DNA of 64,000 nt from Pantoea sp. (GTDB lineage Bacteria > Pseudomonadota > Gammaproteobacteria > Enterobacterales > Enterobacteriaceae): assembly GCF_028283705.1 (NCBI RefSeq), contig NZ_JAPWKD010000019.1, forward strand, positions 248,001 through 312,000, given 5' to 3'. The first letter of the stretch is position 1. Each line of letters starts with the position of its first letter. The translations under genes and the position numbers were made by a program. This document shows positions 1 to 64,000 of the stretch, piece after piece. The notes under the pieces were generated by a model that saw only the letters and a list, made by a program, of their open reading frames with translations, searched no databases and was not told the DNA's origin.

Positions 1-580
1 CAACGCTGGCCTTAACCGGGTCTTTGCCTGCGCTATGCGGACGGAAGGGATTGGGATAAGTCGCGAGGTAAAGATCGGGATCGGCGGCGCTGCCTGCCGA
101 AATATGTACTCCTGATACCTTCATCGCCAGCCCAATGCCGCCATGATAACCATGAGCAAAAGCCACCACCTTGCGTTTGCCCGATGCCAGGCGACAGGCG
201 CGCAGCGCGACATCGTTGGCATCACTCCCAGCGTGGCCGAGGTAGACACAGCGATCCCCTTTGCCCGGGGTGATTGCCAGTAAATCTTCGGCCAGCCCGA
301 CTGAATCAGGATGCACCGCTGACAGCCCCCCAGCCCCGGCTGGGGTCTGCGCCGCTTTCATCATCGCTTCGGTAATTTTCCGATGTCCGTGCCCCAGGCC
401 ACAGGCAGTCCAGGTCGCCGATAGATCGAGCAGTTTCCGTCCCCCCACTTCGGTTAACCAGCATCCTTCACCTGATGAAACGGTCAGCGGGAAAAAACGT
501 AGCTTCTCAATGCCAGCAATCGATTGCGCATCGCGCTGATAAAGCGCTTCAGCTTCCGGCGGAAAAATAGCCTGACTCAT
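1..580 (-). CDS. Class III aminotransferase (partial, C-terminal part off the left edge)
   Basis: The first 193 residues of a PLP-dependent class III (omega/GABA-type) aminotransferase are present; the PLP lysine and C-terminal domain lie beyond the window. Seen: an N-terminal region with DLSATWTACGLGHGH, then the cofactor-phosphate region AGSDANDVALR and the FAHGYHGG motif that stacks on PLP, both family hallmarks. The ATG at 578-580 overlaps the TGA of the upstream permease gene (ATGA), so the two are translationally coupled. The family moves an amino group from an omega-amino acid, a diamine or a beta-amino compound to pyruvate or 2-oxoglutarate. With an amine-type permease and a glutamine-synthetase-like ligase next door, a role in amine or amino-acid catabolism is inferred. 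The substrate is not predictable from this fragment. Confidence 0.88.
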   Translation of the reverse strand, partial: MSQAIFPPEAEALYQRDAQSIAGIEKLRFFPLTVSSGEGCWLTEVGGRKLLDLSATWTACGLGHGHRKITEAMMKAAQTPAGAGGLSAVHPDSVGLAEDLLAITPGKGDRCVYLGHAGSDANDVALRACRLASGKRKVVAFAHGYHGGIGLAMKVSGVHISAGSAADPDLYLATYPNPFRPHSAGKDPVKASV

Positions 581-2043
581 ACTGATTCCTTTTGTGCGAT
601 AGCAGTGGCGATGGGTTCAGCCGGAGCGGAAAACTCTTCCGACAGCGACAAGCCAATATTTCGTACCAGACGCGGCGCGGAGATAATGATGATCAGTCCG
701 GCAATGCACCAGTAGAACGCCACCAGCGCCGGGCTAAATAAATCTTCCTGGCCTACCACGTTGTAATAGAGGGAGACAACCATGATGACGATGCCCAGTA
801 CCGGCAATAATAGCTCCCATTTAGGGATGTTCTGACCCATGCGGGTGATGAAGTTGATGACACCTAACTCAATCATCAGATAGGTAATCATCAGACACAC
901 TGAGCCAATCACTGCAAAGTAGAAGTAAGCATCAATCGCGCTGTTGCCCGTGCCCATTGAAGGTTTGCCGGTCAGCCATGCAGCAACGTCCACCAGCAGA
1001 CTCACCACTAACACTAACGTCAGCGCATTACGCGGTTGATGGGTTTTGCTTGATACCTCGGCAAAACAGCTGTGACCAAAGCCGTCACGGGCCAGGGCGA
1101 ACAACAAACGGCTGGAAGTTGCGGCGGCGGAGAGATTAGCGGCAAAGGCGGACATCATGGCGGTGAACAACATGCACAGCGAAAATACCGTTCCAACATA
1201 GGTCTGCGACAGCGTACCCAGTGAGTTGGCGGAATTTTTAAAGGCATTCAGTCCGGCCTCACTGGTGCCGAAGCCCAGGGTTTGCACATACATCATGCCG
1301 ACAAACAAAATCCCGGTCAGCACGATGGAACCCAGCAACGCCAGCGGGATGTTACGTTGCGGATTTTCTGTCTCCTCACCCAGCGTGGCGCAGGCTTCAA
1401 AACCCGCCCAGGAGAGGAACGCCGCGACCACCGCCGCCATCACCGCCTGGAAGCTCACTCCATTCAGGCTAAACAGCGAAGCATGTTGCTCCGTGGTCGC
1501 TGGCTGATGGATGATGATGACCGCAGCCAGCACCAGCATCAGGACGATCCCTACCCCTTCAATCACCATCAGCACGCGCGCCACGGTCTGTCCATCACGC
1601 GAGTTCAGAATCCAGCTAAAAATCACCCCAACCGCCGCGGTGACAATCCACGGGATCTCAATGTGCGAGGCGGGAAATAGCGCCTGCAGGAAAGCATTGG
1701 TGAATGCCCCTAAGGCCGCCAGGGTGGCAATCGAGAAGAACAGATAGGTTCCCATGATGGCAAAACCGGAAAAGAATCCCGCGCGCGGCCCGATGGTTTT
1801 ACCCACCAGACCATAGGCGCTGCCGGCATGGTTATAAAAGCGCGTCAGGCGGATAAAACCATACGCAATGAGCGCAATCCCCACCAGACCCAGCACGAAT
1901 ACGATAGGCAGTGCTTTCCCAACTGAATCAATTAATCCCTGCGCATTGCCGGACATGGCTAAGGTCGGTCCCACCATACCCAGCGACAGGGCCAGCGCTT
2001 CCCAAAGTTTTAAATTTCGCTTTTTATTTGGTGCATTATTCAT
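577..2043 (-). CDS. APC-family amino acid/polyamine permease
   Basis: A 488-residue inner-membrane transporter of the amino acid-polyamine-organocation superfamily. It begins with a short cytoplasmic tail and the family motif around residues 15-35 (LWEALALSLGMVGPTLAMSG), followed by about 12 hydrophobic segments. The conserved WAGFEACATLGEETENPQRNIP segment after TM6 is typical of the PuuP/YhfM-like branch. The start was set at the second ATG (2043), which follows a GGTGAGAG stretch; an ATG at 2058 lacks a ribosome site. The stop overlaps the aminotransferase start, and the glutamine-synthetase-like gene lies 88 bp upstream on the same strand. The three probably form one operon that imports an amine or amino acid and passes it to ligase and transaminase. 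The exact substrate is unknown. Confidence 0.88.
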   Translation of the reverse strand: MNNAPNKKRNLKLWEALALSLGMVGPTLAMSGNAQGLIDSVGKALPIVFVLGLVGIALIAYGFIRLTRFYNHAGSAYGLVGKTIGPRAGFFSGFAIMGTYLFFSIATLAALGAFTNAFLQALFPASHIEIPWIVTAAVGVIFSWILNSRDGQTVARVLMVIEGVGIVLMLVLAAVIIIHQPATTEQHASLFSLNGVSFQAVMAAVVAAFLSWAGFEACATLGEETENPQRNIPLALLGSIVLTGILFVGMMYVQTLGFGTSEAGLNAFKNSANSLGTLSQTYVGTVFSLCMLFTAMMSAFAANLSAAATSSRLLFALARDGFGHSCFAEVSSKTHQPRNALTLVLVVSLLVDVAAWLTGKPSMGTGNSAIDAYFYFAVIGSVCLMITYLMIELGVINFITRMGQNIPKWELLLPVLGIVIMVVSLYYNVVGQEDLFSPALVAFYWCIAGLIIIISAPRLVRNIGLSLSEEFSAPAEPIATAIAQKESV

Positions 2044-2131
2044 CTCTCTCACCCTCATACAACGTGATTGTTTAGCGAGTTGTTAATGGGTTTCCCCGGT
2101 GTTGGTCAGGCAAAAATGGTGCAAGGGTCCG

Positions 2132-3496
2132 TCAGACGGACCAGGCAAAGCGGAACTTCTCGGTTGTGGTTTTTAATGGCAGGTGGCCATAACTTTCGTG
2201 TTCATGACGACGCACAGCAATCAAAGCGCCCAGCAGTTCCGGGCGGAACAACGCCCGGGCCAGCTCGCTTTGTTCCAGCCGGGTTAAGGCATCGGCCTGC
2301 GAGTAAATCAGGCGTTTGATCTGTTTCTCGCTGCGCTGTTGTTCAGAGAAATCGGCGGGGGCGGATTGCGTAGCTTCGGGTAGCGACATTGATTGCGTGT
2401 GACCTGCCAGCGCCATGCCGAGCACCGCGCCACAGGCGATGTAGGGGTTCGCCGAAGGATCAATACATTTCACTTCCAGATGCGCACCGTAGGGATTCGC
2501 CGGATTTGCCGCACAGTAGCGCACCGCCGCCTCGCGATTTTCCAGCCCCCAGCAGGCATAAGCACCCGACCAGTGTCCCGGCTGAAGACGATCGGCGGAA
2601 AGTACCGAAGGAGCCAGTAACGCCACCATTTCAGGCAGATAGTGGACAATCCCGGCAATTAAACTCCCCCCTTCCGCCGTGATGCCATACGCACAGTCAC
2701 CACCGGCCAGTAACGGTTTGCCCTGACGGGTAAAGGAGAAATGCAAATGCGCGCCATTGCCTGCCCCGCCTTCAAACGGCTTCGGCGAGAAGCTGACGGC
2801 TAACTTATGTTTGCGCGCGATACGGCCCAGCAGAATGCGGGTCAGAACCAGCCGATCAATGGCGGTGAGAGGATTCGCCGGAGCGAGGGACAATTCAAAC
2901 TGGGCGGTACCGTATTCGGCATGAAACTGCTCAAGGCCGACACCCGCTTCGCCGAGTGTATTAACGATATCGTTAACCACGGCTTCCCTGTCCAGTAATG
3001 CGCCCATGCCATAGGCATGCCAGTGACCGGTGGCCGCGTCAGCGTCCTCCGGCAGTAAATAAAACTCCAGCTCACCCGCCGCCAGGGTCTCAATGCCTGC
3101 CGTCTGCAACGCTTCAACCTGGCTGCGCAGAAACTGGCGTGAACACCACGCTGCGCGGTCGCCCTCCTGTTCAAAGACATCCACGGGCGCCCAGCAAAAT
3201 CCATCCTTCAGCTTCACCAGCGCCGTAAGATCAGCGCGCAGGCGATCGTCGCCTACCGCCGAAAATGCCGGGATCCAGGCGATGGCATTGTCAGCGCAAA
3301 ATAACGCCCAGGAAGGGGATGCCCCGACACCAGACTGGCTGATGGTTCTCAGGCGAGTGGCAGGCATGGATTTGCCACGAATAACCCCAGCGGAATCCAC
3401 CAGGGTGGCAAATAAAGTGGCAACACCACTCGCGATAAGACTTTCACATTGAGAATCAATGGATTGATTATTTTCTACTGCCGCAACTTTATCCAT
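2132..3496 (-). CDS. Glutamine synthetase-like ligase (gamma-glutamyl-amine synthetase type)
   Basis: A 454-residue member of the type I glutamine synthetase fold, in the group that glutamylates amines (PuuA, GlnT relatives) rather than the housekeeping GlnA. Seen: the metal-binding glutamate motif AGELEFYLLP near residue 140; a second one in HAEYGTAQFELSLAP near 195; the ATP/metal histidine segment GGAGNGAHLHFSF near 250; and the substrate arginine segment WGLENREAAVR near 320. No Tyr adenylylation loop like GlnA's is apparent. PuuA-type enzymes join glutamate to an amine using ATP so that the amine can be oxidised or transaminated in protected form. Next to an APC permease and a class III aminotransferase this gives three Puu-like steps. 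Oxidase and hydrolase partners may lie left of the window. The amine is not identified. Confidence 0.85.
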   Translation of the reverse strand: MDKVAAVENNQSIDSQCESLIASGVATLFATLVDSAGVIRGKSMPATRLRTISQSGVGASPSWALFCADNAIAWIPAFSAVGDDRLRADLTALVKLKDGFCWAPVDVFEQEGDRAAWCSRQFLRSQVEALQTAGIETLAAGELEFYLLPEDADAATGHWHAYGMGALLDREAVVNDIVNTLGEAGVGLEQFHAEYGTAQFELSLAPANPLTAIDRLVLTRILLGRIARKHKLAVSFSPKPFEGGAGNGAHLHFSFTRQGKPLLAGGDCAYGITAEGGSLIAGIVHYLPEMVALLAPSVLSADRLQPGHWSGAYACWGLENREAAVRYCAANPANPYGAHLEVKCIDPSANPYIACGAVLGMALAGHTQSMSLPEATQSAPADFSEQQRSEKQIKRLIYSQADALTRLEQSELARALFRPELLGALIAVRRHEHESYGHLPLKTTTEKFRFAWSV

Positions 3497-3549
3497 TACA
3501 CCGAGAACTCCCGTCTGCTATTTACTGGTGACCGCGCTTGAGATTTTTT

Positions 3550-3598
3550 TATATATGTTACACAATCAACTTAAAATCAATATGTGTAATATATATTA
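3550..3598. promoter_or_regulatory. Candidate RpiR operator: AT-rich inverted repeat in divergent promoter
   Basis: The 183-bp gap between the ligase gene (minus) and the RpiR gene (plus) holds two similar half-sites in opposite orientation. TATATATGTTACACA lies at 3550-3564 and TGTGTAATATATAT begins at 3583 (reverse complement ATATATATTACACA). Divergent genes with a regulator on one side commonly share such an operator, so binding by the adjacent RpiR protein is inferred. Nothing else was recognised in this gap apart from a poor sigma-54-like string. Confidence 0.45.
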
Positions 3599-3679
3599 AA
3601 TTCGTATAGCTGAATCACGCTGGTTGTGGCACTGTCTTTGTGGCAATGCCGCGAACAGGTGTGGTGAAGGAGAGCAGGT

Positions 3680-4531
3680 GTGCTGGCACAACAAATTAAA
3701 GACAGCATGGCGGAACTCAGCCCTGCTGAACGAAAAATAGCGCGGGCGATGCTGGCGGATTATCCCAGGGCAGGTTTAGGAACAGTGCAAACGCTGGCTG
3801 ATCAAGCCGGCGTCAGTCTGCCCTCGGTGGTGCGTTTTGCCCGGCGTATGGGGTTTGGTGGTTTTGTCGATTTTCAGCAGGCGTTACGGGATGAGCTTTC
3901 CGAACAGGCAAAAGGACCGTTGCAGCGCCTGGATAATTGGGTGACCAATGAAAGCCCTTCGGCACTGATCGAGGCAGCCATCAAATCGTCAGTGCTTGCC
4001 ATTCAGTGTTCGCTGCGTGATATCCCCGAGTTTGAAATCACCGAGGCAACCCGCTTAATCGGTGCCAGGGAACATCATGTCATTCTGGGTGGCGGGCGCA
4101 TCAGCCAGTCACTGGCGATGTATTTCGGGCGCAACCTGCAACAGGTACGGCGTGGCGTCGATGTGCTTTCTGAAAATCATCACGAACGCATTCAGCAAAT
4201 CATTGATGCCAATAAAAATGATGTGTTCGTGCTGTTTGATTTTCGCCGCTATCAACAGGATATGTATCAGCTGGCGCAGGAGATTGTGGCGCGGGGTGCC
4301 ACGCTGATTGCCGTTACGGACACGCAACTTTCCCCTATTGCTTCTCTTGCCAAAGTGGTCCTGCCCATTCATGTCGAAACCCCATGGTTGTTTGACGGTT
4401 ATTCGGCTGGGATTGTGCTGATCGACACGATTATCGCCGCCATCATGGAACATCAGGGCGATAAAACCGTGGAACGGCTGAAACAATGGGAAGCGCTGGG
4501 CCCCCTTTCATTGAATGCAAAATCTAAATGA
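3680..4531 (+). CDS. RpiR/MurR-family transcriptional regulator (HTH + SIS)
   Basis: A 283-residue regulator with an N-terminal RpiR helix-turn-helix (residues 1-75, including ADQAGVSLPSVVRFARRMGFGGFVDFQ) and a C-terminal SIS sugar-isomerase-like effector domain (about 110-255, VILGGGRISQSLAMYFGRNL). It starts at a GTG (3680) preceded by GGAGAGCAG. It is transcribed away from the ligase/permease/aminotransferase genes and overlaps the next gene by ATGA, so it heads an operon with the amidohydrolase and the isochorismatase-like hydrolase. SIS domains usually sense phosphosugars, but RpiR proteins also control amino-acid and amine catabolism. By position it likely controls both divergent operons. 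Confidence 0.88.
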   Translation: MLAQQIKDSMAELSPAERKIARAMLADYPRAGLGTVQTLADQAGVSLPSVVRFARRMGFGGFVDFQQALRDELSEQAKGPLQRLDNWVTNESPSALIEAAIKSSVLAIQCSLRDIPEFEITEATRLIGAREHHVILGGGRISQSLAMYFGRNLQQVRRGVDVLSENHHERIQQIIDANKNDVFVLFDFRRYQQDMYQLAQEIVARGATLIAVTDTQLSPIASLAKVVLPIHVETPWLFDGYSAGIVLIDTIIAAIMEHQGDKTVERLKQWEALGPLSLNAKSK

Positions 4532-5349
4532 CTTTTCCAGATGAGGTAACGTTAGACGTGAGCGCACCACTGCTTTTTCCAGATGAACCCACACCCTTTG
4601 TCGTCGAGAATCGAACCGGTCATTCGCCTTTTCTGATCCTGTGTGATCATGGCGGGAAACGCATCCCCCGCCGCCTGGGTGATCTGGGCTTACCACAATC
4701 GGAGATTGACCGACACATTGGCTGGGATATCGGGGTTCTGGCGGTTTCCCGCCACCTGAGCCAGTTGCTCAATGCTCCGCTGGTCCATCAGATCTATTCG
4801 CGTCTGGTGATTGATTGTAACCGCAATCCGGGTATTCCCAGCTCGATCCCCACCCTCTCAGAAGCCACCCTGGTGCCCGGCAATATGACGCTGAGTCAGC
4901 ACGATCGCGACCAGCGCCAGACGGAAATCTTTGCGCCGTATCATGCGGCGATTCGGGACATCCTGGCAGAACGCAAGGCACTCGGCATCCCAACCTGTTT
5001 ACTGGCGATGCACAGCTTCACCCCGGTGTTTCACGGCGAGCAACGTCCGTGGGAAATTGGCGTGCTATACCAGCACAAGGCTGACTATGCGCTGGCGATC
5101 CTCGAACAGCTGCAACAAAGCCAGCGCTGGACGGTGGGCGATAACCAACCTTATTCGGTGTCCGACGAAACGGATTACGCCGTGCCGCAGCATGCGGTGA
5201 AGAACGATCTGCACTATGTCGAAATTGAATTGCGCCAGGACCTGATTAGCCAGCCAGCGGGACAAAAAATGTGGGCTGAAGATTTAGCACCGATTTTCAC
5301 CCAGTGCTGGGAAGACATTGTCAGCCATCAATTTAAAAAGGAAGCGTAA
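4528..5349 (+). CDS. N-formylglutamate amidohydrolase family protein (HutG-like)
   Basis: A 273-residue protein of the FGase family, zinc-dependent hydrolases whose best known member cleaves N-formyl-L-glutamate in histidine breakdown. Seen: the LILCDHGGKRIPRRLG metal/active-site segment near residue 32, HIGWDIGVLAVSRHLSQLL near 70, YSRLVIDCNRNP near 90, and LAMHSFTPVFHGEQRPWEIGVLY near 160. No other hut genes are present, so histidine degradation is unlikely. The neighbours suggest hydrolysis of an N-acyl or gamma-glutamyl intermediate made by the ligase, which is inference. The ATG overlaps the RpiR stop codon; no clear ribosome site is seen, consistent with coupling. Confidence 0.82.
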   Translation: MTFPDEVTLDVSAPLLFPDEPTPFVVENRTGHSPFLILCDHGGKRIPRRLGDLGLPQSEIDRHIGWDIGVLAVSRHLSQLLNAPLVHQIYSRLVIDCNRNPGIPSSIPTLSEATLVPGNMTLSQHDRDQRQTEIFAPYHAAIRDILAERKALGIPTCLLAMHSFTPVFHGEQRPWEIGVLYQHKADYALAILEQLQQSQRWTVGDNQPYSVSDETDYAVPQHAVKNDLHYVEIELRQDLISQPAGQKMWAEDLAPIFTQCWEDIVSHQFKKEA

Positions 5350-5352
5350 TCG

Positions 5353-5997
5353 ATGTTTCATCCAACCAGTCGCAACATTGCTATCGAGAAAGAATCCGCC
5401 ACCCTGCTTTTTATTGATGTGCAAAACTACAATGCCCGTCGTGACGGCGGTGAATATGTGGGTATGTCTGCCGCGCAACAGAATGAACAGTTTGGTTATT
5501 TCTTCGACATCATCGAGCGCGAAACCCTGGGCAATATGCAAAAGATCCAGGCGGCCTGCCGTGCCGAAAAAATTGAAGTGATGTATACGGTGATCGAGAG
5601 CCTGACCAAAGATGGCCGCGATCGCAGTCTGGATTACAAAATTACCGGCTTCAATGTCCCGCGCGACTCGTGGGATGCACAGGTGTTAGATGCTATCGCG
5701 CCTGGCGAAGATGAAATCGTTCTGCCCAAAAGCTCCTCCAGCGTGTTTATCTCCACCAATATTGATTACGTGCTGCGCAACCTCGGCACCCGTTATCTGG
5801 TGATTGCCGGATTCCTCACCGACCAATGCATCGAAAGCGCGGTGCGCGATGCCTGTGACCTCGGGTATCTGGTGACGCTGGTGACGGATGCCTGCGCGAC
5901 ACTCTCCCCCGAGCGTCAGCAGAACTCGCTTACTGCGATCAAAGGCTATTGCCGTCAAATCACTACAGACGCGTTTTTAAGCGAGCTGTCAGCGTAA
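5353..5997 (+). CDS. Isochorismatase-like cysteine hydrolase
   Basis: A 214-residue cysteine hydrolase of the isochorismatase superfamily, which includes nicotinamidase, ureidoacrylate amidase and N-carbamoylsarcosine amidase. The catalytic triad is visible: Asp22 in LLFIDVQNYN, Lys126 in LPKSSSSVF and Cys159 in LTDQCIESAVRDA. A GGAAG ribosome site precedes the ATG, 3 bp after the amidohydrolase stop. In this cluster it probably hydrolyses an amide or carbamoyl group of the imported nitrogen compound, possibly with release of ammonia. The substrate cannot be assigned. It is the last gene of the unit; a large inverted repeat follows directly. Confidence 0.85.
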   Translation: MFHPTSRNIAIEKESATLLFIDVQNYNARRDGGEYVGMSAAQQNEQFGYFFDIIERETLGNMQKIQAACRAEKIEVMYTVIESLTKDGRDRSLDYKITGFNVPRDSWDAQVLDAIAPGEDEIVLPKSSSSVFISTNIDYVLRNLGTRYLVIAGFLTDQCIESAVRDACDLGYLVTLVTDACATLSPERQQNSLTAIKGYCRQITTDAFLSELSA

Positions 5998-6007
5998 TGG
6001 CATATGC

Positions 6008-6082
6008 TGTAGCGGCGCGATTTATCGCGCGCCTTTTAGTCGGTGCACCGAGGAAAATAGCGCGATAAATCGCGCCGCTACA
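6008..6082. repeat. 23-nt perfect inverted repeat (intergenic palindromic element)
   Basis: Two perfect 23-nt arms, 6008-6030 (starting TGTAGCGGCGCGATTT) and 6060-6082, are reverse complements separated by a 29-nt spacer that itself contains the small palindrome CGGTGCACCG. The element sits exactly in the gap between two convergent operons. It may act as a bidirectional transcription barrier or be a member of a dispersed MITE/REP-like family. I recall similar TGTAGCGGCGCGATTTATCG elements scattered in Pantoea/Erwinia genomes, but could not check this. No second copy was noticed in the window. Confidence 0.85.
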
Positions 6083-6097
6083 CATCAACGGAGGTAT

Positions 6098-7105
6098 TCA
6101 GGGAATCAGCAGAATCTTGGCAGCAGAGACGCGCTGCGACTCCAGATCATCGAAAGCATTCGCCCCCTGATGCAACGCCCGCTGTTCCACCCAGCCCAAC
6201 GCGCCCAATGCGCCCTGCTCCAGCATCGATAACGTCAGATGGAAATCTTCCATGGTGTAGGTGTAAGTTCCCAGCAGCGTAATCTCGCTCAGGGTGATTT
6301 TGCGCATATCAATCTCGCTGTCCCAATCCTGCAAACCGATGTGCATAATCACCCCACCGGGTTTCACCGCATGCACCGCCAGTTTCCGTGTTGGACCAGC
6401 GCCTACCGCATCGATGACCAGCTGCTGACTTGCCGCTTCTACCGGCGTCTCAATCGGGTTGATGCTGACACAGCCGGTATGACGCTCAGCCGCTTCGGCG
6501 CGTAACGGGTTGGTTTCCGCAAGAGTTATCTGACGGCATCCCCAGGCGCGCAACACCAGCACCGTCAGCAGGCCAATTGCCCCACCGCCGATCACCAGCG
6601 CGTTAGCTTCTGCCAGTGGCATCTGCAATGCCCGCTGGGTCAGGCGTAGCGCGTGCACCACGGTGGCGGCCGGTTCGGTGATCGCCGCGTGCTGCAACGA
6701 GATACCCGCTGGTAATGCCACCACTGAACGCGCCGGAATCGCCATATATTCAGCAAAGGCACCGGGCCAGTCCATGCCGATCATATGGCGGTCGCTGCAC
6801 AGGTTGTCACGCCCCTGGCGGCAATATTCGCACTGCCCACAGGTGATTAACGGGTTGGCGGTCACCCGCTGCCCCGGTTGAAAACGCGCTGACTGGCTCT
6901 CAACTATTTCCCCAGCCAACTCATGTCCCAGCACCAGACCGGGCTGGCGACGGGGATCTTTGCCGTGGAACGCATGCATATCTGATCCACAGATGCCCGC
7001 TGCCGCAATGCGAATCACCACCTGATCGCCCCCTTGCGGCAACTGCGGGTAAGGCCGTTCCTGGATTTCAACGCCCAGCGGGCGGGTATAGACAAGCGCT
7101 TTCAT
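6098..7105 (-). CDS. Zinc-dependent alcohol dehydrogenase (MDR family), candidate DHPS 2-dehydrogenase
   Basis: A 335-residue medium-chain dehydrogenase. Seen: catalytic-zinc residues in AAGICGSDMHAFHG (Cys near residue 37) and LGHELAG (near 60); the four structural-zinc cysteines in CGQCEYCRQGRDNLC (about 90-104); and the Rossmann motif VIGGGAIGLL near 165. GAGGAAGC precedes the ATG. It is the last gene of a four-gene minus-strand operon with an MFS transporter, an SDR and an HpsN-like dehydrogenase. In known 2,3-dihydroxypropane-1-sulfonate (DHPS) clusters two alcohol dehydrogenases (HpsO, HpsP) interconvert R and S forms through the 2-keto compound. This gene and the SDR would fill those two roles; which is which is not decided here. 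A generic polyol dehydrogenase is the alternative. Confidence 0.8.
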   Translation of the reverse strand: MKALVYTRPLGVEIQERPYPQLPQGGDQVVIRIAAAGICGSDMHAFHGKDPRRQPGLVLGHELAGEIVESQSARFQPGQRVTANPLITCGQCEYCRQGRDNLCSDRHMIGMDWPGAFAEYMAIPARSVVALPAGISLQHAAITEPAATVVHALRLTQRALQMPLAEANALVIGGGAIGLLTVLVLRAWGCRQITLAETNPLRAEAAERHTGCVSINPIETPVEAASQQLVIDAVGAGPTRKLAVHAVKPGGVIMHIGLQDWDSEIDMRKITLSEITLLGTYTYTMEDFHLTLSMLEQGALGALGWVEQRALHQGANAFDDLESQRVSAAKILLIP

Positions 7106-7111
7106 GCTTCC

Positions 7112-8440
7112 TCACTTAATCAGGACAGAACGGGGGAGATTGATGCTGCCTGCACCATGAGTGCGACGCCACAGGTAAACGGCGCAGACGGCGCTGGTCA
7201 GGCCGATAATCAGCACATAGGCGCAGATTAACCAGGGCTTGCCGCCCAGCATGTCCGAGAAAATGGTGGCCAGCACCGGCGTTAAACCACCGGCAAATAC
7301 GCCGGAGATCTGATAGGCGAACGAAATCCCGGTATAGCGCACCGATGCGTCAAAACATTCCGAGTAGACCGATGACAGCGTGCCAAACACCGCCGCATGG
7401 AAAATACCGAACGGGATAACAATGGCAGTCCAGACCAGCCAGATATTATCCGGATGGTTATACATCAGGGCGAAAGCCGGGAAGGCGGAAAGTCCCGACA
7501 AGGTGGCCCCCATCGCAAAGATACGCGCACGCCCCCAGCGGTCGGCCATATAGCCCCAGAACGGGATAAAGAAACTCATCACCAGCGCGCTCGCCAGAAT
7601 GGCAACAATCGCCTGATCACGCGGAATGTGCAGCGTTTGCGTCAGCCAGGTCAGCGAAAAGACACCGAAAATATTGAAGAACACACCATCAATCAGACGC
7701 ATCCCCATACAGGTGAACACCACCCCGGTGTTTTTGCGAAATAACTCCACCAGCGGGATACGTTTGGGCGCATTTTTCTGTTCCTCCTGCGCCTTGAGGA
7801 AATCCTGCGTTTCCGCCACGTTTTTGCGGATATAAGTCCCGATGATGACAAACACGCCACTGAGCAGGAATGGCACACGCCAGCCCCAGGACATAAAGGC
7901 TTCATCGGGCAGCAGCAACGACGCCAACCCAATGGCTGCGGAGGCCAGCAATAACCCCAGCGACATCCCCACCTGCGGAATACTGGCAAAAAATGCACGA
8001 TGTTTCTCCGGGGAGGACTCGAACGTCATCAGCACCGCACCACCCCATTCGCCCCCAAGGCCGATGCCCTGGATTAAACGACACAGAATCAGCAGGCAGG
8101 GTGCCCACAGGCCAATCTGGTGATAGCTGGGTATCAACCCGATAAATACCGTCGCCCCACCCATAATCACCAGAGTCAATATCAGCATCTTCTTGCGGCC
8201 CAACGTGTCACCGAAATGACCAAAGATAATTGCCCCCAGTGGTCGGGTGAGAAAACCAATCGCAAACACGCCATAGGAAAGCAGCGTAGTAATAAAGGGA
8301 TCACCTTCCGGGAAATAGAGTTTGTTAAACACCATCCCGGCTACGGTGCCGTAAAGAAAAAAGTCATACCATTCAATGGTCGATCCAAACAGGCTCGACA
8401 GGGTGACGCGTCGCAGGTTACCGGCAGCAGGTTTTTGCAT
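7112..8440 (-). CDS. MFS transporter of the MHS (metabolite:H+ symporter) type, candidate sulfonate importer
   Basis: A 442-residue, 12-segment inner-membrane transporter. The opening SLFGSTIEWYDFFLYGTVAG and the GHFGDTLGRKKML loop between TM2 and TM3 are diagnostic of the MHS family (ProP, ShiA, KgtP). The ATG at 8440 has GAGGAA six bases upstream and is preferred over an in-frame TTG at 8473 that would overlap the SDR gene. It is flanked by dehydrogenase genes of the same operon, 6 bp from the alcohol dehydrogenase. By context it is the likely importer of DHPS, the part HpsU plays elsewhere. That assignment rests on neighbours, not on a substrate motif. Confidence 0.85.
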   Translation of the reverse strand: MQKPAAGNLRRVTLSSLFGSTIEWYDFFLYGTVAGMVFNKLYFPEGDPFITTLLSYGVFAIGFLTRPLGAIIFGHFGDTLGRKKMLILTLVIMGGATVFIGLIPSYHQIGLWAPCLLILCRLIQGIGLGGEWGGAVLMTFESSPEKHRAFFASIPQVGMSLGLLLASAAIGLASLLLPDEAFMSWGWRVPFLLSGVFVIIGTYIRKNVAETQDFLKAQEEQKNAPKRIPLVELFRKNTGVVFTCMGMRLIDGVFFNIFGVFSLTWLTQTLHIPRDQAIVAILASALVMSFFIPFWGYMADRWGRARIFAMGATLSGLSAFPAFALMYNHPDNIWLVWTAIVIPFGIFHAAVFGTLSSVYSECFDASVRYTGISFAYQISGVFAGGLTPVLATIFSDMLGGKPWLICAYVLIIGLTSAVCAVYLWRRTHGAGSINLPRSVLIK

Positions 8441-8469
8441 GATGTGTTCCTCTGCGCTGAAGGAAAGGA

Positions 8470-9216
8470 TCAAATGGCGCTATAGCCGCCATCGACCATC
8501 AGGGTTTGCCCGGTGATATAGGCGCTGGCGTTGCTGGCGAGAAACAGCGTTACGCCATGCAAATCCGTCATTTCACCATTACGCCCCAGGCAGGTATGGG
8601 CGGCGTGCCGTTCACGCAGGGCATCGTCGGCAAACACCGGACTGGTTAAGGCCGTGGGAAAGAAACCGGGACCGATGGCATTGCAGGTGATACCTTGACG
8701 TCCCCAGCGCTGAGCAATGGCGCGGGTTAGCTGGACGATGCCGCCCTTGCCTGCGCCATACGGCGCGCTGTTGTCAAATGCTCGTGAGGATTGCAGCGAA
8801 GCGATATTGATAATGCGCCCCCAGCCACGCTGTGCCATGCCGGGTGCCAGAGCCTGCGTCAGAAAGAAAGGCGCTTTGAGATGCAGCGCCAGTTGCTGAT
8901 CCCAGGCGGACTCGCTCACCTCTTCAAACGGCTGACGCAGATTCACCCCGGCGGCGTTCACCAGGATGTCCACCGCGCCGCAATCCGCAGCCAGCTCGCT
9001 CAGTTCGGCCTGCCGGGTGATATCGGCGCACAGATAACGTGCTGAACTACCCAGCCGCTGGGCGACGTCAGCCAGCTGCGCCTCACGCCGCGCCGCCAGA
9101 ATCACCCGTGCACCAACGGCCACCAGCGCCTCGGCCATCGCGGCACCGATGCCACTCCCCCCGCCCGTCACCAGCGCGGTTTTGCCCTGTAAATCGAATA
9201 ACGTTGCAGGATGCAT
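8470..9216 (-). CDS. SDR-family oxidoreductase, candidate DHPS 2-dehydrogenase
   Basis: A 248-residue classical short-chain dehydrogenase. Seen: the cofactor motif [15 protein letters not shown] at residues 16-30, NAAG near 88, catalytic Ser in [10 protein letters not shown] near 138, YGAGKGG (YxxxK) near 154, and a C-terminal [24 protein letters not shown] precedes the ATG, which lies 9 bp after the HpsN-like gene stop. NAD is the likelier cofactor because no basic residue follows the glycine motif in the usual NADP position (AARR later is ambiguous). In the sulfonate operon it probably oxidises the 2-hydroxyl of one DHPS enantiomer (HpsO/HpsP role), which is inference from position. Confidence 0.85.
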
Positions 9217-9225
9217 AGGATCTCC

Positions 9226-10609
<1,384 letters not shown>

Positions 10610-10885
10610 TAGAACTATCTATAGTGAGCTATGCCGGTAACTGCAAAAGGCATGTGAACAAAAAGTGATCACGATCGGCTTCAGTCGCCGGAAGTTCAGG
10701 CGTGATCACATTTTAGTCACATCGTTCGATGCATAGAAAATAAAGCATTATCAATCATCGATTTAATTGATTACCTCCTTCTCTCCTTTCTCTTCCCGCG
10801 ATGTTCAGCCGCTATTCGTGAAGCGCCTCCCAAAAACAGATGTCGGGAGAAGATAATTTTTGCTCCGTCAGGTCATTTAATATAT

Positions 10886-10899
10886 GTCATATATATGAG
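10886..10899. promoter_or_regulatory. Candidate GntR operator upstream of suyA
   Basis: GTCATATATATGAG matches the hpsN-side palindrome at 13 of 14 positions and lies 31 bp upstream of the suyA ATG, where a bound repressor would block transcription. It is embedded in an extended TATATGTCATATATATGAG run. The 10-nt part TATATGTCAT recurs, inverted, at 15579-15588 in front of gntR. Confidence 0.65.
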
Positions 10900-10929
10900 T
10901 TCATTTGTTGTGCACTAACGGAGGCAGTT

Positions 10930-11214
10930 ATGAGTATCGATTTTGTCGTACACGATGATGGTGATTCTGTCGGGGTGGTAGTGGTGGAAGGTATCGAGGC
11001 GGGCCAGACCCTGACCGGATGGATCATGGATCAAAACAAAACCATTGAGTTTGCGGTTAAGGATGCCATTCCCATCGGCCATAAGCTGGCAATTCGCGAT
11101 CTGGCGGTGAATGACACCGTCATTAAATATGGCGAAGACATTGGCCGGGTCGTTGCGGCGATTAAGCAGGGCGAGCATCTCCACGTACATAACGTCAAAA
11201 CCAAAAGGTGGTAA
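10930..11214 (+). CDS. suyA: (2R)-sulfolactate sulfo-lyase, small subunit
   Basis: A 94-residue SAF-domain protein matching the N-terminal half of the altronate dehydratase (UxaA) family, split here as a separate subunit. Seen: [20 protein letters not shown] at the start, [16 protein letters not shown] (about residues 48-63) and [23 protein letters not shown] at the end, the standard layout of SuyA and UxaA N-domains. GGAGG lies six bases before the ATG; an in-frame upstream ATG at 10840 has no such site. SuyAB splits (R)-sulfolactate into pyruvate and sulfite and needs iron. The gene ends 2 bp before suyB. A split D-altronate/galactarate dehydratase is the alternative, but the HpsN and exporter context favours sulfolactate. 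Confidence 0.85.
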
Positions 11215-11216
11215 TT

Positions 11217-12386
11217 ATGGAAATCACAGGACGCCAGTTTGCAGGTTATCGTCGCGCCAATGGTCGCGTTGGCATTCGCAACCATGTCATTGTGCTGCCG
11301 GTGGATGATATCTCCAATGCAGCGGCAGAAGCGGTGGCGAATAACATTAAAGGTACCATCGCCCTGCCGCATCCCTATGGACGCTTGCAGTTTGGTGAAG
11401 ACCTGGAGTTGCACTTTCGCACCCTGATCGGCACCGGCTGCAATCCCAACGTTGCCGCCGTTATCGTGATTGGGATCGAGCCGGGTTGGACAAAGCGAGT
11501 GGTGGACGGCATCCAGGCCACGGGCAAACCCGTCGCCGGATTCTGGATCGAGCAAAACGGCGATCACAACACCATCTGCGCGGCTTCCCGCAAAGCGCGT
11601 GAATTCTCGCAATATGCCTCGGAGCTGCAACGCGAAACCTGCGACATCAGCGAGTTATGGGTCTCGACTAAATGCGGTGAATCGGATACCACCTCCGGCT
11701 GCGGCGCGAATCCTTCCGTTGGCAATTTGTTTGATCGTCTGTATGAAAACGGCAACACCCTGCTGTTTGGTGAAACCTCCGAGCTGACCGGCGGCGAACA
11801 TCTGGTGGCGGCACGCTGCGCCAATGCCGATGTGCGTCAGAAGTTTCAGTTCATGTTTGATCGCTACAGCGCGATGATCGATCGCTGGAAAACCAGTGAC
11901 CTGTCTGAGTCACAGCCAACCAAAGGCAATATCGAAGGCGGCCTGACCACCATCGAAGAAAAAGCGCTGGGCAATATTCAGAAGATCGGGAAAAAGTGCC
12001 GCGTGGATGGGGTGCTGGATAAAGCGGAAACCCCCACCGGGCCAGGATTGTGGTTTATGGATTCCTCCTCGGCTGCCGCGGAGATGGTGACGCTCTGTGC
12101 TGCCGGTGGCTACGTGGCGCATTTCTTCCCGACCGGCCAGGGCAACGTTATTGGCAATCCGATCCTGCCGGTGATCAAAGTCTGCGCCAACCCGCGTACG
12201 GTGCGCACCATGTCTGAACATATTGATGTCGATGTCTCAGCCGTGTTGCGACGCGAAATGAACCTCGACGGTGCTGGCGATGCGTTGCTGGAGTGTCTGC
12301 TGCGCACGGCGAATGGTCGCCTGACGGCGGCTGAAGCGCTGGGACATCGGGAGTTTGTGCTTACCCGTATTTTCGAAAGTGCTTAA
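11217..12386 (+). CDS. suyB: (2R)-sulfolactate sulfo-lyase, large subunit
   Basis: A 389-residue UxaA-family large subunit, a length matching known SuyB. Seen: an opening [38 protein letters not shown] near residue 65, the iron-binding cysteine region [23 protein letters not shown] near 148-170, and [27 protein letters not shown] near 300. AAGGTGG precedes the ATG; suyA ends 2 bp earlier. With SuyA it forms the cytoplasmic lyase that releases sulfite from sulfolactate. The neighbouring dehydrogenases supply or recycle sulfolactate, and the YeiH-type exporter 3.4 kb downstream would remove sulfite. Confidence 0.87.
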
Positions 12387-12392
12387 CCCCCT

Positions 12393-12412
12393 GCCCGCCT
12401 TCTCTGGCGGGC
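12393..12412 (+). terminator. Hairpin between suyB and transporter (weak terminator or mRNA stabiliser)
   Basis: GCCCGCC (12393-12399) and GGCGGGC (12406-12412) form a 7-bp all-GC stem with loop TTCTCT directly after the suyB stop. Only a short T stretch follows (GTGATTTC), so partial termination or 3'-end protection of suyAB mRNA is likelier than a full stop. Confidence 0.5.
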
Positions 12413-12484
12413 GTGATTTCCACTCGCCTGCGGCGGCCTGCCGGACGCCGGTTTGCAGCCGCCAGGCTTCGCGAGGACAACCAG

Positions 12485-13807
12485 ATGCGATTGCTCAAGC
12501 ACCTTTATGTCCAGGTCCTGATAGGCCTGGTCGCCGGGGTTGCTGTGGGGTACGCCTTTCCTGATTTTGCCGTTCAGATGAAGCCCCTCGGTGACACCTT
12601 TATCCGTCTGATCAAGATGATCGTGACATTAGTTATTTTCTGTACCGTGGCGATTGGCATTGCGCGCATGGAAAGCCTGAAGCAGGTCGGTAAGGTTGGC
12701 GGCAAAACGCTGATCTACTTTGAGGTGGTAACCACGCTGGCACTGGTCATTGGCATGGTGGTGGCGGACGTCATGAAACCCGGTGCCGGTATGAATGTCG
12801 ATGCCAGCAAGCTGGATGGCAGTGCGGTAAGTCACTACGTTAACGTTAGTGAACACAGCAAAGGCTTTCTCGAACAAATCATTCCGGACTCGGTGATAGG
12901 CGCCTTTGCGCAGGGCAATCTGTTGCAGGTGTTGTTGTTCTCGGTGCTGTTCGGTATCGCGTTGTCGCTGGTTTCACAACGCAGCGCCTTTATCACCAAA
13001 ACCATTGAACAGTGCGGTGAAGTCCTGATGCGCATTGTCGAACTGATTATGCGGCTCGCGCCGATCGGCGCTTTTGGTGCCATCGCCTTTACCGTCGGCA
13101 AATATGGTCTGACTTCGCTGCAACATCTCGGCATGCTGATAATCTGCCTCTACATCACCAGTTTCCTGTTTATTGGCGGAGTCCTCGGGCTGATTTGTAA
13201 ACTGGTGGGCGTGAGTCTATGGCGGTTAATTCTCTATTTTCGCGAAGAGTTACTGATTGTGCTGGGCACCTCCACCACCGAGTCTGTCCTGCCGCGTCTG
13301 ATGATCAAGATGGAGAAACTGGGTTGCGATCGCGCCATTGTCGGCCTGGTGCTACCGACCGGATATTCATTTAATCTTGACGGCGCGGCGATTTATCTCA
13401 CGATGACTTCGTTGTTTATTGCGCAGGCTACCAATACCGATTTGACACTATGGCAGCAAATTGGCTTGCTGTTGATCCTGCTGCTGACGTCGAAAGGTGG
13501 CGCAGGGGTGGCTGGCGCGGCATTGATTGCACTCACCGCCACCCTGGCAACCCATAACATCATCCCGCTGGCGGGGATTACTCTGGTGCTGGGTATTGAC
13601 CGGATTTTGAATGAAATGCGCGCCGTGACCAACATGATCGGCAACGTGGTCGCTACGTTGGTGATCGCCCGCTGGGAACAAAAACTGGATTTGGCTCAGG
13701 CGCAGGAGCAGCTGCGTCTGGGGCCGGAAAAAATGATCATGCCAGTGGATTCCCCGGCAGAGGAACCATTGTCAACCACACAGATAGACAGGAGTACGAT
13801 GCGATGA
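12485..13807 (+). CDS. Dicarboxylate/amino acid:cation symporter (DAACS, DctA-like), candidate sulfolactate importer
   Basis: A 440-residue sodium- or proton-coupled symporter of the glutamate/dicarboxylate family, with about eight helices and two re-entrant hairpins. Seen: the N-terminal HLYVQVLIGLVAGVAVGYAFP typical of DctA/GltP; the serine-rich hairpin LGTSTTESVLPRL near residue 265; the GYSFNLDGAAIY motif near 295; SKGGAGVAGAALIALTATL near 340; and LGIDRILNEMRAVTNMIGN near 380. The ATG at 12485 has GAGGA upstream, whereas a longer frame from 12413 lacks a site. The gene sits between suyB and a ComC-like dehydrogenase and overlaps the latter by ATGA. Uptake of sulfolactate or a related C3/C4 diacid is inferred. 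Known sulfolactate clusters often use TRAP transporters instead. Confidence 0.87.
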   Translation: MRLLKHLYVQVLIGLVAGVAVGYAFPDFAVQMKPLGDTFIRLIKMIVTLVIFCTVAIGIARMESLKQVGKVGGKTLIYFEVVTTLALVIGMVVADVMKPGAGMNVDASKLDGSAVSHYVNVSEHSKGFLEQIIPDSVIGAFAQGNLLQVLLFSVLFGIALSLVSQRSAFITKTIEQCGEVLMRIVELIMRLAPIGAFGAIAFTVGKYGLTSLQHLGMLIICLYITSFLFIGGVLGLICKLVGVSLWRLILYFREELLIVLGTSTTESVLPRLMIKMEKLGCDRAIVGLVLPTGYSFNLDGAAIYLTMTSLFIAQATNTDLTLWQQIGLLLILLLTSKGGAGVAGAALIALTATLATHNIIPLAGITLVLGIDRILNEMRAVTNMIGNVVATLVIARWEQKLDLAQAQEQLRLGPEKMIMPVDSPAEEPLSTTQIDRSTMR

Positions 13808-14799
13808 GCCATGAAACCCTGGCGCTGACCGAGCTGGAAGCACTTGCCCGACGCGCGTTATGTCAGTCAGGCGTTGACCGCCAGTCGGCTGATGCCACCT
13901 GCGCCGCACTGATGGCGGCGGAACGTGCCGGAATCGCGTCACACGGTTTCGCCCGGCTGCCCTATTACCTCGACCAGCTGGAGAGCGGCAAATTGAACCC
14001 CCGCGCTGTCCCGGCGATCACGCAACGCGGCGCCGTGGTCAATGTCAATGCGGATTCCGGCCTGGCGTTTCCCGCCGTGCAGCTCGGTCTGGACCGGGGA
14101 ATGGTGCTGGCGCAGGAGTTTGGTGTGGTCGCGGTGGCTATCGGTGATTCTCACCATTTTGGTATGGCCGGTTATTACGCCGAACAGGCGGCCCGCCAGG
14201 GATTGGTGTGCATGGCGTTAAGTAACGGTCCGGCAGCAATGGCCCCCTGGGGCGGCAATGTGCCACTGTATGGCACCAACCCCATCGCTTTCGCCTCACC
14301 ACGCACCAGCGGCGAACCGCTGGTGATTGACCTCTCCCTGTCCGAAGTAGCACGCGGCAAGATCATGCTGGCGAGTCAGAAAAAGGAAGCCATCCCCACA
14401 GGCTGGGCGATCGACCGTGACGGCAATCCAACAACTGACGCTGATGCGGCACTGGCGGGCAGTATGGCCCCCGCAGGCGGTGCCAAAGGTGCGGCGCTGG
14501 CGTTGATGGTTGAATTGCTCACCGCCGGACTGACGGGCAGCCATTACGGTTTTCAGGCCAGTTCGTTCTTTAATACGGAGGGTGGCTCCCCGCATATCGC
14601 ACAGCTGCTGTTACTGCTGAATCCGGCTTTCTTTTCCGCTGGCTATGTTCAGCATACGGAAATGTTGTTCAGTGCGATGCTGACGCAGCCCCACGTGAGA
14701 TTGCCCGGGGAGCGACGCCAGGCCGCTGCGCGGCAAAATAGCGACACGCTGAGTTTGCCAGTGTCGCTGCTGGAACAACTGCGCATCAGAGCTGGTTGA
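13804..14799 (+). CDS. comC: Malate/lactate dehydrogenase-family protein, candidate (R)-sulfolactate dehydrogenase
   Basis: A 331-residue member of the Ldh2/MDH2 (YlbC, AllD, ComC) NAD(P)-dependent family. Seen: ERAGIASHGFARLPYYLDQLESG near residues 40-60 (the SHG motif), VVAVAIGDSHHFGMAGYYAEQA near 112, MAPWGGNVPLYGTNPIAFASP near 140, and GGAKGAALALMVELLTAGLTGS near 224. ComC reversibly reduces sulfopyruvate to (R)-sulfolactate and occurs in sulfolactate-racemising clusters with a partner SlcC. No SlcC is seen here, so this enzyme may link sulfopyruvate or cysteate to SuyAB. It overlaps the symporter by 4 bp and the convergent gntR by 14 bp. A generic ureidoglycolate- or malate-type activity cannot be excluded. 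Confidence 0.75.
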   Translation: MSHETLALTELEALARRALCQSGVDRQSADATCAALMAAERAGIASHGFARLPYYLDQLESGKLNPRAVPAITQRGAVVNVNADSGLAFPAVQLGLDRGMVLAQEFGVVAVAIGDSHHFGMAGYYAEQAARQGLVCMALSNGPAAMAPWGGNVPLYGTNPIAFASPRTSGEPLVIDLSLSEVARGKIMLASQKKEAIPTGWAIDRDGNPTTDADAALAGSMAPAGGAKGAALALMVELLTAGLTGSHYGFQASSFFNTEGGSPHIAQLLLLLNPAFFSAGYVQHTEMLFSAMLTQPHVRLPGERRQAAARQNSDTLSLPVSLLEQLRIRAG

Positions 14800-15532
14800 A
14801 ATAGGCATGGTGGCGGGTGAGTACAGTGGAGACACGGTACTCAACCGGCCTATCCTGAAAATCCAGCGCAACGCGGTAGATACGCAACAATGCTTCCCCT
14901 TCTGTCGCCTCAAGATGCAGGACCTCATCCGGTCCCGCATTCACCGCTTTTATCTGTTCATGGGCGTTAGCCACCGTGCAGGCAAATTTCTGCTGATACA
15001 GTTGGTACAGCGTGTTGGGCAGGATTTCCGGTTCCCGATCCAGATGGGGAAAGCGTGCGGCATCAATATAAACATGCTCGAGGATGGCAGGAGCGCCATC
15101 CAGATCGCGCACACGCCAGATATGAATCACTTTACTGCCGGGCGTAATAGCCAGCGCGGTAGCTTCTTCCTCAGAAGCGGTACGTAAATGGCGCGCCAGC
15201 ACACGTGACAACGGCAGCGAACGCTCGCCATTTGCCCTGAGAACATTGAAGAAGCGGAACAACGCGCTGTCTGAATCATGGGCCGCCACCACGGTGCCTT
15301 TGCCCTGATAACGAATCACCACATTGTTACTGACCAGTTCATTGAGCGCTTTGCGGAGTGTACCAATGCTGACGTTGTAGGTTTCCGCCAGACTCGCTTC
15401 GCTGGGAATATAGGTACCTGCGGGCCATTCGCCGGAGGCGATTCTTTCCAGCAGCAGCTGGCTGATTTGCAGATATAGCGGCTGAAAAATCGCCGCTTTC
15501 ACTTCAGCGGATGATGAGATGTCCTGATTCAT
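14786..15532 (-). CDS. GntR-family regulator (HTH + UTRA), likely regulator of the sulfonate cluster
   Basis: A 248-residue HutC-subfamily regulator. Residues 15-80 form the winged helix (IASGEWPAGTYIPSEASLAETYNVSIGTLRKALNELV), and residues 100-245 are a UTRA ligand-binding domain (VIHIWRVRDLDGAPAILEHVYID, then RPVEYRVSTVLTRHHAYF). GGAGGAAGG precedes the ATG. The gene faces comC tail-to-tail with a 14-bp overlap, and its promoter is next to the exporter gene. A partial copy of the palindromic site of hpsN and suyA lies 47-56 bp upstream, suggesting autoregulation. A repressor relieved by DHPS or sulfolactate is the natural reading, but the effector is inferred. Confidence 0.88.
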   Translation of the reverse strand: MNQDISSSAEVKAAIFQPLYLQISQLLLERIASGEWPAGTYIPSEASLAETYNVSIGTLRKALNELVSNNVVIRYQGKGTVVAAHDSDSALFRFFNVLRANGERSLPLSRVLARHLRTASEEEATALAITPGSKVIHIWRVRDLDGAPAILEHVYIDAARFPHLDREPEILPNTLYQLYQQKFACTVANAHEQIKAVNAGPDEVLHLEATEGEALLRIYRVALDFQDRPVEYRVSTVLTRHHAYFNQL

Positions 15533-15578
15533 TTACCTTCCTCCACAATCCGGCACAGCGAATGCCTGTAGGATTACT

Positions 15579-15588
15579 ATGACATATA
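15579..15588. promoter_or_regulatory. Partial GntR operator upstream of the gntR gene
   Basis: ATGACATATA at 15579-15588 is the exact reverse complement of TATATGTCAT found within the suyA operator region (10881-10890). It lies in the 263-bp divergent gap between gntR and the exporter gene, so it could serve either or both. The palindrome here is incomplete. Confidence 0.4.
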
Positions 15589-15795
15589 CAGGAGTTAGCA
15601 CCATCCTGGTGCTGTAAAAAAGTGATCGGGGAACAGAATTGGCGATCAAATTTACTATCTTGTTATTTTAATAAATTAACAAACCCGCTGCGTACGTTGA
15701 TTACCTGATATTCAGATTGGTTATAACGATATAATCAATTTTTCATTCGGCTGGAAAGGTCTCATCCTTAGTCCTGTAGAGGAGAGGAGGACAAC

Positions 15796-16854
15796 ATGGC
15801 CGAATTATCAGTAGCTCGTTATCAACAGGATCTTAAACGCTTCATTCCCGGGCTGGCACTCACGGCGGTGATTGCCTTCACCACTGCATGGCTGGGTAAC
15901 CAGCCGGTGATGTCGGGCCTGGGGCTGGGGGCGCTGACGCTGGCAATCATCGTCGGTATCGTGGTGGGGAATACCTTTTATCCCGCATTGCATCCGCAAT
16001 GTGATGAGGGTGTGCAATTTGCTAAACAGAAATTGCTGCGACTGGGGATTATCCTCTATGGCTTCCGCCTGACATTTCAGCAGGTGATGGACGTGGGATT
16101 GAGTGGCGTCATCATCGATGTGTTGATGTTAAGCAGTACTTTCATCTTTGCCAGTGTGATCGGTTCGCGGTTGCTGGGTATTGATCGCAAAACTGCCTGG
16201 TTGATTGGTGCAGGGAGCAGCATTTGTGGTGCCGCAGCGGTGTTGGCAGCCGCCCCGGTAGTAAAGGCTGAGCCTGCCAAAGTTGCCGTGGCGGTCGCTA
16301 CCGTGGTGATTTTCGGTACGCTGGGCATTTTTCTTTATCCGCTTATCTGGCATGAATTTGCGCAATATATCCCAGGCATTTCGCTGACCCAGTTTGGCAT
16401 TTATACCGGTTCCACCATGCATGAAGTGGCGCAGGTGGTTGCCGCAGGGCACGCAGTCAGCCCGGAAACCGAGAACGCCGCAGTAATCGCCAAGATGCTG
16501 CGTGTCATGATGCTGGCCCCTTTCCTGCTGCTGCTGAGTGTGTTTATCAGCCGGGATAGCGGGGAATCCCGCACGGCAAAACAACCCATTATTTTCCCCT
16601 GGTTTGCCCTGATTTTTATTCTGGTGGCGCTATTTAATTCGTTTCATTTTTTGCCCGCGCCGATGGTTGCAGGCATCAATACGCTGGATAATGTGTTACT
16701 GGCAATGGCGATGGCGGCACTCGGATTAAGCACCAGCGCACGTCAGCTGATCAATGCCGGTGCAAGACCGTTTATGTTGGGTTTAATCTTGTTTGTGTGG
16801 TTAGTATTAGGCGGTGGTGCCATCAACCTGTTGGTTCATCAATTTATGAGTTAA
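15796..16854 (+). CDS. YeiH-family (UPF0324) putative sulfite/sulfate exporter
   Basis: A 352-residue, roughly ten-helix membrane protein of the conserved hypothetical 698/UPF0324 family (E. coli YeiH), members of which accompany sulfonate-degradation genes as presumed sulfite or sulfate exporters. Seen: LGLGALTLAIIVGIVVGNTFYP near residue 38, FAKQKLLRLGIILYGFRLTFQQ near 75, WLIGAGSSICGAAAVLAAAPVVKAE near 135 and the STMHEVAQVVAAG motif near 205. GGAGG lies five bases before the ATG. It is divergent from gntR and just outside the lyase operon. SuyAB makes one sulfite per turnover, so this is the logical detoxification step. Export activity itself is inferred from family and context. Confidence 0.88.
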   Translation: MAELSVARYQQDLKRFIPGLALTAVIAFTTAWLGNQPVMSGLGLGALTLAIIVGIVVGNTFYPALHPQCDEGVQFAKQKLLRLGIILYGFRLTFQQVMDVGLSGVIIDVLMLSSTFIFASVIGSRLLGIDRKTAWLIGAGSSICGAAAVLAAAPVVKAEPAKVAVAVATVVIFGTLGIFLYPLIWHEFAQYIPGISLTQFGIYTGSTMHEVAQVVAAGHAVSPETENAAVIAKMLRVMMLAPFLLLLSVFISRDSGESRTAKQPIIFPWFALIFILVALFNSFHFLPAPMVAGINTLDNVLLAMAMAALGLSTSARQLINAGARPFMLGLILFVWLVLGGGAINLLVHQFMS

Positions 16855-16943
16855 TCGATATTCTCAGTAAAGATGATAGTTAATCACGCCATAAACATTT
16901 TCGGCCATTCCCCTCGCCTTATTCCCGGATGTTAACCAACAAC

Positions 16944-16963
16944 GCTGGCCTTAACTGGCCAGC
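16944..16963. terminator. Hairpin downstream of the exporter gene
   Basis: GCTGGCC (16944-16950) and GGCCAGC (16957-16963) form a 7-bp stem with a 6-nt loop, 90 bp after the exporter stop and 59 bp beyond the stop of the micro-ORF on the other strand. No strong T-run follows on either strand, so this is at best a weak bidirectional terminator. Confidence 0.35.
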
Positions 16964-17021
16964 ATATCTGATTGTTAAACAAAAACTAATCAGGAAGTCT
17001 CAGTCACCCTAATGCCCTTGT

Positions 17022-17114
17022 TCACCAAAAGAGTATCCATAAGAGAATGATACAAACCAGTATTATAAATGCTGCATTCAGTCCATTCTCCGGAGGTAAT
17101 CCCAAATACTCCAT
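17022..17114 (-). CDS. Putative 30-residue single-helix membrane protein
   Basis: A short reading frame inside the roughly 790-bp gap between the exporter and the next gene. The ATG at 17112-17114 is preceded by GAGG with a six-base spacer. The product is 30 residues: a polar start MEYLGLPPENGLN followed by a continuous hydrophobic run (AAFIILVCIILLWILFW) to the stop at 17022-17024. Start signal, length and one membrane helix fit the enterobacterial small-membrane-protein class. I do not recognise a named family. With only 30 codons a chance frame is possible. The rest of the gap (17115-17573) is AT-rich and holds nothing else I can identify. Confidence 0.5.
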   Translation of the reverse strand: MEYLGLPPENGLNAAFIILVCIILLWILFW

Positions 17115-17574
17115 ATGCTTCCTCATTTAAAAAATAAAAAAATCCATGCCATTACGTTATTAGTAAAACATTTTGTTTATTAGAAATAATAATTCCCAGA
17201 ACCCAAACGTTGGTCCACTTATTTCTTTATAAGTTCACCGATTTTAGTGTGCATCAGTGTAAAGTTTTCGTAAGAAAAACATCTCAATTTCGCTAATCTG
17301 GTAATCATGACTTATTTTTCTACTGAAAAGAATAGAGTTTCTTATCAATAATGAGCAACGGTAGACATATTTCTCGCAAAAGATTTGAGATAAGTTAATT
17401 TAATTAGGGCATCGGTCTACCTGACAATCGCATCCCGTCCGGCATAGAACGGCAAAGCGGTTCGCATACCTGCAATCAAACGCGAAAATTTGTGACAAGA
17501 CCCACAAAATCGGCGCTAAATCAATAGCTTTCCCTTGCCCCACTTTGTAAAAGCACGCAACGCTGGTACGATTT

Positions 17575-17618
17575 GTAATCGATTACTTTTCATATCAATC
17601 AAAAATGTAATCGATTAC
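17575..17618. promoter_or_regulatory. Twin LacI-type operators (GTAATCGATTAC) upstream of exported isomerase gene
   Basis: Two perfect 12-bp palindromes GTAATCGATTAC lie at 17575-17586 and 17607-17618, 32 bp centre to centre, ending 25 bp before the start codon of the 17644 gene. Both continue into ACTTT on the same side. The central CG dyad is typical of LacI-family operators. The same twin arrangement occurs at 23038-23080. The likely ligand is the LacI-family protein at 18496-19476. Confidence 0.8.
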
Positions 17619-17643
17619 TTTAAATTTATGGGATGGATTACTT

Positions 17644-18495
17644 ATGAAGAACACATTGACCGGAACTGCCGTTATCTCGCTTTCATTGATCATTGCCGCA
17701 AGCTGCACCGCAGCCACCACGGATTTACCGATCGCACTGCAGATGTATACGGTGCGTAACAATGGCACGCTGGAACAGCAGTTTGCGCTGGCACAACGTG
17801 CTGGCTTCCATGCTGTTGAACTGGTGAGCGATCAGGGTGTGACGGCCCATGAAATGAAACGTCTGCTCAGCAAATATCATTTGCAGCCCATTGCCGATCA
17901 TGTGCAACTGGACGATCTGGAAAATCATTCCGCCACTATCGTGGCCTTTAACAAAGCCATCGGTAATACCACGCTGGTGATGCCGTGGATCAAACCTGAC
18001 GTTCGACCGGACAGTAAGCAGAGCTGGCAACAGATGGGGCAACGCTTAGATGCCATTGGCAAAAAGTTAAAAGCCCAGGGCATGACCCTCGCTTACCATA
18101 ACCATAATTTTGAAATGAAGAAGTACGACGGTCAGACCGCGCTGGATATCCTGATGTCTTCCAGCAACCCAGAGCATCTTAAGCTTGAACTGGATGCAGC
18201 ATGGGCTTCGCGAGGCGGCCAGGATCCGGCAGTGATACTGCAACGCTATAAAGGTCGGGTGTTTGCGATCCATGCAAAAGATAACGCGCCCATCGGTATT
18301 CGCGACGATCAGATGAATTTCGCGCCAGCGGGCGAAGGGTTGCTGGCCTGGAACGAGATCATGCCAGCAGCGAAAGCCGCAGGCGTGCAATGGTATATCG
18401 TCGAGCACGATAAACCTGGCAACGAAGCGGAAGCTATCATTACCGAATCAAATAAATTCCTTCAGCAACAACTCAGCCCTGCGGGCGTGAAATAA
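17644..18495 (+). CDS. Exported sugar phosphate isomerase/epimerase-like protein (TIM barrel)
   Basis: A 283-residue protein with an N-terminal export signal (Lys near the start, hydrophobic run AVISLSLIIAASCTAA) followed by a complete AP-endonuclease-2/xylose-isomerase-like TIM barrel. Seen: LPIALQMYTVRNNGTLEQQF (strand 1), PIADHVQLDD, MTLAYHNHNFEM (metal/active-site His, Glu), LKLELDAAWASRGGQDP (Asp) and VFAIHAKDNAP. The signal has a Cys at position 21 that could be lipidated, though the box (AAS-C) is poor; cleavage by signal peptidase I after CTAA is the alternative. Most relatives are cytoplasmic; exported ones often occur with Gfo/Idh enzymes acting on keto-sugars. Twin LacI-type operators overlap its promoter, placing it in one regulon with the 19550-23023 operon. 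Confidence 0.82.
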   Translation: MKNTLTGTAVISLSLIIAASCTAATTDLPIALQMYTVRNNGTLEQQFALAQRAGFHAVELVSDQGVTAHEMKRLLSKYHLQPIADHVQLDDLENHSATIVAFNKAIGNTTLVMPWIKPDVRPDSKQSWQQMGQRLDAIGKKLKAQGMTLAYHNHNFEMKKYDGQTALDILMSSSNPEHLKLELDAAWASRGGQDPAVILQRYKGRVFAIHAKDNAPIGIRDDQMNFAPAGEGLLAWNEIMPAAKAAGVQWYIVEHDKPGNEAEAIITESNKFLQQQLSPAGVK

Positions 18496-19476
18496 TCAAC
18501 TCGATGCGCGGTGCAGGAATTCCCAGTCAAGAATGATTTTCTCCGCCGCGCTACCGGGTTCATCAATACGCCGCAGCAGCAGACGCACTGCCTGCCGGCC
18601 AATTTCCCGTGACGGTTGCAGGACCGTGCTTAATTTCGGGTAAGTCATCTCACTTAATTCCGTGCCATCGAAACCAATAACGGCGATATCGTCAGGCACC
18701 GTCAACCCGGCATCCTGGATGGCCCGCAATGCCCCGGCTGCCAGCGTATCGGAAACGGCGAACACCGCATCAGGGCGTTCGCCCTGGCTCAGCAATGCCT
18801 GCATGGCGTTTCTGCCCGCTTCATAACTGAGATCGGCGGCATATACCACCGACTGCCAGGCGCTACCCGCATCCGTCAGCGCCTGGCGATAGCCCTCTTC
18901 CCGCAGCCGGGCATATTTGTAGCTTAAATCATGGTTGATCATCGCAACGCGTTGGCATTTCCGCTGCAAAAACTGTTGCACGACATAGACAGAAGCATCG
19001 CGATCATGGATACCCACGGTGGAGACCGCAGAGGCGTCATCATACTCAGCACACTGAACCCAGGGCGCATCGCCGATTAGCGTGGTCAGCTCGGTCAGGC
19101 TGGCAAGCGCATCCATGGTGATCACGCCATCAACCATCTTGCCGGAGAGCAGCTGCAAACTGGAACGGGAACGTTCCACATCGGAACCGGAGTTGCACAG
19201 CAGGATGCGATAACCATTTTTTTCGGCTTCGGCTTCGATGCCTTTAACGACATCCGCACAAAATGGGTTGGCGATATTGGACACCATGACCAGCAGCATA
19301 CTGCTCCGGGCGGTGCGCAGCTGTCTGGCAAGTAAATTTGGCTGGTAATTGCTCTGCTCAATCGCCTCAAGGACTTTGATCCGGTTGCGCTCTTTCACGC
19401 TGCCCTGATTATTCAAAACCCGTGATACGGTTGCCACTGAAACGCCGGCCAGGCGAGCAATTTTCTGAATCGACAT
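18496..19476 (-). CDS. LacI-family transcriptional repressor
   Basis: A 326-residue regulator: N-terminal LacI helix-turn-helix with hinge (MSIQKIARLAGVSVATVSRVLNNQGSVKERNR is the family pattern) and a periplasmic-binding-like sensor domain (from about residue 60; NIANPFCADVVKGIEAEAEK, VGIHDRDASVYVVQQFL, DDIAVIGFDGTELSEMTYPKLSTV). The ATG at 19476 starts the canonical HTH; an upstream start at 19503 would add nine unusual residues. Its stop abuts the stop of the 17644 gene with no gap. It lies between two promoters that carry identical twin palindromes, which it most likely binds. The inducer would be a sugar or derivative handled by the flanking isomerases and dehydrogenase. Confidence 0.9.
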   Translation of the reverse strand: MSIQKIARLAGVSVATVSRVLNNQGSVKERNRIKVLEAIEQSNYQPNLLARQLRTARSSMLLVMVSNIANPFCADVVKGIEAEAEKNGYRILLCNSGSDVERSRSSLQLLSGKMVDGVITMDALASLTELTTLIGDAPWVQCAEYDDASAVSTVGIHDRDASVYVVQQFLQRKCQRVAMINHDLSYKYARLREEGYRQALTDAGSAWQSVVYAADLSYEAGRNAMQALLSQGERPDAVFAVSDTLAAGALRAIQDAGLTVPDDIAVIGFDGTELSEMTYPKLSTVLQPSREIGRQAVRLLLRRIDEPGSAAEKIILDWEFLHRASS

Positions 19477-19549
19477 GACGCCCACATATTCGTTAAAACA
19501 CAATTAATCGCAGGATATCATACAACTGGCCGGCTCAATCATGCCTGAT

Positions 19550-20692
19550 TTATAGCGGCGCGACTTTCACCCAACGTTGTTCGCGATGGCTTTGAATCAT
19601 GGCTTCAATCACCAGCATGATCTGTGCCCCTTCGCGGAAAGTGGCATAGCTGTCTCCCCCGGACGATCCATTGCGCACCGCGCCATAAAATCGACTGAGC
19701 ATATTTCTGAACGCATCCGGCCAGCCTTCAATATGCCCGCCCGGGAAGTGGGCACTGGCAGCCACATCACGGCTCATCAGCGACGGGTCGTCACTCAACA
19801 TCGCGTTGGGTTTGGCCCGGTATCCCAGCCACAACTGTTGTGGCACTTCCTGATCCCAGGCCACCGAGTGATCACTGCCGTTCAGTTCAAAATACAAGCG
19901 GTTTTTACGACCGGCACTCACCTGCGATACCGTCAGACTGCCACGGCTGCCATCGGCAAAACGCAACAGCACATTGGCATAGTCTTCGGTATCAATCGGC
20001 TTTTCATCGTACTCCGCCGTTCCGCTTGCGCCAAAAGTCGCCTGCTGCTGCCGTGGAGCATGACGAACCGGCCAGACGATGGCGAAGTCGGCCATCACTT
20101 CCGTAATCAGCTGCCCGGTCACAAACTGCACCGTATCACACCAGTGTGAGCCGATGTCGGCTACCGCGCGGGAAATTCCGCCAATTTTAGCATCGGTGCG
20201 CCAGTTAAAATCTGTCTGCTGCACCATCCAGTCCTGGAGATAGCTGCCATGGGTGGCAAACACCCGTCCGGTGCTGCCAGAGCGGACTAAACTGGCCGCT
20301 TGTTGTACCATGGCGAACTGTCGGTAAACGAAGCTGACGCCATTGATCACGCCTTTCTCGTTTGCCAGAGCGAGCAGCTCCCGCGCTTCAACGCTGGTCA
20401 TACACAGTGGTTTTTCAGAAAAGATATGTTTCCCGGCCAGCATTACCTGGCGGTTAATGCTGGCATGCAGATGGTTCGGGGTGCAGTTATGAACTACCTG
20501 CAATCCCGGGTGTTCCAACAATTTAGCCACATCGGCATAGGCAAAAGGGATGTTCAGTTGCTGTGCTTTTTTCTGTGCCTCTTCCAGAGAAGCATCACAA
20601 ATCGCCACAACGTCCACATCGCCAAGCCGACGGATGGCTTCCAGGTGCGCGGGCCCAATAAAACCGGCCCCGATAATGGCGGCTTTAATCAT
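19550..20692 (-). CDS. Gfo/Idh/MocA-family NAD(P)-dependent sugar dehydrogenase
   Basis: A 380-residue two-domain oxidoreductase. The N-terminal Rossmann fold starts IKAAIIGAGFIGPAHLEAIRRLG. Also seen: VVHNCTPNHLHASINRQVMLAGKHIFSEKPLC (the EKP motif, Lys near residue 95) and, in the C-terminal alpha/beta domain, DFNWRTDAKIGGISRAVADIGSHWCDTVQF with the DxGxHxxD active-site pattern. The start at 20692 overlaps the stop of the TIM-barrel gene by 8 bp and has GGGAG upstream; longer frames lack a site. The family oxidises or reduces a ring hydroxyl of sugars, inositols or glycosides. Paired with a TIM-barrel protein and an MFS transporter it probably acts on a keto-sugar; the substrate is unknown. 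Confidence 0.87.
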   Translation of the reverse strand: MIKAAIIGAGFIGPAHLEAIRRLGDVDVVAICDASLEEAQKKAQQLNIPFAYADVAKLLEHPGLQVVHNCTPNHLHASINRQVMLAGKHIFSEKPLCMTSVEARELLALANEKGVINGVSFVYRQFAMVQQAASLVRSGSTGRVFATHGSYLQDWMVQQTDFNWRTDAKIGGISRAVADIGSHWCDTVQFVTGQLITEVMADFAIVWPVRHAPRQQQATFGASGTAEYDEKPIDTEDYANVLLRFADGSRGSLTVSQVSAGRKNRLYFELNGSDHSVAWDQEVPQQLWLGYRAKPNAMLSDDPSLMSRDVAASAHFPGGHIEGWPDAFRNMLSRFYGAVRNGSSGGDSYATFREGAQIMLVIEAMIQSHREQRWVKVAPL

Positions 20693-21758
20693 GTGTGGCA
20701 TCTCCCGCCATTCCCAGCATGGCTTTAATTTCTGCCCGATCCGAGGCAGTCTCAGCAAAATCATCAAAGGCGCGGTCCGCCACCGGGATGATGTTACGTT
20801 TAATAAACTCAGCCCCTTCTCTGGCACCGGTTTCGCTATCTTTCAGGCAACACTCCCATTCCAGCACCGCCCAGCCTGCATAATCGTATTGCGCCAGTTT
20901 GCTGAAAATCCCGGCAAAATTGATTTGCCCGTCACCCGGTGAACGGAACCGTCCGGCTCTTTCCAGCCACGGTTGATAACCACCATAGACACCACTTCGG
21001 GCTGAGGGAGTAAACTCGGCGTCCTTAACGTGGAAGGCACGAATATGTTGATGATAAATATCGATAAAGCCAAGATAATCCATATGTTGCAGCAGCATAT
21101 GGCTGGGATCATAAAGGATATGGCAGCGCGGATGATTGTTCACCGCATCGAGGAAACGTTCGAAGCTGACGCCATCATGTAAATCTTCGGAGGGATGCAA
21201 TTCGTAGCACAGGTCTACGCCCTGTTCGTCAAACACATTGAGGATCGGCTGCCAGCGACGCGCCAGTTCCGTAAAAGCCTCGTCAATCAACGCAGCTTTC
21301 CTGGGAGGCCACGGATAAAAATAGGGCCATGCCAGCGAACCCGAGAAGGTAGCATGCGCATGTAATCCCAGCTTCGCTGACGCGACGGCGGCGCGTTTAA
21401 CCTGAGCCATCGCCCATTGCTGGCGTGCGCTATCGTTTTGACGCAGTTCCACCGGACCAAAATCACTGAATGCCTGCTGATACGCCGGATGCACCGCAAC
21501 TAACTGCCCTTCAAGATGCGTTGACAGCTCGCTAATCACCAAACCATGCTGCGCCAGGATACCCTTCACCTCATCACAATAAACCTGGCTTTCTGCGGCT
21601 GTGGCTAAATCAAAGATTGCCGGGTGGTTACAGGGAATCTGCACTGCCCTGAAACCCAGGCTGGCGGCCCATTCCGCCAGACCCTGCAGGGAGTTAAAAG
21701 GTGGCTGGTCTCTTATAAACTGGGAAAGGAATACGCCAGGCCCTTTTAATGTTTTCAT
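20685..21758 (-). CDS. Sugar phosphate isomerase/epimerase-like TIM-barrel protein (paralogue of 28761-29813)
   Basis: A 357-residue cytoplasmic TIM barrel of the AP-endonuclease-2 type. Metal-binding residues typical of the family are visible: Glu in DLCYELHPSEDLHDG (about 175), Asp/His in ILYDPSHMLLQ (about 208), His/Asp in RAFHVKDAEF (about 235) and Glu in WAVLEWECCLKD (about 295). GAGAGGTG precedes the start. By eye it is well over half identical to the 28761-29813 protein along its length, including the MKT(L/I)KGPGVFL start and the GRFRSPGDGQ segment. Relatives include inosose isomerases and the keto-glycoside epimerase YcjR. It is operonic with the Gfo/Idh gene (overlap) and the MFS gene (14 bp). 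Confidence 0.85.
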   Translation of the reverse strand: MKTLKGPGVFLSQFIRDQPPFNSLQGLAEWAASLGFRAVQIPCNHPAIFDLATAAESQVYCDEVKGILAQHGLVISELSTHLEGQLVAVHPAYQQAFSDFGPVELRQNDSARQQWAMAQVKRAAVASAKLGLHAHATFSGSLAWPYFYPWPPRKAALIDEAFTELARRWQPILNVFDEQGVDLCYELHPSEDLHDGVSFERFLDAVNNHPRCHILYDPSHMLLQHMDYLGFIDIYHQHIRAFHVKDAEFTPSARSGVYGGYQPWLERAGRFRSPGDGQINFAGIFSKLAQYDYAGWAVLEWECCLKDSETGAREGAEFIKRNIIPVADRAFDDFAETASDRAEIKAMLGMAGDATHD

Positions 21759-21772
21759 CATCACCTCTCAGG

Positions 21773-23023
21773 TTATTTAGCCACTTCAGCATCTTTATAG
21801 TGGAAGGAAAGCAGGAAAATGATGGCAATCACCGCGGCGGCAATCGCCGGGATCCACCAGAATGTTGGCCAATTCGCCACCACGTCACCACTGCCCTGAT
21901 TGATCAGGCGGTTATACAACGCACCGGAGATCTGCGAGCCCAGTAACATGCCGACGCCATAAGTGAACATCACGATCAGGCTCTGCGCCTGGCCTTTCAC
22001 TTTGTCGCCAGCCACACGGTCGGTGTAGATAAAGCCAATCACGAAGAAGAAGTCGTAACACACACCATGCAGCAGGATGCCGAGGTACAGCACCCAGCGC
22101 AGTTCTTCATTGACGCCGAAGGCAAACAAGGCATAACGCACAAACCAGGCGAACATCCCCACCAGCAGCATGACTTTGACACCGAGGCGGCGGAACAGCA
22201 GCGGGATAACCAGCATGAAGAAGATTTCTGACATCTGACCGAACGACATCGCCGTACTGACATTGCTGATGCCAAGATCCGCCAGGAAGGACGCAGTGTA
22301 GGCATAGTAGGTCCCGAGAGGAACCGATATCAGCGTGGCGCAGATGGCAAAGATCAGGAAGTGGCTTTTTTTGAGCAAGGCAAAAGCGTCGGCACACAAC
22401 AGGTCGCGCAAGGCCAGCGGCTGGCCTTTCGCCGGAGCCGGTGTATGCGGCAACGTCAGGCTATACAGCGCCAGTAACAGTGAACAAATCGCCGCCAGAT
22501 TAAAAATGGCCGCGCTGGCCGCAATGCCCGTTACCCCGATGCAGATACCCGCCACAATCCAGCCAATGGTGCCGAATACGCGCACCACGGGAAAACTTTT
22601 CTCACTGTTCGCCAGGTTATGGAAGGCGATGTTATTAGCCACCGCCAGGGTCGGCATAAAACACAGCGTATACACGAACAACAATGAGATCAGTTGTCCC
22701 CCGCTCTGGTTTTCCAGCGCCTGCGGCACAAACCACAGGATGACCGCCCCCAGCAGATTCAGTACCGCCATCACTTTCTGCGACGCAAAGAAGCGGTCAA
22801 CCAGCATCCCGAGCACGAAGGGTGACAGGATGGAGGCAACGGGTTGTGCAGAGAACGCATCACCGATTAACGCCGCCATATTGTGCTGGGTCATCACCAG
22901 CCCGAGCGTCACGGACCAGGTACCCCAGATGAAAAACTGAAGAAACATCATCAGCGCGAGGCGAGGAACTAATGCCCTGTGCTGTGTTGCGCCTGCAACA
23001 GAACCTGCGATTGATGAAACCAT
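21773..23023 (-). CDS. MFS transporter, NupG/nucleoside:H+ symporter-like
   Basis: A 416-residue, 12-helix major facilitator of the NHS (NupG, XapB, YegT) type. Seen: LALMMFLQFFIWGTWSVTLG in helix 1, PFVLGMLVDRFFASQKVMAVLNLLGAV in the 2-3 loop region, and RVFGTIGWIVAGICIGV in helix 5. Members move nucleosides, but several sit in sugar clusters and appear to carry glycosides. The ATG at 23023 has GAGG six bases upstream; an upstream frame to 23110 runs through the operators and is rejected. It is the first gene of the operon, so the twin palindromes at 23038-23080, immediately before its start, control transporter, isomerase and dehydrogenase together. Confidence 0.86.
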   Translation of the reverse strand: MVSSIAGSVAGATQHRALVPRLALMMFLQFFIWGTWSVTLGLVMTQHNMAALIGDAFSAQPVASILSPFVLGMLVDRFFASQKVMAVLNLLGAVILWFVPQALENQSGGQLISLLFVYTLCFMPTLAVANNIAFHNLANSEKSFPVVRVFGTIGWIVAGICIGVTGIAASAAIFNLAAICSLLLALYSLTLPHTPAPAKGQPLALRDLLCADAFALLKKSHFLIFAICATLISVPLGTYYAYTASFLADLGISNVSTAMSFGQMSEIFFMLVIPLLFRRLGVKVMLLVGMFAWFVRYALFAFGVNEELRWVLYLGILLHGVCYDFFFVIGFIYTDRVAGDKVKGQAQSLIVMFTYGVGMLLGSQISGALYNRLINQGSGDVVANWPTFWWIPAIAAAVIAIIFLLSFHYKDAEVAK

Positions 23024-23037
23024 GGTAGCCTCATAAA

Positions 23038-23080
23038 GTAATCGATTACAAAAGTCAGTTTGCAAAATGTAATCGATTAC
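23038..23080. promoter_or_regulatory. Twin LacI-type operators (GTAATCGATTAC) upstream of the MFS/isomerase/dehydrogenase operon
   Basis: Perfect GTAATCGATTAC palindromes at 23038-23049 and 23069-23080, 31 bp centre to centre, sit just upstream of the 23023 start codon. With 17575-17618 this makes four perfect copies in about 5.5 kb. About three helical turns between centres in both pairs would let two repressor dimers bind the same face. The adjacent gene at 23151 is a different LacI-type protein, so the ligand could be either regulator. Confidence 0.8.
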
Positions 23081-23150
23081 TTTTCTACTTATCAGGATTT
23101 TTCGGCCCAATTGCGAGATGCATCACAAAGAGATTTTGTCGCGGGTCAGG

Positions 23151-24158
23151 CTACACATTCCACGGCGTGACCACATTGACTTTTGAGAAGGCAAAATTTT
23201 GCTCGCTGGCTGGCAGGAAACCATGAAAAATCAATAATGTCTGGAACACCAGTCGGGCATCCTGCCTGAGATCATGCTGGATGACCGCATGAAGCTGACC
23301 CTGCAACAGCAATTCCCGGTTTTCCTCATCCACATCATGACCAATGTAGATTTCAATCGGACGATTCGCGCTCTGAAAAGCGCGTAATATGGCGGCGTTA
23401 CCCCCTCCTACGCAATAAACAGCGCGCAGATGAGGATGTTCAGCGAGCGCCTGAGACACCACCGCAAAAGTTGGCTCATCAACGCCATAGCCTTCACTGA
23501 TGCGTATCGGGTTAATTTCCGGCGCCATCGCTTTCAGCCCCTGACAAAAACCATTAACCCGTTCTTCTTCTCCCAGGAAATTCTGGCTGCTTAATACAAC
23601 ACCGACATCAAAAGCTTCCTGTTTTACCCACTGGGACATTAAATAAGCCGCAGTCTTACCTGCGGAAATATTATCCATACCTACGTAGCAGAGACGTTTA
23701 CTTTCCGGTACATCGGTTACCATGGTAACAACAGGCACACGATGTTTTTGTAATTCCTCAATAGTACGGGAAATGACCTTATTATTTTCTGCTTTTAATA
23801 TGATGCCATAACTGTCATTCGCACAGCGCAGCATCAGTTTTTTCATTTCATTGGTACTGATGGTTTCAAAACAATGAAAGCGTAACTTTAATTGAAACGG
23901 CGCGAAGCGACTCATTTCATCAATCAGTGCATCACATACCAGACGGCTAAAGCGTTCAGGTGTATGCAGAATGACATCAAAAGGGATGGTTCTGCCTGCC
24001 GCCAGACTGGTGCGTTCCTGCACTTCCAGATCTCTAATTGCCTGTTTTATACGGCGGTCTGTTTGCGCATGGACTGCGCCACGCTGGTGAAGTGCACGAT
24101 CGACGGTCGCTTTGCTCACACCCGCCTGAGCAGCAATTTGTTTGATGGTAAACTTCAT
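23151..24158 (-). CDS. LacI-family transcriptional regulator (atypical HTH)
   Basis: A 335-residue regulator with an N-terminal HTH (FTIKQIAAQAGVSKATVDRALH) that has VDRAL where most LacI proteins have VSRVL, a variant seen in regulators of sugar-alcohol and inositol genes. The sensor domain resembles the ribose/inositol-binding group (VTDVPESKRLCYVGMDNISAGKTAAYL, EIYIGHDVDEENRELL), which suggests a small sugar or cyclitol ligand. It lies 70 bp beyond the twin palindromes of the MFS operon and in the same orientation, and its upstream region (24159-24527) is shared with gcd. Whether it governs the sugar operon, gcd or the distant inositol genes cannot be told. Confidence 0.85.
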   Translation of the reverse strand: MKFTIKQIAAQAGVSKATVDRALHQRGAVHAQTDRRIKQAIRDLEVQERTSLAAGRTIPFDVILHTPERFSRLVCDALIDEMSRFAPFQLKLRFHCFETISTNEMKKLMLRCANDSYGIILKAENNKVISRTIEELQKHRVPVVTMVTDVPESKRLCYVGMDNISAGKTAAYLMSQWVKQEAFDVGVVLSSQNFLGEEERVNGFCQGLKAMAPEINPIRISEGYGVDEPTFAVVSQALAEHPHLRAVYCVGGGNAAILRAFQSANRPIEIYIGHDVDEENRELLLQGQLHAVIQHDLRQDARLVFQTLLIFHGFLPASEQNFAFSKVNVVTPWNV

Positions 24159-24478
24159 TTTGAGGTTTTTTTGAGGTCTTTAAGTTCTTTTGTTACCTAA
24201 ATGTACATGATATTGTCTTGCCGTGTTACTTAATTTAATAAATTTTTATTAAGACGAAAACGATGACTTAAGTTGTAGTCAGCGAACAACCTTGTTTGCT
24301 GCCTTTAAGATCAGGGTTAAAGCCATGTATAAATTACATCTCTGATATCCAACCTTAGCAAGGCAACAATCAATTTTATTTATTTCGCAGAAACTCCGTT
24401 GCCTTTGACAACAGGAGCGCGCCGCTGCGTCTTTAAAATATAGCAGGGAGCAATATAAACATTAACCATAATTCTCAT

Positions 24479-24499
24479 CACATCCTTATTAAGGATGTG
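24479..24499 (+). promoter_or_regulatory. Leader hairpin upstream of gcd
   Basis: CACATCCTT (24479-24487) and AAGGATGTG (24491-24499) form a perfect 9-bp stem with loop ATT, 28 bp before the gcd start. It is in the presumed 5' untranslated leader and overlaps an unused in-frame ATG at 24495. It could be an operator or an mRNA structure affecting translation. The remaining 24159-24478 stretch is AT-rich with no other feature I can name. Confidence 0.4.
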
Positions 24500-24527
24500 T
24501 ATTTTAAACGCAAGGGTATTTTTAAAC

Positions 24528-26933
24528 ATGAAGAGTAGTATTAGCATTTTAATCCGGCTGGTGGGGATCGGTCTGATCCTGCTCGGCCTGGCTTTAGCCG
24601 CAGGTGGGGCTTATCTGATTAGTCTGGGTGGTTCGTGGTTCTATCTTCCGGCAGGAATTGCCATGGCAGGTTCAGGGTTAGGTTTTTTCCGCGCGAAAGC
24701 CTGGGCCGTCTATCTCTCCTGGGCGCTGCTTATTGTCAGCCTGATTTGGGCCTTCTCCGAAGTCGGCAGCGATTTCTGGCAATTAGTCCCGCGCACCATT
24801 GCATTCCTGATTATTGCTTTACTCGCAACGCTGTTCTCACCGCTGTTGAAGAACAACAGTGGCTCACCGGCCCTGAATAAATATGTGTCTTACGTGGTGT
24901 CGCTCAGCATTTTCGTCGCGCTGATCACGATGTTTGCCAATATGTTCCGGGTACATCCGGAGGTCGAAGTCGAAGCAGGCACCCCGCCACCTACCGTGAT
25001 CGATAAAACCGCAGAAGATAACAGTGGCAACGACTGGAGCGCCTGGGGAAGAAACACCCTGGGGCAGCGTTTTGCTCAGTTCCAGCAAATCAACACCACC
25101 AACGTCAAAGACCTGAAAGTTGCCTGGACTTATCGCACCGGGGATCTGGCGATCGATGGTGCTGAATACCAGACCACACCGTTGAAGGTGGGTGAAACAA
25201 TGTATATGTGTACCCCTTTCAATAAGATCATCGCTATTGATCCTGAAACCGGTAAAGAAAAGTGGCGTTATGACCCGCAGGTTAAAATTGGCGGTGCCAA
25301 TGCCACCTGGAAACGCTGTCGTGGTATTGGTTATGCGGATCTGACGACATTGCCGATAAATGCTGACGATCACAGCCTGCCTGTGGCAACAGTAGCCTGC
25401 CGCAAGCGCATCGTCGGCACCACCATTGATGCGCGCATTTTTACCGTCGATGCTGAAACCGGTAAGCTGTGTGACGATTTTGGTGACCACGGTTTCGTCG
25501 ACCTGCTGAAAGGCCTTGGCCCGAGAGCGCCGGGAGACTTCTTCCCGACCTCTGCACCGCTGGTTGCTGATGGCATCATCATGGTCGGTGGTCATCTGAA
25601 TGACAACCTCGAAACCGGTGAGCCTTCTGGCGTAGTACGTGGCTATGATGTTCGTAGCGGCAAGCTGTTATGGGCATGGGATCCGGCACGTGGCGCAAAA
25701 GACAGCTCGCCGCTGCCAGATGGCGAAGTTTACGCCGAAGAGTCACCTAACTTCTGGGGTACTGCCTCCTACGATCCGAAACTGGGTCTCGCCTACTTCC
25801 CGACAGGTAACCAGACGCCTGACTTCTGGAACGGCAACCGCCATGGCTATTCTGAAGAATATAATGACTCCATCGTTGCGGTTGAGATGAAAACCGGTAA
25901 AGAGCGCTGGCACTTCCGCACCGCCAACGCTGACCAGTTCGACTATGACGTTTCTTCCCAGCCGATTCTGTACGATCTACCTGGTAAAGATGGCCAGGTT
26001 ACGCCGGTGGTTATTCAGTTAACCAAGCGTGGCGAAGTCTTCGTTCTTGATCGTCGCACCGGTAAACCCGTGGTTCCAGTTGAATACCGCAAGGTCGCGA
26101 CCGATGCCATGCCGGGTATGAAAGTTGCTGACACACAACCCTTCTCAGCCATCTCTGTCGGTGCTACGCCGCTGAAAGAGAGCGATATGTGGGGCGCATC
26201 GATTTTTGACCAGCTTTATTGCCGTATCCAGTTCAAACAAATGCGCTGGGAAGGTCCGTTTACCCCGTTGTCCGATAAACAGCGTACCCTGATTTATCCA
26301 GGCTATTACGGCGGGTTTAACTGGGGTGGCGGCGCACTGGATATGTCTACCGGCACGTTGATTGTTAACGATATCCGCATGGCGCAATGGGGCCAGTTCA
26401 TTAAACGTGAAGAGGCTGAACGTAAAGGACTGAAGGCCAGTACCGAAGGGGAATACTCCGAGCAATTAGGTACGCCCTGGGGTGTGCAACGCTCAATGTT
26501 TATGTCACCGCTGGGTGTGCCTTGTTTCAAACCGCCATTTGGTAGCATGACAGCTATCGACCTCACCACGGGAAAAACCCGCTGGCAGGTGCCGGTAGGC
26601 AGTATTCAGGACGCGCCTGTGCATGGCATCACGCCAGGAGTGAATATCCCGTTGGGTATGCCAACCATGGGTGGCCCGCTGGTAACTAAAGGAGGCCTGA
26701 CATTCTTCCACGGTTCTCTGGATTACTATGTCCGCGCGTTTGACAATAACACGGGTCATGAGCTGTGGCGTGGACGTCTGCCCGTCGGTGGTCAGGGTGC
26801 GCCGATGACCTATATGGGTAAAGATGGCAAACAGTACATCGTAGTGGTCGCCGGAGGGGCAACCCGCACCGGCACCAATGCCAACCGGGGTGATTATGTG
26901 ATTGCCTATGCCCTGCCGGATAAAAAGGATTAA
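24528..26933 (+). CDS. gcd: Membrane-bound PQQ-dependent glucose dehydrogenase
   Basis: An 801-residue quinoprotein, the usual length of enteric Gcd (about 796). The first 150 residues hold five membrane helices (ILIRLVGIGLILLGLALAAGGAYL onward). The rest is the periplasmic beta-propeller with tryptophan-docking repeats, for example WSAWGRNTLGQRFAQFQQIN near 175, GGHLNDNLETGEPSGVVRGYD near 360, FPTGNQTPDFW near 430 and VVVAGGATRTGTNANRGDYVIAYALP at the end. It oxidises glucose to gluconolactone in the periplasm and feeds electrons to ubiquinone; the acid formed can dissolve mineral phosphate. PQQ synthesis genes are not in the window. The ATG at 24528 is chosen by length; the ribosome site is weak (AAGGG, 12 bases away). 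A terminator follows. Confidence 0.96.
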   Translation: MKSSISILIRLVGIGLILLGLALAAGGAYLISLGGSWFYLPAGIAMAGSGLGFFRAKAWAVYLSWALLIVSLIWAFSEVGSDFWQLVPRTIAFLIIALLATLFSPLLKNNSGSPALNKYVSYVVSLSIFVALITMFANMFRVHPEVEVEAGTPPPTVIDKTAEDNSGNDWSAWGRNTLGQRFAQFQQINTTNVKDLKVAWTYRTGDLAIDGAEYQTTPLKVGETMYMCTPFNKIIAIDPETGKEKWRYDPQVKIGGANATWKRCRGIGYADLTTLPINADDHSLPVATVACRKRIVGTTIDARIFTVDAETGKLCDDFGDHGFVDLLKGLGPRAPGDFFPTSAPLVADGIIMVGGHLNDNLETGEPSGVVRGYDVRSGKLLWAWDPARGAKDSSPLPDGEVYAEESPNFWGTASYDPKLGLAYFPTGNQTPDFWNGNRHGYSEEYNDSIVAVEMKTGKERWHFRTANADQFDYDVSSQPILYDLPGKDGQVTPVVIQLTKRGEVFVLDRRTGKPVVPVEYRKVATDAMPGMKVADTQPFSAISVGATPLKESDMWGASIFDQLYCRIQFKQMRWEGPFTPLSDKQRTLIYPGYYGGFNWGGGALDMSTGTLIVNDIRMAQWGQFIKREEAERKGLKASTEGEYSEQLGTPWGVQRSMFMSPLGVPCFKPPFGSMTAIDLTTGKTRWQVPVGSIQDAPVHGITPGVNIPLGMPTMGGPLVTKGGLTFFHGSLDYYVRAFDNNTGHELWRGRLPVGGQGAPMTYMGKDGKQYIVVVAGGATRTGTNANRGDYVIAYALPDKKD

Positions 26934-26959
26934 TTCATCACTACGCTGATGTGAGACCT

Positions 26960-26983
26960 AAGGCTGTTCCCCGGAACAGCCTT
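26960..26983. terminator. Rho-independent terminator between gcd and a convergent gene
   Basis: AAGGCTGTTCC (26960-26970) and GGAACAGCCTT (26973-26983) form an 11-bp perfect stem with a CC loop, followed on the plus strand by ATTTATT. It starts 26 bp after the gcd stop and 2 bp from the stop of the minus-strand hypothetical gene, so it can serve both. Confidence 0.85.
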
Positions 26984-26985
26984 AT

Positions 26986-27543
26986 TTATTGCTCCAGTTC
27001 ACGTTGATAGCGCTCCAGCCCCTGTTGCACCTGATGATAAAGGTCAGCTTTCACGCTTTCAATTAAGCGATTGCGCTGCATCTCCTGATGATAAATCGGG
27101 TCAAAAATCTGCACATAACCTTCCCACGCCAGCCCTTCCGCGAACAAAGATTGCGGTAACAGCATTGCATTAAAATTCATACCATTCGCATCAGGACAAC
27201 CACGGTATTTTTCCAGCGAGATGATGCGGCAATGCTCATAGGGACTGACATAACAGGGCAATCTAACCGCGATGCCCTGATGACTGGTGATGAGCGTCAG
27301 CCCGGAAACACTAAGATAGACAGGGATAGGTTTGCGCATTTTACGCCGGAAGGCATCGTCAAGAACGCAGACGTTAATCGCTGTCAGAGCGAGCTTACAG
27401 CGCCATTGATTGAGATAGTGCTCCATCAGATTCAGCTTTAGCTGATTCGCGTTGACTCCCTGATGCTTTGCCAACTGTCTGAAGCGCCCTTCAATCCTTT
27501 TAGCAGAATCAGGATCACCATGCTGAACAGGTAAAGTATGCAT
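26986..27543 (-). CDS. Hypothetical protein (185 aa)
   Basis: A 185-residue protein I do not recognise. It has no signal peptide or membrane helix. The N-terminal 50 residues are basic and helical (SAKRIEGRFRQLAKHQGVNANQLKLNLMEHYLNQW). The middle has PVYLSVSGLTLITSHQG and CYVSPYEHCRIISLEKYRGC with three cysteines, and the end is a charged helix (LYHQVQQGLERYQRELEQ). GGAGACTCCCCG precedes the ATG. It is the last gene on the minus strand before the shared terminator, 34 bp from the Gfo/Idh gene, so it may be co-transcribed with the isomerase pair. Codon use looks like that of its neighbours. Function unknown. Confidence 0.7.
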   Translation of the reverse strand: MHTLPVQHGDPDSAKRIEGRFRQLAKHQGVNANQLKLNLMEHYLNQWRCKLALTAINVCVLDDAFRRKMRKPIPVYLSVSGLTLITSHQGIAVRLPCYVSPYEHCRIISLEKYRGCPDANGMNFNAMLLPQSLFAEGLAWEGYVQIFDPIYHQEMQRNRLIESVKADLYHQVQQGLERYQRELEQ

Positions 27544-27577
27544 CGGGGAGTCTCCGTTTTCAGTCAGTTGCTGATGC

Positions 27578-28750
27578 TTAGCGATATTTGGGCTTCACCC
27601 AAACGGTACCTTGTTCGTGGCTATCGACCACGGCATCGACAAACGCCACACCTTTCAGCCCGTCATAGATTTGTGGCACAGCGGCGCCGATACCCTCAAT
27701 CTCCTGCTGCTGATCGCGCGCGCGCAAAGCAGAAGCAAACCCGCTGTAGAGATTGGTAAAAGCTTCAATGTAACCTTCCGGGTGCCCGGGCGGCGTGCGG
27801 GTACGGGCTTTGGTCAGATCATCCAGATCTTCCCGACCGCGTTTGATAATCTGCGTATAACCTTCCAGCGGCGTGTAGACCAGCTCATTGGGCTGTTCCT
27901 GATACCACATCAGGCTGCCGGTTTCGCCGAAGACACGCAGACGCAATGCGTTAGAACAACCAATCGCCACCTGAGACGACCACAACAACCCGCGCGCGCC
28001 ACCCTCGTACCGAATCATCACATGGGCGTTATCATCCAGCGCACGTCCTCCGACAAAGGTGGCCAGGTCAGCAATCACACTCTCCGCCTTCAGCCCGGTA
28101 ACATAACCGGCGAGATGGTAGGCATGGGTACCGATATCCCCAATTGAACCGCCACGACCATTTTTCTTTGGATCAACACGCCACGCCGCCTGCTGGTTAT
28201 TTTTCAGTTCGACCCCGGTCGCCATCCACTCCAGCGGATATTCCACCTGCACGGTGCGCACATTGCCAATCAGCCCCTGAGCCACACGCTGGCGGGCTTC
28301 CATAATCATCGGATAGCCGGAGTAGGTATAGGTGACGCCGAGAAAACCGCCGGTGGTGCGCACCACCTCCGCCAGAGCTTCGGCATCATCGAGCGTGGTC
28401 GTCAGTGGTTTTTCACAAATGACATCAATACCCGCCTCAAGAAAAGCGCGTGCAATCGGGAAATGGGTAAAATTGGGGGTGCAGATCGCCACCACATCAA
28501 CCCCGTCTTCACGCACTTTTTCGGCGGCAATCATTGAGGTGTAGTTGTCATAGGAGCGATCTGCCACGATATGATGCTGCGCCGCAAAAGCATGCCCACG
28601 TTCGGCATTGACATCAAATGCGCCAGCCACCAGCTCATACTCATTATCCAGCCGGGAGGCAAAGCGATGGATCCCACCAATATAGGCACCTTCGCCACCG
28701 CCAATCATACCGAGACGAATGCGTCGGCCTTGCAGGGATGATTTACTCAT
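27578..28750 (-). CDS. Gfo/Idh/MocA-family oxidoreductase
   Basis: A 390-residue NAD(P)-dependent dehydrogenase. Seen: Rossmann start RRIRLGMIGGGEGAYIGGIHRFAS (residues 10-33), VDVVAICTPNFTHFPIARAFLEAG near 90, the catalytic VICEKPLTTTLDDAEAL near 113 and, in the C-domain, AWRVDPKKNGRGGSIGDIGTHAYHLAGYV (DxGxHxxH pattern). Its GGEGAYIGGIH opening differs from the 19550 protein. It follows the TIM-barrel gene by 10 bp (AAGGAG before the ATG) and lies in a unit led by a sugar-binding protein. Relatives act on inositols (MocA, IdhA) and on 3-keto-glucosides; this region's IolD and IolE favour an inositol-type substrate. Confidence 0.87.
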   Translation of the reverse strand: MSKSSLQGRRIRLGMIGGGEGAYIGGIHRFASRLDNEYELVAGAFDVNAERGHAFAAQHHIVADRSYDNYTSMIAAEKVREDGVDVVAICTPNFTHFPIARAFLEAGIDVICEKPLTTTLDDAEALAEVVRTTGGFLGVTYTYSGYPMIMEARQRVAQGLIGNVRTVQVEYPLEWMATGVELKNNQQAAWRVDPKKNGRGGSIGDIGTHAYHLAGYVTGLKAESVIADLATFVGGRALDDNAHVMIRYEGGARGLLWSSQVAIGCSNALRLRVFGETGSLMWYQEQPNELVYTPLEGYTQIIKRGREDLDDLTKARTRTPPGHPEGYIEAFTNLYSGFASALRARDQQQEIEGIGAAVPQIYDGLKGVAFVDAVVDSHEQGTVWVKPKYR

Positions 28751-28760
28751 AAGAGGCTCC

Positions 28761-29813
28761 TTAAATGCCGAGGATTTTTTTATTCAGGGACTGATCTGCA
28801 TAGGATTTGCAGAAGTCATCAAAGGACTTGTCGGTGACGCGGATAATGTGTTCATCAATAAACTTCGCCCCTTCCCGCGCGCCATCTTCCGGGTTTTTGA
28901 AGCAGCACTCCCACTCAAGCACCGCCCAGCCATCAAAGTCATAGCCGGTGAGTTTTGAGAAGATGCCTGCAAAATCGGTCTGACCGTCGCCCGGCGATCG
29001 GAAGCGTCCGGCGCGGCTGGTCCACGGCTGGTAACCACCGTAGGCCCCGGTTTTGCCACTCGGGCGGAATTCCGCATCCTTAACGTGAAAGGCTTTGATA
29101 CGTTCGTGGTAGTGGTCGATGTAAGTGAGGTAATCGATCCCCTGCAACACCAGATGACTCGGGTCGTACATGATGTTGCAACGCGTATGATTGCCGGTTT
29201 TCTCCAGGAAACGCTCAAATGTCAGGCCATCATGCAGATCTTCCGTCGGGTGAATTTCGTAGCACAGGTCAATGCCCTGTTCATCGAAGGCATTAAGGAT
29301 CGGCATCCAGCGGCGCGCCAGCTCACTGAAGCCTTCTTCAATCAACCCTTCCGGCCACTGGGGATAGGGATAGAGGTAAGGCCACAACAGGGTGCCAGAG
29401 AAGGTAACGTGTTTGGTTAGACCAAAACGGCGTGAGGCTTTCGCAGCCAGATACAGCTGCTCAGTCGCCCATTGCTGCCGTTCCTGTGGATTGTTGCGCA
29501 GTGCTTGCGGCGCAAAGCTATCGGCAGGCAGATCGAATGCCGGATGCAGTGCCACCAGCTGCCCCTGGAGATGGCTGGCCAAATCCGTCAGGGTTAAGCC
29601 GTGTTCGCTTAATACTCCCAGTATCTCATCAACATAGGTCTGGCTTTCAGCCGCCTTGCGCAGGTCAATCAGGCGGGTGTCCCAGCTCGGAATCTCGACG
29701 CCTTTAAATCCTTTTTCTGCGGCCCATGCAGCCATCCCCGCCAGCGTATTAAAAGGCGTACTGTCTCCGGCAAACTGCGCCAGAAAAACGCCAGGACCCT
29801 TAATTGTTTTCAT
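28761..29813 (-). CDS. Sugar phosphate isomerase/epimerase-like TIM-barrel protein
   Basis: A 350-residue TIM barrel closely related to the 20685-21758 product. Metal ligands: Glu in DLCYEIHPTEDLHDG, Asp/His in IMYDPSHLVLQG, His/Asp in KAFHVKDAEF and Glu in WAVLEWECCF. GGAG precedes the ATG at 29813; an upstream frame to 29840 runs into the terminator. It is followed 10 bp later by a Gfo/Idh gene and preceded by a sugar-binding protein gene with a terminator in between. The pair probably interconverts a keto-sugar or inosose with its epimer. MocC, IolE and YcjR are family reference points; none is clearly closest by eye. Confidence 0.85.
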   Translation of the reverse strand: MKTIKGPGVFLAQFAGDSTPFNTLAGMAAWAAEKGFKGVEIPSWDTRLIDLRKAAESQTYVDEILGVLSEHGLTLTDLASHLQGQLVALHPAFDLPADSFAPQALRNNPQERQQWATEQLYLAAKASRRFGLTKHVTFSGTLLWPYLYPYPQWPEGLIEEGFSELARRWMPILNAFDEQGIDLCYEIHPTEDLHDGLTFERFLEKTGNHTRCNIMYDPSHLVLQGIDYLTYIDHYHERIKAFHVKDAEFRPSGKTGAYGGYQPWTSRAGRFRSPGDGQTDFAGIFSKLTGYDFDGWAVLEWECCFKNPEDGAREGAKFIDEHIIRVTDKSFDDFCKSYADQSLNKKILGI

Positions 29814-29828
29814 AACGACTCCTGATTG

Positions 29829-29859
29829 AAAAAAATGCACCTGCCGGCTTCACAGGTGC
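29829..29859 (-). terminator. Intra-operon Rho-independent terminator after the binding-protein gene
   Basis: On the minus strand GCACCTG and CAGGTGC (plus-strand 29837-29843 and 29853-29859) form a 7-bp stem followed directly by a seven-T run (A at 29829-29835). It sits 24 bp after the stop of the binding-protein gene and 15 bp before the isomerase ATG. Partial termination here would keep binding protein high and the enzymes lower. Confidence 0.85.
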
Positions 29860-29883
29860 GAAGGACACAGAAAGGAACAACGA

Positions 29884-30810
29884 TTAATGGGTCATAAATT
29901 TCTGGTAGTTCTGCGGTGTCACCAGCTGGAACGGGATAAAGTTGATGTCTTTAAGGGTTTCGCCTTTGGCTGCTTTCTCTGCCATATCCACGGCACCATA
30001 AGCCTGTGACTTCGCGTCCTGGAACACCGTCACTGTCAGCAAGCCGGTTTTGATCGCCTGCAAACCATTCGGGCCGCCGTCGGTACCGCCCACCAGAATG
30101 TCTTTGCCGATGTTCAGGCCATTGCTTTTAATCGCCATTGCCGCGCCGATGGCCATTTCATCGGCATTCGCTGAGAGGATGTCGATCTTTTGGCCGGTGA
30201 GAATCCAGTTGTTCATCAGGTTCATGCCGTCTTCGCGCATCCATTTGGCGGTGTCTTCCATCACCACATGCATGTTGGGATGTTTGGCAATGACTTCTTT
30301 CGCGCCCTGGGTGCGGAAGCGGGTTGCATCATTACTCAGCAGCCCTTTCATAATGGCTACATTGACGCTTTTACGATCTTTAACCATCTCGGCAAGGTAG
30401 CCCATTTGCAGACGACCGGCTTCAATTTCGTCACTGCCTATATAACTAATGCCATCACCCATTTTTGAATCCGCTGGCATCCTGTTGAGATAAATCAGAG
30501 GAACTTTTGCTGCCCGGGCAGCATCCGTCATATTTTTGGTACCCTGAGTATCGACCGGGTTGACAATAATCACGTCGACTTTGGCACTAATAAAACTTTG
30601 TACCTGACTGAGCTGTTTATCGACGGCACCCTGCGCATCTTCGAATTGTAATTTCATATCCGGATATTCTTTCGCGTGCTCAATAATGTAACCTCTCAGC
30701 CGCGAGAGAAATACATCGTCCATTTGCGCGATACTGACGCCGACCTGTAAAGCAAACACAGAAGGGCTGAGAGTGAGTAGAGTCAGACAGAGTAAGATGA
30801 TTTTCTTCAT
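29884..30810 (-). CDS. Sugar ABC transporter substrate-binding protein (RbsB/inositol/rhizopine-binding type), orphan
   Basis: A 308-residue periplasmic binding protein with a clear signal peptide (MKKIILLCLTLLTLSPSVFA, cleavage after FA). The mature part is the peripla_BP_4 fold: VGVSIAQMDDVFLSRLRGYI, FISAKVDVIIVNPVDTQGT near 80, ISYIGSDEIEAGRLQMGYL near 127, ILSANADEMAIGAAMAIKSNG near 215 and VGGTDGGPNGLQAIKTGLLTVTVFQD near 240. The pattern is that of inositol- and rhizopine-binding (MocB-like) proteins. GGAAGG precedes the ATG at 30810. No permease or ATPase for this system is within the window, so it must use a distant ABC transporter or act as a sensor input. The 262 bp upstream are AT-rich without a recognised site. 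Confidence 0.87.
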   Translation of the reverse strand: MKKIILLCLTLLTLSPSVFALQVGVSIAQMDDVFLSRLRGYIIEHAKEYPDMKLQFEDAQGAVDKQLSQVQSFISAKVDVIIVNPVDTQGTKNMTDAARAAKVPLIYLNRMPADSKMGDGISYIGSDEIEAGRLQMGYLAEMVKDRKSVNVAIMKGLLSNDATRFRTQGAKEVIAKHPNMHVVMEDTAKWMREDGMNLMNNWILTGQKIDILSANADEMAIGAAMAIKSNGLNIGKDILVGGTDGGPNGLQAIKTGLLTVTVFQDAKSQAYGAVDMAEKAAKGETLKDINFIPFQLVTPQNYQKFMTH

Positions 30811-31023
30811 GATAGCCTTCCACAATAGTCGTTAATATCAGCTATTCACTGACGCGATGATTTTATTATTTACTGCTATTACGTAGGGTTTACTTCTACT
30901 GCAAATTTCTCAGCACATCTCCCATAAAAATATAAATAAAAAAGAAGAACACTGATTTTTTATCAGATACACATAATGGCCAGATATTCAGGAAATAAAA
31001 CTGTTCTCCTGATTAGAATAAAT

Positions 31024-31038
31024 GAGGCATCCTGCCTC
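31024..31038 (-). terminator. Weak terminator after the 31073-36484 operon
   Basis: GAGGCA and TGCCTC (31024-31029, 31033-31038) form a 6-bp stem with a 3-nt loop. On the minus strand it is followed by ATTTATTCT. It lies 35 bp past the stop of the last gene of the long minus-strand operon. Confidence 0.45.
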
Positions 31039-31072
31039 GCCTGAGCGTCCTGCCTTCTCACCTCTACGTGAC

Positions 31073-32188
31073 TTATATTGAAATCCAGCTGCGCTCGCGT
31101 GAAGACGCCACCGCTGCGTCTACCAGTTTCTGAATCTCAAAAGCCTCTTTAAAATCCGGGCCAATGGCATTGCCCTGACTGATTGACTGAATAAACTCCA
31201 GCATCTCAATGGTTTTCAGATCGTTAAAACCGATTTGATGCCCTGCCGCCGGACAGAACAAACCATAAGGTGCATGTTCAGGTCCCGCCACCAGCGTTCT
31301 GAAGCCGTTCTGCGCTTCGTTGCCACCGAACTGGAAGAATTGCAGTTCGTTGAAGCGTTCCTGATTGAAAATCAGCGAGCCGCGCGTACCGGTCACTTCA
31401 AAACCCAGCTGCATTTTGTGCCCGGATGCAACCCAGTTGGCTTCAATCTGTCCGGCACAGCCACGGGCGAACTTCACCGTCAGACGCGCGATATCATCCA
31501 CTTCAACCGCTTTCATCACGCTTGAACCAGCATGTTCCGGGCGGGATTTCACCACCGTATCCAGATCGGCGAATAACCCGGTAATCGGCCCCAGCAGGAA
31601 GCGCGCCATGCCGAGAATATGGCTGCCTAAATCCGCAACGGCTCCCGCTCCTCCGGTCGGGTCGAGACGCCAGGACCAGGGGACTTGCGGGCTGGTCATA
31701 AAGTCTTCCGCGTGAATACCGCGAAAACCGGTGATATCCCCCAGTTCACCCGCCGCAATCATGTTTTTCGCCAGTTTTAGCAACGGGTTTTTGATGTAGT
31801 TAAAACCGACCTGCGTGACCACACCGGCCTTTTCCGCCGCACGATACATCTGTTCTGCAATCTCGCTATTTGGTGCCAGTGGCTTTTCGCAGTGCACATG
31901 CTTACCGGCAGCAATCGCTGCCAGCGACTGCTCCGCATGGAAGCGATTGGGCGAGGTAATGGAAATCACATCAATCTCAGGATCATCAATCAGATCCTGC
32001 CAGTGAGTAGTCCAGCGCTGAAAACCATATTGCTGCGCCGCCTTCTCTGCCGCTGCCCCGTCAATATCCGCCACGCTTACCAGCACCGGCTGCACCTCGC
32101 CGGAAAATGACGCCGCAGCCCGCCACGCCATGGCGTGGGATTTGCCCATAAATCCGGTCCCGATCAGACCAACTCCGAGTTTGCGCAT
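31073..32188 (-). CDS. Gfo/Idh/MocA-family oxidoreductase
   Basis: A 371-residue dehydrogenase. Seen: LGVGLIGTGFMGKSHAMAWRA at the start, VISITSPNRFHAEQSLAAIAAGKHVHCEKPLAP near residues 75-105 with the EKP lysine, and PWSWRLDPTGGAGAVADLGSHILGMARFLLG near 170 with the DxGxHxxx active-site segment. Long relatives of this type occur in inositol and chiro-inositol clusters. AAGGAGAG precedes the ATG; the IolG-like gene ends 12 bp earlier. It is the last of five or six genes in one minus-strand operon. Substrate inferred as an inositol isomer or inosose. Confidence 0.86.
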   Translation of the reverse strand: MRKLGVGLIGTGFMGKSHAMAWRAAASFSGEVQPVLVSVADIDGAAAEKAAQQYGFQRWTTHWQDLIDDPEIDVISITSPNRFHAEQSLAAIAAGKHVHCEKPLAPNSEIAEQMYRAAEKAGVVTQVGFNYIKNPLLKLAKNMIAAGELGDITGFRGIHAEDFMTSPQVPWSWRLDPTGGAGAVADLGSHILGMARFLLGPITGLFADLDTVVKSRPEHAGSSVMKAVEVDDIARLTVKFARGCAGQIEANWVASGHKMQLGFEVTGTRGSLIFNQERFNELQFFQFGGNEAQNGFRTLVAGPEHAPYGLFCPAAGHQIGFNDLKTIEMLEFIQSISQGNAIGPDFKEAFEIQKLVDAAVASSRERSWISI

Positions 32189-32200
32189 GGTTCTCTCCTT

Positions 32201-33196
32201 TTAATTCAGCGTGACAACAGCGTGGGTATCGGCGGAAAGCTGCGCCGCGTCAGCCAACTTCAGTGCCTGACAGCCATCAAACACCGAGGTCGGCAGCGGC
32301 GAGCCTTCTTTGATTGACGCGATAAAGGCGGCCATCTCCAGCCGATAGGCGTCGGTATAGCGCTGCATAAAAAAGTTAAGCAGCGGGCCACGCGTTTCGG
32401 TTTCGTCTGCGCTGTAGCGACGCACCGTGGTTTCACGCAGGTTGTCATTCAGCAACATGCCCGCGGAACCAAACACCTCCATGCGCTGGTCGTAGCCATA
32501 AACCGCCTGGCGGCTACAGTTGATCTGACATTGTTTGCCAGAGGCCGTACGCATCTGCACCATCACAGTGTCGTAGTCACCCAGTTTCTCCAGCGACGGT
32601 TCAAACAGGCGGCTGCCGACAGCAAAAACTTCGGTCGGTTCTTCCCCCAGCATCCAGCGCGCCAGGTCAAAGTCATGGATCACCATATCGCGGAAGATGC
32701 CACCCGAGGTTTCGAGGTAACCCATCGGTGCCAGCCCTGGGTCGCGACTGGTGATAATCACCTGGTGCAGGTCACCAATCTCCCCCTGCTGCATCCGCTG
32801 CCTGATTTCACTGAATCCCGGGTCAAAACGCCGGTTGAAGCCGAGCATCACCTTATTGCGCCGTTCACCCAGCGCCTTATCTGCTGCCAGTGCTTTGCTG
32901 ATATCCAGATCGACCGGTTTTTCGCACAGCACCGCCTTACCCGCTTTGGCGGCCGCCAGCATCAGCTCCACATGGGTGTGAGTCGGTGTGCCAATCACCA
33001 CCGCGTCAATGTCCGGGTCCGCAATCGCTGCCAGCGGGTCGGAAATCGCCGCACCGCCCCACGTTGCCGCCAGCGCCTGGGCATTGGCGATAAAGGGATC
33101 GGCAATCACGGCAAGTGTTGCGTCTTGATGTCGGGCCACATTCGCTGCATGGACCTGGCCAATGCGACCGGCACCCAGGATCGCGATTCTGATCAT
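32201..33196 (-). CDS. iolG: Inositol 2-dehydrogenase-like protein (Gfo/Idh)
   Basis: A 331-residue protein matching the length and layout of IolG/Idh, which oxidises myo-inositol to 2-keto-myo-inositol with NAD. Seen: RIAILGAGRIGQVHAANVARH, DAVVIGTPTHTHVELMLAAAKAGKAVLCEKPVDLDI near 70-100 (EKP lysine about 97), GFNRRFDPGFSEIRQRM near 122, and GGIFRDMVIHDFDLARWMLGEEP near 165-187 with the HDFD active-site motif characteristic of IolG. TCTGGAG lies before the ATG. With IolE and IolD encoded 6 kb away this supplies the first step of inositol catabolism. Which inositol isomer it prefers is not evident. Confidence 0.87.
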   Translation of the reverse strand: MIRIAILGAGRIGQVHAANVARHQDATLAVIADPFIANAQALAATWGGAAISDPLAAIADPDIDAVVIGTPTHTHVELMLAAAKAGKAVLCEKPVDLDISKALAADKALGERRNKVMLGFNRRFDPGFSEIRQRMQQGEIGDLHQVIITSRDPGLAPMGYLETSGGIFRDMVIHDFDLARWMLGEEPTEVFAVGSRLFEPSLEKLGDYDTVMVQMRTASGKQCQINCSRQAVYGYDQRMEVFGSAGMLLNDNLRETTVRRYSADETETRGPLLNFFMQRYTDAYRLEMAAFIASIKEGSPLPTSVFDGCQALKLADAAQLSADTHAVVTLN

Positions 33197-33228
33197 GAAT
33201 TTCTCCAGAGAGAGGGAAGTTAGGGTTA

Positions 33229-34221
33229 TCAGGGCAACTGACTCATCAGGTCCTGTAACGCCAGAACCTGCTGATTTACAACCAGATGGTTATCCAGTTG
33301 CCCGTTGAAGTAATTCACAATATTGGTGGCGGCGGATACCGACATCCGCATCGCCGCTTCTTCGGTTAACCCCGCCGAATGGGGGCTGAGAATCAGCCGA
33401 TCGCTTTGCTGCAACAGCGCAGAACTCAGGCTGGCGGGTTCTTCTTTGAGAACATCCAGCCCCGCACCCGCCAGATGCTCACGCTGCAAGGCATCCGCCA
33501 GCGCATCTTCATCGACAATGCCGCCGCGTGCGGTGTTAATCAGCATCGCGCCACTTTTCATCATCGCCAGCTCCTCACGCCCGATTAACGGTTTGTCACC
33601 GCTGAGCGGGAGGTGCACCGTCACGGCATCGGCGGTTTTTAGCCCGGCATGGACCTCAGTCACCCGCCTCACACCATGCTCAGCAAACACCTCGTCGGAA
33701 AGATAAGGATCGTAAGCCGTTACTTCCATGCGGAAGCTCTTTGCCAGCCGCGCCACCTCACGGCCAATGCGGCCAAAACCCAGAATAAACAGAGTACGAT
33801 GCGCGATTTCCACGGCGGAAAAGCTGTTGCGACGATTCCACTGCCCTTCGCGAATGCTGCGGTCGAAGTAACAGATCCGCTTTGCCACCGCCAGCAGCAT
33901 TGACAAAGTATGCTCCGCAACGGAAAGGGAGTTCACGTCACCCACAATCGCCAACGGGATGTTGCGCTCCGTCAGCGCGTTAACATCAACCGAGTCATAA
34001 CCCACACCATGACGTGAAACCATTTTCAGCTGACTGGCCAGCGCAATCTCTTTCGCTGTCAGAGGCTGAGTACGGATCAATAACGCATCAGCCTGTGGCA
34101 GGTGAGGTGCATAACTTTCGACACTGACTTGCGGCACCAGCGTCAGGGTGATGCCCGGTGCTTTACGCAGAATATCCAACCCGGCTTCATGAATTTTTCC
34201 GGCAACCAATACATGTGGCAT
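33229..34221 (-). CDS. D-isomer-specific 2-hydroxyacid dehydrogenase
   Basis: A 330-residue NAD-dependent dehydrogenase of the SerA/PdxB-type superfamily. Seen: the NAD motif LFILGFGRIGREVARLAKSFRMEVTAYDPY near 145-170, catalytic Arg in INTARGGIVDEDALADAL near 232 and catalytic His in LSPHSAGLTEEAAMR near 285, with SRHGVGYDSVD near 75. GGAGG precedes the ATG at 34221, one base after the aldolase gene stop. A longer frame starting 17 codons earlier would overlap the aldolase gene. In this operon it could reduce a 2-keto acid made by the aldolase or oxidise a sugar acid; no such enzyme is part of the standard inositol route. Confidence 0.88.
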   Translation of the reverse strand: MPHVLVAGKIHEAGLDILRKAPGITLTLVPQVSVESYAPHLPQADALLIRTQPLTAKEIALASQLKMVSRHGVGYDSVDVNALTERNIPLAIVGDVNSLSVAEHTLSMLLAVAKRICYFDRSIREGQWNRRNSFSAVEIAHRTLFILGFGRIGREVARLAKSFRMEVTAYDPYLSDEVFAEHGVRRVTEVHAGLKTADAVTVHLPLSGDKPLIGREELAMMKSGAMLINTARGGIVDEDALADALQREHLAGAGLDVLKEEPASLSSALLQQSDRLILSPHSAGLTEEAAMRMSVSAATNIVNYFNGQLDNHLVVNQQVLALQDLMSQLP

Positions 34222-34222
34222 A

Positions 34223-35041
34223 TCAATAGCCTCCAGGCTGGGTTGGTTGGCTATTCCGTGCTGCGCCTTCATTCAGCTCACGAAATTTCTGCACACTGGC
34301 CGCAACGGACGCACGCAGCAGTTGTACGTCATTGGAGACGGTGACCAGATCGAAGCCCCACTCCGCCGCTCTGGCGGCATAAGCCGGGGTGCCGTTATGC
34401 AGACCTGCCTTTTTCCCGGCGCGGTGGGCAACATCAAGGATGTGCTTAATCGCCTCAACAATTTCGGGCTCTTCGCGATCAAAGCCAGTGCGATATTTCC
34501 GGCCCGTCAGACCGAGGGTCAAATCAGCCGGACCGATATAAATCCCATCAAGTCCCGGAGTCGCGACAATCGCTTCAAGGTTGTTCACCGCTTCTGCCGT
34601 CTCGATCATGGCAAAGCACACCACATGGTCGTCGGCATACTGGCCGTAATCGGCCCCTGCGGAGATTGAGACGCGCGTTGGCCCAAAGCTGCGACTGCCG
34701 GTAGGTGGATAACGTACACAGGACACCAGCGACTGCGCCTGTTCAGCGGTATTTACCATCGGGCAGATCACCCCCCATGCACCGGCATCCAGCGCTTTCA
34801 TAATGATGCCGGGTTCCAGCCACGGCACCCGGACCATCGGCGCAACGCCACTGGCGCGCATCGCCTGGAGCATCGGTTTGGCTTCTTCATAGCCGATAAA
34901 ACCATGTTGCAGGTCGATAGTCAGGGAGTCATAACCCTGCTCTGCCATGATCTCCGCAGAAAAGGCGTTAGCCATACTCAGCCAGCCGTTAAGGACGGTT
35001 TTGCCTTCGCTCCAGCGTGCTTTAATATTGTTCAGTTTCAT
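34223..35041 (-). CDS. HpcH/HpaI-family aldolase (2-keto-3-deoxy sugar acid aldolase type)
   Basis: A 272-residue class II metal-dependent aldolase. Seen: DLQHGFIGYEEAKPMLQAM near residue 44, VRVPWLEPGIIMKALDAGAWGVICPMVNT near 72-100, FAMIETAEAVNNL near 146 (metal Glu) and LDGIYIGPADLTLGLTG near 170 (metal Asp). The family includes GarL, RhmA and HpaI, which cleave 2-keto-3-deoxy acids to pyruvate or tartronate semialdehyde and an aldehyde. AAGGAG precedes the ATG, 9 bp after the aldehyde dehydrogenase gene. Aldolase plus aldehyde dehydrogenase plus hydroxyacid dehydrogenase suggests breakdown of an acid derived from the sugar or inositol handled by this operon. Confidence 0.87.
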   Translation of the reverse strand: MKLNNIKARWSEGKTVLNGWLSMANAFSAEIMAEQGYDSLTIDLQHGFIGYEEAKPMLQAMRASGVAPMVRVPWLEPGIIMKALDAGAWGVICPMVNTAEQAQSLVSCVRYPPTGSRSFGPTRVSISAGADYGQYADDHVVCFAMIETAEAVNNLEAIVATPGLDGIYIGPADLTLGLTGRKYRTGFDREEPEIVEAIKHILDVAHRAGKKAGLHNGTPAYAARAAEWGFDLVTVSNDVQLLRASVAASVQKFRELNEGAARNSQPTQPGGY

Positions 35042-35050
35042 TTCCGCTCC

Positions 35051-36484
35051 TTACACCACGATCTGGGCCAGTTTGACGTTCATATAGTCGTGAATACCTT
35101 CAGAACCGCCTTCACGCCCCATACCACTGGCTTTGATCCCGCCGAACGGGACTTCTGCTGCCGCCAGTGCATAACTGTTAATGCCGACCATGCCCGACTC
35201 CAGACGCGCAACGGTTTCCCGAATACGCGCCGGATCGCGGGTAAAGGCATAAGCAGAGAGGGCAAAAGAGGAGTTATTGACGCGTGCCCACAGATCTTCG
35301 CTGTCATTGAAAGAGGTGATGGCGGCAATAGGACCGAAGTTCTCTTCGGCGATCGCCAACGCATCGTCAGGAACATCGGCGATAACTGTTGGCGCATAGA
35401 AATAACCGCCGTTGAGTTCAATACGATGTCCGCCGGTCACCACACTGGCCCCCTTCTGCCGCGCATCGGCAACAATGGCTTCAATCGCCTGTAAGCGACG
35501 GGGGTTAATCAGTGGGCCCATCGCCGTGCCTTCATCCCGGCCGTAACCCACTTGCAGTTTGCTGGCCCGGCTGGCAAATCCCTCAACAAATGCGCTGTAG
35601 AGACTTTCATGCACGTAAAAGCGGTCACAGGTCACGCACACCTGACCACAGTTGGCAAACTTGGTCGCCACGGATAAATCGAGCGCTTTTTCCAAATCGG
35701 CATCGTCAAAGACAATAACCGGTGCATTCCCGCCCAGCTCCATGCTGAGTCGTTTGATGGTGGCAGCAGAGTCACGAATCATCTGCTGGCCCAGCTGCGT
35801 TGAACCGGTCAGCGAGACTTTTTTCACCACCGGCGAAGTAATCAGGGGTTCGTAGGTATCCGCAGTTGGTCCGACGACCAGATTAGCTACACCAGCGGGT
35901 AAACCGGCTTTGCGCAGACACTCAAATATCATCATGGCGGAACCGGGCACTTCATTCGAAGGGCGCAGGACCACAGTACAACCCGCCGCCAGGGCCGGAG
36001 CCAGTTTGCGTGCCACCAGCACCACCGGGAAGTTCCATGCGGTAAAGGCGGCCACCACACCGACAGGTTCATGCAAAACTTCGCAGCGCCCGCCGGGTAC
36101 CCGGCTTTCCACCACGCGGCCATAAATACGACGCGCTTCACCGGCATACCAGACAAACTGGTCGATGGAGAGCTCCCACTCGCGCTTTGCCTGCGCCAGC
36201 GGTTTACCGCTTTCTTTAGAAATCACCACGGCAGCTTCCGCTGCCGCTGCCGTCATCTCGCGCGCCACCGCCTCAAGGAGATCGGCTCTGGTCCATGCCG
36301 GGGTATGCTTCCAGCCCTCCAACGCGATTTCCGCTGCGCTCAACGCCGCCAGCGTATCCTCTGTTGATGCGGAAGGAATGGAACCCAGTAGTTTGCCATT
36401 ACCCGGATCAACAACGCTGACCGGTTCCCTGCCGTTACCGTTGCACCACTTGCCATTAATAAATTGTCCAAAATGTTCGTACAT
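35051..36484 (-). CDS. NAD(P)-dependent aldehyde dehydrogenase (succinate/ketoglutarate semialdehyde type)
   Basis: A 477-residue enzyme of the GabD/KGSADH branch. Seen: FTAWNFPVVLVARKLAPALAAG near residue 140, LTGSTQLGQQM near 225, catalytic Glu in MELGGNAPVIVFDDADLEKAL near 248, catalytic Cys in NCGQVCVTCDRFYVHE near 282, and EENFGPIAAITSF near 378. It is not the CoA-dependent methylmalonate semialdehyde dehydrogenase (IolA) of the canonical inositol pathway. GGAGG precedes the ATG. As first gene of the minus-strand operon, its promoter shares a 426-bp gap with the divergent RpiR gene, where two GCAA-N6-TTGC sites occur. The physiological aldehyde is unknown. Confidence 0.9.
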   Translation of the reverse strand: MYEHFGQFINGKWCNGNGREPVSVVDPGNGKLLGSIPSASTEDTLAALSAAEIALEGWKHTPAWTRADLLEAVAREMTAAAAEAAVVISKESGKPLAQAKREWELSIDQFVWYAGEARRIYGRVVESRVPGGRCEVLHEPVGVVAAFTAWNFPVVLVARKLAPALAAGCTVVLRPSNEVPGSAMMIFECLRKAGLPAGVANLVVGPTADTYEPLITSPVVKKVSLTGSTQLGQQMIRDSAATIKRLSMELGGNAPVIVFDDADLEKALDLSVATKFANCGQVCVTCDRFYVHESLYSAFVEGFASRASKLQVGYGRDEGTAMGPLINPRRLQAIEAIVADARQKGASVVTGGHRIELNGGYFYAPTVIADVPDDALAIAEENFGPIAAITSFNDSEDLWARVNNSSFALSAYAFTRDPARIRETVARLESGMVGINSYALAAAEVPFGGIKASGMGREGGSEGIHDYMNVKLAQIVV

Positions 36485-36627
36485 GATTTATCTTTCCTCC
36501 GGCATTTGATTCAGGCCTGGCAGGTGCGCCGGGTTGTACCTGAATGACGTTGCAACGACTGATGACCATCTCCAAAAATTCGCTGAAGACGCTCTCGCAG
36601 CACTGATGGTTGCAATAGTAGAATCAT

Positions 36628-36644
36628 GGCAACAAAAATTGCAA
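36628..36644. promoter_or_regulatory. Candidate IolR operator 1 (GCAA-N6-TTGC)
   Basis: GGCAACAAAAATTGCAA lies 144 bp upstream of the aldehyde dehydrogenase start in the gap shared with the RpiR gene. Two close relatives follow at 36845 and 37900, all fitting GGCAA(C/T)AAAA(A/G)TTGCAA on one strand. I recall GGAA-N6-TTCC for the RpiR-type IolR of rhizobia, which has the same geometry. The rest of the gap (36485-36910) is AT-rich without other features. Confidence 0.6.
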
Positions 36645-36844
36645 TATGGTTAAATTCTTTACCAGCCGGTAAATGCAAGTGATTTTTTATGTTTATTTTC
36701 ATGGTGTTATATAAAAACATCATGAAACACGTTCAGAATTCAGAAAAAATTAAAATGATTTTTTCGAGTGGAATCACAAATTTTACGAAGAAATTTTCCA
36801 CCGCGTCCGGGAATGCGTTAGAACTAATTGCATTCCAGCATCAC

Positions 36845-36861
36845 TTGCAATTTTTATTGCG
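36845..36861. promoter_or_regulatory. Candidate IolR operator 2 (GCAA-N6-TTGC)
   Basis: TTGCAATTTTTATTGCG, read on the minus strand, is CGCAATAAAAATTGCAA, matching operator 1 at 15 of 17 positions. It is 50 bp before the RpiR start codon, a position suited to autorepression. Confidence 0.6.
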
Positions 36862-36910
36862 TGACCATGCTGACGCGTAAACAGGCCGAGTCTTAGAGGT
36901 AAAACGAAAA

Positions 36911-37849
36911 ATGACCAAAGTGCGTAAAGACCCGCCCACCGCGAATTCGTTACCGCATGAAACCTATGAGCAAATCGTTAATGAAATAACGGCGCAGTAT
37001 CCAAAGCTGTCGGAAAGGCATAAGCAGGCTGCCCGTTACATCACGCAGAACCCCAATACCGTGGCACTGGAATCCATCAACGCCGTGGCGGCAAAGTGTG
37101 GTTTGCACCCTTCGGTACTGGTGCGGTTTGCGCAGGTATTTGGCTACAGCGGCTTTAAACAGATGCAAAGCGTTTTCCAGTCACGGCTGGCGACTGCTGC
37201 TCCCGGTTATAACGAGCGCATAAATGCGCTGGAAGCCGACCTGAGAAAAAATGAAGAAAAAGGCAGCCTGGGTTTTCTCCAGAGCCTGGTGATTCGCGAT
37301 ATTGCCACCTTGCAGGAACTGCTCCAGAACGTGACAGCAGCCGATCTGGATAATGCCGCCCGGTTACTGAAAGACGCGGAAACCATCTACATCATCGGCC
37401 AGCTTCGTTCGGAACCGATCGCCCTGTTGCTGCGTTATCTTTTTACCATGCTGAATCGTCGGGTGATCCTGCTGGATACATCGGGTGGCCTGGCGCCACA
37501 AATGGCGAAAAATATGCGCGACAACGACGTTCTGCTGGCGATTGCGTTTCGTCATTACGCCAAAGAGGTTATTGCCATCGCAGATGAGGTGTTCACCCGT
37601 GGCATACCCGTGGTGGCGATAACGGACAGCAATCTGTCACCGCTGGCAAAGGATGCGCGCGTGCTGTTTACCGTGCCCGAGGAGGAGTACAGCTTCTCGC
37701 GTTCACTGGCAGCCCCGGTCTGTCTGGCACAAAGTATCGCCATGGCGTTGGCAGCGGCTCTGCAACCGGAAAAATCGCAGCCACGCATTGAAACCATTAC
37801 AGAACGGGAACAGCGCACCGAAAGCAGCCGCAAACGCACCCGCGCCTGA
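36911..37849 (+). CDS. iolR: RpiR-family regulator, likely IolR of the inositol region
   Basis: A 312-residue RpiR protein: HTH at about residues 20-95 (AVAAKCGLHPSVLVRFAQVFGYSGFKQMQ) and SIS domain at about 145-280 (AETIYIIGQLRSEPIALLLRYLFTML, VLLAIAFRHYAKEVIAIADEVFTRG). The C-terminal 25 residues are charged and probably disordered. RpiR-type IolR repressors control inositol genes in Salmonella and rhizobia. Here the gene lies between the divergent 31073-36484 operon and iolD-iolE, with candidate operators in front of all three units. The ATG at 36911 has AGAGGTAAAACGAAAA upstream. An inosose or phosphorylated keto-acid would be the expected effector; this is inference. Confidence 0.85.
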   Translation: MTKVRKDPPTANSLPHETYEQIVNEITAQYPKLSERHKQAARYITQNPNTVALESINAVAAKCGLHPSVLVRFAQVFGYSGFKQMQSVFQSRLATAAPGYNERINALEADLRKNEEKGSLGFLQSLVIRDIATLQELLQNVTAADLDNAARLLKDAETIYIIGQLRSEPIALLLRYLFTMLNRRVILLDTSGGLAPQMAKNMRDNDVLLAIAFRHYAKEVIAIADEVFTRGIPVVAITDSNLSPLAKDARVLFTVPEEEYSFSRSLAAPVCLAQSIAMALAAALQPEKSQPRIETITEREQRTESSRKRTRA

Positions 37850-37899
37850 ATAAATGTTGTTCTTTTGCCCTCATGGGAAGGACTTATGACGATCTGATT

Positions 37900-37916
37900 T
37901 TGCAACTTTTATTGCC
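37900..37916. promoter_or_regulatory. Candidate IolR operator 3 upstream of iolD
   Basis: TTGCAACTTTTATTGCC (minus strand GGCAATAAAAGTTGCAA) matches operator 1 at 15 of 17 positions and lies 80 bp before the iolD start codon. Confidence 0.6.
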
Positions 37917-37996
37917 ACTTAAATAAAAAGGCAAAGAATGTTGTTGATTACAACCATGATGCTGTGTTCGGGCGTCCAATGAGAGTGAGTGACATT

Positions 37997-39841
37997 ATGG
38001 CTACGATTCGTTGCACGACAGCTCAGGCAATAGTTCGCTACCTGAGTAATCAGTTTACGGAAGTTGACGGGAAACGCGTGCCGCTGTTCCCCGGGGTCTA
38101 TGGAATTTTTGGCCACGGCAACGTGACCTGTCTCGGTGAAGCCTTAGAAGCCGTGCAGGACACCCTTCCCACCTGGCGCGGGCAGAATGAACAGTCGATG
38201 GCATTCGCGGCAGTGGGGTTCGCCAAAGCGATGGTGCGTCGCCAGATCATGGTTGTCACCGCCTCGATTGGTCCGGGCACTACCAATCTGTTGACTGCAG
38301 CGGGCGTGGCGCACACCAGTCGTCTGCCGGTGCTGATGATTTGTGGTGACAGTTTTGCCCGCCGCGTCCCGGATCCGGTGATGCAGCAGGTCGAACACTT
38401 TACCGACCCGACTCAAACCGTGAATGATGCGTTTAAAACAGTTACTCGTTACTGGGATCGCATTACCTGGCCCGAACAAATCATCTCTTCACTGCCACAG
38501 GCGGTTGCCACCATGCTGGATCCGGGTGACTGTGGCCCCGCTTTTATTGGCGTTTGCCAGGATGTGCAGGAAATGGCCTGTGATTATCCTGAAGAGTTCT
38601 TCAAACCTCGTGTCCATCACATGCCGCGTCAGCGTCCTGACCTGGAATTACTTGCCAGAGCGAAAGCGTGTCTGCTGCGCGCTAAACGCCCGTTAATCAT
38701 CTCCGGTGGTGGCGTTCGTTACTCTCAGGCAGAGAACGCACTGGAAAAATTTGCCCAGGCGCATGGTATTCCGGTGGTGGAAACCATCGCCGGTAAAGGT
38801 GCCTTCACCCATGATCATCCAATGCACATGGGGCCTGTCGGCATCCTCGGTTCCACATCGGCCAATGAGCTGGCGGGCAATGCAGACGTCATCATTGCGG
38901 TCGGTACGCGCCTGATGGATTTCGTTACCGGCTCCTGGACGGTATTTGATCAGAAAGCCCAGTTTATTGCACTGAACGCCGCCCGCTTTGACGCACATAA
39001 GCACAGTGCTATCCCGCTGGTATGCGATGCCCGCGAAGGGATCACCGAATTAGATGCGGCATTAGGCCACTGGCAGGCCGACAGCAGCTGGCTGGAACGT
39101 GGCCGTAAAGCCTTTGCGGGCTGGAATGCGCTGATCGCCGGACGACAGGAGCGTACCTGTGGCGAAGGTGACCCCACCTATGCGCAGGTGATTGGTGTAG
39201 TGAATGCCCTCGCCGCTCCCGAAGACTACATCATCAGTGCCGCTGGCGGCCTGCCAGGTGAGCTGGTCAAAGGCTGGCGCGTCAAAAATCCCGGCACTTT
39301 TGACTGTGAATTTGGCTTCTCCTGCATGGGCTATGAATTGTCCGCAGGCTGGGGAGCCGCCATGGCAGGCAAAGATCAGGATGTGTTCGTGATGATCGGT
39401 GACGGCACCTACATGATGATGAATTCCGATATCTATTCCAGCGTGTTGTCGGGGCACAAATTTATCCTGCTGGTGTGTGATAACGGCGGCTATGCCGTGA
39501 TTAACCGTCTGCAAAACGCCAAAGGTGGTGCTTCCTTTAATAACCTGCTGAAAGATTGCCGCGTGCAGGAACCCTTCCATGTCGACTTTGTCGCCAATGC
39601 GCAATCGATGGGGGCACTGGCGCGGAAAGTCACCACCCTGGACGAACTGGCAGCCGCGATTACCTGGGCCAAAGGCAATGACCGCACGACCGTGATTTCC
39701 ATTGCAACCCATCCATTCGACTGGACCCCTGGCGATGCCTGGTGGGATGTGGGTGTGCCGGAAGTGAGCACCCGCGACAGCGTTAATCAGGCCCGGGCAG
39801 AACATGTTGCCGGGCGTAAAAATCAGCGTATCGGTATTTAA
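37997..39841 (+). CDS. iolD: 3D-(3,5/4)-trihydroxycyclohexane-1,2-dione hydrolase
   Basis: A 614-residue thiamine-diphosphate enzyme. IolD opens the diketo ring made by IolE to give 5-deoxy-D-glucuronate. Seen: MATIRCTTAQAIVRYLSNQF (the IolD start), FPGVYGIFGHGNVTCLGEALE, the catalytic glutamate region RGQNEQSMAFAAVGFAKA near residue 65, and the ThDP-binding stretch from MIGDGTYMMMNSDIY to LVCDNGGYAVINRLQNAKGG near 465-510. The ATG at 37997 gives the family start; earlier ATGs at 37964 and 37979 are in frame but add atypical residues. It is followed 16 bp later by iolE. No iolB, iolC or iolJ follows, which is unusual. Confidence 0.92.
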   Translation: MATIRCTTAQAIVRYLSNQFTEVDGKRVPLFPGVYGIFGHGNVTCLGEALEAVQDTLPTWRGQNEQSMAFAAVGFAKAMVRRQIMVVTASIGPGTTNLLTAAGVAHTSRLPVLMICGDSFARRVPDPVMQQVEHFTDPTQTVNDAFKTVTRYWDRITWPEQIISSLPQAVATMLDPGDCGPAFIGVCQDVQEMACDYPEEFFKPRVHHMPRQRPDLELLARAKACLLRAKRPLIISGGGVRYSQAENALEKFAQAHGIPVVETIAGKGAFTHDHPMHMGPVGILGSTSANELAGNADVIIAVGTRLMDFVTGSWTVFDQKAQFIALNAARFDAHKHSAIPLVCDAREGITELDAALGHWQADSSWLERGRKAFAGWNALIAGRQERTCGEGDPTYAQVIGVVNALAAPEDYIISAAGGLPGELVKGWRVKNPGTFDCEFGFSCMGYELSAGWGAAMAGKDQDVFVMIGDGTYMMMNSDIYSSVLSGHKFILLVCDNGGYAVINRLQNAKGGASFNNLLKDCRVQEPFHVDFVANAQSMGALARKVTTLDELAAAITWAKGNDRTTVISIATHPFDWTPGDAWWDVGVPEVSTRDSVNQARAEHVAGRKNQRIGI

Positions 39842-39857
39842 TTGAGGAGGGTTAAAA

Positions 39858-40772
39858 ATGCTGAAAGCCAAACTGGGCATCGCTCCCATCGCATGGTCTA
39901 ACGACGACCTCCCGCAGTTAGGGGGAGACACACCGCTTTCAACCTGTCTGGTGGAAAGTCATATGGCCGGTTTTCAGGGAGTTGAGACCGGCGGCAAATT
40001 CCCAAAGACCAGCGATGCCCTCAAACCCTTGCTGCGTGAGTTTCAACTGGAGCTGGTTTCAGGGTGGTATTCCGGCACCCTGCTGGATAACAGCGTCGAA
40101 GATGAGATCAGAAAGTCGCTGCCGCAAATGCAGTTGTTTCGCGACTGTGGCGCAACCTGTCTGGTGTATGGCGAAACAGCGGGCACGATACAGCACCAAC
40201 AGAATGTTCCGCTGGTAAAACGTCGGCGTCTCAGCGATGCACAGATCAAGGAATACGGTGATAAGCTCTCACGCTTCGCCGACTTCTGTACTGATTACGG
40301 TGTACCGCTGGCCTTCCACCATCATATGGGGACGGCGATCGAAGATGAGCATGATATTGATCGCCTGATGGCCGCCACCAGCACCAACGTCGGATTGCTG
40401 TTTGACTCCGGTCATCTGGTCTTTGCCGGAGTTGACCCCATGCGCATTCTGGAAAAGCACGGTAATCGCATTATTCATGTCCATACCAAGGATGTACGAC
40501 AGGACGTGCTGGCTTCACTCGACTGGAATCAACACAGTTTCCTCGATGCGGTTCTCAAAGGCGTTTATACCGTACCAGGCGATGGGGCCATCAACTTTAA
40601 CGCCATCATTCAGAAACTGGCAGAAATTGGCTATCAGGGCTGGTTTGTGGTGGAAGCAGAGCAGGACCCGGCAAAAGCACCGCCACTGAAATATGCACGT
40701 ATTGGTTATGACACCCTGCAAGCGGCACTCAGCGCAGCAGCATACACTCTCGTCGAAGGGGCTATTGAATGA
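39858..40772 (+). CDS. iolE: myo-Inosose-2 dehydratase
   Basis: A 304-residue TIM-barrel enzyme that removes water from 2-keto-myo-inositol to give the IolD substrate. Seen: GIAPIAWSNDDLPQLGGDTPLSTCLVE at the start (an IolE hallmark), GVETGGKFPKT near 35, LAFHHHMGTAIEDEHDIDRLM near 150 with metal His/Glu, VGLLFDSGHLVFAGVDPMRIL near 180, HVHTKDVRQDVL near 207 and GWFVVEAEQDPAKAPPLKYA near 260 with the final metal Glu. GGAGGG precedes the ATG. It overlaps the following SDR gene by ATGA and works directly after IolG and before IolD. Confidence 0.92.
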   Translation: MLKAKLGIAPIAWSNDDLPQLGGDTPLSTCLVESHMAGFQGVETGGKFPKTSDALKPLLREFQLELVSGWYSGTLLDNSVEDEIRKSLPQMQLFRDCGATCLVYGETAGTIQHQQNVPLVKRRRLSDAQIKEYGDKLSRFADFCTDYGVPLAFHHHMGTAIEDEHDIDRLMAATSTNVGLLFDSGHLVFAGVDPMRILEKHGNRIIHVHTKDVRQDVLASLDWNQHSFLDAVLKGVYTVPGDGAINFNAIIQKLAEIGYQGWFVVEAEQDPAKAPPLKYARIGYDTLQAALSAAAYTLVEGAIE

Positions 40773-41578
40773 ATCAGTTAAGCGGAAAAGTGGCGGTCGT
40801 CACGGGTGGTACTCAGGGTTTAGGCGCTGCAATCGCGAGGCACTTTGTACAGCAAGGTGCTGCCGGTGTGGTTATTTGCGGCAGGAATGACGTAAAGGGA
40901 ACAGACCTCGCTGCAAAACTTAACGCGGAAGGCAACGCCAGAGTCGAATTTGTGCGCGCCGATCTGTCCTCGGTAGAAGACTGCCGCCAGGTAATTGCAG
41001 CGGCAGATGAAATTTTTGGCCGGGTTGATGTGCTGGTGAATGCGGGAGGGATGACCGATCGCGGCACTATTCTGGATACTGAACCCGAGCTGTTCGACCA
41101 AATGTTTGCCACTAACGTACGTGGCCCCTTTTTCCTGATGCAGGAAACGATCAAGATTATGCGCCGGGAAAACATTGCCGGCAGCATCGTCAATATCTGC
41201 TCGATGTCGGCACTGGCGGGTCAACCGTTCATTGCAGCCTATTGTTCTTCCAAAGGAGCGCTGGCGACGTTAACTCGCAATACCGCCTATGCATTGCTGC
41301 GCAATCGTATTCGGGTCAACGGTATTAACCTTGGCTGGATGTCATCAGAAGGTGAAGACCGCATTATGCGGACTTATCACGGGGCTGAGGATAACTGGCT
41401 TGAGAAAGCGGCAGCGGAACAACCTTTTGGCCGCTTGATCCAGCCTGAGGAAGCCGCACGCGCCGTGGCGTTTTTAGCCAGTGAAGAGTCGGGGCTGATG
41501 ACGGGTTCCATCATCAACTATGACCAGACTATCTGGGGTGGTTACGACCAGGCTGCAGCCCCTGCTGCCCCACTCTGA
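40769..41578 (+). CDS. SDR-family oxidoreductase in the iolD-iolE operon
   Basis: A 269-residue classical short-chain dehydrogenase. Seen: VTGGTQGLGAAIARHF near residues 11-26, VNAGG near 90, catalytic Ser in VNICSMSALAG near 143, and YCSSKGALATL (YxxxK) near 157. The end has the INYDQTIWGGY pattern instead of the usual VDGG. AAGCGGAAAAG around the ATG gives no strong ribosome site, but coupling through the ATGA overlap with iolE is evident. It is transcribed with iolD and iolE, so it likely handles an inositol isomer or a downstream keto-acid. It is not a standard iol gene. A strong terminator follows. Confidence 0.86.
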   Translation: MNQLSGKVAVVTGGTQGLGAAIARHFVQQGAAGVVICGRNDVKGTDLAAKLNAEGNARVEFVRADLSSVEDCRQVIAAADEIFGRVDVLVNAGGMTDRGTILDTEPELFDQMFATNVRGPFFLMQETIKIMRRENIAGSIVNICSMSALAGQPFIAAYCSSKGALATLTRNTAYALLRNRIRVNGINLGWMSSEGEDRIMRTYHGAEDNWLEKAAAEQPFGRLIQPEEAARAVAFLASEESGLMTGSIINYDQTIWGGYDQAAAPAAPL

Positions 41579-41590
41579 TTCCGTGATAAA

Positions 41591-41627
41591 CCATCAGCCT
41601 GTCGTCGCAGGCTGATGGCGTATTTTT
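41591..41627 (+). terminator. Rho-independent terminator of the iolDE operon
   Basis: CCATCAGCCTG (41591-41601) and CAGGCTGATGG (41608-41618) form an 11-bp perfect stem with loop TCGTCG, followed by GCGTATTTTT. It lies 13 bp after the SDR stop. Confidence 0.93.
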
Positions 41628-41653
41628 CACTAAATTGATTTAATGAGGCTGTG

Positions 41654-42010
41654 ATGAATATTAAACAACTCGGTGAGATACATCGGTTTTATACCCATTT
41701 CCTGGCAAAAATACGGCATATACAAACCAGCCGTTTCTATCGAAATAAAAGCGAGGAAGATAAAAAATCAGAACTTTCAGACTGGTTAACACATCATAAA
41801 TCTAACAAAACGTTCGGTGAAAGTGTGCGTCATGAAATTTTCCATATGCTGGAAATGGTTCCGGCGCATACTTTAAGCATACTGGAATTGAAAATTAGCA
41901 ACCTTGAGCAGAACTGCGAAAGAATTTGTTGCGAACTCGAAGAGAGAAATTTAACCACCCGAATCAGTATTCGCAAAAGCACCTCATTTTATTTACCAGA
42001 CAACCTCTGA
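41654..42010 (+). CDS. Hypothetical protein, AT-rich (118 aa)
   Basis: A 118-residue basic, mostly helical soluble protein with no recognised domain, signal or membrane helix. The first part is basic (FLAKIRHIQTSRFYRNKSEEDKK); the second half carries an amphipathic helix with two cysteines (ISNLEQNCERICCELEERN). GAGG lies six bases before the ATG at 41654; a GTG one codon earlier is possible. Its AT content is visibly higher than that of the flanking genes, which points to recent acquisition or to an orphan. It lies alone after a strong terminator and before an AraC gene on the same strand. Function unknown. Confidence 0.6.
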   Translation: MNIKQLGEIHRFYTHFLAKIRHIQTSRFYRNKSEEDKKSELSDWLTHHKSNKTFGESVRHEIFHMLEMVPAHTLSILELKISNLEQNCERICCELEERNLTTRISIRKSTSFYLPDNL

Positions 42011-42122
42011 ATTTCACCCACATTTTATGTGGATAACCACACGGCAAAACGTGTTGCTTCTCAATGCCGATACAGGTTATAGATAACGAAACAGGCCTCT
42101 TTCTATAAGAAATTTGCGCACC

Positions 42123-43034
42123 ATGTTGAATACTGATCATTTTTTCGAAAGGATTGAAACCTCTATCGGTGTGGATTATATGCTGCGGGCACGTGAAGGC
42201 GTCCCACAACAAGGCGTCTACATCCGGCCACATGTCCACCTTGAGCACGAAATCATGTGGTTTCATCGGGCTGAGGGGGCTTTTTCGATCGGTAGTGAAA
42301 AATTCAAGATCAGGAACAATACCCTGGTTTTTGTCTCATCCATGATGTTGCACGATATGGAGCTGAGTTTCTCTGGTGACCATGAGCGATTCCTGCTGCA
42401 ATACGATACTGCGGTGCTGAATCGGCTGAAATATCCCTTCCCCGCATCTGCTCCTCATACAGGCTTCGTGATGCAGTTGACTCATCACCCGGCAGAAAGG
42501 GTCCAGTTTTTATTTCAGTGGCTGACAGAGTTACATGATGAACCCCATACGCTTGACGAAGTGGATCCTTTATTGGTTCTTTTATTAAATACGGTATTAA
42601 CCCATGGCGAATCTGCGGAAAAGGTGGTGATCAGCGGAGAAAATAACAACACATTCGATAATATCATTGACTTCGTGGTTCAAATTGAGAAAAGCAAAAA
42701 ATTTAGCATCAGCCTTAATGAGGCGGCCGCACACTGTAAACTCTCTGCCAGCCACTTCTCCCGTTCCTTTAAAAAAATCATGCAAATCAGTTTTAAAGAG
42801 TACCTGCTACGCAAGAAAATCGCCCAATCTGCCGAATTACTCAGAAATACCGATCTGAGCATTACCGACATCGCCTATCAATGTGAATTTACTGACAGCG
42901 CGTATTACTGCTTTAAGTTCCGGTCATTGATGGGGGTAACACCGAAAAAATTCCGCAGCCACTCGCGTTCGACTAAACAGCTTTCCACCAAACATGATGT
43001 TTCCCCCCCAGCCACCACCAGCACCCAGCCTTGA
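42123..43034 (+). CDS. AraC-family transcriptional regulator
   Basis: A 303-residue regulator with an N-terminal cupin-like sensor (IRPHVHLEHEIMWFHRAEGAFSIGSEKFKIRNNTLVFVSS, about 35-75) and a C-terminal AraC DNA-binding domain with two HTHs (about 190-285; SISLNEAAAHCKLSASHFSRSFKKIMQISFKEYLLRKKI, then ITDIAYQCEFTDSAYYCFKFRSLMGVTPKKFR). The HEI and HVH motifs resemble sugar-sensing AraC proteins. It is 166 bp upstream of, and co-oriented with, the symporter/xylosidase pair, for which it is the likely activator. The start is the ATG at 42123; its ribosome site is weak. Confidence 0.86.
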   Translation: MLNTDHFFERIETSIGVDYMLRAREGVPQQGVYIRPHVHLEHEIMWFHRAEGAFSIGSEKFKIRNNTLVFVSSMMLHDMELSFSGDHERFLLQYDTAVLNRLKYPFPASAPHTGFVMQLTHHPAERVQFLFQWLTELHDEPHTLDEVDPLLVLLLNTVLTHGESAEKVVISGENNNTFDNIIDFVVQIEKSKKFSISLNEAAAHCKLSASHFSRSFKKIMQISFKEYLLRKKIAQSAELLRNTDLSITDIAYQCEFTDSAYYCFKFRSLMGVTPKKFRSHSRSTKQLSTKHDVSPPATTSTQP

Positions 43035-43200
43035 GTTAAGCCAATGAGTTAAACAGTGATCTGCGTTTCACCGCCAGCGCAAAAAAATCATATAAAAGCC
43101 GAAAAACACTACATATCCGCCCCTGATTTAAGCCTAATTTTGATACCTGGCAGCCACGACCTCTCTACCTACATTCCAGGAACGCACCAGGAGTATCATT

Positions 43201-44568
43201 ATGTCTACACTCACCATTAAAGAAAAAATAGGCTATGGGCTAGGTGACGGCGCATCAAACATTATCTGGCAAACCATCATGTTGTTTATGGCCTATTTTT
43301 ATACCGATATTTATGGTTTAAGTGCCTTCCACATGGGGATGATGTTTCTGGTGGTACGCGTCGTTGATGCATTCTTCGATGTTTACGTCGGTTTTCTTGC
43401 CGACCATACCACCACTAAACACGGACAGTTCCGGCCTTATTTGCTCTGGTTCTCGTTACCTTTTGGTATTCTGGGTGCATTGACCTTCTTTACGCCAGAT
43501 ATTGGTGAGACAGGCAAAGTCATTTACGCCTATGTTTCCTACACGGCGTTATCTCTGCTTTACACGCTGGTCAACGTGCCTTATTGCGCTATGATCAATA
43601 ACATTTCGAAGAACCCGGAAGAACGCGTGTCTATGCAGTCATACCGCTTCGCGTTTGCCGCACTGGGTGGCATTGTGGTTTCCATGATTGCCCTGCCACT
43701 GACCAAAGTGATTGCCGGTGGTAACCTGCAACAGGGTTACTTCTACGCCATGCTATTGATGGGCATCGCCAGTAGCATCATGTTTTACCTGTGTTTTGCG
43801 TTAACAAAAGAACGCTATATCCCGCAGATTGATGCTTCGCAGAAATTCAGCGGCGTATTTATCGAATTACGCCAGCTTGCCGCCAATGCTAACTGGCGAA
43901 GGATATTTGTACTTAATGTTGTGAACCTGACTGCCGGAATATTGAAAACCGGCGGAGCGATGTATTTCGTGACTTATTATCTTCACCGTCCTGATTATGT
44001 CAGCCTTATATTGACGATTATTCTTGGCGCAAAATTTATCGGTTCTATGTTCACCACCACGCTTTATTCCAGACTGGACCGGGTTTTCGCCTACAAGATG
44101 GCCATGACTGTCCAGGCGGCGATTATGATTGGTTTATTTTTCGTACAGGCACAACACCTGATACTTATTTGTGCCATTATCGGTGTCATCCATTTTATTA
44201 ACTCCACCGCAACCCCACTGCAATGGAGCCTGCTCAGCGATATCATCGATGATATTGAACATAAAGCAGAGAAGTCCTTTAGCGGCCTGGTGTTTTCCAC
44301 CAATCTGTTTGCCATCAAGGTGGGCATTGCGATTGGCGGTGCGCTGATCGGATGGCTGCTGACCTTCGGCGGATATGTTGGCAATGCTGCCGTTCAGGCA
44401 GACGATGCCATACTCTGTATTCGGCTTATTTTTACCGTAATCCCCGCACTGTTAATTTTGAGCTTAATCCTGATACTGAAAAAATACACGCTGAATAAAA
44501 ATAAACCTGGTGAATCATTCACTCACTCTGTAGATACACTGACAGAAGCGGAAGGAGATGCAAGATGA
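43201..44568 (+). CDS. GPH-family glycoside/pentoside:cation symporter (XynP/YagG-like)
   Basis: A 455-residue, 12-helix transporter of the glycoside-pentoside-hexuronide family. Seen: LTIKEKIGYGLGDGASNIIWQTIMLFMAYFYTDIYG at the N terminus (family signature), VVRVVDAFFDVYVGFLADHT near 50-68 with the cation-site aspartates, and TTKHGQFRPYLLWFSLPFG near 70. CAGGAG precedes the ATG. It overlaps the xylosidase gene by ATGA; the same symporter-GH43 pair is E. coli yagG-yagH. It imports beta-xylosides such as xylobiose with a cation (inferred from the partner enzyme). The 166-bp gap upstream shows no site I can name. Confidence 0.9.
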   Translation: MSTLTIKEKIGYGLGDGASNIIWQTIMLFMAYFYTDIYGLSAFHMGMMFLVVRVVDAFFDVYVGFLADHTTTKHGQFRPYLLWFSLPFGILGALTFFTPDIGETGKVIYAYVSYTALSLLYTLVNVPYCAMINNISKNPEERVSMQSYRFAFAALGGIVVSMIALPLTKVIAGGNLQQGYFYAMLLMGIASSIMFYLCFALTKERYIPQIDASQKFSGVFIELRQLAANANWRRIFVLNVVNLTAGILKTGGAMYFVTYYLHRPDYVSLILTIILGAKFIGSMFTTTLYSRLDRVFAYKMAMTVQAAIMIGLFFVQAQHLILICAIIGVIHFINSTATPLQWSLLSDIIDDIEHKAEKSFSGLVFSTNLFAIKVGIAIGGALIGWLLTFGGYVGNAAVQADDAILCIRLIFTVIPALLILSLILILKKYTLNKNKPGESFTHSVDTLTEAEGDAR

Positions 44569-46160
44569 CAGAAATAATCAATCCCATACTGCCTGGTTTT
44601 AATCCTGATCCTTCGATCATTTTTGCCAACGGTGCATATTATATTGCCACCTCAACCTTTGAGTGGTTTCCTGGCGTTGCGCTGTATAAGTCATTTGACC
44701 TGAAAAACTGGCAATTAATCTCTTTCCCCTTAAACAGGGTGAGTCAGCTAGATATGAAAGGCAATCCTGACTCGGGTGGAATCTTTGCGCCTTGTTTAAG
44801 TTATGACAAGGGGATGTTCTGGCTGGTTTATACCGATGTTAAAAATCTCACCGGCAGATTCTGGGATACCCATAATTATCTGGTCACAACCACGGATATT
44901 GAAGGGGCATGGTCAGAACCGGTTTATCTTAATAGCCGTGGTATCGATCCCTCACTTTTTCATAAAAAAGACGGTACAAAATGGCTGGTGAGTATGGAGA
45001 TGAGTTACCGGGATGGCGGCAAGCCCGGGTTTCCTAAATGGAACGGCATTATTCTGCAACAGTATGATGAACGAGAGCAAAAACTCGTCGGTATGTCACA
45101 TAAGATTTATGCTGGCAGCGAATTAGGCATAACCGAAGGCCCACATCTTTATGAACGCGCGGGATGGTTTTATCTGTTAACCGCTGAGGGCGGCACGTTT
45201 TACAATCATGGTGTCACCATGGCGCGATCGCGCGAGCTGACGGGTCCTTATGAAACCGACCCCATTGGCCAGTTAATGACGTCCCGTTATGACTGCCGCT
45301 TACCCTTGCAGCGAACGGGGCATGCCGACCTGGTAGCAACGCCAGCCGGTGAATGGTTTATGGTTCATCTGTGCGGCAGACCACTGCCCTCCAGGGGCAG
45401 AAGCCCGATGGGGCGTGAGACGGCGATTCAAAAAGTTTACTGGAGCCATGATGGCTGGTTAAAGCTGGCCAATGAAAAGACCACGCCAGACAAGGTTATC
45501 CACACTCAGTTGCCGGAGCGTCCCTGGGCGCAACAGCCTCCTCGTGAAGATTTTGATGGCACAACGTTACCGCTCCAGTTTCAAAGTTTGCGTATTCCGC
45601 TGACAGAACAGATCTGTAGCCTGCACGCCCGCAGGGGATGGCTGCGGCTGCATGGCAGAGAATCATTAAGTTCCCATCATTGCCAGAGTCTGGTGGCGCG
45701 GCGTCAGACCGATTTCAGTTTTGAGGCCCAAACCTGTGTGGATTTTCACCCCACCTCTTTTCAGCATATGGCCGGGCTGGTTTGTTATTACGATACCACC
45801 AACTATCTGTATCTCTTTGTCTCGACTAACGACCATGGCAAGCGCACGGTTAATTTACTGATCAATGACCTGAACAGATTCAGCCAGCCTGCTGGTGACG
45901 GCATTGAACTTGACGGCCATAGCCTCATTCATTTGAAAGTGTGCGTTGATCATGATGCGGCTTATTTCTTCTACTCGGTTGATGAGCAGGAATGGCATCG
46001 CGTGGGGGGGTATGTGGAATACAGCAAACTCTCTGATGAATATTTCAAAGAACGCGGGTATGAGCGCTTCACCGGTGCCTTTGTCGGCATCTGCTGTCAG
46101 GATTTCACCGGTGAAAACCGCCACGCTGATTTTGATTATTTTTCTTATCGGGCTGTCTGA
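44565..46160 (+). CDS. Glycoside hydrolase family 43 beta-xylosidase
   Basis: A 531-residue cytoplasmic GH43 enzyme. The five-bladed propeller carries the catalytic residues: general base Asp in NPILPGFNPDPSIIF (about residue 14), modulating Asp in RGIDPSLFHKKDG (about 128) and general acid Glu in GITEGPHLYERAGWFYLL (about 187). The C-terminal 200 residues are the beta-sandwich domain typical of xylan 1,4-beta-xylosidases (YagH, XynB), including HMAGLVCYYDTTNYLYLFVS. No signal peptide, in line with hydrolysis of xylobiose after uptake by the coupled symporter. GGAGATGC lies before the ATG. Length is normal for the subfamily. Confidence 0.93.
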   Translation: MTEIINPILPGFNPDPSIIFANGAYYIATSTFEWFPGVALYKSFDLKNWQLISFPLNRVSQLDMKGNPDSGGIFAPCLSYDKGMFWLVYTDVKNLTGRFWDTHNYLVTTTDIEGAWSEPVYLNSRGIDPSLFHKKDGTKWLVSMEMSYRDGGKPGFPKWNGIILQQYDEREQKLVGMSHKIYAGSELGITEGPHLYERAGWFYLLTAEGGTFYNHGVTMARSRELTGPYETDPIGQLMTSRYDCRLPLQRTGHADLVATPAGEWFMVHLCGRPLPSRGRSPMGRETAIQKVYWSHDGWLKLANEKTTPDKVIHTQLPERPWAQQPPREDFDGTTLPLQFQSLRIPLTEQICSLHARRGWLRLHGRESLSSHHCQSLVARRQTDFSFEAQTCVDFHPTSFQHMAGLVCYYDTTNYLYLFVSTNDHGKRTVNLLINDLNRFSQPAGDGIELDGHSLIHLKVCVDHDAAYFFYSVDEQEWHRVGGYVEYSKLSDEYFKERGYERFTGAFVGICCQDFTGENRHADFDYFSYRAV

Positions 46161-46168
46161 AGGAGGCA

Positions 46169-47056
46169 CTATATCTGGGGGTTGCTGTCCCGGAGTTTGT
46201 CGCGGATGAAATCGAGAAAACTCTGCGTTTTTGCCGGTAATAACCGGGTTTCGGTTAAGGCATAAACGGCAGTGGCTTCTCCGTGCCATTCGGGCAGTAC
46301 CGGAACCAGCAGCTGCGCCGCCAGATCGTCTTTTATCGCCTGGGCAGGGACAAAAATGATGCCCTGATGCATCAGCGCCAGTTTTCTCATCATGCCAACA
46401 TTATTCAGCGTGAACCGCCCACGACCATTGATGGTCACGCGCTGGTGATCATTGAGCAGCGTCCAGCCGGTATTTTTGAGAAAGCCAATGCATTGATGTT
46501 CATTAAGATCATCAGGGTGCGTCAATTTTTTTGCCCCTGCCAGATAGACTGGCGAGGCAAAAAGTTGTCCGTGAAACTGCATCAGCTTACGAGCTATTAA
46601 ATTCGACATGGCAGGTTCGCCAATGCGAATAGCCACATCAATACCTTCAGAGATCAGGTCAGCTCGCCGTGGCGTTAAATCCATCTCAAACTGAATGCCG
46701 GGATAAAGCCCGGCAAACTCAGCCAGTAATGGCGTGAGGAATATCGCGGCAAAATCCACTGGCAGGGATACCCGGATTACCCCCTCAGGCTGTTCAAGCA
46801 TATCCCCCAGATGTTCATGAATCAGTCGCGCCTCATCCACAAGGCGCTTGCAGCGTTGATAATAAATTTGCCCGGCTTCGGTTAACTCCACCCGGCGTGT
46901 GGTGCGGTGCAACAGCCGCAGCCCGATGGCTTTCTCCAGTTGGCTGATGCGACGGGAAAGGGTCGAGCCTGGGATCCCTGACACCTCCGCCGCCCGGGTA
47001 AAACTCATGGCTTTCGCCACTTCAACAAATAACGCCATGTCGTTCAGCAGTTCCAT
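46169..47056 (-). CDS. LysR-family regulator
   Basis: A 295-residue LysR protein: winged HTH at residues 1-60 (AKAMSFTRAAEVSGIPGSTLSRRISQLEKAIGLRLLHRTTRRVELTEAG is the core) and a two-lobed sensor domain from about 90. The SRRISQLE and HRTTRR features place it in the CrgA/DsdC-like group that usually controls a neighbouring oxidoreductase. It is divergent from an SDR-like gene with a 111-bp gap that must contain both promoters. It ends 8 bp from the GH43 stop on the other strand. Effector unknown. Confidence 0.88.
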   Translation of the reverse strand: MELLNDMALFVEVAKAMSFTRAAEVSGIPGSTLSRRISQLEKAIGLRLLHRTTRRVELTEAGQIYYQRCKRLVDEARLIHEHLGDMLEQPEGVIRVSLPVDFAAIFLTPLLAEFAGLYPGIQFEMDLTPRRADLISEGIDVAIRIGEPAMSNLIARKLMQFHGQLFASPVYLAGAKKLTHPDDLNEHQCIGFLKNTGWTLLNDHQRVTINGRGRFTLNNVGMMRKLALMHQGIIFVPAQAIKDDLAAQLLVPVLPEWHGEATAVYALTETRLLPAKTQSFLDFIRDKLRDSNPQI

Positions 47057-47167
47057 CTCATTACGCCATAAATGGAAAAATAATTTCCATTTTATACTAT
47101 TTATGCCGTCAATTGATTAGTGAATCATGTACTACTCCGGGAAAACTTTCTTTCCTGAATTTTTTGC

Positions 47168-48052
47168 ATGAGTGACACGATGATTAAAGACACTAACTTT
47201 CCCAAAATATCCTATGGCTCCCCACATGACTTACAGGGCAAAACGGTAGTTATTGTGGGGGGGACCGGGGGGATTGGCCGCGCGCTGAGTCGCTATTTTG
47301 CGGCGAATAAAGCCAGCGTGATTGTGGTAGGGCAAACCTTTCGCGACGCCGGGATCAATGGGATTACTTTCCTTCAGGCCGATTTGAGTCGCATGACCGA
47401 AGCCAAAAGAGTCGCTGGCCTGCTGCCTGCCCCTTCGATAGATATGCTGATCTTTACCAGCGGTATCTTCGCAGCTCCCAAACGTCAGGAAACTGCCGAG
47501 GGACTGGAGCGGGATATGGCGGTGAGTTATCTCAGCCGTCAGGTTATGCTGCGCGAGCTTGCAGCACAGCTTGGTTCAGCAAATACCACCAAAACCCGTG
47601 TTTTTGTGATGGGATATCCCGGCTCCGGTAAACCCGGCACGCTCGGTGACTTAAACGCGGAAACAAACTACCGCCCGATGGAAGTGCATATGAATACCGT
47701 GGCAGGTAATGAAATGATGGTGCTGGATGGCGCACAGCAATATCCCAATCTCAGTATCTTTGGCCTGAATCCCGGTTTTGTTAAAACCAATATCCGCGCC
47801 AATTTTCTCGGGGGAAATAAGCTGTTTTTCAACGCCCTGGAGACAGTTATTGGCTGGCTCACCCCGACAGCTGAACAATATGCCCGATCAATCACCCCAT
47901 TGTTGCTTTCACCCCAGTTAGATCTTCACAACGGTACGCTGTTTGATCGTAAAGGGCGGGCCATTCATCCCTCGAAAGGGATTTGCGACCCACAACATAT
48001 GCAGGCATTTATCCAACAGTCTTCCTCATTGATAGGCCGCGTACTGGATTAA
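47168..48052 (+). CDS. SDR-like oxidoreductase lacking the usual YxxxK
   Basis: A 294-residue Rossmann protein. The cofactor motif is clear (VVIVGGTGGIGRALSRYF near residues 26-43) and DMLIFTSGIF replaces the normal NAG. The usual catalytic Tyr-x-x-x-Lys is not seen: the matching region reads ETNYRPMEVHMNTVAGNEMM with no lysine four residues after the Tyr. The end of the core (FGLNPGFVKTNIRANF) is SDR-like. It may be an atypical reductase or a non-catalytic NAD(P) sensor. Divergent from a LysR gene, its likely regulator. The ribosome site is weak at either ATG (47168 or 47180). Confidence 0.78.
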   Translation: MSDTMIKDTNFPKISYGSPHDLQGKTVVIVGGTGGIGRALSRYFAANKASVIVVGQTFRDAGINGITFLQADLSRMTEAKRVAGLLPAPSIDMLIFTSGIFAAPKRQETAEGLERDMAVSYLSRQVMLRELAAQLGSANTTKTRVFVMGYPGSGKPGTLGDLNAETNYRPMEVHMNTVAGNEMMVLDGAQQYPNLSIFGLNPGFVKTNIRANFLGGNKLFFNALETVIGWLTPTAEQYARSITPLLLSPQLDLHNGTLFDRKGRAIHPSKGICDPQHMQAFIQQSSSLIGRVLD

Positions 48053-48066
48053 TTCCCTCTCGCCAG

Positions 48067-48699
48067 CTATTCCGCCTGATCTTTTGCATACAGATAGACC
48101 GATGCCCGTGAGACGCCAATATGCTGCGCGATCGTCTCCATCGACCGTTTGATATCGAGGAAACCGTTGTCGCGCAGATCATTAATCAGCGCTTTGCGTT
48201 CCGCTGTCTTAAGCGCGCGTGGCGTGGTTGCCAGTTTCGCGGCAAACTGATCGATGTGCCTGCGAATCGACTCCGTCCCGGCGGGTTCCAGGTGCTCAAG
48301 GATGCTATCGGTGGTGATTTTGGTGAACTGATCGAAAGCACTTTGCATGCCGCGGAACAATGTCATGTCCACATTCAGGCATAACGCCGCAACAAACTCG
48401 CCTTTCGCATTACGGATACCAACTGATGTGCTTTTCACCGGGCGTCCATCCGAAAAGTGATTGGCGTAGTTGGCAATCACATCGGGAAAATCAGGCGAGG
48501 CGATGCGGGCTAGCCCCAGTTCTGTTGCCGGTTCACCGCATTCGCGCCCGGAAAGATTGTTGTGAATGGACAGTATGGCGTGCTCGGGATTGGTCAGGTC
48601 ATGGACCACTACCTCACAAAAGGGTGCAAATGTCGCACTCAATCCCTCAGCAATCGCGTCAAGTTGAGAAAGTAAGAGATGTTCCTGCTGCTTTGCCAT
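48067..48699 (-). CDS. DauR/YheO-like transcriptional regulator (PAS + HTH)
   Basis: A 210-residue regulator with an N-terminal YheO-like PAS domain (about residues 10-125, with FCEVVVHDLTNPEHAILSIHN and KSTSVGIRNAKGEFVAALCLNVDM) and a C-terminal HTH (METIAQHIGVSRASVYLYAK). This is the architecture of DauR, which represses D-amino-acid catabolic genes. CCGGAGAAC precedes the ATG at 48699. It is divergent from a PLP ammonia-lyase gene across a 194-bp gap and presumably controls it. The pairing of this regulator type with hydroxyaspartate or threonine/serine dehydratases is frequent. Confidence 0.86.
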   Translation of the reverse strand: MAKQQEHLLLSQLDAIAEGLSATFAPFCEVVVHDLTNPEHAILSIHNNLSGRECGEPATELGLARIASPDFPDVIANYANHFSDGRPVKSTSVGIRNAKGEFVAALCLNVDMTLFRGMQSAFDQFTKITTDSILEHLEPAGTESIRRHIDQFAAKLATTPRALKTAERKALINDLRDNGFLDIKRSMETIAQHIGVSRASVYLYAKDQAE

Positions 48700-48893
48700 G
48701 CGTTCTCCGGCTGCCATCGGCTATTTTTCGATAAAATATTCATAGTAAGATTTTTTGTCAAATATCTACTCCGTTTGCGGTATTTTAACACTTGTCAGAA
48801 GCGCCATTTATCGCTATACCTTTAGATTCATTGTCTAAAACTATACTTTTTGTAATCCATTACTGGTGCAAAATTCTCACACAGGTAAAAAGT

Positions 48894-49862
48894 ATGACTG
48901 CATTGACGCTCCCCACCTTTGCCGATGTTCAGGCCGCCGCAGAACGCATTACGCCATATCTCAACCGCACCCCGGTGATGACCTCCCGCACAGCAGATGC
49001 GCTGACAGGCGCGCAGATCTTCTTTAAATGTGAAAACTTTCAGCGTATGGGCGCGTTTAAATTCAGAGGCGCATTGAATGCACTATTGAAGTTCAGTGAT
49101 GAACAGAAAGCAGCGGGTGTCGTCGCTTTTTCGTCGGGAAACCACGCGCAGGGCATCGCCCTGGCAGCAAAAATCCTCGGCATTCCGGCCACCATTGTGA
49201 TGCCAGAGGATGCACCTGCGGCGAAAGTAGCGGCCACACGCGGCTACGGTGGCAACGTTGTCACATACAACCGTTATACCGAAGATCGTGAGCAGATTGG
49301 TCGGGAACTGGCAGAACGGCACGGATTGACCCTGATCCCGCCCTACGACCACGCGGACATCATCACCGGTCAGGGCACGGCCGCCAAAGAGTTGTTTGAA
49401 GAAGTCGGTGAACTCGATGCCCTTTTTACGCCGCTCGGCGGCGGAGGCCTGCTCTCCGGCTCGGCGCTGGCCGCTGCGGCACTTTCTCCAGCGTGTCAGA
49501 TATTCGGCGTTGAACCGACGGCGGGTAACGATGGTCAGCAATCGTTCCGTAAAGGCGAAATCGTGCATATCGATACGCCAAAAACCATCGCTGATGGTGC
49601 GCAGACGCAGCATCTCGGCAATCTGACCTTTCCGCTGATTCGTCAACTGGTCACGGACATTTATACCGCGCAGGATGAGCAGCTGATCAGCGCGATGACC
49701 TTCTTTGCGGAAAGAATGAAGATGATTGTTGAACCCACCGGCTGCCTGGGTTTTGCCGCTGCGCTGGCGCATGCGGAGGAATTGAAAGGCAAACGGATTG
49801 GCATCATTATCAGCGGCGGAAACGTGGATATCGCGAAGTTCGCCTCGCTGGTCGCGGCCTAA
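48894..49862 (+). CDS. PLP-dependent threonine/serine or 3-hydroxyaspartate ammonia-lyase
   Basis: A 322-residue fold-type II PLP enzyme, the length of threo-3-hydroxyaspartate ammonia-lyases and serine racemases rather than of IlvA, which carries a regulatory tail. Seen: LNRTPVMTS near residue 22, FKCENFQRMGAFKFRGALNAL near 45-65 with the PLP lysine in FKFRG, VAFSSGNHAQGIALAAKILGIPATIVMP near 78-105, and the phosphate cup PLGGGGLLSGSAL near 182. AGG precedes the ATG at 48894; the longer frame from 48792 crosses the presumed promoter. It would deaminate a hydroxy-amino acid to a 2-keto acid and ammonia. The divergent DauR-like gene suggests control by a D- or hydroxy-amino acid. Confidence 0.88.
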   Translation: MTALTLPTFADVQAAAERITPYLNRTPVMTSRTADALTGAQIFFKCENFQRMGAFKFRGALNALLKFSDEQKAAGVVAFSSGNHAQGIALAAKILGIPATIVMPEDAPAAKVAATRGYGGNVVTYNRYTEDREQIGRELAERHGLTLIPPYDHADIITGQGTAAKELFEEVGELDALFTPLGGGGLLSGSALAAAALSPACQIFGVEPTAGNDGQQSFRKGEIVHIDTPKTIADGAQTQHLGNLTFPLIRQLVTDIYTAQDEQLISAMTFFAERMKMIVEPTGCLGFAAALAHAEELKGKRIGIIISGGNVDIAKFASLVAA

Positions 49863-49907
49863 TCTCGCCGTCCGCGCCAGACGCCCTCTGCGACTGGCGC
49901 GCCGGTG

Positions 49908-50120
49908 TTATTGCAGATTGAGAAAATCTTTTAAGGTCAGTTTAAAACCAACGGAAATTTTTTCGATAGTTGCCAGTGTTGGGCTGGATTCCCCTCTTTC
50001 AATCTGTCCCAGCATCGATTTACTGACGCCGGTCATTCTTTCCGCCTCGCTCAGACTCCAGCCATATGATTTTCTCAGTTGCCGCAGTCGTTCAGCGATA
50101 ATTCTGTCAATGGCTGCCAT
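49908..50120 (-). CDS. Small XRE-family DNA-binding protein
   Basis: A 70-residue HTH_3 protein with almost nothing beyond the helix-turn-helix: ERLRQLRKSYGWSLSEAERMTGVSKSMLGQIERGESSPTLATIEKIS is the full motif. GAAGGTG lies before the ATG at 50120; a longer frame to 50207 has an AT-rich, unlikely extension. It is convergent with the ammonia-lyase gene and divergent from the Lrp-type gene. Small XRE proteins of this form often lack a sensor and may be antitoxin-like, but no toxin partner is visible. Confidence 0.8.
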   Translation of the reverse strand: MAAIDRIIAERLRQLRKSYGWSLSEAERMTGVSKSMLGQIERGESSPTLATIEKISVGFKLTLKDFLNLQ

Positions 50121-50277
50121 TTTCACCTTCAGAGGATTACGGAAATGGATGAGTATCTTAATTGATTTTTTTATATTCCAATGACAGGATGCAAACAAGG
50201 AAATCATGCGTCCTCAAAAAAATATAAGAGTACAGTATGATTAAAATAAGAAAATCATATTATACAGGTGGGTAATC

Positions 50278-50775
50278 ATGGAGAAGAAAAAAAGCACCGA
50301 CGCGCCGGGGAATGATAAAACGCTGGATCGCTTTGATATGGCGATTTTGCGTATTTTACAGCGCGATGGTTCAGTCTCCAATGTTGCCCTCGCAGATAAA
50401 ATCAACCTGAGTCCTCCCGCGTGTTTGCGCCGGGTTGAGCGCTTGAAAAAACTCGGCTTTATAAAGAACTATGTGGCCTTACTCGACCCATCCACCCTTA
50501 ATGCCGGACTGGTGGTGATGATCGGTGTGGTACTGGATCGTTCAACGCCGGAATCATTTAAAGACTTCGAAGGTGCGGTCAGTAAAATAAGAGGCTGCAT
50601 GGAGTGCCATATGGTCAGCGGCGAATTTGATTATATTATGTTAATTCGCACCGCTGATAATCAGAGTTTTAATAAACTCCATGCCGAGCAGCTGTTATTT
50701 CTTCCTGGCGTACGTCAGATTCGTTCTTTTATTGGACTGCGCGAAGTATTTTCCACCACACAAATACCTTTATGA
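50278..50775 (+). CDS. Lrp/AsnC-family transcriptional regulator
   Basis: A 165-residue Lrp-type regulator: HTH at about residues 18-65 (LDRFDMAILRILQRDGSVSNVALADKINLSPPACLRRVERLKKLGFIKNY spans it) and a RAM ligand domain (about 80-160, HMVSGEFDYIMLIRTADNQSFNKLHAEQLLFLPGVRQIRSFIGLREV). ACC deaminase genes in many proteobacteria are controlled by an adjacent Lrp-type protein (AcdR). Here acdS is 1.3 kb away, with a DMT exporter gene between, so this could be the regulator of either. The stop overlaps the convergent exporter gene by 61 bp. Confidence 0.88.
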   Translation: MEKKKSTDAPGNDKTLDRFDMAILRILQRDGSVSNVALADKINLSPPACLRRVERLKKLGFIKNYVALLDPSTLNAGLVVMIGVVLDRSTPESFKDFEGAVSKIRGCMECHMVSGEFDYIMLIRTADNQSFNKLHAEQLLFLPGVRQIRSFIGLREVFSTTQIPL

Positions 50776-51668
50776 TTCTGCCTTGCCTTTTTCCGGATCA
50801 TAATCGCGATCCCCAGCGCAATAAGCAATGAACCTGCCAGTAACGACAGCGGCAGATCTTCATGCAGGGTGATGACGGAGACAATCAGCCCGGTGATCGG
50901 CACAAACAGCATCATTGATGAAAGCGTCACGCTGGACAACCAGGCGCTGGCCGCATTGACAGCGCAGAAGCAAAAGGCTGTGGCGACCGGGCCGACAAAC
51001 AACGTGATAGCCAGCAACGCGCCGGAGTTATCGCCACTCCATCCCCCTTCGAACACCCATGTCAGCGGCAGCAACAGCAGCGAGGCAAGCAGCATCTGCC
51101 AGGGTGCCAGCTCAAAAGCGTTGAGGCGCGACCGATTACGACGTAAATGCAAAATACAAATCGCCCAGCACAATGAAGCCAGTAATAATAATCCATTGGC
51201 AACCAGCTGAGTCATATTATGCCAGTCGGTTGCCAGCGGATTAAATAACACCAGAATGCCGATAAAACCGGTACAGGCACCGGATAACTGGAGCGTTGTT
51301 AATTTCTCCCGAAAGAAAATAACCGAAGCCGGCACCACCCATAAGGGCGTTGTATAGGCCAGCACCGCCGATTTCCCCGCCGGGAGAAAACTCATCGCAA
51401 TACAACCCAGCGCGGTAAATGCCATCATCTGCAAAACACCCACGCTGATAATGATCGGAAATTCACTGCGACCAGGGATGCGTATTTTTCCGGTGGCGAA
51501 CTGCAATAAAAATAGCACCAGCGCGCTACTGGAAAAACGTAATGTTGAAAACCACAGCGGCGTGATATGTGAAAGACCGGCTTTCATCACTGGCCAGTTA
51601 CATCCCCATAAAATGATAGCCACCACCAGCAAAATGATGCCTTTAGTTTTGTTTGCATTGTCAGTCAT
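50715..51668 (-). CDS. EamA/DMT-family transporter (RhaT/YdcZ-type exporter)
   Basis: A 317-residue ten-helix membrane protein with two EamA repeats. Repeat one has ILLVVAIILWGCNWPVMKAGL and LFLLQFATGKI; repeat two starts near LVANGLLLLASLCWAICILHL and ends SLLIALGIAIMIRKK. Such proteins usually export amino acids or metabolites. It is convergent with the Lrp-type gene, with a 61-bp overlap of coding ends, and divergent from acdS across 389 bp. Lrp-type regulator plus DMT exporter is a common amino-acid efflux pair. No strong ribosome site is visible before the ATG. Confidence 0.87.
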   Translation of the reverse strand: MTDNANKTKGIILLVVAIILWGCNWPVMKAGLSHITPLWFSTLRFSSSALVLFLLQFATGKIRIPGRSEFPIIISVGVLQMMAFTALGCIAMSFLPAGKSAVLAYTTPLWVVPASVIFFREKLTTLQLSGACTGFIGILVLFNPLATDWHNMTQLVANGLLLLASLCWAICILHLRRNRSRLNAFELAPWQMLLASLLLLPLTWVFEGGWSGDNSGALLAITLFVGPVATAFCFCAVNAASAWLSSVTLSSMMLFVPITGLIVSVITLHEDLPLSLLAGSLLIALGIAIMIRKKARQNHKGICVVENTSRSPIKERI

Positions 51669-51801
51669 AAATTAATTCGGATGAGGGAAAGGGTTAGCAG
51701 ATAAATAGCATTATCAAACCCGCCAATTCAATTTTAACGATGGCAGGAAAGCACCGTTTTGCCACCCATCAAGCCTGACAGACCACGCAACCATAACCAT
51801 A

Positions 51802-51824
51802 TGAATTTATTGAACTTAAATTCA
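51802..51824. promoter_or_regulatory. Candidate Lrp-type site in the acdS upstream region
   Basis: TGAATTTA (51802-51809) and TAAATTCA (51817-51824) form an 8-bp inverted repeat with a 7-nt spacer in the AT-rich 389-bp gap between the exporter and acdS genes. Lrp-family sites are AT-rich dyads of about this size, so binding by the 50278 protein is possible. No other feature was recognised in 51669-52057. Confidence 0.4.
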
Positions 51825-52057
51825 AAAACTATGCAGAAAACCTGTTTTCCCAGCTGCCTCCACGCAATTTTATTTCCTCCATAAAGGTGAAAACGAAACT
51901 TTACTCAGTGAAATGGTGAATCCATTCAAATTTATTAGAAAAAATCAGGTTAAAACGAAATGTGAAAAACACCATCACCAGGGTATTGTTATTCCGTCAC
52001 CACGATTAATAGCGCTGAAAATTAATGGCGTACCAATTTATTTCCCGGAGATAAACA

Positions 52058-53074
52058 ATGAATCTTGAAAAGTTCCCCCGCTATCCTCTGACATTTGGTC
52101 CGTCGCCGATTACACCGATGAAACGTTTGAGTGCTGAACTGGGCGGGAAAGTGGAAATTTATGCCAAACGCGAGGACTGCAACAGCGGCCTGGCTTTTGG
52201 CGGTAACAAAACGCGCAAAATGGAGTACCTGATCCCCGAAGCGCTGGCTCAGGGCTGTGACACTCTGGTGTCGATTGGCGGCGTTCAGTCTAACCAGACT
52301 CGTCAGGTTGCCGCCGTGGCCGCACACCTCGGTATGAAATGTGTGCTGGTGCAGGAAAACTGGGTCAATTATTCCGATGCCGTCTATGACCGTGTTGGTA
52401 ACATTGAGCTTTCCCGCATCATGGGTGCGGATGTGCGTCTCGATTCTGCGGGTTTTGATATCGGTATCCGCGAAAGCTGGAAACAGGCAATGGAAGAAGC
52501 CGCAGAAAACGGCGGCAAACCGTTCCCAATTCCGGCGGGCTGCTCGGAACATCCGTACGGTGGCCTCGGCTTCGTTGGCTTTGCCGAAGAGGTGCGCCAG
52601 CAGGAAAAAGAGCTGGGATTCAAATTTGATTACATCGTGGTGTGCTCAGTAACCGGCAGTACCCAGGCGGGCATGGTGGTGGGCTTTGCGGCTGATGGAC
52701 GTGCACGCAACGTTATCGGTATTGATGCCTCAGCGAAACCGGCACAAACCAAAGCGCAGATCCTGCGTATTGCGCAGAACACCGCCAACCTGGTGGAGCT
52801 GGGACGCGAAATCACTGAAGAAGACGTGGTGCTGGATACCCGCTATGGCGGACCGGAATACGGCTTACCCAGCGAAGGCACGCTGGAAGCGATTCGTCTG
52901 TGCGCCCGTACCGAAGGGGTACTGACCGATCCGGTTTATGAAGGCAAATCCATGCAGGGCATGATTGATATGGTGCGTAACGGCGAATTCCCGGAAGGCT
53001 CCAAAGTGCTGTATGCCCATCTGGGTGGTGCACCAGCCCTCAGCGCGTATAGCTATATTTTCCGCAATGGCTGA
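52058..53074 (+). CDS. acdS: 1-Aminocyclopropane-1-carboxylate (ACC) deaminase
   Basis: A 338-residue PLP enzyme of the tryptophan-synthase-beta fold, the same length as Pseudomonas AcdS and very similar throughout by eye ([19 protein letters not shown] start, [23 protein letters not shown]). All residues that separate true ACC deaminases from D-cysteine desulfhydrases are present at the reference positions: Lys51, Ser78, Tyr294, Glu295 and Leu322. It converts ACC, the plant ethylene precursor, into 2-oxobutanoate and ammonia. Bacteria carrying it lower ethylene in roots and gain nitrogen. CGGAGATAAACA precedes the ATG. Monocistronic, with a terminator after it. Confidence 0.96.
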
Positions 53075-53099
53075 TTGATCGCCAGACAGCAGGAAAACG

Positions 53100-53124
53100 T
53101 TGCCCGGCCTTCCCTGCCGGGCAA
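53100..53124. terminator. Terminator between acdS and a convergent LysR gene
   Basis: TTGCCCGGC (53100-53108) and GCCGGGCAA (53116-53124) form a 9-bp stem with a 7-nt loop, followed on the plus strand by TGTTGTTT. It begins 26 bp after the acdS stop and lies 7 bp from the LysR stop, so it is probably shared. Confidence 0.8.
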
Positions 53125-53130
53125 TGTTGT

Positions 53131-54063
53131 TTAACGGAACTGCAATGCGAAATCGTCACGACATTGCTGGTCAAGCTGGTGCAGTTCCTGACGCAGAAAG
53201 ACAAAAAAGGTATCCAGTATCGCCGTTCGTGGCATACCCATTTCGGTCTGAAGTTGCAGGCTGCGCTGACTGAGCTGATCGCGGTTGATGGATTTGATGA
53301 TCAGGCCATCTTTTCGCGCGCTATACATGATGGAGTAATGGCTGCTAACGCTGATCGCCTGCGGGGTTTTGCAGACAAACTCATACAAAGTTGAAAAATG
53401 GTTGCTGGTGAATATCGGGTCGATAAACACGTTATTCATGCGACAGGAGAGATCAAACAGCTGACGAATGGTAGCCGACTGGTCCGGCAGCACCACCGGC
53501 CAATCATTGAGATCGGTCAGCTGAATATCACGTGCTGCCAGCGGATGGTCAGCCTTCATAAACACCAGCACCGGCGAGGGAAATGAAGCCAGCACCTCAA
53601 CCCCGGTCTCAGGTGACAGGCTGAATTTAATCCCCAAATCACACTCACCGTTGCGAATCAAATCCGGCACCTGTCGGGCGGTGCCTACCGTCAGCACAAA
53701 ACTGACGCGCGGATGCAGCAGACGAAACTTTGCCATCAGATTCGGCAGCAGATTAAACGCCAGCCCGTCGGTGCAAACCACCCGAATGGTGGTTTGATCA
53801 GCGGCTTTGATCCCCTTCAGCTCGGCCATTGCCAGTTCCATATCCGCCATACTGCGGCGCACATGGTTTGCCAGAATATGACCGGCATCGTTGAGCTGCA
53901 TCCCGCGCGGGCTGCGTTCGAACAGCGTCATACCCAGACGCGATTCCAGCCGCTGAATATGGCGGCTGATGGCAGAGATGGCGACAAACAGTTGCTGGCT
54001 GGCGGCGCTGATCGAACCGGTGGTCGCCACCGCCATAAAGTAACGAATTTCGTTGTTATGCAT
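53131..54063 (-). CDS. LysR-family regulator
   Basis: A 310-residue LysR protein. The HTH is near the N terminus (MAVATTGSISAASQQLFVAISAISRHIQRLESRLGMTLFERSPRGMQLNDAG is the region, residues 10-60); the sensor domain follows (IRVVCTDGLAFNLLPNLMAKFRLLHP near 97). GGAGG precedes the ATG. It lies 17 bp downstream of the M20 peptidase gene on the same strand, so it may be the last gene of the peptide-uptake operon it regulates. It is convergent with acdS, and no evidence links it to ACC deaminase. Confidence 0.88.
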   Translation of the reverse strand: MHNNEIRYFMAVATTGSISAASQQLFVAISAISRHIQRLESRLGMTLFERSPRGMQLNDAGHILANHVRRSMADMELAMAELKGIKAADQTTIRVVCTDGLAFNLLPNLMAKFRLLHPRVSFVLTVGTARQVPDLIRNGECDLGIKFSLSPETGVEVLASFPSPVLVFMKADHPLAARDIQLTDLNDWPVVLPDQSATIRQLFDLSCRMNNVFIDPIFTSNHFSTLYEFVCKTPQAISVSSHYSIMYSARKDGLIIKSINRDQLSQRSLQLQTEMGMPRTAILDTFFVFLRQELHQLDQQCRDDFALQFR

Positions 54064-54080
54064 TGCGGGCCTCCGTTTTG

Positions 54081-55487
54081 TCAGCCACCACGGGTTTGCA
54101 TGACCTCCCGCCCTTCTTCAGCCAGATCCCAGAACAGGCCGGTCATCAGTTGCAGCGCTTCGCAGCTGAGGTCAGCGAGCAGATGTTCATCGGGGGCGTG
54201 CTGAGAACAGGCAGGATAGGAATGCGGTAGCCACAATGTCGGCACATTAAAGGTATCGAGGAAGCAGGCGTTGGGTAAGCCGCCACCGAAATTAGGCAGC
54301 ACCGCCGCCTTTTTCCCCAGCGAACGCTGGATGGAGGCAACGCTCCAGTTCACCCAGGCATCATCAGGATCAATGCGCGTGGCCTTAAAGCAGTTAACCG
54401 GCTCGACAATTGCCACATCATTGAATCCATGCTGATCCAGATGACGGCGGATATGGCTGGCAAAGTTATCGACATCGCTACCTGGCACGTAGCGCATATG
54501 GCAGTGCGCTACGGCCGCCGGCGGAATGGCATGCGCCGGTTTATCCGGCGTGCCGCTGGTTAACGCCAGCGTCTCCAGCGTATTCCAGCCATAGAGTTTT
54601 TCTGCCGCACTCAGCCCCGGCTCGCCCCATTCCGGCGCGATTTGCGGATCGCCCGGTGCGTTGCCCAGTTCCAGATCACTGAGATGATGGCGGATAGTGG
54701 CTGACAGCGGCGGCGGCAGCAGTTCCGGCAACAAAATCCTTCCATCGGCATCCACCAGGCAGCCAATCGCATGCGCCAGCCGAATGCCTGGATTGCTGAG
54801 GAGTCCGCCCCAGTTACCCGAGTGATGCGCGCCGTCTCGCAGTTTTATCACCAGCGAGAAGTTGAACACCCCACGCGAGCCGAGAAACAAGGTTGGACGC
54901 TGCGCCGTGACGCGTGGACCATCCGAGGCAATAAATAAATCTGCCGCCAGCCAGTCGCGGTACTGCTGGCAAACCTGCTCCAGCCCGGGCGACCCGGCTT
55001 CCTCGCCCATCTCAAGAATCAATTTAACGTTATAACCCAGCCGCCCGGTACGCGCTTTCAGCACCAGCGCCAGCGCCGCCAGGTTGATGCTGTGCTGGCC
55101 TTTGTTATCGGCGGTGCCACGGCCATACCAGCGGTTGCCCTCCGCGTGCAGCTCCCAGGGCGACAGACCGCTGCGCCAGTTGTCTTCATCGCCAGGTACC
55201 ACATCCCCGTGGCCATAACTGAGCAGGGTAAAGTCCGCATCGTCTTCCAGCCGACGCGCCAGCAGAAACGGCCCTTTTCCGGCCTCGGGATTCGCCACTA
55301 TCAGGCAGCTGAACCCCATTCCCGCAAGATAAGGGATCATTTCTTCTTCCAGATACGCCATCAGCGTAGCCGCCAGCTGCGGATTCTGGCTTTCGGTACG
55401 GTACGCGATGCGGCGATTCAGCGTTTCGCGAAATTCGCCGGAGTGGAAATAGTCCAGCGCGGCTTGCAGGGCGCTTTCACGAGTCAT
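54081..55487 (-). CDS. M20-family metallopeptidase
   Basis: A 468-residue zinc peptidase of the ArgE/DapE/CPG2 type. Metal-site motifs in order: LLSYGHGDVVPGDEDNW near residue 88 (His), YGRGTADNKGQHSINLAAL near 118 (Asp), LILEMGEEAGSPGLE near 152 (catalytic Glu and metal Glu), FIASDGPRVTAQRP near 182 (Asp) and HSYPACSQHAPDEHLL near 430 (His). The lid domain lies between (about 200-320). No signal peptide, so it acts in the cytoplasm. AAGGAG precedes the ATG; the ATP-binding gene ends 36 bp upstream. Co-transcription with a peptide importer suggests it cleaves an imported dipeptide or N-acyl amino acid. Confidence 0.9.
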   Translation of the reverse strand: MTRESALQAALDYFHSGEFRETLNRRIAYRTESQNPQLAATLMAYLEEEMIPYLAGMGFSCLIVANPEAGKGPFLLARRLEDDADFTLLSYGHGDVVPGDEDNWRSGLSPWELHAEGNRWYGRGTADNKGQHSINLAALALVLKARTGRLGYNVKLILEMGEEAGSPGLEQVCQQYRDWLAADLFIASDGPRVTAQRPTLFLGSRGVFNFSLVIKLRDGAHHSGNWGGLLSNPGIRLAHAIGCLVDADGRILLPELLPPPLSATIRHHLSDLELGNAPGDPQIAPEWGEPGLSAAEKLYGWNTLETLALTSGTPDKPAHAIPPAAVAHCHMRYVPGSDVDNFASHIRRHLDQHGFNDVAIVEPVNCFKATRIDPDDAWVNWSVASIQRSLGKKAAVLPNFGGGLPNACFLDTFNVPTLWLPHSYPACSQHAPDEHLLADLSCEALQLMTGLFWDLAEEGREVMQTRGG

Positions 55488-55523
55488 GGTTTGCTCCTTT
55501 CAATAATTGTCTGACTGCCCTGT

Positions 55524-56384
55524 TCAGTTGAAGGTAATTTCCGGGATGCCCAGCCCAGGCTCAGGGGTCATCACCGAAGCCAGCAACGCCCGGGTATACG
55601 GATGCTGTGGCCGACTGAAAATCTGTTCGCGTGTGCCCTGCTCAACAATTTTGCCTTTGCGCATCACCGCTACATGGTCAACAAGATGCTCAACCACCGA
55701 CAGGTTGTGGCTGATAAACAGATAGGTCAGCGAAAACTCCTGCTTCAGCGCCAGCAACAGATTGAGAATCTGCGCCTGTACCGAAACATCCAGCGCTGAC
55801 GTTGGCTCATCACAAATCAAAATCTCCGGGCGCAGGATTAACGCCCGGGCAATGGCAACGCGCTGACGCTGCCCACCGGAAAGCTGGCCTGGATACTGAC
55901 TGTGGGTGCGCGACGGCATGCCCACCATATCCAGCATCTCACGCACCTGTTTTTTGCGTTCTGCCGGAGTGCCAATGTTGTGCAGCCGCAATGCCACTTC
56001 CACCACATCGGAAACCGTGCGCCTTGGATTGAGTGAAGAGAAAGGATCCTGAAAAATCGGCTGGATGCGGGCGCTCATTTTGCGGCGATCCACCGCATCG
56101 ACCTCGCGCCCTTCAATCAGCACGTTGCCTGATGTGGGGGGCAGTAACCCCAGCAACATTTTCGCCAGCGTGCTTTTTCCACAACCCGACTCGCCCACCA
56201 GCCCCATGGTTTCACCACGCCGGATGCGCAGTGAAATATTATCCACGGCAAGGATCTCCGCTGGTGGCTTGAATAAGCCGCGATTAAGGCGAAAGCTGCG
56301 ACTCAGCGCGCACAGTTCAAGGGCGATATCTTCATTACCGGCAATATGCGGCAGCACCGGGAATGCTGTGTTCATTTCTGTCAT
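55524..56384 (-). CDS. Peptide ABC transporter ATP-binding protein (DppF/OppF-like)
   Basis: A 286-residue ABC ATPase. Seen: Walker [15 protein letters not shown] near residue 64, Q-loop IFQDPFSSLNPRR near 112, signature LSGGQRQRVAIARAL near 166, Walker B ILICDEPTSALDV near 185 and the H-loop FISHNLSVVEH near 218. The C-terminal tail (PQHPYTRALLASV) is typical of oligopeptide/dipeptide systems. The ATG at 56384 overlaps the stop of the partner ATPase by ATGA; a longer frame to 56597 lies inside the partner gene and is rejected. It powers the importer with the 56381 gene. Confidence 0.93.
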   Translation of the reverse strand: MTEMNTAFPVLPHIAGNEDIALELCALSRSFRLNRGLFKPPAEILAVDNISLRIRRGETMGLVGESGCGKSTLAKMLLGLLPPTSGNVLIEGREVDAVDRRKMSARIQPIFQDPFSSLNPRRTVSDVVEVALRLHNIGTPAERKKQVREMLDMVGMPSRTHSQYPGQLSGGQRQRVAIARALILRPEILICDEPTSALDVSVQAQILNLLLALKQEFSLTYLFISHNLSVVEHLVDHVAVMRKGKIVEQGTREQIFSRPQHPYTRALLASVMTPEPGLGIPEITFN

Positions 56385-57382
56385 ACCCCCTCCCCGACAG
56401 CGATGGGGCGCACACAGCGCACCCGATGTTGTGCGTTGACGGACTGATAAGGCGGCGTTTCGCCACAACTTTCCTGACACTGATTGCAGCGGTTGCGGAA
56501 AGCACAGCCGTGCTGCGGTCCGGTCAGATTGGGCACCACGCCGGGGATGGTTTGTAATGGCTGGCCCGGTAAGGTGCGACCGGATACCGGAATACATCCC
56601 AGCAAGCCACGCGTGTAAGGATGCTGGGGCTGATGAAACAGATCATTGACCGGTGCCGTCTCGACGATCTGACCGGCATACATCACCGCCACGCGATCGG
56701 CAATGCGTGCCACCACGCCTAAATCGTGGGTGATAAAGATCACCGCCATACCCATTTCCTGTTGCAGCTCGCGCAGCAGACGCAGGATTTGCGCCTGGAT
56801 GGTGACATCCAGCGCGGTGGTGGGTTCATCGGCGATAATTAAATCCGGGCCACACATCAGCGACATGGCAATCATGATGCGCTGACGCAGCCCGCCGGAA
56901 AGCTGATGAGGATATTGTTTCAGGCGATCCGCCGCCATCGGAATCCCGACGCGCTCCATCAGATAAACCGCCCGGTCACGCGCTTCGGCACGGGAAACCT
57001 TGCGATGCGCCAGCAGGGTTTCGCATAACTGCTCGCCGAGGGTATATGAGGGGTTGAGCGAGGTCATTGGCTCCTGAAAAATCATCGACATTTCATTACC
57101 GCGCAGCGTGGCGCGTTCGCGTCGCCCGAGAGACAGCAGATTGGTGTCTTTAAAGCGCATACTGTCAGCCTGACGCTGGGCATTGCGTGGCAGCAGATCC
57201 ATCAACGCCAGCGAGGTCATTGATTTACCGCAACCGGATTCACCCACCAGGCAAAGCATTTCCCCGCGCTGCACACTGAAATCAATGCCGCGTACTGCAT
57301 GCAGGGTGCCGCGTGGTGTCTTGAGATTCACCTGCAAGTTTTTGACTTCCAGCAGTGGTGTGTCGGTAGTGATTTGACTCAT
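56381..57382 (-). CDS. Peptide ABC transporter ATP-binding protein (DppD/OppD-like)
   Basis: A 333-residue ABC ATPase. Seen: Walker [18 protein letters not shown] near residue 43, Q-loop [19 protein letters not shown] near 100, signature [15 protein letters not shown] near 157 (Leu in place of the common Gln) and Walker [14 protein letters not shown] near 175. The C-terminal oligopeptide/dipeptide domain has a cysteine-rich stretch ([14 protein letters not shown] near 300), which in DppD-type proteins can hold a metal or iron-sulfur centre. GGAGG precedes the ATG; the permease gene ends 12 bp upstream. Confidence 0.93.
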
Positions 57383-57394
57383 GGCCTGACCTCC

Positions 57395-58318
57395 TTAATT
57401 ACGCCCATCTAACGCAGTGAGATCACGCAGACCATCACCGACCAGATTGATGCTAAGTACCAGCAATGCCAGTACCACACCGGGGATCAAAATCACCCAG
57501 GGTTGGAAGAACATATAGGCTTTACCTTCCGCCACCATCAGGCCCCATGAAGGCATCGGCGGCTGCACACCCAGGCCGAGGAAGGAGAGCGTGGCTTCCA
57601 GCAGGATGGCGTGAGCAATCTCCAGCGTCACAACCACAGTCAGTGGCCCGAGCAGATTTGGCAGAATTTCGCGCAGCATAATAAACCACGAGGAAGCCCC
57701 GAGCGTTTGGGCCGCCGCAATGAATTCAGCCTCACGCAGTTGCCGCGTGACCGAACGTGAAACGATAAGAAAGCGATCCCAAAGCAGCAGACCCAGCAAG
57801 ACAATCACGACTTTTACCGACCCGCCAATCAGTGAGGCCAGCGCCAGCGCCACCAGGATCACCGGCATCGCCAGCCGTACCGTGAGAATGTAGCTGACCA
57901 GCGCATCCACCCGACCACCGAAGTAACCCGCCAGAATACCGAGGGTGATACCGATAAAGCCGGATAACATCACCGACACCAGCCCGATGGTCAGTGACAC
58001 GCGCGCGCCATACAGCAGACGGCTGAAGTAATCGCGTCCGAGTTTGTCGGTGCCCAGCAGGTGATCCCAGTGACCTTTTTCAAACCACACCGGCGGTATC
58101 AGCCGGTTGCTGACGTCCTGGGCATAGGGGTCGTGTGGGCTGATCAGCGGTGCCAGAATCGCCAGCACCACGATAACGCCGAGGATAACGACGCCCAGCG
58201 TCATGCTGTGATGACCCAGCACCCGCCGGAACACACGCTGCCAGGGAGATGGCTCGGGCAACAGACCGGATTCCGGACTCATGCTGTTTTTCATTGTTCC
58301 TGCCATTGATGTTTTCAT
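57395..58318 (-). CDS. Peptide ABC transporter permease (DppC/OppC-like)
   Basis: A 307-residue inner-membrane permease with six helices. It has the OppC_N segment (LGHHSMTLGVVILGVIVVLAILAPLISPHDPYAQD, residues 33-70), GTDKLGRDYFSRLLYGARVSLTIG near 88, and the EAA cytoplasmic loop that meets the ATPases (AAQTLGASSWFIMLREILPNLLGPL near 200). AGGGG precedes the ATG, 9 bp after the partner permease stop. It forms the channel with the 58328 product. Confidence 0.92.
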   Translation of the reverse strand: MKTSMAGTMKNSMSPESGLLPEPSPWQRVFRRVLGHHSMTLGVVILGVIVVLAILAPLISPHDPYAQDVSNRLIPPVWFEKGHWDHLLGTDKLGRDYFSRLLYGARVSLTIGLVSVMLSGFIGITLGILAGYFGGRVDALVSYILTVRLAMPVILVALALASLIGGSVKVVIVLLGLLLWDRFLIVSRSVTRQLREAEFIAAAQTLGASSWFIMLREILPNLLGPLTVVVTLEIAHAILLEATLSFLGLGVQPPMPSWGLMVAEGKAYMFFQPWVILIPGVVLALLVLSINLVGDGLRDLTALDGRN

Positions 58319-58327
58319 GGAAGCCCC

Positions 58328-59245
58328 TTATTTGCTGCGCAGACGCGGATCCAGCACCGCATTGAGCACATCCGCCAGAAATGTCAGCCCGATATAAAAG
58401 ATGGCGATGATCAGCACGATGGCCTGCACCACCGGAAAGTCATTACGCGAGATGGAGTCCCAGGCCAGCTGGCCCAGCCCCTGCAAAGAGAAAACGGATT
58501 CGATCACCACCGAACCACCGAGCATAAAACCCAGCTCGACCGTCGCCAGCGCCACCACCGGGATAATGGCGTTGCGCAGGCCATGTTTCACCACCACTTT
58601 GAAAGCACTTAATCCTTTGGCATGGGCGGTGCGGATATAATCCGCGCCCAGCACATCCAGCATGCCGGAGCGTGTCAGACGCATCAGCGATGGCATGGCG
58701 TAGTAGCCCAGCGCCACTGCGGGCAGGACAAAATGTTGCCAGCTGCCGTTACCGGCGACCGGGAGCCACTTCAGCCCCACCGCGAATATCAGAATCAACA
58801 CCAGCGCGAACCAGAAATTGGGGATGGCCTGACCCAGCACCGAGATAAACATGGCGCAACGATCCACCCAGCTATCACGGAACACCGCCGCCAGTACCCC
58901 GAGCGGAATCGCCACCACCAGCGCCAGCAACAGCGCGACGCTACCCAGCTGGAGCGTAACCGGCATGCGCTGCCCGACCAGTTCCATCACGGTATTTTCA
59001 AAATAGAATGAGCGACCGAAATCCAGGTGCAGTGCCGACCAGAACCAGTGCGAAAATTGCGTCACCAGCGGCTGGTCCAGCCCGTTCTGAACGCGGATTT
59101 GTTCGACGGTTTCCGCACTGGCGTCCGGCCCGGCGATGGCTATCGCCAGATCACCCGAAAGGTGCAGCAGGGAAAAACTGACCACCGCCACGGTGAACAG
59201 CACAGCCAGCGCCACCAGCAATCGATGAAAGATAAAGCGCAACAT
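58328..59245 (-). CDS. Peptide ABC transporter permease (DppB/OppB-like)
   Basis: A 305-residue permease with six helices. Seen: MLRFIFHRLLVALAVLFTVAVVSFSLLHLSGD at the start (the usual DppB beginning), GRSFYFENTVMELVGQRMPVTLQLG near 80 and the EAA loop RTAHAKGLSAFKVVVKHGLRNAIIPVV near 205. The ATG at 59245 has AAGGAG eight bases upstream; a frame twelve codons longer has no site. The gene follows the binding-protein gene by 59 bp in the standard A-B-C-D-F order. Confidence 0.92.
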   Translation of the reverse strand: MLRFIFHRLLVALAVLFTVAVVSFSLLHLSGDLAIAIAGPDASAETVEQIRVQNGLDQPLVTQFSHWFWSALHLDFGRSFYFENTVMELVGQRMPVTLQLGSVALLLALVVAIPLGVLAAVFRDSWVDRCAMFISVLGQAIPNFWFALVLILIFAVGLKWLPVAGNGSWQHFVLPAVALGYYAMPSLMRLTRSGMLDVLGADYIRTAHAKGLSAFKVVVKHGLRNAIIPVVALATVELGFMLGGSVVIESVFSLQGLGQLAWDSISRNDFPVVQAIVLIIAIFYIGLTFLADVLNAVLDPRLRSK

Positions 59246-59304
59246 GGGTTCGCTCCTTATTGGCGTGGTATCCGGGAGCAACAGCCGCAGCCCCCGGCCA
59301 TTGA

Positions 59305-60837
59305 CTATTTCCAGCTGGCTTGCGCAAAGCGCGGCAGTTCATCTGGCCAATCCTGGAAATTCAGTTCCGAGTTAAAGGCATAATTTGTCGAGTAGGAGAA
59401 CAACGGGGCCATATAGGCCTGGGAAGAGATCCGTCCCAGCGCGGCGGCATATTGTTCGCTGCGCTGCTGCGCATCCACTGTGGCATCCGCTTTTTGCAGC
59501 ATCGCGGTCAGCTCGCTGTCCTTCCAGATATCGCTGCCTTTGCCGCCAAAATAGGGGGTGGTAAACGCCGAGACATCGTTGATAGAAAACGATCCCCAGG
59601 TGTTGAACGCCATCGGAGCCTGTCCTGAGCTGAGGGCAGTTGCCATGACCGGATACTGGACGAAGTGCAGACGGGCACGGATGCCTACTTTACGCAGATC
59701 GCCGATGATGGCTTCAGCATAGTCACGCTCGCGATAGGCCCACAGGTCGGTATCGAAACCATTCGGGTAGCCCGCTTCCGCCAGTAACTGTTTGGCTTTG
59801 GCTGGGTCATAGTTGTAGTGCGTGACCTGGCTGTCATTACAGGCAACCTGGGCACGGAAGCAGGCGGTGTAGACCGGCTTACTGCCGCCCCGCACCAGGT
59901 TATCAACAATCCCCTGGCGGTTAATGGCGTAGTTAATGGCCTGACGCACGCGCAGATCCTTCATCGGCACCCCTTCCGGGCCGCTGGCATTGGTGTTCAG
60001 GGCGAGGAAGCCAACACGCATCGTTTCACCACTTTTCACCGCGATGTTTGGCATGGCGGACAGCGGTTCGACCTGGTCAGCTGCCACGCGCCAGATCCAG
60101 TCCACCTGGCCGGTCATCAGTTGGGCAACACGGGCTTCCGGATCGCGGATCACGACAAAATTGATCTTACCAATCTTCGGCTGGCCAACCGGGCTTTCTT
60201 TGAAGTAGTCGGGATTTTTCACCATATCGACGCCCTGACCAGGGATCACTTTGACAATGCGGTAAGGTCCGGTGCCAATGGGCGCTTTACTGAAACCTTC
60301 GAGCTTCACCTGCTGGAAATATTTTGCCGGATAGATTGGGGTTGGCCCGGAGAGATATTCCAGTGCCGCCGGGAAAGGTTTTTTCAGATGCAGACGTACG
60401 GTGTAGTCATCCACTTTTTCGACGTGATCGATCCAGTCAACGCTCTGCGGCACCACGGATGCCGTGCCGGGGCCGGCAATACTCTGGAAGGTGTAAACCA
60501 CATCGTCGGCGGTAAAGGGATCGCCATTGTGGAATTTCACGTCTTTACGCAGATATAACAGCAGCGTCGTGGGGGATTCCCACTTCCAGTCTGATGCCAG
60601 TTCGGGTTTATATTCCCCGCTTTGCGGATCGCGATAAATCAGGGTGTCCCACACCATGTGCGCCAGAATCACCCCTTCGCGCAGGTTGTTATGGTAAGGG
60701 CTGATGTTTTCCACCTCATTATCAGAGGCATACACCAGGGTATCATTCTGTTTTCCTGCATAGCTGTAAGAAGCGCAGCCTAATAACAATGCGGTTAAAG
60801 CATACTTATTGATCAGTCGTGCCAGGGAACGAGCCAT
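59305..60837 (-). CDS. Peptide ABC transporter substrate-binding protein (SBP family 5, DppA-like)
   Basis: A 510-residue periplasmic binding protein. Signal peptide: MARSLARLINKYALTALLLGCASYSYA, cleaved after SYA; the LLGC string might instead be lipidated. Family 5 features: LVYASDNEVENISPYHNN at the mature start, VKFHNGDPFTADDVVYTFQSI near 95, GTGPYRIVKVIPGQGVDMVKNPDYF near 180 and RQAINYAINRQGIVDNLV near 295. GGAGA precedes the ATG at 60837. It is the first gene of the peptide-uptake operon; the ligand may be a dipeptide or other short peptide handled by the M20 enzyme. Confidence 0.92.
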   Translation of the reverse strand: MARSLARLINKYALTALLLGCASYSYAGKQNDTLVYASDNEVENISPYHNNLREGVILAHMVWDTLIYRDPQSGEYKPELASDWKWESPTTLLLYLRKDVKFHNGDPFTADDVVYTFQSIAGPGTASVVPQSVDWIDHVEKVDDYTVRLHLKKPFPAALEYLSGPTPIYPAKYFQQVKLEGFSKAPIGTGPYRIVKVIPGQGVDMVKNPDYFKESPVGQPKIGKINFVVIRDPEARVAQLMTGQVDWIWRVAADQVEPLSAMPNIAVKSGETMRVGFLALNTNASGPEGVPMKDLRVRQAINYAINRQGIVDNLVRGGSKPVYTACFRAQVACNDSQVTHYNYDPAKAKQLLAEAGYPNGFDTDLWAYRERDYAEAIIGDLRKVGIRARLHFVQYPVMATALSSGQAPMAFNTWGSFSINDVSAFTTPYFGGKGSDIWKDSELTAMLQKADATVDAQQRSEQYAAALGRISSQAYMAPLFSYSTNYAFNSELNFQDWPDELPRFAQASWK

Positions 60838-61222
60838 ACCAGTCTCCACCGTTAAATGAAAAGGTAATCAACAAAAACAGATGGGACTGATGTAGCAAGA
60901 GCAGCGCCAAAGCGCGGAAAGTGCCATTACTGATTTTCGATAGCCGATTTCTCAAAATGAGAAACACGGGCGCAGACTGACGCTCACGCCAGAAAATGAG
61001 GTGATGCAGGCCGGAAACAGCCTGCCGATGGTGTGCCCGACCGCAGGTGCATCGGACAGGAGGCATTATCGGGGTGCAGAAAAAGCGCGTTTTGCACCCT
61101 TAGTGTGAAGGTTATTTGTGCAATGCGCGTTCTTGTTTTGTGAAGAGGGGTAACGAAGTACGGTTGGCGCGGGTTTACTACAACGAGAATGGCCCGGATG
61201 AAACCCGAGCTATTCTGGTCAA
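60838..61222. other. Intergenic region upstream of the peptide-uptake operon
   Basis: A 385-bp gap between two minus-strand genes that must hold the promoter of the binding-protein gene. A 6-bp stem GCAGGC/GCCTGC (61006-61025) without a T-run is the only structure noticed. I see no recognisable operator, RNA or supported small gene here. Confidence 0.4.
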
Positions 61223-61765
61223 CTAAAGGGGTTTTGCGGCGGGAAAATCAATGTCGGTGTCGTTCACCCGATTCACCATATTGGTAAATAGAATGGCGGT
61301 CACCACACCAATGGTCTCAATCACCTGTTGATCGTTAAAGCCTGCGGCTTTGAAGGCGGCGACATAACCAGCAGGCACCGTGCCTCGTGTAGAGACCAGC
61401 AATTGAACAAACTTCACCAGCGCATCAATTCTGGCATCATCCGCGAGAAAACCTTGCCGCAACTCCAGCGTCTGTGCCTCGCTATAGCCAGCCTTTAGCG
61501 CCTGGGGGGTGTGCGCCGCCAGGCAGTAATCACAACCGCTCTCTTCACTCACCACCAGATTGATGGCTTCCCTTTCCCGCGCATGCAAACTGCTTTTTGC
61601 CAGCGTGGCGTTAAGTTGCAGTGTCTGCGCCAGGATGTCAGGGGCATTGCTGCCAATGGTCAGAAACGCATTGGGTACTTTGCCCATCACCTGTTTAATG
61701 CCGCTCCAGACCTCAGCGGTTTTACCCGTCGCCTCTGCCTGGGTGAGAGTATGTAAACGACTCAT
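61223..61765 (-). CDS. Carboxymuconolactone decarboxylase family protein (AhpD-like)
   Basis: A 180-residue all-helical protein of the AhpD/CMD peroxidase-related group. The redox pair Cys-x-x-Cys with the following His is present (EESGCDYCLAAHT near residue 80), preceded by the typical AREREAINLVVSEE. Such proteins act as alkylhydroperoxidase-type thiol reductants. GGAG precedes the ATG. It lies 42 bp after an SDR gene on the same strand, and both are divergent from a GlxA-type regulator, suggesting a small stress- or aldehyde-response unit. Confidence 0.9.
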   Translation of the reverse strand: MSRLHTLTQAEATGKTAEVWSGIKQVMGKVPNAFLTIGSNAPDILAQTLQLNATLAKSSLHAREREAINLVVSEESGCDYCLAAHTPQALKAGYSEAQTLELRQGFLADDARIDALVKFVQLLVSTRGTVPAGYVAAFKAAGFNDQQVIETIGVVTAILFTNMVNRVNDTDIDFPAAKPL

Positions 61766-61807
61766 GGTTAGGTTCTCCGTATGGAATGCCGGTTAATCAG
61801 TGGGAAA

Positions 61808-62602
61808 TTACACCAGATAACGCGCTGCGGGCTGATTATGGGAGAAATCCTGCATCACCGCCTGGCGCGCCTGTTCCCATTGCTGCAATAGGGTTTCGTC
61901 GTGCAGTGAAGGGATGGTAATCAGCTCACCACGCTGAAAGCCTGCCAGGGCTGCGTCTACCATATCCTGCGCACTCATGACGATCTGCGGATCCAGCTGG
62001 CTTAACGGCAATCCCCCGTTTTCCCAGAAAGGCGTTGCTGTGGCACTCGGCAGAACGGCTTGTACCTGAATGCCCTGCCCGGCTAATTCATGATGCAGTG
62101 ACTGGCTAAACGCCAGCACATAGGCTTTGCTGCCGCCATAGACTCCATTCAGAATTTCCGGGGCAATGCCGACGATGGAAGCAATATTGATAATGGCCCC
62201 CTGTCCTCGTGCAACAAACCCTGGCACAACCGCATAGGTTAGCCGGGTCAATGCCGTAACATTGAGGTTAATCATGGCGGTCATCTGATCCACGTTGCTG
62301 TCCAGCAGGGACGTGTGCATGCCGATACCGGCGTTATTGACCAATAGCGTAATGCTGGCATCTGCGCGTAATTTATCCTCCAGCATCGTCAGCTGTTTCG
62401 CATCATTCAGATCGGCAGCAACCGCCTCTACTGTGCGCTCCGTATCCGCCGTGATATGACTGGCTAACTGGTTTAACCGATTATGGTTACGCGCCACAAT
62501 GATCAAGTCATAACCCATTCTTGCCAGTTTAGCGGCGTAAATAGCGCCCATTCCGGTAGAGGCTCCGGTAACAACAGCAGTACCTTTCATTGTGTTGCTC
62601 AT
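61808..62602 (-). CDS. SDR-family oxidoreductase
   Basis: A 264-residue short-chain dehydrogenase of the YqjQ/DltE-like group. Seen: VVTGASTGMGAIYAAKLARMGYDLIIVARN near residues 10-40, NNAGIGMH near 88, catalytic Ser in IINIASIVGIAP near 138 and YGGSKAYVLAFSQSL (YxxxK) near 155. An Arg after the second strand suggests NADP. AAGGTGAAGAAA lies before the chosen ATG (62602); the ATG at 62623 and one four codons later are alternatives. Probably co-transcribed with the AhpD-like gene; substrate unknown. Confidence 0.86.
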   Translation of the reverse strand: MSNTMKGTAVVTGASTGMGAIYAAKLARMGYDLIIVARNHNRLNQLASHITADTERTVEAVAADLNDAKQLTMLEDKLRADASITLLVNNAGIGMHTSLLDSNVDQMTAMINLNVTALTRLTYAVVPGFVARGQGAIINIASIVGIAPEILNGVYGGSKAYVLAFSQSLHHELAGQGIQVQAVLPSATATPFWENGGLPLSQLDPQIVMSAQDMVDAALAGFQRGELITIPSLHDETLLQQWEQARQAVMQDFSHNQPAARYLV

Positions 62603-62815
62603 TTTCTTCACCTTGTATGACATGCGATTGAATAAAGATTAAGGCAAGGCGAATGGTAAGAAATGACGTTGAAGGTCGTGATTTAAGACATCTTTTGGCC
62701 GGTATTCTGACCCTTTCTGGATGATTTATGCTTGATAAGACGCGGCATTTGAGGAAGCATCAGGGCTTGCGCGCAAGCTGATATACGACCGATTTCACAC
62801 ATTAAGGATCTCGCT

Positions 62816-63754
62816 ATGCACCGGGTCGGATTGTTGATTGCTGACCAGTTTCAGTCTCTGGCACTGTCAACCTTAAGCATTTTTGAGTTCGCCAATTTAG
62901 TGATTGGCGAACCGTTCTATCAATGCACGGTTTACTCGGAAGCAGGCGGCCAGGTTTCGTCTTCCTATGGGATCAGTGTTAGCAGCATGGCGCTGTCAGA
63001 CCATGCGGAGGCCGATACCTGGTTAGTCGGTGGGGTACTCACCCCGCTCCAGCTCCCGGCCACCGCCGGTGTGGTTCATTTCCTGCAAAACCACGCGTTG
63101 CGCGCGCGCCGCGTGGCGGGTATTTGTACTGGTGCTTTCGTGCTGGCTCAGGCGGGATTGCTGTCCGAACGTCGCGCGACAACCCACTGGGCGTATGCAC
63201 AGACTATGAAAACGTTACATCCTACGGTGAGAACCGAAGAGGATCGGATTTATATCATCGATGACCGAATCTGGACCTCCGCCGGAATGACGGCGGGTTT
63301 AGATATGGTGCTGGCGATGGTCGAAAAAGATCACGGTGCCGATGTTGCGCGCGGTGTCGCCCAGCGCATGGTGATGAATCAACGGCGATCAGGCGGTCAG
63401 CGACAACATTCCGCCTTGCTGGCCCTGTCCCCGCGCAGCGATCGCCTGCAAACCGCACTCGAATATGTGCGTAATAACCTCGCCAGACCGCTGACTGTCG
63501 AACATCTGGCTGATGCGGTCCATTTGAGCACAAGGCAACTGAACCGTTTATTCCTGGCTGAGACCGGAAAAACCCCGGCACGCGCTATCGAAGGTCTGCG
63601 GCTGGAATCTGCCCGCCTGATGATTGAGCAGAGCCGACTGTCCCTTGACGTGATTGCGCGTGAGTCAGGCTTTCGTGATCGCCGTCATATGCGCGATGTT
63701 TTTATGCGTGGCTATGGTATCCCGCCACAATCGCTGCGAACCGGGAGAAATTGA
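62816..63754 (+). CDS. GlxA-family AraC-type regulator (DJ-1/PfpI-like domain + HTH)
   Basis: A 312-residue regulator combining an N-terminal DJ-1/PfpI-like sensor (VGLLIADQFQSLALSTLSIFEFAN; nucleophile elbow VAGICTGAFVLAQAGLL near 102; ATTHWAYAQTM near 122) with a C-terminal AraC DNA-binding domain (HLADAVHLSTRQLNRLFLAETGKTPARAIEGLRLESARLMIE, then DVIARESGFRDRRHMRDVFMRGYGIPPQSLR). It is divergent from the SDR/AhpD pair across 213 bp and likely controls it. GGATCTCGCT before the ATG gives a modest ribosome site. Confidence 0.9.
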   Translation: MHRVGLLIADQFQSLALSTLSIFEFANLVIGEPFYQCTVYSEAGGQVSSSYGISVSSMALSDHAEADTWLVGGVLTPLQLPATAGVVHFLQNHALRARRVAGICTGAFVLAQAGLLSERRATTHWAYAQTMKTLHPTVRTEEDRIYIIDDRIWTSAGMTAGLDMVLAMVEKDHGADVARGVAQRMVMNQRRSGGQRQHSALLALSPRSDRLQTALEYVRNNLARPLTVEHLADAVHLSTRQLNRLFLAETGKTPARAIEGLRLESARLMIEQSRLSLDVIARESGFRDRRHMRDVFMRGYGIPPQSLRTGRN

Positions 63755-63762
63755 CAACAGGT

Positions 63763-63948
63763 TTACGTCAGCGGCCACAGGTCGGAATGGGACTGACAAA
63801 GGATCAGTTGATCGGTTGGAAAACGTCTTTTGTAGAATCTCCCGTTGGCTATCCATCCGCATAAAACCACCTGTCCAGCCGTTTCCAGCACCACCATGGT
63901 TTTCCTCCTTTTCGGGCGGCGCACAATAGAACCCGGAGGCAGCGTCAT
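63763..63948 (-). CDS. Small DUF2158-like (YodC-type) protein
   Basis: A 61-residue frame whose pattern fits the small YodC/DUF2158 family: PGSIVRRPKRRKTMVVLE, then VVLCGWIANGRFYKRRFPTDQLI, where a basic loop, a short beta-rich core with a central Trp and a Phe-Pro-x-x-x-Leu ending are expected. The ATG at 63946-63948 is preceded by GAGG with an unusually short spacer. It ends 8 bp from the stop of the convergent regulator gene. The function of the family is unknown. A chance frame is possible, but the resemblance to the family layout is good. Confidence 0.55.
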   Translation of the reverse strand: MTLPPGSIVRRPKRRKTMVVLETAGQVVLCGWIANGRFYKRRFPTDQLILCQSHSDLWPLT

Positions 63949-64000
63949 GACCTCGGCCCCTGGCTGGCGCTGGCAAGCACAGAATTGATAATAAAATCAT

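Follow-up and report, generated by a model that had tools for sequence, protein, structure and literature searches.

Does the 789-base gap between yeiH and a TIM-barrel isomerase-like gene contain an overlooked gene? The initial annotation of this locus, which lies in a 64-kb window (the whole stretch of DNA that was analyzed), had proposed a membrane micro-ORF here, in a large intergenic gap and on the strand opposite to both neighbors, with GAGG-N6-ATG followed by 30 codons that encode a polar start and then a hydrophobic run to the stop. Each of these features was confirmed in the sequence (Table 1). On the minus strand, the ATG start codon occupies positions 17114 to 17112 and the TGA stop codon occupies positions 17024 to 17022. 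Judging from the comparison of related genomes described below, the micro-ORF very probably represents a genuine gene confined to one lineage, and its interpretation as a small bitopic membrane protein that had been overlooked is supported by conservation, synonymous bias, and the absence of indels among the copies.

Table 1. Features of the micro-ORF locus, in window coordinates.
Feature	Positions	Strand	Basis or remark
yeiH, YeiH-family transporter	15796-16854	+	TIGR00698, E = 4.9e-122
Terminator-like hairpin GCTGGCC-N6-GGCCAGC, between convergent yeiH and micro-ORF	16942-16965	-	Stem kept in 3/3 genomes; T run poor
Micro-ORF, 30 codons plus TGA, product MEYLGLPPENGLNAAFIILVCIILLWILFW	17022-17114	-	Kept in G048 and G006; frame-specific constraint
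MRKH extension from in-frame upstream ATG	17115-17126	-	Rejected as start; lacks a Shine-Dalgarno sequence and varies in G048
GAGG, Shine-Dalgarno-like, 6 bases 5′ of ATG	17121-17124	-	Identical across three genomes
Conserved upstream block, candidate promoter and 5′ UTR	17127-17296	-	Identity profile; BLAST match to G006
TATAAA in invariant stretch, possible -10 element	17226-17231	-	Candidate; no consensus -35; not picked up in the promoter scan
GTAAAGTTTTCGTAAG, CpxR-like direct repeat GTAAA-N6-GTAAG	17259-17274	+	Both half sites kept in 3/3 genomes
TIM-barrel isomerase-like gene	17644-18495	+	PF01261

Start site and chance expectation

Counted from an earlier ATG at 17126, the open frame has 34 codons. 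This upstream ATG has no Shine-Dalgarno (SD) sequence of its own and overlaps that of the inner ATG, and the longer start was rejected. Because the sole amino acid difference between the window's own genome (G000) and the related genome G048, His4Tyr in the 34-residue numbering, falls inside the four extra codons, 30 residues appears to be the better choice. The micro-ORF thus has its own start signal and falls under the 50 codons by which small membrane proteins are delimited here.

The 30 residues of the product include two Glu but neither Lys nor Arg. Its first half is polar, the hydrophobic run extends from there to the stop, and the highest 17-residue Kyte-Doolittle mean is 3.05. Dinucleotide shuffling of the 789-base gap, repeated 400 times, never produced an SD-preceded ORF of 20 to 50 amino acids with equal hydrophobicity, and it produced one reaching 2.5 in a single shuffle. 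Across the 64-kb window, where a slightly narrower set of SD sequences was used than in the shuffles, two such ORFs reach 2.5. The second is inside a larger ORF, leaving the micro-ORF as the only intergenic one (genes being the retained ORFs of at least 200 codons).

Distribution of the micro-ORF

The micro-ORF was found in 3/61 genomes searched within the genus: G000, G048 (E = 2.4e-18), and G006 (E = 6e-16). The translated search reported 22/61 genomes at E values up to 10. The 19 genomes with matches only above 0.5 were left uncounted, and these weak matches, mostly within frames of more than 400 codons, were rejected. yeiH was matched in 58 of the 61 genomes, and the carriers of the micro-ORF are exactly the three in which the best yeiH match is 88 to 100% identical, compared with 66 to 73% in the other 55; G006 also has a second yeiH copy at 67%. 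At the DNA level, the conserved island from 17018 to 17296, all of which is covered by the BLAST match to G006, was matched at length only in the same three of the 61 genomes. Another 40 of the 43 genomes reported at E values up to 1 match over ∼17 to 41 bases, with E values of 0.005 or worse and many of the matches in one T-rich stretch. The micro-ORF is single copy in its own genome, where its contig is part of a 6.24-Mb assembly of 34 contigs.

The searches of the family and the order covered samples of larger groups. Among 295 genomes of the family (E up to 0.01), the micro-ORF was found only in the window's own genome, and among 394 genomes of the order (E up to 0.05), no relative was found outside long frames; two matches there (E = 0.027 and 0.046) lie inside frames of 475 and 485 codons and were taken as chance. 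A tblastn search of plasmids and phages with the protein returned no matches at E values up to 10, and the island DNA had none in Escherichia coli genomes and phages. A degenerate pattern, PPENGLxAAF, matched at least nine genome contigs and one viral contig; to judge by the record titles, none of the nine genome contigs listed is enterobacterial, and none is from the window's genus. In a local tblastn comparison with these ten loci, the best matches had 48 to 90% identity over 10 to 25 residues, with E values of 1e-4 to 0.2 that refer to this small set. They were rejected as homologs, since identity of this kind is what the pattern itself selects for. The viral match is antisense to a 135-amino-acid phage ORF (L042:2656-3063), whose start, MLKAAFSPFSGG, resembles the plus-strand frame of the micro-ORF (NAAFSPFSGG), and was likewise taken as chance. 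As far as these searches indicate, the micro-ORF is without a convincing relative in the family, order, plasmid, phage, and E. coli sequences covered.

Coding constraint

The ORF, SD sequence, and stop codon are intact at the syntenic locus in all three genomes, and the frameshifts or stops that the initial annotation had named as grounds for refutation were absent, as were indels. Relative to G000, the product is 100% identical over its 30 residues in G048 and 80% identical in G006. The 30 codons of G000 and G048 differ at four positions, all four synonymous (P = 0.002 to 0.005), and those of G000 and G006 differ at 15, with six amino acid changes; P values for single pairs with G000 range from 0.002 to 0.007. 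On a three-branch tree, 18 substitutions produced six amino acid changes, all along the G006 branch, against a neutral expectation of ∼12.6 at a kappa of 2 (P = 1e-4). Between kappa 1 and kappa 3, the expectation varies from 12.4 to 13.0, and P is 5e-5 and 5.5e-4, respectively. The null model simulates neutral substitution along a star tree of three branches, takes the majority state as ancestral, and ignores selection on RNA, and the test draws on three close relatives (flanking genes 91 to 95% identical by BLAST) and 18 substitutions. The six changes in G006 are Y/F, L/F, V/I, I/L, G/S, and N/H, of which we read the first four as mild. The synonymous bias that the initial annotation had predicted is therefore present and specific to one frame, and it shows, within the limits of this comparison, a protein that is itself apparently under selection in this lineage.

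An open frame alone is not evidence of coding, because in each of the three genomes two other frames are likewise free of stops across the overlap. One of them belongs to a 27-codon plus-strand ORF at 17047 to 17130 (MIQTSIINAAFSPFSGGNPKYSICFLI), which has no stop over the overlap in any of the three and could in principle be the coding sequence. Its frame accumulated nine amino acid changes, however, compared with six in the minus-strand frame (the five other frames range from 9 to 16), a good SD sequence is absent by eye, and it does not belong to the set of hydrophobic SD-preceded ORFs; we consider it extremely unlikely that the coding strand is the plus strand. It is also highly improbable that the micro-ORF arose by chance in an AT-rich spacer. 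The narrow distribution and the composition of the gap (38% G+C, versus 53% for the window) would fit such an origin, but neither the shuffles, none of which matched its hydrophobicity, nor the coding constraint at P ∼1e-4 would be expected from it.

Conserved upstream block, putative terminator, and RNA structure

The initial annotation had held that the ORF should be more conserved than the surrounding noncoding DNA, and this was borne out only in part. Between G000 and G006, identity is 86% at the end of yeiH, 57% in the spacer between yeiH and the ORF, and 83% in the ORF. The 165 alignment columns upstream of the ORF are 86% identical (92% for G048), and the DNA beyond them is 60% identical (67% for G048). 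The ORF thus exceeds the 3′ DNA and the more distant upstream DNA, but not the adjoining 165 bases. This block equals the ORF in conservation, so that the DNA or RNA, and with it regulation, is constrained as well as the protein. Identity falls directly after TGAACAA and returns at the hairpin common to the three genomes. Judged by position and conservation, the 165-base stretch is best read as the putative promoter and 5′ UTR of the micro-ORF, and the conserved unit as a whole apparently has, on the same basis, the layout of a gene, with upstream regulation and a leader followed by the SD sequence, the ORF, the stop, a freely varying spacer, and a terminator.

The hairpin was the only terminator-like site in the stretch, where 0.5 is expected in shuffles. 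A weak scan of the minus strand from 16800 to 17700 for the sigma-70 consensus returned no promoter-like site. The direct repeat in the upstream block, which we take to resemble a CpxR site, is the sole match to its pattern in the window, compared with an expected 0.07 for a pattern picked after the site had been seen; sites resembling those of sigma-E, Fur, PhoP, and FNR were inspected visually and not retained. None of the repeats in the 789-base gap had a bearing on the micro-ORF. Over the upstream block, G006 has a 60-codon plus-strand frame with a hydrophobic stretch of 2.4, which was rejected because it is not conserved, being 22 codons long in G000 and starting with ATA in G048.

Conservation of the upstream block to the same degree as the ORF would also be expected if the conserved element were an RNA, whether a small RNA or a regulatory region, with an ORF incidental to it. 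The region from 16940 to 17240 folds better than 100/100 shuffles (z = -2.9), consistent with such an element. However, the z values for the leader plus ORF (193 nt, hairpin excluded) are -0.8, 0.3, and 0.4 across the three genomes, no better than shuffles, and the ORF fold in G006 is unlike that in the other two. The signal therefore seems to originate 3′ of the ORF, in the part that carries the terminator-like hairpin, and there is no sign of structured RNA outside that part, which lowers the odds of the RNA alternative. The search of Rfam gave no family at the gathering score and otherwise only E values above 1. Together with the synonymous bias in one frame, the lack of indels and stops, and the break in conservation at the stop codon, these results make an RNA with an incidental ORF very unlikely, and a protein-coding gene remains our preferred reading.

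Flanking genes and other features of the window

yeiH adjoins the micro-ORF in all three genomes. Since the flanking genes there are 91 to 95% identical, this shared neighborhood says little, and a coordinated function with yeiH was not retained as a candidate. At the five next-closest yeiH loci (L056 to L060), no SD-preceded ORF of 20 to 50 residues reaches a hydrophobicity of at least 2.5, and the only hydrophobic small ORF at L003 to L008 is one at 2.0 inside a larger ORF. The closest named plasmid yeiH, from Pantoea piersonii, is 70% identical. On the other side of the gap, G048 and G006 lack the isomerase-like gene and most of an oxidoreductase gene at their syntenic loci (17404 to 18467 and 19546 to 20653, by the G048 limits), and the presence of the island therefore does not depend on the isomerase-like gene. 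G006 retains a 51-base remnant of that gene (17964 to 18014), pointing to a probable loss there rather than a gain in G000.

Other features were observed elsewhere in the window. Two identical copies of TGTAATCGATTACTTT, 32 bases apart on the plus strand (17574 to 17589 and 17606 to 17621), precede the isomerase-like gene and are probably operators of the LacI-family regulator encoded at 18496 to 19503; the 54-base stretch over them (17571 to 17624) is 89% identical on plasmids of Pantoea eucrina and Acinetobacter venetianus. The gene at 28761 to 29840 matches, over 28789 to 29346, the G048 and G006 copies of the gene at 20685 to 21764 with ∼69 to 70% DNA identity, suggesting that the two may be paralogs. 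A 23-codon hydrophobic ORF on the minus strand, MVLTPVYVIVILQAFAVPDCGGR (15533 to 15604), ends just before the ATG of a GntR-family regulator (14786 to 15532), is nearly unchanged in G048, and is possibly a leader peptide.

Predicted product and proposed role

Hydrophobicity and structure prediction agree on one helix of membrane-spanning length. AlphaFold2 placed a helix over residues 8 to 29, with mean pLDDT values of 58, 89, and 95 for residues 1 to 10, 11 to 20, and 21 to 30, a weak line of evidence given an input of three sequences and a simple fold. The product had no match to Pfam or NCBIfam profiles at E values up to 10, none among solved structures searched by sequence, and two insignificant matches in PHROGs (E = 0.16 and 1.6), both to families of unknown function.

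On balance, we favor as probable a gene that stands alone, is restricted to this lineage, and encodes a single-pass inner-membrane protein of 30 residues, which likely modulates a larger membrane protein. We infer its transcription, translation, membrane location, topology, and partner as follows. Transcription would start at a promoter within the conserved block, at approximately 17200 to 17296, and proceed leftward, and the ribosome would initiate via GAGG at the ATG at 17114. The protein would consist of a polar, Glu-containing head (residues 1 to 12) and a hydrophobic helix that continues to the C terminus. Because the product lacks Lys and Arg but has two Glu, the N terminus is probably periplasmic and the C terminus cytoplasmic. 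The helix may then pack against a larger inner-membrane protein, such as a transporter, sensor, or oxidase, and, under a particular condition, change how stable or active that protein is. A role as such a modulator is most likely by analogy, as it follows from the behavior of the class of small membrane proteins.

Size and a single hydrophobic helix would equally fit a type I toxin, a membrane-damaging peptide silenced by an antisense RNA over the conserved 5′ UTR, and the conserved upstream block of ∼165 bases could accommodate such an arrangement. Typical pore-forming toxins carry Lys or Arg, however, and the micro-ORF product has neither. The gene is single copy, a weak consensus scan of the island found no promoter-like site for an antisense RNA, and conservation ends at ∼17296, which leaves little space for a divergent RNA gene. 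As neither the fold of the leader plus ORF nor the Rfam search favors it either, we regard a toxin as rather unlikely.

The restriction to three genomes marks the micro-ORF as a candidate for work on the origin of very small membrane proteins. It may be a young gene of one small clade that emerged de novo from the AT-rich spacer as a thymine-rich membrane helix and is already subject to purifying selection, with a regulated promoter of its own, perhaps one responding to envelope stress through CpxR; we give this history a low probability. A study of de novo emerging sequences in yeast is, by its title, also concerned with membrane proteins from thymine-rich DNA (PMC7005711). The micro-ORF adds to a class that gene callers tend to miss a well-supported gene whose start is defined and which has a conserved region upstream and a probable terminator. 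We know of no long-standing question that hangs on it.

Comparison with known small membrane proteins

KdpF, CydX, AcrZ, and MgtS are small proteins that regulate membrane complexes or serve them as accessory subunits, and several of them are encoded or regulated together with their partner. The micro-ORF product resembles them in size and in its single helix, and it too would bind a larger membrane protein. In contrast to those linked to a partner, its gene stands alone and is convergent with yeiH; the product matches no Pfam or NCBIfam profile.

Most E. coli type I toxins have 18 to 51 residues and are mainly small hydrophobic membrane proteins (PMC7667032). The micro-ORF product shares this description with them and with TimP of Salmonella. 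It differs from them in having no positive charge and from TimP in that TimP carries its hydrophobic part at the N terminus and not the C terminus (PMC7667032); neither the weak promoter scan nor Rfam gave a sign of an antisense RNA.

Close parallels, in description rather than by sequence comparison, are found among the small membrane proteins of E. coli with a single transmembrane helix, for example YohP. YohP is a protein of 27 residues with a single transmembrane helix flanked by lysines and a mostly N-out/C-in orientation (PMC7549839). The micro-ORF product has no such lysines and, unlike YohP, was found here in three genomes of one genus and matches no family profile. The two are nevertheless alike in length, in one hydrophobic helix that makes up most of the protein, in having a short gene of their own, and in a probable N-out/C-in topology.
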